Shown: one piece after another, positions 1 to 23,128 of the stretch | Numbering within the stretch: the first letter of the stretch is position 1 | How the letters are laid out: each line of letters begins with the position of its first letter | Source of the DNA: a virus | Reading direction: 5' to 3' (one strand) | Virus record (IMG/VR): IMGVR_UViG_3300027816_000424 | Coordinates: 1-23,128 of that record | Length of the DNA stretch: 23,128 bases | The notes under the pieces: generated by a model | Database searches by the model: none | Told to the model about the DNA's origin: nothing | Seen by the model: the letters and a program-made list of their open reading frames with translations, nothing else | Translations under genes and position numbers: made by a program

Positions 1-1
1 T

Positions 2-118
2 GCAAACATTGAACTAATGTTAATGATGGGTTTAAGCCCACAAGACGGATGGCGATTAGATATGGAAACAATGAAATACATTAAAGTTCCAACAGATGGA
101 AATACACAAGTCGGCTGA
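2..118 (+). CDS. C-terminal end of an unknown upstream gene (partial)
   Basis: An open frame enters from the left edge and stops with TGA at 116-118, giving the last 38 residues of a protein that begins outside the window. The visible tail has several Met residues and the segment GLSPQDGWRLD, and I recognise no family. It overlaps the start of the following helicase gene by 23 bases in another frame, which is typical of the tight packing seen through this window. Reality of the gene is inferred from the uninterrupted frame and the overlap arrangement; the fragment is too short to judge function. Confidence 0.45.
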   Translation, partial: ANIELMLMMGLSPQDGWRLDMETMKYIKVPTDGNTQVG

Positions 119-1988
119 ACACGTAATATTTACGTGGGGTAGGTTCAAAGGGCACTCCTTAGCACACGTTGCAAGGAGTGTTCCTTCGTATTTGGAATGG
201 ATGTCTGGTCAAGATGGTTTACCTGAGCAATGGAGAATTGCAGCAGCAAAAACCTTGATGAACGAAGATATTAGTGAACTTGACCTTCCCAGAACGAACA
301 ATCCAACTATCTCATATAAAGATTTACCCAAGCAATCAAGTGATAAGGTAGAGGTGTTATTAGTTGATAATAAAACCGCTGCAATCATTATGCCATACGA
401 CAAAGTGATGTTGGCAAAGTTTAAGTATGAAATTGATGGTCGCAAATGGAACAACGATGAGAAGCATTGGGAGTTTCCAGTTGTGCATCTTCCAAAACTA
501 TTTACGATATTCACCAATATTAAGTGTGATAAGAAAGTATTAGATAAAGTTGAGGAACTTAAATCTCGTAGACAAGACCTCGACGAAATCCGTAGTCAAG
601 AAGATACAGACTTCCAAATCAAGGGGATGCAACTCAATCTGTATCCATATCAGAAAGTTGGTGTACAGTTCGTGGATAGAGCAGGTGGTCGTTGTTTGAT
701 TGCAGACGCACCTGGCTTGGGTAAGACGGCACAAGCGATTGGATATGCACAACATCACAATCTCAAAACACTTATTGTCTGTCCATTATCTGTTGTAGTC
801 AACTGGCAACGTGAAATCAAAAAGTTTACTGGTAAGAAATCTACCATTTGGGATAGTAAACATTATTACGGAGAGTTGGATAATCAGTTCCACATCGTGC
901 ATTATGATGCGGTGGCTAAGATTAGTAAATCACTTCGTGAACAAAAGTTTGACCTCTTGGTGTGTGATGAAGCAACTTACTTAAAGAATAGACAAACCAT
1001 CAGAGCAAAAAGTATCTTGGGGTCGTGGAAAGAAAGACGAAAGTATCCTGGGATTAAAACCAAGTATTCTATCTTCTTAACGGGAACACCAGTAATGTCT
1101 CGTCCAATCGAAGCATTTAGTTTATTAAACTTTTTAGATAAAGAACGATTTAATAACTTTTACCATTTCGTCGAACGCTATGGTGGATGGAAAGGTGATG
1201 CTCCACGAAATCTCCAAGACTTGCATGACCGTACAAAAGATTTGGTCATCCGTAGAAAGAAAAGTGAGGTGCTTACAGAACTCCCACCAAAGCAACGAAA
1301 TGACCTGTATGTAGAACTTACCAAAGAAGAAAAAAAGGAATATCAAGAACTACTCAAAGAAGTCTTTGGTAAATGGAAAATGGACGGTAAACCCTCGGTC
1401 ACCCATATGCCAAAACTCCAAGCATTCCTTATCCAAAAGAAAATGCCACGATTAATGGAAATGATTGACGAGTTCTTGGATAACGACAGGTCAATCTTGA
1501 TATTCAGTAACTATCTTGGCCCCCTTCGTTTCCTGACGGAACATTATGGGGACAAAGCCGCCCTCTTGACGGGTGATATGAACAGAGATAAACGGCAGGA
1601 AAGTATTGATAGATTAACCAGCGGAAAAGCTAAAATCGGATGTTTTAGTCTCTTGGCGGCGGGTATGGGTATCGACGGATTACAGAAAGTCATAGATACC
1701 GTAGTATTTCTCAACTGTGATTGGGTTCCTGCAAACCACGAACAAGCAGAGGACAGAACCCATCGTATCGGTCAAACCTCCCAAGTCCAAGCCTATTATA
1801 TGTTATGCGAGGACACCATAGACGAATATATGCGGGACATTCTCAAAGAGAAACAACAGGTCGCAGACCTTATTGTGGACGGAGCATTGGTCACTCCTGA
1901 TAGTAATAAATCATTTTTTAAGGAATTTGTCCGCAGAATTAGTTCGGTATATAATACCCATTTTACCGATGAAAATATAGAAGATTGA
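96..1988 (+). CDS. SNF2-type superfamily 2 helicase with ExoX-C-like N-terminus
   Basis: Predicted ATP-dependent DNA translocase/helicase of 630 residues. Residues about 12-36 (WGRFKGHSL...YLEWM) resemble the small C-terminal domain of ExoX-type exonucleases, a presumed nucleic-acid-binding module. Residues about 85-140 resemble the HARP-like substrate-recognition region of SMARCAL1-type enzymes. The motor follows: Walker A ADAPGLGKT (203-211), motif II DEAT (291-294) in place of DEAH, motif III TGTP (329-332), and motif VI QAEDRTHRIGQ (550-560), which is characteristic of SNF2 proteins. In T4 the UvsW helicase handles branched DNA and R-loops; a comparable job in fork remodelling or recombination is inferred here. 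The ATG at 96 overlaps the preceding frame by 23 bases and keeps the N-terminal domain complete. The family call is strong; the biological role is not shown. Confidence 0.9.
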   Translation: MEIHKSAEHVIFTWGRFKGHSLAHVARSVPSYLEWMSGQDGLPEQWRIAAAKTLMNEDISELDLPRTNNPTISYKDLPKQSSDKVEVLLVDNKTAAIIMPYDKVMLAKFKYEIDGRKWNNDEKHWEFPVVHLPKLFTIFTNIKCDKKVLDKVEELKSRRQDLDEIRSQEDTDFQIKGMQLNLYPYQKVGVQFVDRAGGRCLIADAPGLGKTAQAIGYAQHHNLKTLIVCPLSVVVNWQREIKKFTGKKSTIWDSKHYYGELDNQFHIVHYDAVAKISKSLREQKFDLLVCDEATYLKNRQTIRAKSILGSWKERRKYPGIKTKYSIFLTGTPVMSRPIEAFSLLNFLDKERFNNFYHFVERYGGWKGDAPRNLQDLHDRTKDLVIRRKKSEVLTELPPKQRNDLYVELTKEEKKEYQELLKEVFGKWKMDGKPSVTHMPKLQAFLIQKKMPRLMEMIDEFLDNDRSILIFSNYLGPLRFLTEHYGDKAALLTGDMNRDKRQESIDRLTSGKAKIGCFSLLAAGMGIDGLQKVIDTVVFLNCDWVPANHEQAEDRTHRIGQTSQVQAYYMLCEDTIDEYMRDILKEKQQVADLIVDGALVTPDSNKSFFKEFVRRISSVYNTHFTDENIED

Positions 1989-2027
1989 TATTTATATACA
2001 AGTATTTACAACCCAAGGAGTTATTTT

Positions 2028-2771
2028 ATGTCAAATGTTTCATTCCCTACCGAAGTAATCGATTTACCAAGTAAGGGTAAGTTTTATCCAGAAGGTAGTC
2101 CACTCAGTAGTGGTCAAATAGAATTAAAATATATGACTGCAAAAGAAGAGGATATTTTAACTTCACAAAACCTCATTCAAAAGGGTGTTGTATTAGATAA
2201 GTTAATCGATAGTCTTATTGTTACAAAAGGTGTACACGGTGAAGATTTACTTTTGGGTGATATTAACGCGGTAATGGTAGCAAGTCGTATTATGGGATAT
2301 GGAAAAGATTATCCAGTTACAGCAACATGTCCATCATGTTCAAATAGAGAAGAGTTGGATATAGACTTATCACAATTAGAAACAAAAGAAGTATCGGAAC
2401 GTAATTTGTCAGTAACATTACCAGCTAGTAAGAAAACTATTAAAGTAAGATTACTTACCCGTAAGATTGAAAAAGAAATTCAAAAAGAATTGGACGCTAT
2501 GAAAAAAATAAAGTCCAATATAGATCCAGAAGTATCAACCAGACTACGTTATATTATTGCCGAAGTGGATGGGGCATCTGACCAAAAAACTATTCGTGAA
2601 ACGGTAGAAAACATGTTGGTTGCAGATACACGAGCACTTCGTGAATTCTACAAGTCGGTGACACCAGACGTAAAGTTTGAAGTATCACATACTTGCGAAA
2701 GTTGTAATCACGAAAGTACACTACCAATCACAATCGGCACGGACTTTTTTTGGCCTGACGCAAGAATATAG
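2028..2771 (+). CDS. 26: T4 gp26-like baseplate/tail assembly protein (T4_baseplate family)
   Basis: A 247-residue protein that opens with TEVIDLPSKGKFYPEGSPL and continues KYMTAKEEDIL, the signature start of the T4 gp26 family (Pfam T4_baseplate). T4 gp26 takes part in assembly of the baseplate hub. Two Cys pairs, CPSC (101-104) and CESC (223-226), could form a zinc-binding site. A good ribosome binding site, AAGGAG at 2015-2020, precedes the ATG. The protein ends FFWPDARI, and the FF pair is encoded within seven consecutive T (2745-2751). The following small frame lies +1 relative to this gene and is open across that run, so a longer frameshifted product is possible (see findings). The gene sits directly before the tape measure, as expected for a tail assembly factor. 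Confidence 0.85.
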   Translation: MSNVSFPTEVIDLPSKGKFYPEGSPLSSGQIELKYMTAKEEDILTSQNLIQKGVVLDKLIDSLIVTKGVHGEDLLLGDINAVMVASRIMGYGKDYPVTATCPSCSNREELDIDLSQLETKEVSERNLSVTLPASKKTIKVRLLTRKIEKEIQKELDAMKKIKSNIDPEVSTRLRYIIAEVDGASDQKTIRETVENMLVADTRALREFYKSVTPDVKFEVSHTCESCNHESTLPITIGTDFFWPDARI

Positions 2772-2952
2772 GTTGAACATGCACAAGGTCATCTTTTCTA
2801 TGGTGTATCATGGAAAAGGTGGATTTACCTTTCAAGATTTATATAATATGCCAGTGTTCTTGCGCGGCTTCTATTTGAAGGAAATGAATGACGCAGTAGA
2901 AAAAGCAAATGAAGAAATAGAAAAGGCTACGAAACGATCACCTCGTAAATGA
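2752..2952 (+). CDS. Small downstream frame: separate protein or frameshift extension of the gp26-like gene
   Basis: If translated alone, the best start is the ATG at 2779, giving 57 residues beginning MHKVIFSMVYHG and including GGFTFQDLYNMPVFLRGFY, then a charged Lys/Glu-rich tail. No clear Shine-Dalgarno sequence precedes that ATG. The frame is open upstream through the end of the gp26-like gene and across its seven-T run, and the residues between the run and the ATG (GLTQEYRLN) read naturally with what follows. It may therefore be the C-terminal part of a gp26-like fusion of about 307-308 residues made by +1 or -2 frameshifting. Its place between a tail assembly protein and the tape measure is where many phages encode chaperone extensions. 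By T4 gene order a gp51-like role is also possible, but the sequence does not show it. Coordinates begin at the first codon after the run. Confidence 0.65.
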   Translation, partial: GLTQEYRLNMHKVIFSMVYHGKGGFTFQDLYNMPVFLRGFYLKEMNDAVEKANEEIEKATKRSPRK

Positions 2953-2960
2953 GATAATAG

Positions 2961-5498
2961 ATGGCTGTAGATCCTAATATGGAAAAAGCAAGTCTAGCAG
3001 CGGATGGACTTACTTCTGAATTAAATAATGTGGCTAGCGAAGCAAAAAAGTTTGCTACCACTATGAATGCCATAAACGAAAAAATAAAAAAGACTGCAAA
3101 TTTAACACAGGAAGAACTTGAAGCTGCTGGTAATGATATAGGTAGAATGCGAAGAGATGCAGCAACACTTGGTCAAGCTTTTAAACGAGGAACGGTTCTT
3201 CTCAATGGTTTATTTGATGGTATAAAAGTTACTGACCAAACTGCAATAGCATTATTTAATAAAAATGCAATAAGAGTTGGTTCTAATTTTAATACATTCG
3301 CTGCAAGATTACAAAGTATGCAAAATACTTTGGCAAATACTACTAATGAATTTAATAACGTTAGAAAGGGAATGGGTACTGTAGGGACGGCATTCCTTTA
3401 TACTAGAACTGCGTTGTTTAGTGTAGGACAAGCATTTACACAATTACGGACAGCAGTTTTTGGATTACAAAAACAAGTAGGTACAACATTTGGGTCCGCT
3501 TTAAATGTTGGTGTAGGTGCATTTACTAACCAAATTACTTCATTTTTTTCTGGTGGTCCACCACTAACCTTTCAAGAAAGTGTTGATGCGATAAATGCAT
3601 TTCAAAGAGAATTTGGTGGTATATTAACAAGAGGTGAAGCTCAAAAGATAGCACAAGCTTCCAAAGCATTAGGTATAAGTTCCGCTACTTTCTTACAAGC
3701 ACAACGTTCATTTTTAGTAGTTGGTGGGGAAGCAACCAAAAATACATTTATTGGGCAATTTAGAGCAGCAGGTTTAACGGCAGCAAACGCACTAGAATTC
3801 GCAGCAAAAAATGCAAATTTAGTTGCAATAGCTGGTACCAAGTATGCAGCAGCTCTAGCACAGGCAGCAGCAAACGCACAACGTATTGGTGTTGGATTGG
3901 ATAGAACCGAAGCATTAGCTGACGGTATAGTTGGTAATTTTGAAGGAGCACTAGAACGGTTCTCTGAACTTCGAGCAATGGGTGTTGAAGTTGATTTTAA
4001 TAGACTAGCTGCTGTTGCTGGAACAGGTACACCACAAGAAGTATTATCTGAATTACAAAGTCAACTTGGTGGAAACCAACAGTTATTAGCAGAATTACAA
4101 CGTAATCGTTTCTTAAAAGTTGCACTGGAACAAGATTTAGGTCTTAATGTTGCAGAAATCACAAGATTGGCTGCTGGTGGTGGTGCTGTGGCAACAGAGC
4201 AAACGCAAGAAGAAAAAGATAGAACTACACGAGATAAAATATTAGAACGTGTAGGAACCGTTGCAAACTTTTTAGCAGCACTGATTGCAGTAATACCAGC
4301 TCAAACAGTAGCTACTGCACTTAATACGAAAGCTTTATTGGCTAAAAAAGTCTTGGGGGTAGCTGAAAAACCACAAATAGCAGCAACTACAGCACCAACA
4401 TCATTACCTAGACAACAAGAACGATTAGCATTACCAGCACCTAAATCAGACAGAACTTTTTATCAAGGTGGACAAACACCACCAATACCAGGAAGACCTG
4501 GTATACCTGCCGGTAGAGTACCACCTGCGACGACATCTGGTGTACGTGGATTATTACCAGCATCAACAACAGCAGTGGCTGGACAGACACAACAACAATT
4601 ACAAAATCAACTTAGTGTTAGACTGGCGGAAACAACTAGAATTGCCGCCAATTTACAATCACAAGGATTGAGTACAGCCGCCGCAGCGCAAAAAGCATTA
4701 GCAATACAAGCAAGTCAACCAGGTACAGTTGCATTAGCAGCTAGCATGAGACAATCGAACCCAGATATGCCAGCATCACAAGCGTTGGCACTTGCTCGGG
4801 GACAATCTGCAATACCAACGCAACAAATAGCGACTACATCAACACAAATGACACGAGCAGTTGCAGCACCAACAGTAGCGGCTGGAGGTGGAATGTTTGG
4901 TAATGCTATGGCAGGTGCCGGCGGTGGAGCAGCGGTTACAGGAGCTGGTGTACTTGGAGGTGCTGTTGCAGGTATAAGTGAATTCCAACAAACAAAAAGT
5001 ATTAAACGAGCAATCGCAGCAACACTGATTGGAATAGTCACATCGGTATTGGCAACACTATTAATTGGAATGATACCAGGTGCACAATTGGTAGCTCCAA
5101 TAGTTGGTGGTATGATAGGTAGTGCAGTTACTCCGATGTTAACAAGTTTCTTTATGGGTTCTGCAAAGGCGGCCGGTGGATTAATTACAGGTCCAGGTAC
5201 CGCAACAAGTGATAATATATTGACACCAACATCACCAGGTGAATACGTGGTGAATGCAAAGGCAACTAAGGCATACGGTGCCGATATGTTGGATAATATT
5301 AACAAAGGAACATTCACACCAACACAAACACCATCGGTTAACAATGTGGTTAATGTCAATATGGATAAGATGGAAGCTAAATTAGACAAGTTAGCAGCGG
5401 CATTCTCAAATATGAAGATTGATATGGACGGAAATACAGTTGGACGGGTTTCATTAAACGCACGGTCACCACTTGACCGTCTAGCTGTGGTGGGTTAA
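2961..5498 (+). CDS. Tail tape measure protein
   Basis: An 845-residue protein with the usual features of a tape measure, which sets tail length and lies inside the tail tube (T4 gp29 plays this role). The N-terminal half is a long Ala/Gln/Asn-rich, mostly helical region with few aromatic residues. There are hydrophobic stretches at about 435-460 and 684-725 (including LIGIVTSVLATLLIGMIPG), suited to membrane interaction on ejection. Residues about 738-767 contain GGLITGPGTATSDNILTPTSPGEYVVNA, a segment I recognise from the C-terminal part of many tape measures. Residues about 470-600 are Pro/Gln/Thr-rich. If it spans the tube as an extended helix at 1.5 angstrom per residue, the tail would be up to about 127 nm; that is an inference. 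It follows the gp26-like block and precedes the tube-initiator-like gene, matching T4 order 26-51-27-28-29-48-54 in part. Confidence 0.85.
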   Translation: MAVDPNMEKASLAADGLTSELNNVASEAKKFATTMNAINEKIKKTANLTQEELEAAGNDIGRMRRDAATLGQAFKRGTVLLNGLFDGIKVTDQTAIALFNKNAIRVGSNFNTFAARLQSMQNTLANTTNEFNNVRKGMGTVGTAFLYTRTALFSVGQAFTQLRTAVFGLQKQVGTTFGSALNVGVGAFTNQITSFFSGGPPLTFQESVDAINAFQREFGGILTRGEAQKIAQASKALGISSATFLQAQRSFLVVGGEATKNTFIGQFRAAGLTAANALEFAAKNANLVAIAGTKYAAALAQAAANAQRIGVGLDRTEALADGIVGNFEGALERFSELRAMGVEVDFNRLAAVAGTGTPQEVLSELQSQLGGNQQLLAELQRNRFLKVALEQDLGLNVAEITRLAAGGGAVATEQTQEEKDRTTRDKILERVGTVANFLAALIAVIPAQTVATALNTKALLAKKVLGVAEKPQIAATTAPTSLPRQQERLALPAPKSDRTFYQGGQTPPIPGRPGIPAGRVPPATTSGVRGLLPASTTAVAGQTQQQLQNQLSVRLAETTRIAANLQSQGLSTAAAAQKALAIQASQPGTVALAASMRQSNPDMPASQALALARGQSAIPTQQIATTSTQMTRAVAAPTVAAGGGMFGNAMAGAGGGAAVTGAGVLGGAVAGISEFQQTKSIKRAIAATLIGIVTSVLATLLIGMIPGAQLVAPIVGGMIGSAVTPMLTSFFMGSAKAAGGLITGPGTATSDNILTPTSPGEYVVNAKATKAYGADMLDNINKGTFTPTQTPSVNNVVNVNMDKMEAKLDKLAAAFSNMKIDMDGNTVGRVSLNARSPLDRLAVVG

Positions 5499-5501
5499 TA
5501 T

Positions 5502-7610
5502 ATGGCAAAGATATTTAGTACTATCGCTAAAACCACAAAAACTTTATCCGAAAGATACGCGGACTCCGTTGTGAATAATGAATTTACAACATTTAAGTCA
5601 TTACGTGGTACAGTAAGTGGAGATTTAGTACCTTCACGATTATTGATTACGAATCGTCCGAAAAAGGTATACGACGATTATACAGATCCTAGATTAACAT
5701 CTATTCCGTTAGTCAAAGAGTATCAAGAAAGTCAATTGATAACAAAAGCATTGATAACTAGATCTAGACGTACTGCATTCTACGAAGCGTTCAGAAGTAC
5801 AAGTTCAAATCAAACAGCTACGAACCCAGCAAGAAATGATACTCTTGTAGAAATTAAACCGTACTCCCAGAACGGTGAAAATGAAACATACGTAATAGAC
5901 ACCAGTAGAATGTTGCAAAATTCACAATCATTACCACTGGTATCCGGTCCACGTGATATTCAGAGAATGAACAGATACTTCAGAACATCAGATGGTCAAA
6001 ATTTTAAGGTATTTCAACAATTACTGCAAGCAGGTAATACCTTCGGTCAGTCTCGGTCATACAACCCAGCATCAGTAGAAAATATGGTGCTGAATTACAA
6101 TAATGCAAATCTACTAAACCCACTAAATCGTGTATCACGATTGATAGAGGGAACAGCAATACGAGATAGTAGATTACAAGGTAGATTACAAAAGGAAACT
6201 GTAATTAATGTACAAACAAAATTACCATTAAAGTTCGTTGGTGGATCACAACCATCGCAACAAAGTGGATTTACTGGAGCATTAAATAGTGCGTTTGGTG
6301 CATATGTTCAAAATAGAATTAATCAAGTTAATTTCAATATTGGTGGTCGTACATTTAATGTTGGTCAAGTAGGAAACGCATTAAACGCACTCACTACAGC
6401 ACAACAAGCACTTGGTGCAGCATTCAGTATAAATGATGCAACTCTAGTAAAAGACCAAACAGCATATGATGCACTGTATTTAAATAATTTATGGCCATTA
6501 ATGAAGGAAAACGATGGTACAGTTAAAAATTTTCAAGGACCACAAGGTTCACGACAAGCATATCTTGATAGAGCAAGAGCAGCAGTACAAAAAACAAACT
6601 TTACAAGTATCAATAGCGGTCTAGGAAATGCATTAAAAGATTATCCAACTGATGACTATAGAAGTTCTGCGGACTACACAGAAACATTACGTTCTGTTAG
6701 TAGAGGGACGCCACGTGGAAGTAATCTTACAAGTGCAAGATATACAAAAGACGTATTCAATTTAATTGATGACAAACGTATAACAAAACTTTCTGATTTA
6801 CAAACTGCTGGTGATCCATCAACAGAAAAAGATTATGTTATGTTTAAAATTGCAGTACCAGGTGTACCAGAATTAGCAAATGGAATAAAGTTCAGAGCAT
6901 TTATTAGTGATTTGAATCACAACGCACGTGGTCAATACGAAGAAGTTAAGTATGTCGGCAGACCAGAAAGATTTATAACGTATAAGGGTATGAACAGAAA
7001 TGCGACATTCTCTATGTATCTTGTCGCATTTAGTGAAGCAGAATTAAATGGTATATGGGCTAGAGCAGATATGTTAAATAAGTTAGTGTTTCCTATAAAA
7101 GATGCTGGTGGATTTATGGTAGCACCACTAGTAAAACTAACAATTGGAAACGTATTTGTAGACCAACCAGGATATGTAGAAAACGTTGATATGAAGTTGA
7201 CCGACATTCCATGGGATATTGACCAAGAACTTCCTATGGCAATCCAGTTGACTATGGCATTCAACGTAATAGAAAATTCATTTATTACACAACAAGCTAA
7301 CAGTGCAGAACTATTCAACTACGCTGCATTGAACGCATTACAACGTGCAAATCCACAAAACGGAACGGGTGTACAATCGGCACAACAAGCTGGTGGTGCG
7401 GTAGCACAAGCAACGCAGCCAGCAGGAGTGGGTACAGGAATATCACAAGTAGACACTACTAGTAGAATACGAGCAGATGAAATAAGATACAACCCCAACT
7501 ATTCTGAGCAAGTGACATCTACAAATCCATTATTGGAATACCAACAAAGAATTCAAAGACAATTACGAGTACCACGCATTGGTTCGACAACCTCAACAGC
7601 TGGACGATAA
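5502..7610 (+). CDS. Baseplate tube-initiator-like structural protein (gp48/gp54-like C-terminal domain)
   Basis: A 702-residue predicted virion protein. Residues about 444-592 form a compact domain starting DYVMFKIAVPGVPELANGIKF, with EVKYVGRPERF, ATFSMYLVAFSEAEL and IPWDIDQELPMAIQLTMAFNV. This pattern resembles the tail-tube-like fold of baseplate proteins such as T4 gp48 and gp54, which cap the baseplate and nucleate tube polymerisation. The first 440 residues are Asn/Gln/Thr-rich and I do not recognise them; the last 100 residues are low-complexity. Only three bases separate it from the tape measure, and the next gene encodes a LysM protein, a neighbour commonly found beside baseplate tube components. 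The structural role is well supported by context; equivalence to gp48 or gp54 is inference. Confidence 0.65.
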   Translation: MAKIFSTIAKTTKTLSERYADSVVNNEFTTFKSLRGTVSGDLVPSRLLITNRPKKVYDDYTDPRLTSIPLVKEYQESQLITKALITRSRRTAFYEAFRSTSSNQTATNPARNDTLVEIKPYSQNGENETYVIDTSRMLQNSQSLPLVSGPRDIQRMNRYFRTSDGQNFKVFQQLLQAGNTFGQSRSYNPASVENMVLNYNNANLLNPLNRVSRLIEGTAIRDSRLQGRLQKETVINVQTKLPLKFVGGSQPSQQSGFTGALNSAFGAYVQNRINQVNFNIGGRTFNVGQVGNALNALTTAQQALGAAFSINDATLVKDQTAYDALYLNNLWPLMKENDGTVKNFQGPQGSRQAYLDRARAAVQKTNFTSINSGLGNALKDYPTDDYRSSADYTETLRSVSRGTPRGSNLTSARYTKDVFNLIDDKRITKLSDLQTAGDPSTEKDYVMFKIAVPGVPELANGIKFRAFISDLNHNARGQYEEVKYVGRPERFITYKGMNRNATFSMYLVAFSEAELNGIWARADMLNKLVFPIKDAGGFMVAPLVKLTIGNVFVDQPGYVENVDMKLTDIPWDIDQELPMAIQLTMAFNVIENSFITQQANSAELFNYAALNALQRANPQNGTGVQSAQQAGGAVAQATQPAGVGTGISQVDTTSRIRADEIRYNPNYSEQVTSTNPLLEYQQRIQRQLRVPRIGSTTSTAGR

Positions 7611-7613
7611 CAT

Positions 7614-7886
7614 ATGATATTCAGATATCTAGAAGATTTTGAAGTATTAACAACCCGAGATGGTAGAAGATATTACCAAACTGGGATTACAAATATTATA
7701 CCACCTGATATTTTTGAATATACGATAATCGCACAAGATGGAGATCGTCTTGACACACTAGCAGCACGTTATTACGGGGACGCTTCAAAATGGTGGATTA
7801 TCGCAAAAGCGAACAACTTAGTTAACGGTACGTTTTTCTTAAAGGGTGGAACACAATTAGTTATACCATCAGCAGGTCTACAATAA
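7614..7886 (+). CDS. Small LysM-domain baseplate protein
   Basis: A 90-residue protein whose residues about 35-85 form a LysM-type module: EYTIIAQDGDRLDTLAARYYGD, then KWWIIAKANN and an ending GGTQLVIP. Small LysM proteins of this kind occur in phage tails (for example P2 gpX), and T4 gp53, a wedge protein, also contains a LysM-like fold. They probably act as a structural connector around the tube rather than as a secreted peptidoglycan binder; no signal peptide is present. It is placed between the tube-initiator-like and hub-like genes, three bases from each. The stop and start sit as TAA-CAT-ATG upstream and TAA-TCT-ATG downstream. The domain call is strong; the exact virion position is inferred. 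Confidence 0.8.
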   Translation: MIFRYLEDFEVLTTRDGRRYYQTGITNIIPPDIFEYTIIAQDGDRLDTLAARYYGDASKWWIIAKANNLVNGTFFLKGGTQLVIPSAGLQ

Positions 7887-7889
7887 TCT

Positions 7890-10445
7890 ATGGCACTAAA
7901 CCCAGTAGAAACATTAAATGTATTTGACAAAGACTTACGAACAGAATTAAGAAATCGTTCGTTTAGTAAAAATTTGGTGCGTATTAGAACACCATTTTTA
8001 CGGTTCACCACTGCTACCGATATGTCAAACATTGATAATGCTGGGTCATTGGGACCAACATTTGGTGCATATAAGGATTGTAGATTTTTTACTTTAGGAT
8101 TGCATGGATGGGATAATAAAAATTATTCTGCAGCAGATTTATATGGCACACAATCTGACAAAGGATTGATTATCGGTACAACATATAAACAGTCTGATAC
8201 TGGTGGTGAACAACGATTGATGTATACCCAAACCACCAAAGACACAGCAGCACAAAATTTTCCACCACCAGGTATAACAAGTGCGACTGTAGAACGTTTG
8301 CGCAATGGAAACGTATTAAAATTTACTCTTGAAATTCAATGTTATACCCAAGAGCAGTTGGAAATTTTAGACGCTGTGTGTTTTATTCCCGGAATGACTT
8401 CTATATTGGAATGGGGAACTATACATTCTACTACAGATACAGTAGAAGAACTAACTACTCTGGATTTCAAAAGAACCGGAGTAGAAACCGATATAAGGTT
8501 AGCGATTGCCGATTCAAGACAAAGCTTTATAGACAAGTGGTGTAAACCAAATAAGTTTAATTATGATTTTGCCGTAGCAAATATTGCAAATGTAAAAACA
8601 AGTTTACAAAATGATGTCTACAAAATCACCGTGGTAGCATACGGTAGAGCAGATAATTTATTGTACATCTCTGCGTATTCAACATCAAATCCACTTGACC
8701 CAAATCAAGTTAACGCCGATCAAGCGGTAGTCAAGTCTGTATCAGAATATTTTAGAATAAATGGTCCGTTCTCTACATACTTGAAAGACAACGTTAATAA
8801 TACGGCTGGAAACATAATACGATTTTATGACCCCATAGACAGAGCAGCACAACCAGGAACAGATGTTCCATCGTCTGCTGATTCTGGGACTACTAACGAT
8901 TTGGGATTGGAAGATTCGTATTTTATAAGTTTTGGACACTTTGTAGACGAAATTTTGAATAGACAGGTTGTGTCTATTATTAACTCTGCTACAAATGGTG
9001 AAGCACAACTATCTAATTTGGTATCTCCACTAATTGATGGAACTGATGTTATCGTTGTTGGATTTAATGAATATCTACGGTCAACAAATCCAGAAACAAT
9101 GATTATCTTCAACGAAGCTGCTATAGCTAAAGCAAATAGAAGAACTACAAATGAAGCACAGCAATCTGGACTTATCAATCAATTACAAAGAAGTGATGGT
9201 AATGGTTCGTGGAGTTATAATAACAGAACTCTTGTTGGAGATACAAGTTTACTTGGAGCAGGTGGTGCAGCTGGTAATGCAGAACGTGAGGGAACTTATA
9301 GCGCGTTACAAAGTAGAAAATTTGGATCAAACGTAATTACGGAAAGTGGTATAACTTCACTAGCGACGGGTGTATGGTTGAATAGTAAAGGAATACAATC
9401 AGTGTTTTTGAACGCAAGAACTATTATGGAAGGACTAGAAGCACTCCTTCGTAATATCAACGCAGCAACAGAAAATTACTGGGATTTGAAGTTATTTTAT
9501 GATGACGACAGACAACAATTTCGTATCTTGGATGATAACGCAAGAACAATAGCTATTAATTCAGAAGATAAAATCTATGAGTTCAATAAAAAATTATTAA
9601 GCACAGATGTAGTAAATGACAAAGGACAACCAGACATTTTGGGTCCTGATGTGTTGGATATACAGGTAAGTACCGATTATCCAAAAATGTTGTTCTCGCA
9701 ATTAGCGGTGTCGGGAATCAACGGTGGTAATTTAATAACTGCTCCTGAACGTAGAGATGCAGACTTTGTAAACAATAAAGGACTCACCGATATATTTGCT
9801 AGAACGAATAAACCACAATCTGGTGTCGAAACTAGCACACCACCAGCATATCCTCCTGGGGGATTGAGTACAACAGATATAGCGAAAACTTTATCTGGTC
9901 AATTATTAGGAGATGCGAGTGGAACAGAAAATATATCTGGCTTACTTGCACCATTTAGTGTTGCTGGAGCACAGGGTGTACCACCACAAGTTGCACAATT
10001 TATTACAACAATATTCAATAATAGACAATTTTTAACAGTACAGCAAGCTAGAGCTTATCGTTCTACATTTGAACGATTTAGAAGAGATTCTTTAATAACC
10101 GAGGCACAAGCAGCAGCTATAACCGCACTATTCGCTTACAGAACAAAAGCATTGATTGAACGTGAAAAAAATAGAGAAAAAGCTGAGTGGGGTTCAAGTT
10201 TTTATGCATGGAATCGTGATTATGCAGATGCAAGAATAGCTGCTCGTGCACGTATTATAGTAGAAAATAAAATTGAAGAATCAAAACAATATTTTAGAAA
10301 TAAAATTGATGCTATAACCAAAACACAAAGAGAAGCGGTTGCGGCAGCTCAACAACAAATAGATGCGCAAAAACCACAACCAGAAATAGTAGGAGTACCA
10401 GGAAGAACAGGTCCAGGTGCCATAGCTGCACGAGGGGGACTGTAA
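7890..10445 (+). CDS. Large baseplate hub-like structural protein
   Basis: An 851-residue protein with no catalytic motif that I can identify. Residues about 143-176 (LKFTLEIQCYTQEQLEILD followed by IPGMTSILEWG) resemble a conserved stretch of gp27/gpD-type hub proteins, where a beta-strand region ends in a Pro-Gly-Met ... Glu-Trp-Gly segment. Later regions mix beta-rich and Asn/Thr-rich stretches. From about 750 to 835 there is a strongly charged, Ala/Glu/Arg-rich segment likely to be helical or coiled coil, then a Gly/Pro-rich end. It lies between the LysM gene and a second protein that carries a hub-like C-terminal segment and a murein hydrolase-like domain. I infer a central hub role, perhaps shared with that neighbour. 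Other tail structural roles remain possible. Confidence 0.6.
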   Translation: MALNPVETLNVFDKDLRTELRNRSFSKNLVRIRTPFLRFTTATDMSNIDNAGSLGPTFGAYKDCRFFTLGLHGWDNKNYSAADLYGTQSDKGLIIGTTYKQSDTGGEQRLMYTQTTKDTAAQNFPPPGITSATVERLRNGNVLKFTLEIQCYTQEQLEILDAVCFIPGMTSILEWGTIHSTTDTVEELTTLDFKRTGVETDIRLAIADSRQSFIDKWCKPNKFNYDFAVANIANVKTSLQNDVYKITVVAYGRADNLLYISAYSTSNPLDPNQVNADQAVVKSVSEYFRINGPFSTYLKDNVNNTAGNIIRFYDPIDRAAQPGTDVPSSADSGTTNDLGLEDSYFISFGHFVDEILNRQVVSIINSATNGEAQLSNLVSPLIDGTDVIVVGFNEYLRSTNPETMIIFNEAAIAKANRRTTNEAQQSGLINQLQRSDGNGSWSYNNRTLVGDTSLLGAGGAAGNAEREGTYSALQSRKFGSNVITESGITSLATGVWLNSKGIQSVFLNARTIMEGLEALLRNINAATENYWDLKLFYDDDRQQFRILDDNARTIAINSEDKIYEFNKKLLSTDVVNDKGQPDILGPDVLDIQVSTDYPKMLFSQLAVSGINGGNLITAPERRDADFVNNKGLTDIFARTNKPQSGVETSTPPAYPPGGLSTTDIAKTLSGQLLGDASGTENISGLLAPFSVAGAQGVPPQVAQFITTIFNNRQFLTVQQARAYRSTFERFRRDSLITEAQAAAITALFAYRTKALIEREKNREKAEWGSSFYAWNRDYADARIAARARIIVENKIEESKQYFRNKIDAITKTQREAVAAAQQQIDAQKPQPEIVGVPGRTGPGAIAARGGL

Positions 10446-10446
10446 T

Positions 10447-11664
10447 ATGGCAGATGCAGACAAGAAAATAGTAAAAGTACTTAAGGTAGGCGTTGGATAT
10501 AACATCGTGCAGTACGATGATAACACAACTGCACGGCGTACAGGTACGTTTGCCGCAAGAAATAATAATCCTGGTAATTTAGAAAATGGGTCTTTTGCTA
10601 GAAGTATGGGGGCATTAGATTTAAGTCAAGCCGAAATAGATAGAACTGGACAACAACCCCCACCAGGTGGAAATCCACCTGAACGATTTGCTATTTTTCC
10701 TACTTATGCGATGGGTCGTGAAGCAAAAAGAAAATTGCTATTTGAAGGGTCAAGATATAAAGATAAGACCATTAGTGTTGCATTGAGCACATACGCACCA
10801 CCCAGTGAAAATAATACACAAAATTACATTAATACAGTAGTAAGAGCTTTAAACCCAGCAACACCAGCAATTACCCAAGATACACTAATGAATACGTTGA
10901 CCGAACAACAACGTATAAGATTTATTGATGCCGTGGAAGCGGTTGAAGGTGGTAGACGAGGACCAACGGGGTCAACACCAACAGCATATACACCTGGAGC
11001 TAGTACACCGTTTAATCCAGATGCAGCTATAGATTCATATATGCTAAAAACATATACACAACCATTGAAACAAGAATTTTCAAGAGACACCGATGTTGTA
11101 AAATTAGCAGACGATGTACGGGGTGGTAATACATTTGTTAGTTTTGATAAAAAACCATATAGAGATTGGTTAAAAAATACAAACAAACTATATAGCGATT
11201 CACAGTTAGATGGAGAATTGGCTCTTCTTAATCTTGCGGCGGAAGCAAATCTGTCTCTTCAAGCGGAAGCAAAGTCTAATTTAGCAAAGGTAGATAATTT
11301 AATACCAGCAGAAGCAGCATTTTTAATACAACGAAACTTGTTTGAATTACAACCAGACCTTATGAGACAACAAATGTCTGCAAACGCTGGGTCTGGAAAT
11401 AGAGAGGTAGATTATTCACACGCGTGGAGAGCACCAGGTAAATTGGCAATCACAGCCGATATTACGATACCTGGTGCATCTGGGTTCCGTATTGGACAAA
11501 TATTCTGGGTTGGTAGAACATATGAGCATTACAAAAAGTTTGGTGCATTCCAACTATTCGGACTAACAGAAAATATTACTATTGGAAGAGGATGGAACAC
11601 AACAATTCATTCTAGGTTCAATGCGATGCCAACAGGTAAAGTTAAAAATTTAAAATCGGAATAA
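10447..11664 (+). CDS. Baseplate hub component with predicted murein hydrolase domain
   Basis: A 405-residue protein of at least two parts. Residues about 35-168 contain ARNNNPGNLENGSF, FAIFPTYAMG, YAPPSENNTQNYI and an ending FIDAVEAVEGG, a pattern I recognise from phage virion-associated peptidoglycan hydrolases with a lysozyme-like fold. Residues about 321-394 (HAWRAPGKLAITADITIPG, FRIGQIFWVGR, GLTENITIGRGWNTTI) look like the final beta domain of hub proteins. A linker rich in Thr, Pro and Ala joins the parts. In T4 the lysozyme activity of the spike complex is carried by gp5, bound to gp27; here a lytic domain seems joined to a hub-type domain. The start follows the previous stop by one base, with GAGGGGG just upstream serving as ribosome binding site. 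The enzymatic function is inferred and catalytic residues were not assigned. Confidence 0.65.
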   Translation: MADADKKIVKVLKVGVGYNIVQYDDNTTARRTGTFAARNNNPGNLENGSFARSMGALDLSQAEIDRTGQQPPPGGNPPERFAIFPTYAMGREAKRKLLFEGSRYKDKTISVALSTYAPPSENNTQNYINTVVRALNPATPAITQDTLMNTLTEQQRIRFIDAVEAVEGGRRGPTGSTPTAYTPGASTPFNPDAAIDSYMLKTYTQPLKQEFSRDTDVVKLADDVRGGNTFVSFDKKPYRDWLKNTNKLYSDSQLDGELALLNLAAEANLSLQAEAKSNLAKVDNLIPAEAAFLIQRNLFELQPDLMRQQMSANAGSGNREVDYSHAWRAPGKLAITADITIPGASGFRIGQIFWVGRTYEHYKKFGAFQLFGLTENITIGRGWNTTIHSRFNAMPTGKVKNLKSE

Positions 11665-11667
11665 TAC

Positions 11668-12084
11668 ATGTTAACAAATATACCTCGTCCACTATTTGAG
11701 ATTTTGGGAGATACAAATACCAAAAATAAATTGTCTTTGACAATTACAAATGTCTCACCAAGTATTACTGATGAAGATATACGAAGAAAAGTGAAGTCTC
11801 GTTATTTTGCGAAATATACATCGCAAAGATATGGTACCGTGTTTGAAATAACTGGTGGTATGTATTCCAATATACTTAATAACCCATTATTTAGAAAAAC
11901 TAAAATAGATTGGATAATATGCGGTAAACTTGAAGATACCATCTTGACATTACCAAGTGGTGATAATATATTAATCAAGGGAGTGATTAGCCAAAACAAG
12001 GCACTACTTGGACTAGCAGAAGAAGAACTTCCAGGTATTACTAATCATTTACGAAACTATATGGAATTCTATTCGGGGGAATAA
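11668..12084 (+). CDS. Unknown protein at the end of the tail gene block
   Basis: A 138-residue protein I do not recognise. It has no signal peptide, membrane segment, Cys cluster or evident nucleotide-binding motif. The sequence alternates short hydrophobic and polar stretches (for example SLTITNVSPSITDEDI and VFEITGGMYSNIL), suggesting a mixed alpha/beta fold. It starts three bases after the hub-lysozyme-like gene and its TAA overlaps the ATG of the polymerase gene by one base, so all three are probably translated from the same message. The AT-rich, A-ending codon style matches the tail genes before it rather than the polymerase after it, so a virion or tail assembly role is a reasonable guess but no more. 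Confidence 0.7.
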   Translation: MLTNIPRPLFEILGDTNTKNKLSLTITNVSPSITDEDIRRKVKSRYFAKYTSQRYGTVFEITGGMYSNILNNPLFRKTKIDWIICGKLEDTILTLPSGDNILIKGVISQNKALLGLAEEELPGITNHLRNYMEFYSGE

Positions 12085-13406
12085 TGGTTGTACAATCGGT
12101 TCTGGACTTACAAAAACTACAGAAGCGAATAGATACCGAGGTGTCGTATATGGCACCTATCCTCGTTGACCAGCACTCGCATCCTGCGGTCAATCAAGTG
12201 TCCTCTTTACATATTGCGTTTAACGACGGGGAATACTTCTGCGTTCCCTTTAATCATCCCGATGGTATCCCTCTATCGGTCGAACTTAAAGACGCATTTA
12301 AGATTGTTACCCTATACAAACGAGAAATCCTTCATGCGTTCCCAAGTGTTCCACACGAACGGGTGCATGATGTTGCGACTATTCTCCACTTATCCAGTAA
12401 TAGTATTCCAGAAATTCGTGAATACTATACTCCGAATATCCAACGAACATTACAGCAGTTTCAGTTTAAGAACCTGCATCTCAGTATCCCGTTGACGATG
12501 TGGATGGAATATGGACACAACCTACTTCGTTTCATCCACGAATCATACAAGAAGCATACAACACCAGATGGGTATGAGTTTGTCAATAATACAATCATTC
12601 CAACGTTGACCACGATTGAGAAGTCGGGGCTATGTATTGACCAGAATATCTTGACAGAACACTTTGGGTCAGACATAAAAAAATATATAACTAATAATAC
12701 AATATATTCAGAATATAATCCATATACTGCTACAGGTCGTCCAAGCAACAAGTATGGTGGTATCAATTTTGCTGCACTAAATAAATCGGATGGAACTCGT
12801 GGAGCATTTACCAGTAGATATGGGGACGATGGACTTCTCATCCAGTTTGACTACGAAGCGTTCCACTTACGTCTGGTTGGGGCACAAATGGGATATGACC
12901 TTCCAAATAGTTCTGTCCATACCTTTCTCGCTCAGCAGTATTATGGTAAAGAGGAGGTCAATCCTGAGGAATATGAGGCGTCAAAAGCAAGAACATTTGC
13001 ATTGATGTATGGAATGACCGAAGAGTTCGGTAATGTTGATTTCTTCCATAAGGTTAGAAAGTATAGTGAACTGATATGGGAAATCTATAGAAGCTCTGGA
13101 TATGTAAAGACCAAAACGGGTAAGAAACTGGTGGTCGAAGAACCATCGCAGAATAAAGTGTTTAACTATTCTGTACAATGGTTGGAAACAGAATCAGCAC
13201 TCACTAATGTCGCAAAGGTGTGTGAGTTATTAAAGGGACGATTGACGAAACCTATTCTCTACACTTATGACGCATTACTCTTAGATTTACACAGGTCGGA
13301 AGCAGCAATGCTCCCAGCAATCAAGAGTTTGTTAGAGGGAGAAATGTATCCAACTAGAATGTATAAGGGTAAAAATTACAATGAACTTTTGAAGGTAGAA
13401 ATATAA
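12084..13406 (+). CDS. Compact family A DNA polymerase with degenerate exonuclease region
   Basis: A 440-residue PolA-type polymerase, short beside Klenow fragment (about 605) or T7 polymerase (704). Template-binding TATGRPS is at 215-221. Motif A reads DYEAFHLR (256-263), keeping catalytic Asp256 but with His where Pol I has Glu710. Motif B has Lys301, Phe305 and Tyr309-Gly310 at the spacing of Pol I Lys758, Phe762 and Tyr766-Gly767; the Arg754 position is Tyr. Asn361 and Gln365 match Pol I Asn845 and Gln849. Motif C reads YDA around Asp396 instead of HDE. Residues 25-150 resemble a 3'-5' exonuclease fold without its acidic catalytic residues. Only 28 residues separate the GLCID segment (182-186) from the TGR motif, leaving no room for a normal thumb. 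It probably acts in phage DNA synthesis, perhaps with partner subunits; activity is unproven. Confidence 0.85.
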   Translation: MVVQSVLDLQKLQKRIDTEVSYMAPILVDQHSHPAVNQVSSLHIAFNDGEYFCVPFNHPDGIPLSVELKDAFKIVTLYKREILHAFPSVPHERVHDVATILHLSSNSIPEIREYYTPNIQRTLQQFQFKNLHLSIPLTMWMEYGHNLLRFIHESYKKHTTPDGYEFVNNTIIPTLTTIEKSGLCIDQNILTEHFGSDIKKYITNNTIYSEYNPYTATGRPSNKYGGINFAALNKSDGTRGAFTSRYGDDGLLIQFDYEAFHLRLVGAQMGYDLPNSSVHTFLAQQYYGKEEVNPEEYEASKARTFALMYGMTEEFGNVDFFHKVRKYSELIWEIYRSSGYVKTKTGKKLVVEEPSQNKVFNYSVQWLETESALTNVAKVCELLKGRLTKPILYTYDALLLDLHRSEAAMLPAIKSLLEGEMYPTRMYKGKNYNELLKVEI

Positions 13407-13409
13407 GGT

Positions 13410-13438
13410 TTGACCTTACATAATAATATTTATTAGGA
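13410..13438 (+). promoter_or_regulatory. Weak candidate sigma70-type promoter
   Basis: TTGACC (13410-13415) starts four bases after the polymerase stop codon and lies in the context TAAGGTTTGAC, nearly the same as TAAGGCTTGAC at the better promoter before the gp32-like gene. No good -10 hexamer is found at 16-18 bases; TATTAG at 13431-13436 gives a 15-base spacer. The similar context is the main argument, and the poor -10 is the main reason for low confidence. Confidence 0.3.
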
Positions 13439-13465
13439 GTAAAAAAGCAGGAAGTTTTACCCTAA
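13433..13465 (+). promoter_or_regulatory. Leader hairpin with ribosome-binding-like sequence in the loop
   Basis: TTAGG (13433-13437) pairs with CCTAA (13461-13465) and, after a single bulged A, GTAAAA (13439-13444) pairs with TTTTAC (13455-13460), giving an 11-base-pair stem. The 10-base loop AAGCAGGAAG contains AGGAAG. A second ribosome-binding-like string, AGGAG (13435-13439), is buried in the stem. A five-codon open frame (ATG AGT TTA TTA TTA TGA) begins at 13465 and its stop overlaps the ATG of the next gene. There is no U-run after the stem, so it does not look like a terminator; translational control is inferred. Confidence 0.5.
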
Positions 13466-13478
13466 TGAGTTTATTATT

Positions 13479-13886
13479 ATGAAACCAGAAACACAGTTAC
13501 TTTGTACTTTCTGTGCAAAAAAGGATATTGAATCCACCATAGAACAAATCAAGAAAATCTACACACTCGCATTTAATTCGGTTTATGTGTTGGATAATGT
13601 GAATGATGAGAATCAAGCAATCTTGACGTATAATATCGATTTATCGAAACCAGTTCTTGGTGAAGCACCAGAATCTACAATTTCAGTACATAGAAAGAAG
13701 CAAACAAACACTATCTACACAATCAATGCTATTAATAAGTTGATTGAAGAAAAGAATGGTGGTGTATTAGATAAGACCTATAAGATTGATTGGACTGAAT
13801 TACAAAATACTGTTTTAGTCACCGCATACGGTCGCCTTAAAAAAGTAAATACTAAAATATCAAATATTATTAATATTCAAAACTAA
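13479..13886 (+). CDS. Unknown phage protein between polymerase and SSB genes
   Basis: A 135-residue protein I cannot name. It contains CTFCAKKDI near the N-terminus (two Cys), then VYVLDNVNDENQAILTYNI, a segment ISVHRKKQTNTIYTINAIN, and KIDWTELQNTVLV. The pattern of short beta strands and helices suggests a small alpha/beta protein. It has its own upstream region of 72 bases, which includes a possible -35 element and a striking hairpin leader, so it may be separately controlled. It lies between the polymerase and the gp32-like gene, so a replication-linked role is possible by position only. The ATG at 13479 overlaps the stop codon of a five-codon leader frame. Confidence 0.75.
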   Translation: MKPETQLLCTFCAKKDIESTIEQIKKIYTLAFNSVYVLDNVNDENQAILTYNIDLSKPVLGEAPESTISVHRKKQTNTIYTINAINKLIEEKNGGVLDKTYKIDWTELQNTVLVTAYGRLKKVNTKISNIINIQN

Positions 13887-13889
13887 GGC

Positions 13890-13918
13890 TTGACAAACAC
13901 AACTGACCTCATTATCAT
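13890..13918 (+). promoter_or_regulatory. Sigma70-type promoter for the gp32-like gene
   Basis: A perfect -35 hexamer TTGACA (13890-13895), an ideal 17-base spacer and a -10 hexamer TATCAT (13913-13918, five of six matches to TATAAT) lie in the 84-base gap before the SSB gene. Transcription would start near 13925, leaving a leader of about 45 bases. A dyad, ACCTCA (13906-13911) and TGAGGT (13925-13930), brackets the -10 element. This is the best host-type promoter seen in the window and suits a protein needed in large amounts. Confidence 0.7.
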
Positions 13919-13970
13919 ACGTGGTGAGGTGTATTAAACACTCAACTCTAAACACTAAGGAGAAAATTGT

Positions 13971-14789
13971 ATGGCACTAGATTTTAATGCCCTAAAGGCA
14001 AAGCTCAACACATTCACAAAGCAAAGTGACCGAAGTGAGTCGCTTTGGAAGCCCACCGAAGGTAAGACAACCATCCGTATTGTCCCGTGGGCAAAGAACC
14101 GCGAGAACCCTTTCATTGAACTCTATTTCCACTATATCGGAAATAAGACTTACATCTCGCCTCTTTCATTTGGTCGCCGCGACCCTATCGCGGAATTCGC
14201 AGACAAGTTAGTTGAAGATGCACGCCGTGAAGGTCGTGAAGCGGAGAAGGCTGCCTGGAAGCAGGCTAACGCTTTCCGTCCGAAGCTTCGTACCTATGTT
14301 CCTATCATCGTTCGTGGTGAAGAGGACAAGGGTGTTCGTTTCTTCTCATTCGGTAAGACGGTCTATCAGGACCTCCTTTCCTACATCGCTGATCCTGACT
14401 ACGGTGATATTACTGATCCGAAGGTTGGTCGTGATGTTGTGGTCGAATATATCCCACAAGAGAAGTCCGACACGAACTTTGCCAAGACCTCAGTAAAGGT
14501 TAAGCCGAATCAGACCCCTGTGGTCGGTGATGTTGATGTTGCTAAGAAGCTTCTCTCGGAACAGCCCGATATCTTTGCACTCTACAAGGAACCTTCCTAT
14601 GAAGAGTTGATGGTTGTTCTCCAGAAGTATCTTGACCCAGATGGTTCGACTCCCACCCCCGCTCCTGCAAAGGGTAATTCTGAGGTCAAGAGTGTGACCG
14701 CCGAAGTCCTTGACGTTAAGACGGAGATTTCTGAGTCGGCACAAGTCAAGAACGCTCTTGATGAGTTCGATAAGCTATTCGACAATTAA
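13971..14789 (+). CDS. 32: gp32-like single-stranded DNA-binding protein
   Basis: A 272-residue protein that would coat single-stranded DNA at forks and during recombination. Evidence: an N-terminal basic region, a central domain with TTIRIVPW (33-40), NPFIELYFHYIG (46-57) and FFSFGKTVYQDLL, and an acidic C-terminus ending NALDEFDKLFDN, as in T4 gp32 where the acidic tail contacts replication partners. The protein has no cysteine, so the zinc site of T4 gp32 is absent; the corresponding loop holds a charged Ala/Glu/Arg-rich segment (about 70-100). The ribosome binding site AAGGAG (13957-13962) precedes the ATG. Base composition is unusual: the line 14161-14220 is 50% G+C by hand count, against 25% in part of the tape measure, with many C-ending codons, as expected for high expression. 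Confidence 0.85.
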   Translation: MALDFNALKAKLNTFTKQSDRSESLWKPTEGKTTIRIVPWAKNRENPFIELYFHYIGNKTYISPLSFGRRDPIAEFADKLVEDARREGREAEKAAWKQANAFRPKLRTYVPIIVRGEEDKGVRFFSFGKTVYQDLLSYIADPDYGDITDPKVGRDVVVEYIPQEKSDTNFAKTSVKVKPNQTPVVGDVDVAKKLLSEQPDIFALYKEPSYEELMVVLQKYLDPDGSTPTPAPAKGNSEVKSVTAEVLDVKTEISESAQVKNALDEFDKLFDN

Positions 14790-14802
14790 TCGGTAATCAA
14801 CT

Positions 14803-15969
14803 ATGGCTACCGAAAAGAAAACTAAGAAACCAATTCCTGCGGCAGACCGTGACGAGTTGGCACAAGTCATCGCAGACTCACTTAACAAATTAAACAAAGA
14901 CTCTGACCAGATTGCATATTTCCTTGATGGTAAGGAAGATACTCCAACGGATTTCACCGATTTTATTTCGACTGGTGCAACAATGTTGGATATCGCAATC
15001 AGTAATCGTCCCCACGGTGGTATCGCTGTGGGCCGTATCACTGAACTTACTGGATTGGAAGGTTCTGGTAAATCGTTGGTCGGTGCACAACTTATCGCTA
15101 ATACACAGAAACGTGGTGGTGTGGCAGTATTGATTGATACTGAAACCGCAGTTAATCCAGAGTTCTTTAAGGCTGTAGGTATTGATATGAACAAGTTAGT
15201 ATATGTTCATCTTTCTACGGTTGAAGATATCTTCGATGCAATCACCAATATCATTGAAAAGGTCAGAGCTGGCAAGGACAAAGATAAGTTGGTCACGATT
15301 ATCGTTGACTCCGTTGCCGCAGCTTCTACTAAGAAGGAAATGGAAGCCGACTTCGGTAAGGACGGATACGCTACTGACAAGGCAATCATTATCAGTAAGG
15401 CAATGCGAAAGATTACCGGCCTCCTCGGTCGTGAACGTATCGCATTAGTATTCACCAACCAACTCCGTCAGAAGATGAACGCTCCTGCGTTCTCTGACCC
15501 GTGGACTACCTCCGGTGGTAAGGCTATCGCATTCCACGCATCAACTCGTATTCGTTTGTCCTTAATTGGTAAAATCCAAGACGGAAACAAGAATGTTGTT
15601 GGTGTGAATGTCAAGGCGGTTGTGGTTAAGAATCGTCTTGGTCCTCCACATCGTGTGGCAGAATTCGACATCTACTTTGACCGTGGTATTGATGATTATG
15701 GTAGTTGGTTGGATGTCTTGAAGGAAAACAACTTGGTCAAGCAATCTGGTGCATGGTATACTATGATTGATGAAACTACTGGTGAAGAAGTTAAGTTCCA
15801 ATCAAAGGACTTCCCGAAGTTCTTAGACTCGAACATCACCCGTAAGGAAGAAATCTATAGTAAGATTTGTGATACACTCATTATGAAGTATCGTAGTGAG
15901 TATAATCCAGACGCTATGACACTTGATACTGGTGAAGAAGATAGTAAACAACTTTTACTGGACGAATAA
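14803..15969 (+). CDS. uvsX: UvsX/RecA-like recombinase
   Basis: A 388-residue RecA-fold ATPase that pairs homologous DNA for recombination-dependent replication and repair. Walker A GLEGSGKS is at 84-91, the segment IDTETAVNPEFF (111-122) carries the catalytic Glu region of RecA proteins, Walker B VTIIVDS is at 164-170, and TNQLRQK (218-224) matches the start of the DNA-binding L2 region. SGGKAIAFHASTRIRL (237-252) is typical of the family. The C-terminus is acidic (TGEEDSKQLLLDE). It lies 13 bases after the gp32-like gene, its functional partner in T4, and is followed by a small unknown gene after one base. Whether it is nearer to T4 UvsX or to bacterial RecA needs a tree; the gp32 neighbourhood favours UvsX. 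Confidence 0.9.
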   Translation: MATEKKTKKPIPAADRDELAQVIADSLNKLNKDSDQIAYFLDGKEDTPTDFTDFISTGATMLDIAISNRPHGGIAVGRITELTGLEGSGKSLVGAQLIANTQKRGGVAVLIDTETAVNPEFFKAVGIDMNKLVYVHLSTVEDIFDAITNIIEKVRAGKDKDKLVTIIVDSVAAASTKKEMEADFGKDGYATDKAIIISKAMRKITGLLGRERIALVFTNQLRQKMNAPAFSDPWTTSGGKAIAFHASTRIRLSLIGKIQDGNKNVVGVNVKAVVVKNRLGPPHRVAEFDIYFDRGIDDYGSWLDVLKENNLVKQSGAWYTMIDETTGEEVKFQSKDFPKFLDSNITRKEEIYSKICDTLIMKYRSEYNPDAMTLDTGEEDSKQLLLDE

Positions 15970-15970
15970 T

Positions 15971-16297
15971 ATGTTAGAAGAATTCATTGAGGTTGCATTA
16001 GAAGCATTTACTAATGCAAACGGAAATGTTGATAAGTTTGAACTACAACTTCGTAGAAAATTGATGGTATATAACACTACTGTCGCAACACAGCAATCTG
16101 TTGTGAATACTACAATTCCTCCAATTCCACTAAATCAAGTTGAAAAAGCTATAACTAACATAAGTGAAAATGATCCTATTTTTGCCGAACTTGAAAACAT
16201 AGATGTTAATACTATGACTGATGAAGATGTATTAGCATTGGCTCGTCGTATGGGAATAATGGAAAACGTAGCTGAGCAATCAGAAGAAAATGAGTGA
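15971..16297 (+). CDS. Small unknown acidic protein between uvsX-like and nuclease genes
   Basis: A 108-residue acidic protein without a recognised family. The ATG at 15971 is chosen because it follows the recombinase stop by one base (TAA-T-ATG); an in-frame ATG at 15923 lies inside the uvsX-like gene and would need a 47-base overlap. The N-terminus (MLEEFIEVALEAF) and the region around LENIDVNTMTDEDVLALARRMGI are predicted helical. There are no Cys pairs or nucleotide-binding motifs. It overlaps the next gene by eight bases and so is probably co-translated with replication proteins. An adaptor role comparable to UvsY or a helicase loader could be imagined from position, but nothing in the sequence demonstrates it. 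Confidence 0.65.
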   Translation: MLEEFIEVALEAFTNANGNVDKFELQLRRKLMVYNTTVATQQSVVNTTIPPIPLNQVEKAITNISENDPIFAELENIDVNTMTDEDVLALARRMGIMENVAEQSEENE

Positions 16298-17360
16298 TTT
16301 ACAGAAAGTTTTTGAATCAATGAAGTTTGATGTCAGTAAGGAGGACACGAAGTATAATAGTCGTGTCCTCTTTATTGACGCACTCAATACGTTCTTACGT
16401 AGTTATGCAGCAATTCCAACACTTGATGATAATGGTAATCATATTGGTGGTATGTCTGGATTTCTGAAAAGTGTTGGGTCTGTTGTTCGTGATTTCAAAC
16501 CTTCTCGTGTTGTGATTGTATTTGACGGAAAGGGTGGGTCACAGCGTAGACGTAAAATCTATTCAGACTATAAATCAAATCGTAAGCCGCCGACTCGGTT
16601 AAATCGTCAGTACGATATGACAACCGAAGAGCAAGAAACAGAAAATATGAAGTATCAGTTGGTGACACTTATTGAGATGTTAGAGTGTCTCCCTGTTACG
16701 ATTTTCACAATGGATAATATTGAAGCAGACGATGTGATTGCATATGCATCGGAACTGATCACCGCACAAGGTGGAGAATCTATCATCTATTCTACAGATA
16801 AAGATTTCTTGCAAATGGTGACGGAAACTACAAAGGTCTACAATCCCGTCAAGAAGAAAACATTTGATGTGCAGACGATTATAGAAACCTATGGGGTGCA
16901 TCCTGATAACTTTGTATATTATCGGGCACTACTTGGTGATAAGAGTGATAATATTGATGGTATCCGTGGGGCTGGTGAAAAGACGGTATTAAAGTTATTT
17001 CCAGAACTTGTAGATAATACAAATACAGTTGACTATAATTTCATCGAACAAAAGTATACAGATGTAAAGAAGAAACCGAAATTAATTGAGAATATTTTAA
17101 GTAATAAAGATATAGTAGAAAGAAATATGCAACTCATGCAGTTACGAGATGTTAATATTTCAACAGATGCAAAAATGAAAATAGTTCATAAATTAGACAT
17201 TGTTAAGACGGATTTACGCAAGATGGACTTGACAAAGTTGATGATTCGTAGTAAAGTTATATCTAACTTTCCGACTTACGATATGTGGCTTGCGTCCACA
17301 TTTGTTCCACTAACGAGGTTCTCTAATGGTTCCGATAGTATCAGCACCACAAAATTATGA
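16290..17360 (+). CDS. 5'-3' exonuclease / RNase H of the FEN family
   Basis: A 356-residue flap-endonuclease-type protein, expected to remove RNA primers and 5' flaps from lagging-strand fragments as T4 RNase H does. The metal-binding acidic residues are in place: Asp30 in LFIDALN, Asp79 in VFDG, the cluster NIEADDV (143-149), STDKDF (168-173) and GDKSDNI (216-222). The helix-hairpin-helix GIRGAGEKT (224-232) follows as expected. Basic residues QRRRKIYSDYKSNRK (85-99) fit the helical arch. The missing nuclease domain of a full-length Pol I is supplied here as a separate gene, which suits the compact polymerase upstream. The end overlaps the helicase gene by 35 bases. Confidence 0.9.
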   Translation: MSDLQKVFESMKFDVSKEDTKYNSRVLFIDALNTFLRSYAAIPTLDDNGNHIGGMSGFLKSVGSVVRDFKPSRVVIVFDGKGGSQRRRKIYSDYKSNRKPPTRLNRQYDMTTEEQETENMKYQLVTLIEMLECLPVTIFTMDNIEADDVIAYASELITAQGGESIIYSTDKDFLQMVTETTKVYNPVKKKTFDVQTIIETYGVHPDNFVYYRALLGDKSDNIDGIRGAGEKTVLKLFPELVDNTNTVDYNFIEQKYTDVKKKPKLIENILSNKDIVERNMQLMQLRDVNISTDAKMKIVHKLDIVKTDLRKMDLTKLMIRSKVISNFPTYDMWLASTFVPLTRFSNGSDSISTTKL

Positions 17361-18732
17361 TACGAATGTAGATAATCTATCGAAGTATGGTATTGAGTTT
17401 CAAACAAAAGTATTATCGTCGATAATCTCTGCACCAGATTTTTTGGAGCAGTCGTTTGATGTTATCAATCCATACTTCTTTGATAGTGATTCTGGTAGAT
17501 GGATTGCGAAGAAAGCTCTATCCTTTTATAACGAATATCGCACACTACCAACACTTGAATATTTCAAGATTGAATTATCACAAGAAACCGACGATTCACT
17601 TCGTGCGGGAACTATTGAATTGCTTCGTAAGGTGGTCACGAAGGTCACCGATACGGATGCAGAATATGTTCGTGATAAGTTTCTTGACTTTGCTCGTAAT
17701 CAGTCATTAAAGTCGGCAATCATTAAATCGGTTGATTTACTACAGAGTGGTGATTACGATAAGATTAAGACGGTTGTTGACCACGCACTTCGTAGTGGAC
17801 AACCAAAGGAAATCGGTCTAAACTGGTCGGAAGATGTCGAGGCACGATTGGCTCGTATTTCTCGTGATACGGTTCCGACTGGTTGGGATGTAATTGATGC
17901 AATTACTGGTGGTGGATTGGGTGGTGGTGAACTTGGTGTCATCGCAGCTCCGTCTGGTATCGGTAAGAGTTGGGCATTGTCTACGATTGGTGCAAACGCA
18001 CTACGTAAGGGAAAGCGAGTGGTACATTACACTCTTGAACTTAACGAAAACTATGTTGGTATTCGGTATGATACTATCTTTACTGGTATTGAACCTGGAA
18101 AGATTCCTGATAATGTTGATGCCGTTAAAGATGTGGTGTCAAAGATTACTGGACAACTAATTATTAAATACTATCCTGCCAGAAGTGCAACGTGTAATTC
18201 ACTTATGGCACACGTACAACAGTTGACAGCATTGGGATACAAGCCCGATTTGATGTTGGTTGACTACGCAGACTTATTAAGAGCAGCAGAACGAGTAGAT
18301 GCCCGTTATCAAGAATTGGGTGCAATCTACGAGGAACTTCGTGGCATCGCTGGGGAACTGAACATTCCATGTTGGACAGCATCGCAGACACAACGTAGTT
18401 CTATTCAAGATGACGTTATTCAGGCAGACAAGATTTCAGAATCATATAATAAGATTATGACTGCTGATTTAGTCATCTCGTTGAGCCGTAAGTTAGAAGA
18501 TAAGGTCAATAAGACAGGACGTGCCCATATTATTAAGAATAGATTTGGTGCAGATGGTCAAACATTTCCTGTCGTGATGGATACAAGTATCGGTCAGATA
18601 CAAATTTACGATGAGAAATCATCAAAAGGTATTTTGTTGAAGAAACAGATGGAAAATCAAGTTGCAGATGAAAAGAATACACTCAGAAAAAAGTTGGCAG
18701 AGATGAGTGGATTAGAAAGTCTTGATGATTAA
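17326..18732 (+). CDS. DnaB-like replicative helicase (T4 gp41-type)
   Basis: A 468-residue hexameric helicase of the DnaB/gp41 family that would unwind DNA ahead of the fork. Residues 1-165 form the N-terminal helical region and residues about 180-430 the RecA-like motor. Walker A APSGIGKS is at 208-215, a catalytic Glu region appears at YTLELNE (235-241), Walker B LMLVDYADLL at 309-318, motif H4 SQTQR at 353-357, and the arginine-finger region KNRFGADG at 404-411. The ATG at 17326 lies inside the 3' end of the FEN gene, preceded by GAGG at a suitable distance, and no other Met occurs in the first 240 residues. No primase gene is visible in the window. Confidence 0.9.
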   Translation: MVPIVSAPQNYDTNVDNLSKYGIEFQTKVLSSIISAPDFLEQSFDVINPYFFDSDSGRWIAKKALSFYNEYRTLPTLEYFKIELSQETDDSLRAGTIELLRKVVTKVTDTDAEYVRDKFLDFARNQSLKSAIIKSVDLLQSGDYDKIKTVVDHALRSGQPKEIGLNWSEDVEARLARISRDTVPTGWDVIDAITGGGLGGGELGVIAAPSGIGKSWALSTIGANALRKGKRVVHYTLELNENYVGIRYDTIFTGIEPGKIPDNVDAVKDVVSKITGQLIIKYYPARSATCNSLMAHVQQLTALGYKPDLMLVDYADLLRAAERVDARYQELGAIYEELRGIAGELNIPCWTASQTQRSSIQDDVIQADKISESYNKIMTADLVISLSRKLEDKVNKTGRAHIIKNRFGADGQTFPVVMDTSIGQIQIYDEKSSKGILLKKQMENQVADEKNTLRKKLAEMSGLESLDD

Positions 18733-18816
18733 CTAACACATAATTTTTTCCTAAACAAACACCCTATTTATTTTACCACAACCCATAACATTCAGAGTAG
18801 AGATTGGAGTATTCAA

Positions 18817-20667
18817 ATGCAGATTGAAGCAAAGATTTTAAGTGATATTACCGTATTTATGAAGTACGCAAAGTTTAATCCTACATTAAATCGTAGAGAA
18901 AATTGGAAAGAGTTAGTTGATAGAAATAAACAAATGCATTTGGAAAAATATCCAAACCTAAAAGAAGAAATAGAGGCAGCATACAAATATGTATATGATA
19001 AGAAGATACTTCCTTCCATGCGCAGTTTGCAGTTTGCTGGGAAACCTATTGCCATTAACAACGCTCGTTTGTATAATTGCTGTTTTCTACCTATTGACCA
19101 CGTGGACGCGTTCTCAGAAATCATGTTCCTCTTGTTGTCAGGCACAGGGGTCGGATACTCCGTACAAAGGCATCATGTAGAAAACTTACCTGAGATTAAC
19201 AAGCCAACAAAGAATCGTCGTTATCTTGTTGGTGATAGTATCGAAGGTTGGGCAGATGCGGTGAAGGTATTGATGACCGCATATATGAAGGGTAAGGCAA
19301 TGCCAATTTATGATTTCACCGATGTTCGTCCAAAGGGTGCAATGCTCTTGACCTCTGGTGGAAAGGCACCTGGTCCTGAACCATTAAAGGATTGCTTACA
19401 TAATGTGCAAAAGGTATTGGACAGAAAGCAAAATGGTGAACACCTCACTACACTTGAAGTCCACGACATTCTTTGCTATATCGCTGATGCCGTGTTGGCA
19501 GGTGGTATTCGTCGGTCAGCAATGATTTCGTTGTTTGATATTGATGACGACGATATGTTGACCTGTAAGTTCGGTAACTGGTGGGAACAAAATGCACAAC
19601 GTGGTCGTGCAAACAATTCAGCAGTCATTGTTCGTTCAAAGGTTGAAGCAGAAACATTCTTTGAATTATGGAAGAAAATTGAAGCATCGGGTTCTGGTGA
19701 ACCTGGTTTCTTCTTTACCAATGATAAGGATTGGGGTATGAACCCTTGTGCAGAAATTAGTCTCCGTCCGTTCCAATTCTGTAATCTCACCACCATTCAT
19801 GCGGGTGATGTTGTAGACCAAGACGATTTGAACGCACGTGCTAAGGCAGCAGCATTTATCGGCACACTACAAGCAAGTTATACAGATTTTCATTATTTGA
19901 GAGACATATGGAAAAGAACAACAGAGAAGGAAGCACTCATCGGAGTGTCGATGACTGGAATAGCATCGGGTGGAGTGTTAAAGCTCAACATGAAAGAGGC
20001 TGCAAATTTGGTGAAGGAAGAGAATGCACGTGTATCGTCTATAATTGGTACGATGCCAGCGGCCCGTTGCACGACCGTGAAGCCAGAGGGCACGTCATCT
20101 CTCGTTTTGGGTACGAGTAGTGGTATTCATGCTTGGCATAACAAGCACTACATTCGTCGTATCCGTGTAGGTAAGAATGAAAGTATCTACGCATACTTGA
20201 AGAACAATCATCCAGAACTCGTCACTGACGAATACTTCAAGCCAAATATTCAAGCAGTTATTGAAGTTCCACAAAAGGCACCAGATGGAGCAATCACTCG
20301 TCAAGAAAGTGCATTAGACCTCCTCGGTCGCACCAGTAAGGTATGGAAGGAATGGGTCAAGACAGGTCACAGAAAGGGTGCAAATAAGAATAATGTATCC
20401 GTCACCGTATCTATCAAGGATGGTGAATGGCAAGAAGTTGGTGAATGGATGTGGGAAAATCGTGAGAACTTTACCGCACTTTCAGTTCTTCCATACTCAG
20501 ACCACACATACATTCAAGCACCATTTGAAGATGTTGACGAAGAAACCTATAACGAATTGGTTGGTCATTTACACGAAATCAATCTTGATGATGTCGTAGA
20601 AGTTGAAGATGTCACCAATTTACAAGGTGAAGCAGCATGCTCGGCTGGTGGATGTGAGGTTCAATAA
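18817..20667 (+). CDS. nrdJ: Class II (adenosylcobalamin-dependent) ribonucleotide reductase, monomeric type
   Basis: A 616-residue enzyme that converts ribonucleotides to deoxyribonucleotides using a radical from coenzyme B12. The active-site loop NPCAEI (309-314) contains the thiyl cysteine Cys311 and Glu313. Cys322 and Cys88 or Cys89 (LYNCCFLP) are placed like the redox pair of Lactobacillus leichmannii reductase, and a C-terminal CX4C pair (Cys608, Cys613 in ACSAGGCEVQ) would pass electrons from thioredoxin. PEGTSS at 423-428 fits the phosphate-binding loop. The protein is shorter than the 739-residue L. leichmannii enzyme. No NrdB-like radical subunit or activase gene is nearby, supporting class II. 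The ribosome binding site is TTGGAG at 18805-18810. The TAA overlaps the thioredoxin ATG, so enzyme and reductant are translationally coupled. Confidence 0.88.
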   Translation: MQIEAKILSDITVFMKYAKFNPTLNRRENWKELVDRNKQMHLEKYPNLKEEIEAAYKYVYDKKILPSMRSLQFAGKPIAINNARLYNCCFLPIDHVDAFSEIMFLLLSGTGVGYSVQRHHVENLPEINKPTKNRRYLVGDSIEGWADAVKVLMTAYMKGKAMPIYDFTDVRPKGAMLLTSGGKAPGPEPLKDCLHNVQKVLDRKQNGEHLTTLEVHDILCYIADAVLAGGIRRSAMISLFDIDDDDMLTCKFGNWWEQNAQRGRANNSAVIVRSKVEAETFFELWKKIEASGSGEPGFFFTNDKDWGMNPCAEISLRPFQFCNLTTIHAGDVVDQDDLNARAKAAAFIGTLQASYTDFHYLRDIWKRTTEKEALIGVSMTGIASGGVLKLNMKEAANLVKEENARVSSIIGTMPAARCTTVKPEGTSSLVLGTSSGIHAWHNKHYIRRIRVGKNESIYAYLKNNHPELVTDEYFKPNIQAVIEVPQKAPDGAITRQESALDLLGRTSKVWKEWVKTGHRKGANKNNVSVTVSIKDGEWQEVGEWMWENRENFTALSVLPYSDHTYIQAPFEDVDEETYNELVGHLHEINLDDVVEVEDVTNLQGEAACSAGGCEVQ

Positions 20668-20984
20668 TGCTGAACAAGATTGACACGATTGAACAGTTAA
20701 AAGAAGTGGTTCATCACAACGATATTGCAGTGGTGGACCTATACGCAACGTGGTGCAAACCATGCCAAGAAATGCTTCCAGTCATTGAAGAACTTTCTAA
20801 TCAAACACCAGTTCCTTTTTACAAGGTAGATATTGATGAAGTTCCAGATGCAAAGACATTTACTGGAGCAAAGGCTGTTCCAATGTTATACATCTACAAA
20901 GACGGACGAATTCGTGAATTTGCATTTGGTGTAAACGATAAGTCTAAGATTGAAATGAAACTTAAAAGGGTTATGAGGGCATAA
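20667..20984 (+). CDS. Thioredoxin
   Basis: A 105-residue thioredoxin with active site WCKPC (29-33, Cys30 and Cys33) and the cis-proline in AVPML (Pro72). The usual beta-alpha-beta pattern is visible: VVDLYATWC, FYKVDID, MLYIYKDG. The Lys between the cysteines replaces the Gly of classical WCGPC and may shift redox potential. Its start overlaps the reductase stop by one base (TAATG) and its own stop overlaps the dUTPase start in the same way. The coupling strongly suggests it reduces the C-terminal CX4C pair of the phage ribonucleotide reductase. No signal peptide is present, so it acts in the cytoplasm. Confidence 0.92.
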   Translation: MLNKIDTIEQLKEVVHHNDIAVVDLYATWCKPCQEMLPVIEELSNQTPVPFYKVDIDEVPDAKTFTGAKAVPMLYIYKDGRIREFAFGVNDKSKIEMKLKRVMRA

Positions 20985-21403
20985 TGAAGGTTAAGAAATT
21001 ATTTGATAATGCGACATTACCAACCAAAGCACACGCTGGTGATTTAGGATACGATTTATATGCTCAGGCGCAGATGGTTATCTATCCTGGAGATGTAGGA
21101 TTAGTCCCTACAGGTATTTCCGTACAATTCCCAGAAGGTTACGGAGCATTACTTCGTGACCGTTCTTCGGTGGCTACAAAACAATACTTATTTGTAGTGG
21201 CTGGTGTAATTGACAATGGTTATACTGGTGAAATTAAAATAGCTTTATATAATGGTGGTCGGGATGTCGCCAAGATTCAAGAAGGTACAAAAATTGCACA
21301 AATGATTTTGGTTCCAACGGTCAATTTTGAAATAGAAGAAGTTTCAGAAACCACATCAGTAGATGGAAGGGGGAGCAATGGATTCGGTTCAACAGGCAAC
21401 TGA
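20984..21403 (+). CDS. dut: dUTP diphosphatase (dUTPase)
   Basis: A 139-residue trimeric-type dUTPase that hydrolyses dUTP to dUMP, keeping uracil out of phage DNA and feeding dTMP synthesis. All five family motifs are present: AGDLGYDLY (18-26), RDRSSVATK (58-66), GVIDNGYTGEI (74-84), EGTKIAQMIL (100-109) and the Gly-rich end GRGSNGFGSTG (128-138). Asp77 in motif III is the expected catalytic residue and Tyr80 the base-stacking one. The start is fused to the thioredoxin stop (TAATG). The Fe-S carrier gene starts inside its 3' end. Confidence 0.93.
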   Translation: MKVKKLFDNATLPTKAHAGDLGYDLYAQAQMVIYPGDVGLVPTGISVQFPEGYGALLRDRSSVATKQYLFVVAGVIDNGYTGEIKIALYNGGRDVAKIQEGTKIAQMILVPTVNFEIEEVSETTSVDGRGSNGFGSTGN

Positions 21404-21728
21404 TTTTAATATTACCTTTACCAAAGCAGCACTTGGGGAAATGAAGAAGTTTGCAGAAGTAGAAAATGCAAACTACTTCCGTATCTCAGTATTACCAGGT
21501 GGATGTTCTGGTTTTAAGTATGATTTTAACTTAGTCGATAATCCAGAAGAAGATGATATTGTGATTGAACAAGAAAATGGATTGAAGGTCATTGTAGATC
21601 CTTTCTCAACATCATATCTCAATGGAACATTGGTGCATTATGTAATGTCAATGCAAGCTTCTGGATTTACATTTAATAATCCAAACTCAACAGCAAAGTG
21701 TGGATGCGGAAGTAGTTTCGCAGCATAA
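21378..21728 (+). CDS. A-type iron-sulfur carrier (IscA/ErpA/HesB family)
   Basis: A 116-residue A-type carrier, a family that receives Fe-S clusters or iron and hands them to client proteins. The three conserved cysteines are present: Cys43 in GGCSGFKY and Cys108 and Cys110 in the C-terminal CGCGSSF. The ATG at 21378 is chosen because a strong ribosome binding site, GGGGGAG (21369-21375 region), precedes it; an in-frame ATG at 21363 has no such site and would lengthen the overlap with dut. It overlaps dut by 26 bases. The next gene is an iron-dependent oxygenase. The client in the infected cell is unknown: no Fe-S enzyme is recognised in the window. Confidence 0.9.
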   Translation: MDSVQQATDFNITFTKAALGEMKKFAEVENANYFRISVLPGGCSGFKYDFNLVDNPEEDDIVIEQENGLKVIVDPFSTSYLNGTLVHYVMSMQASGFTFNNPNSTAKCGCGSSFAA

Positions 21729-21737
21729 GGAGACGTT

Positions 21738-22304
21738 ATGACAAAAAAGGTTGTGAACTGGTTATTTCAGGTACCCGTAGGAATCTATGACCTATCGTAT
21801 CTTGTAACAGAAGATATCAATAAAACATTACAAGGTATCGGGTACACTGAAAATGATTTAGTTGACGGTATTCGTGGTAATCAAGACCCAAGTAAAATGC
21901 CAGAACTAAAACACTTGTATACAGAATTCCAAAAGTATGTTGACGATTATTCAGCAGAAATAGGTATTCAAACAAGTTACATTTATGAAAGTTGGATGAA
22001 TATTCTAACTATGAATGGTTCTGTTGGTGTTCATCGTCATTATGAAAGTGTAATCAGCGCAGCATACTATCCATATGTTGATGAAGGAAGTGCACCAATT
22101 GTATTTGTTAGTGCAACGGAAGGATATAGAATGTTGGATGTGCAACACACCGCACCCAACGCTCCTGGAAAATATACGTCAAATGTAGAAAGAGTAGAAG
22201 CAAAGACTGGACAATTAGTATTATTCCCAGGGTGGTTACAACATTATGTTCCACCCAATAAGACTAATATGAGAATTACCTTAAGCTTCAACACCAAATA
22301 CTAA
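21738..22304 (+). CDS. Fe(II)/2-oxoglutarate-dependent oxygenase
   Basis: A 188-residue oxygenase expected to hydroxylate or otherwise oxidise an unknown substrate using Fe(II), O2 and 2-oxoglutarate. The iron-binding HxE...H triad is visible as His101 and Glu103 in HRHYESV and His169 in FPGWLQHYVPPN; Arg179 in MRITLSFN would bind 2-oxoglutarate. The FPGWLQH...RITLSFN arrangement is that of the phage-rich family described by TIGR02466. A ribosome binding site AAGGAG (21726-21731) precedes the ATG. Substrates could be a phage or host protein, a nucleotide or a small molecule; the sequence does not tell. It is next to an iron/Fe-S carrier gene. Confidence 0.85.
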   Translation: MTKKVVNWLFQVPVGIYDLSYLVTEDINKTLQGIGYTENDLVDGIRGNQDPSKMPELKHLYTEFQKYVDDYSAEIGIQTSYIYESWMNILTMNGSVGVHRHYESVISAAYYPYVDEGSAPIVFVSATEGYRMLDVQHTAPNAPGKYTSNVERVEAKTGQLVLFPGWLQHYVPPNKTNMRITLSFNTKY

Positions 22305-22326
22305 TATATGACCCTTTTGATTACGT

Positions 22327-22713
22327 ATGGCTCGTAAAAAACAAGAGAAACGAGTAATAGGTAACAAAATTGAGAAAACGGTTTCGACAATACTAACGAG
22401 ATTGAATCTTCCATTCGAAGAACAAGTCTCGGTAGACAAATATACCGTTGACTTTTTGGTAAATAAGAAGTATATTGTTGAATGTTATGGTGACTTCTGG
22501 CACTGTAATCCACAGCAATATACTTCTTCGTATTTTAATCGTGGAAAGAAGAAAACCGCAGAAGAAATTTGGCAAAGAGATACGGAACGTAAGAAAAAAT
22601 TTGAAGAAATGGGATACAAGTTTTTATGTTTGTGGGAAAATGACATACGGAACAACCCAAAGATTATTCAGTCAAAAATAAAAAAACATATTAGATTAAA
22701 TGAGGGGTTATGA
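22327..22713 (+). CDS. Vsr-like / EDxHD-type endonuclease, possibly a free-standing homing endonuclease
   Basis: A 128-residue nuclease of the Vsr-like PD-(D/E)XK group. Asp42 in YTVDFLV, Glu52 in IVECYGDFWH, His59, Asp85 in IWQRDTERKK and Glu104 in LCLWENDI follow the order seen in Vsr and related phage homing enzymes. The N-terminus is Lys/Arg-rich, fitting DNA binding. It has a poor ribosome binding site and starts 22 bases after the oxygenase gene; its stop overlaps the kinase ATG as ATGA. Compared with bacterial Vsr (about 135-155 residues) the length is normal or slightly short. No methyltransferase is adjacent, so mismatch repair linked to Dcm is unlikely; homing or host/competitor DNA cleavage is the likelier role, by inference. 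Confidence 0.75.
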   Translation: MARKKQEKRVIGNKIEKTVSTILTRLNLPFEEQVSVDKYTVDFLVNKKYIVECYGDFWHCNPQQYTSSYFNRGKKKTAEEIWQRDTERKKKFEEMGYKFLCLWENDIRNNPKIIQSKIKKHIRLNEGL

Positions 22714-23128
22714 GAATTTTGTTATTTGGATTACCTGGTTCTGGAAAGACTACATTAGCAGAAAAGTTAGTGAAACTTCTCCCCAACGCAGGACATTTAA
22801 ACGCAGACGCGGTTCGTAAAGCATTCGAAGATTGGGATTTTAGTCCCGCAGGTCGAGCACGACAAGCTCTTCGTATGCGAACAATGTCTGATAATTTACT
22901 AGAACAAGAAAGTGTAGAATATGTGGTCGCAGATTTCGTGGCTCCAACTCGTGAGTTACGTGCAATCTACGAACCACATTTCTGTGTCTGGATGGATACT
23001 ATCGTAGAAGGACGCTTTGAAGATACGAACAAGGCGTGGCAAGTCCCACAAGAGGACGAATATAATATTCGTATCACAGAATTTAACTCAGACGTAGAGG
23101 CAGAAAAATTATGCAATTTAATTCTAAA
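22710..23128 (+). CDS. P-loop kinase resembling adenylylsulfate kinase (partial, 3' end outside window)
   Basis: An open frame begins with ATG at 22710, overlapping the endonuclease stop as ATGA, and runs to the right edge without a stop (139 codons visible). The product begins MRILLFGLPGSGKTTLAEKL, with Walker A GLPGSGKT at 7-14. The following segment has LNADAVRKAF, DFSPAGRARQALRMR and VADFVAPTRELR, which match the order of substrate-binding elements in CysC-type adenylylsulfate kinases. Phage proteins of this type are often annotated that way, but the true phosphate acceptor could be another small molecule. Its strong P-loop makes kinase identity solid; the specific substrate is uncertain. 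Confidence 0.75.
   Translation, partial: MRILLFGLPGSGKTTLAEKLVKLLPNAGHLNADAVRKAFEDWDFSPAGRARQALRMRTMSDNLLEQESVEYVVADFVAPTRELRAIYEPHFCVWMDTIVEGRFEDTNKAWQVPQEDEYNIRITEFNSDVEAEKLCNLIL

Follow-up and report, generated by a model that had tools for sequence, protein, structure and literature searches.

A probable programmed +1 ribosomal frameshift in the gp26-like tail chaperone gene of a T4-type phage family

The stretch of DNA analyzed here (the window, 23,128 nucleotides of the IMG/VR virus record IMGVR_UViG_3300027816_000424) carries a T4-type tail module, with a gp26-like gene, a small frame and a tail tape measure gene (Table 1). The gp26-like protein scores 68.6 bits against PF12322 (curated cut-off, 24.5) and matches PHROG 150 with an E-value of 2.3e-22; it is the product of the only PHROG 150 gene in the window. 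A preliminary description of this DNA had placed the gene pair just upstream of the tape measure. Indeed, a gene assigned to that function by its PHROG match follows directly, and a Pfam search of its product returned no tape measure match. The gene order tube, gp26-like, tape measure is also found in phages immuto, SP-15 and LIS04; that of RM378, as annotated, differs. A 148-kb contig (G001), which may not be an independent sample, matches the window at 100% identity through the first 6768 nt and holds one PF12322 gene, a count that may reflect an incomplete contig. Elsewhere in the window, at 20667–21728, lie three overlapping or abutting small genes that by eye resemble thioredoxin, dUTPase and a HesB/IscA-type iron-sulfur protein.

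Table 1 Features of the gp26-like locus in the window
Feature	Position	Strand	Basis or detail
Shine-Dalgarno AAGGAG of the gp26-like gene	2015..2020	+	sequence
gp26-like gene, zero frame; predicted short chaperone form (TAC-N, 'G'), 247 aa	2028..2771	+	PF12322, PHROG 150, AlphaFold2
Small frame	2677-2952	+	+1 relative to gp26, open across T run, stop TGA 2950-2952
Putative slip site TTT TTT T	2745..2751	+	TTT TTT T in 75/80 (best 80 of at least 599 relatives)
Predicted +1-frame extension ('T' domain)	2752..2952	+	66 codons plus stop TGA; fusion would be 307 aa
Zero-frame stop TAG of the short form	2769..2771	+	sequence
ATG in the +1 frame; independent start here possible but disfavoured	2779..2781	+	48/73 complete extensions without ATG before MP motif
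Tail tape measure gene, directly downstream	2961..5498	+	PHROG 25241 tail length tape measure, E 2.9e-13

The gp26-like gene ends GAC TTT TTT TGG CCT GAC GCA AGA ATA TAG. The sequence and the phases of the open reading frames bear out the preliminary description in that the seven T are read as GAC TTT TTT TGG and in that the small frame lies in +1, is open across the run and stops at 2950. They also bear it out in that the ATG at 2779 lacks an evident ribosome binding site, AGG being the sole such word upstream of it, as compared with the AAGGAG that precedes the gp26-like gene. Measured from the first base of the stop, the −1 frame is open merely over the 10 nt before and the 5 nt after (in L001, which is identical here). 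On this strand of the window there are two seven-T runs and a single occurrence of TTTTTTTGG; because a seven-T run by itself is not rare in the window, the significance of this one rests on its conservation. Nor is UGG rare, at 66 of 7284 codons in the window.

The AlphaFold2 model of the gp26-like protein has a mean pLDDT of 90. A Foldseek search of the PDB with this model gave no match at E ≤ 0.001 (best, 1.7), the HK97 chaperone 2ob9 (E 2.0) and YqbN 3klu (E 4.8) both being weak matches. Comparison with 353 chains by VIA-align put the same two first, 2ob9, the HK97 tail assembly chaperone, with Z 5.3 over 79 residues at 3.5 Å and YqbN with Z 4.9 over 85 residues at 4.1 Å, the remaining rows scoring 2.5 or less; the two best rows are thus chaperones, at a Z of about 5 that may reflect a common arrangement. 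Both proteins are termed tail assembly chaperones in the excerpted text of PMC9603447, although YqbN appears as uncharacterized in the table of that paper. Among named BFVD matches the SP-15 baseplate hub subunit ranks first, followed by T4-like hub assembly proteins. A fold search with a model of a T4-type gp51 listed no chaperone among its rows (best Z 4.8, C1QBP).

To assess conservation we used the best 80 of at least 599 IMG/VR relatives, at 45 to 100% identity, a sample that is not fully blind to the slip site because one of the six search peptides spans it, and 39 cluster representatives obtained by single linkage at 70% gp26 identity. Among these best 80 the site reads TTT TTT TGG in 62 and TTT TTT TAC in 13, with TTC TTT TGG (2), TTC TTC TGG (2) and CTT TTT TGG (1) making up the minor forms; pairing after a +1 shift is kept in three relatives beyond the 75 with TTT TTT T, and in the +1 isolates described below. 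Although TTT makes up 77% of upstream Phe codons in the relatives' gp26-like genes (544/702), TTT TTT is present in every member of 34 of the 39 clusters, and so many are expected by chance with P = 2e-4. Of the 80, 78 keep the +1 frame open through the site; 5 of these 78 extensions are cut by a contig end and 73 are complete. The exceptions are L009 and L073, the two in which the T run is lost. In both (L009:2511-2760 and L073:3450-3700) TTC TTC TGG is followed by an extension in −1, without a classical −1 slip heptamer.

Across the cluster representatives the +1 frame is free of stops from three codons before to seven codons after the slip; stops in this frame do occur upstream, in 6 of the 39 at codon −4, in 10 at −6 and in 9 at −10. 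The +1-frame residues directly after the slip are conserved (G in 38 of 39, L in 38, Y in 26), and this conservation begins at the slip itself, before the gp26 stop and before any start codon, nine codons ahead of the ATG at 2779. The extensions share the motif GLxxxY(R/K)...MP(V/I)xLRxFY. Consistent with translation of the +1 frame, the Pro codon after the site is CCT in 79 of the best 80 relatives, compared with 266 of 769 upstream, where CCA is commoner; we attribute the retention of CCT to the overlapping +1 Leu codon, as expected if that frame is translated. The pattern that the preliminary description had named as counting against frameshifting, loss of the run with the ATG at 2779 and a ribosome binding site kept, is reversed in 78 of the best 80. 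An out-of-frame extension behind a conserved slip site, with no need of its own start, is a feature of G/GT cassettes and is found here.

On the strength of these comparisons we consider it highly likely that the gp26-like gene encodes a tail assembly chaperone and is subject to programmed +1 ribosomal frameshifting; they strongly support a predicted fusion of its product with the next frame, just ahead of the tape measure. We infer shifting by the ribosome at this site, its frequency and the chaperone function. The majority of ribosomes would translate the run as Phe-Phe-Trp and terminate at 2769, yielding the short form of 247 aa. A minority would slip one base forward with tRNA-Phe on the second UUU (UUU_U), so that the P-site TTT moves from 2748-2750 to 2749-2751 and the next codon is GGC at 2752-2754, yielding a long form of 307 aa that carries a C-terminal domain of 66 aa. 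By analogy with λ gpG and gpGT, the short form would coat the tape measure and the long form would recruit tail tube subunits.

The same arrangement might be read without any shift by the ribosome if RNA polymerase slipped on the T run and left six U in some of the mRNA. Retention of seven T in 75 of the best 80 relatives is in keeping with this; the layout is, however, kept in relatives in which the T run at the site is four or shorter (TTCTTTTGG, TTTCTTTGG, TTCTTTCGT and CTGTTTCGC). Because runs of four or fewer argue against polymerase slippage at these variant sites, an argument that touches the seven-T members themselves less, we regard such slippage as very unlikely. Very unlikely too, in our view, is separate expression of the small frame as a gene of its own from the ATG at 2779, for instance by ribosomes that reinitiate once they have passed the gp26 stop. 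This ATG does lie 7 nt after the stop codon and has an AGG upstream, and 76 of 79 members of a P-SSM2-like set retain an ATG 2 nt beyond the stop, so that independent starts are possible there; against it, not only does conservation in the +1 frame begin at the slip, but of the 73 complete extensions those lacking an ATG before the MP motif form the majority given in Table 1, 32 have no ATG, GTG or TTG before the core motif, and one (L047) has none of these altogether.

The preliminary description had left the direction of the shift as +1 or −2. TTTTTTT permits full re-pairing two bases back, in the manner of Mu, but variant sites separate the two: TTC TTT TGG (in L002 and L016), TTT CTT TGG (immuto), TTC TTT CGT (GXN1) and CTG TTT CGC (BRock and pSt2308) re-pair only at +1 and mismatch at −2. 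Because of these sites we favour +1 and hold a −2 shift at the same run to be highly improbable; correspondingly, of the 307–308 residues suggested earlier for the fusion, 307 stands as the +1 product and 308 belongs to the disfavoured −2 route. The possibility that faulty sequencing or assembly split a single gene, so that deletion of one T would join the frames as they are joined in one of 80 P-SSM2-like contigs (L166), can be set aside, because the 148-kb contig is identical over its 6768 nt, even if perhaps not independently so, and T7 is kept in 75 of the best 80 of at least 599 relatives, with the same phase in isolates.

Stimulatory signals around the +1 site are not general among the relatives. 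Over the 60 nt downstream the folding z averages −0.57, compared with −0.34, −0.42 and 0.01 for three other stretches, and values below −2 occur in 18% downstream of the site, compared with 8, 14 and 4%; Shine-Dalgarno-like words upstream are found in 13 of the best 80, compared with 6, 3 and 19 of 80. Hairpins in some relatives (L011, L021 and L049) may merely reflect dual coding. The A-site codon is UGG or UAC and not a stop, which counts against the +1 reading, and the excerpted sections of Atkins et al. (2016; PMC5009743) describe +1 shifting as much more efficient at CUU_U than at UUU_U. We raise, as a tentative proposal that is less probable than not, that a T4-type chaperone gene shifts +1 at UUU_U before sense codons (UGG or UAC) with no evident stimulator throughout a large clade that includes both uncultured and isolated phages, that the direction at the site has switched between +1 and −1 several times with a gene duplication taking its place in T4, and that what is selected is the short-to-long ratio rather than the mechanism. 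If true, this would imply a special property of host or phage translation, such as an under-modified tRNA-Phe or a helper protein.

Comparison of 28 phage records (13 of them taken from 30 tblastn records, the other 17, mostly near-copies, being left out) places the extension in +1 in 9 and in −1 in 16, with two genes in 3. The nine +1 records (immuto, Mel-JY01, the uncultured LR756508, GXN1, RM378, SP-15, LIS04, pSt2308 and BRock) each have a gp26-like gene, an open +1 extension and a site able to re-pair at +1, be it UUU_U, CUU_U (immuto) or UUU_C (GXN1, SP-15, BRock, pSt2308 and LR756508); LIS04 requires the first UUU. All eight annotated +1 isolate records examined leave the two frames unjoined. 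The −1 records are PA5oct, RAS14, XacN1, LR756511, P-SSM2, Syn9, HTVC008M, Cr30, ViI (whose ATT TTC is a weaker −1 site), W-14, S-PM2, Aeh1, pf16, phiM12, ACP17 and KVP40, and the two-gene records are T4, Krischvirus SFHK24 and CP220. In jumbo Pseudomonas, Stenotrophomonas and Xanthomonas phages (L092, L093 and L096), gp26-like genes end in U_UUU_UUC/U; the −1 extension that follows is open and is left unjoined to the gene in the records. Scans with the Cr30, SP-15 and RM378 proteins found two, one and one loci, three of them 100% identical to the query.

The forecast that a T4-like phage with one PF12322 gene has a frameshift held in six of six hand-picked single-gene phages, which have poly-T and a −1 domain at E 8e-33 to 1e-4. 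An HMM identifies the extension domain at E < 0.01 in these six, T4, SFHK24, CP220, W-14 and GXN1, and at 0.03 in RAS14; the HMM's own set includes, or lies close to, P-SSM2-type phages, Syn9, HTVC008M and Cr30, and in RM378, SP-15, LIS04, BRock, pSt2308, PA5oct, XacN1, LR756511 and ViI the domain is assigned by position, open frame and slip site. Of 80 P-SSM2-type IMG contigs, 79 have T TTT TTC and an open −1 frame (four cut by a contig end). A further question of the preliminary description, whether some relatives encode the two parts as one continuous protein, has a qualified answer in L166 (1501-2367 of a 236-kb contig), the only such case among the 80 and either a natural variant or an assembly error.

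In a phylogeny of 58 G domains, built on 249 columns and with several long branches (CP220 above all), gp26 and gp51 of T4 and the Krischvirus group together (98/91) next to Aeh1 and KVP40 (89/91), and L009 and L073 are nested within the +1 clade. Seven changes among the +1, −1 and two-gene states are needed on this tree, but the starred branches taken alone force fewer (two for +1, three for −1 and two for two-gene). Most simply, T4 replaced the frameshift by gene duplication.

The short form is kin to T4 gp26 and gp51, which both match PF12322 and PHROG 150; gp51, which alone matches PHROG 634, is the same domain as gp26 with a C-terminal domain added. The window extension matches PHROG 634 with E 0.028 by itself and, at residues 215-303 of the fusion, with E 0.046, which is collinear but weak. 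An HMM of the −1-frame domain, run on 208 targets, detects the C-terminus of T4 gp51 (1.2e-5), Krischvirus gp51 (1.2e-8), the CP220 long form (1.8e-8) and the window extension (L001; 0.0016), the best other T4 open reading frame scoring 0.5; just 10 of 72 window-type extensions reach E ≤ 0.01. The link to gp51 is obtained through this P-SSM2-type HMM, a direct comparison of an HMM of the window-type extension with T4 gp51 being not significant (E 0.089, two targets), and tblastn with the window extension returned five records, four of immuto and one of Mel-JY01, and no T4-type record. The extension thus appears weakly related to the C-terminus of gp51. In Aeromonas phage Aeh1 (L217), a gp51-like domain lies in the −1 frame after TTT TTC, behind a single PF12322 gene (HMM E 5.8e-10).

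Frameshifted chaperone pairs are of a known kind. As far as the literature was searched, the conserved +1 version in a T4-type family and the changes of direction seem new: among the titles and abstract openings listed from the open-access literature, none concerns a +1 shift in the T4-type chaperone family, and the excerpts of PMC10885494, PMC13072308 and PMC12977511 hold nothing on the slip site. The earlier supposition that frameshifting in gp26-family genes was undescribed does not stand for the chaperone family, because a 2022 paper had already reported the tail assembly chaperone genes of T4-like phages (Vladimirov, Gautam and Davidson, under a title that suggests a mechanism other than frameshifting; via excerpts of PMC12846349). 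Our findings point to a putative long form of the chaperone that has escaped annotation across a widespread phage family and offer a sense-codon +1 site for study, and the natural series of +1, −1, duplicated and, in one contig, possibly fused forms bears on whether the short-to-long ratio is what counts in tail assembly. In addition, the −1-frame layout offers an account of cyanophage gp51 at about 20% of its usual length and of gp51 reportedly missing in Aeh1, both as given in the excerpted text of Sullivan et al. (2010; PMC3037559).

Among known systems, the arrangement is reminiscent of λ G/GT (TAC-N/TAC-NC), in which a short protein and its frameshifted long form, with the slip near the 3′ end, are encoded directly before the tape measure, as described for λ in the excerpts of PMC5009743. 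λ shifts −1, whereas the predicted shift in the window is +1 on UUU_U, and the fold match to the HK97 chaperone is weak. Long-tailed phages broadly conserve G-T frameshifting, 'except T4', according to the same excerpts of Atkins et al. (2016; PMC5009743), the shift being −1, −2 or +1 depending on the phage. The putative slip also resembles UUU_CGN sites (influenza PA-X, in those excerpts) and the CUU_U of prfB in that a P-site UUU or CUU slips +1. Relatives have UUU_CGU (GXN1), UUU_CGC (BRock and pSt2308) and CUU_UGG (immuto), but the A site in the window is UGG, neither a stop nor CGN. A further known system is that of the poly-T −1 signals of T4-like phages, for which excerpts of PMC12846349 (2025) cite Vladimirov et al. 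(2022) as reference 76 and which presumably belong to the same gene family: U_UUU_UUC/U ends the PF12322 gene in P-SSM2, Syn9, S-PM2, HTVC008M, Cr30, W-14, KVP40, Aeh1, pf16, phiM12 and ACP17. Those sites shift −1, whereas the window clade would shift +1 and the −1 frame of the window soon closes. In T4 itself, gp26 and gp51 are listed as hub assembly chaperones in the excerpted text of Leiman et al. (2010; PMC3004832), according to which gp51 is required but absent from the final particle and reports differ on the presence of gp26 in the hub. These proteins share the G-domain family of the window protein (PF12322, PHROG 150/634), and the C-terminal domain of gp51 appears related to the frameshift extension; in T4, a Krischvirus and CP220, however, the short and long forms are two genes, whereas in the window they would come from one gene and a frameshift.
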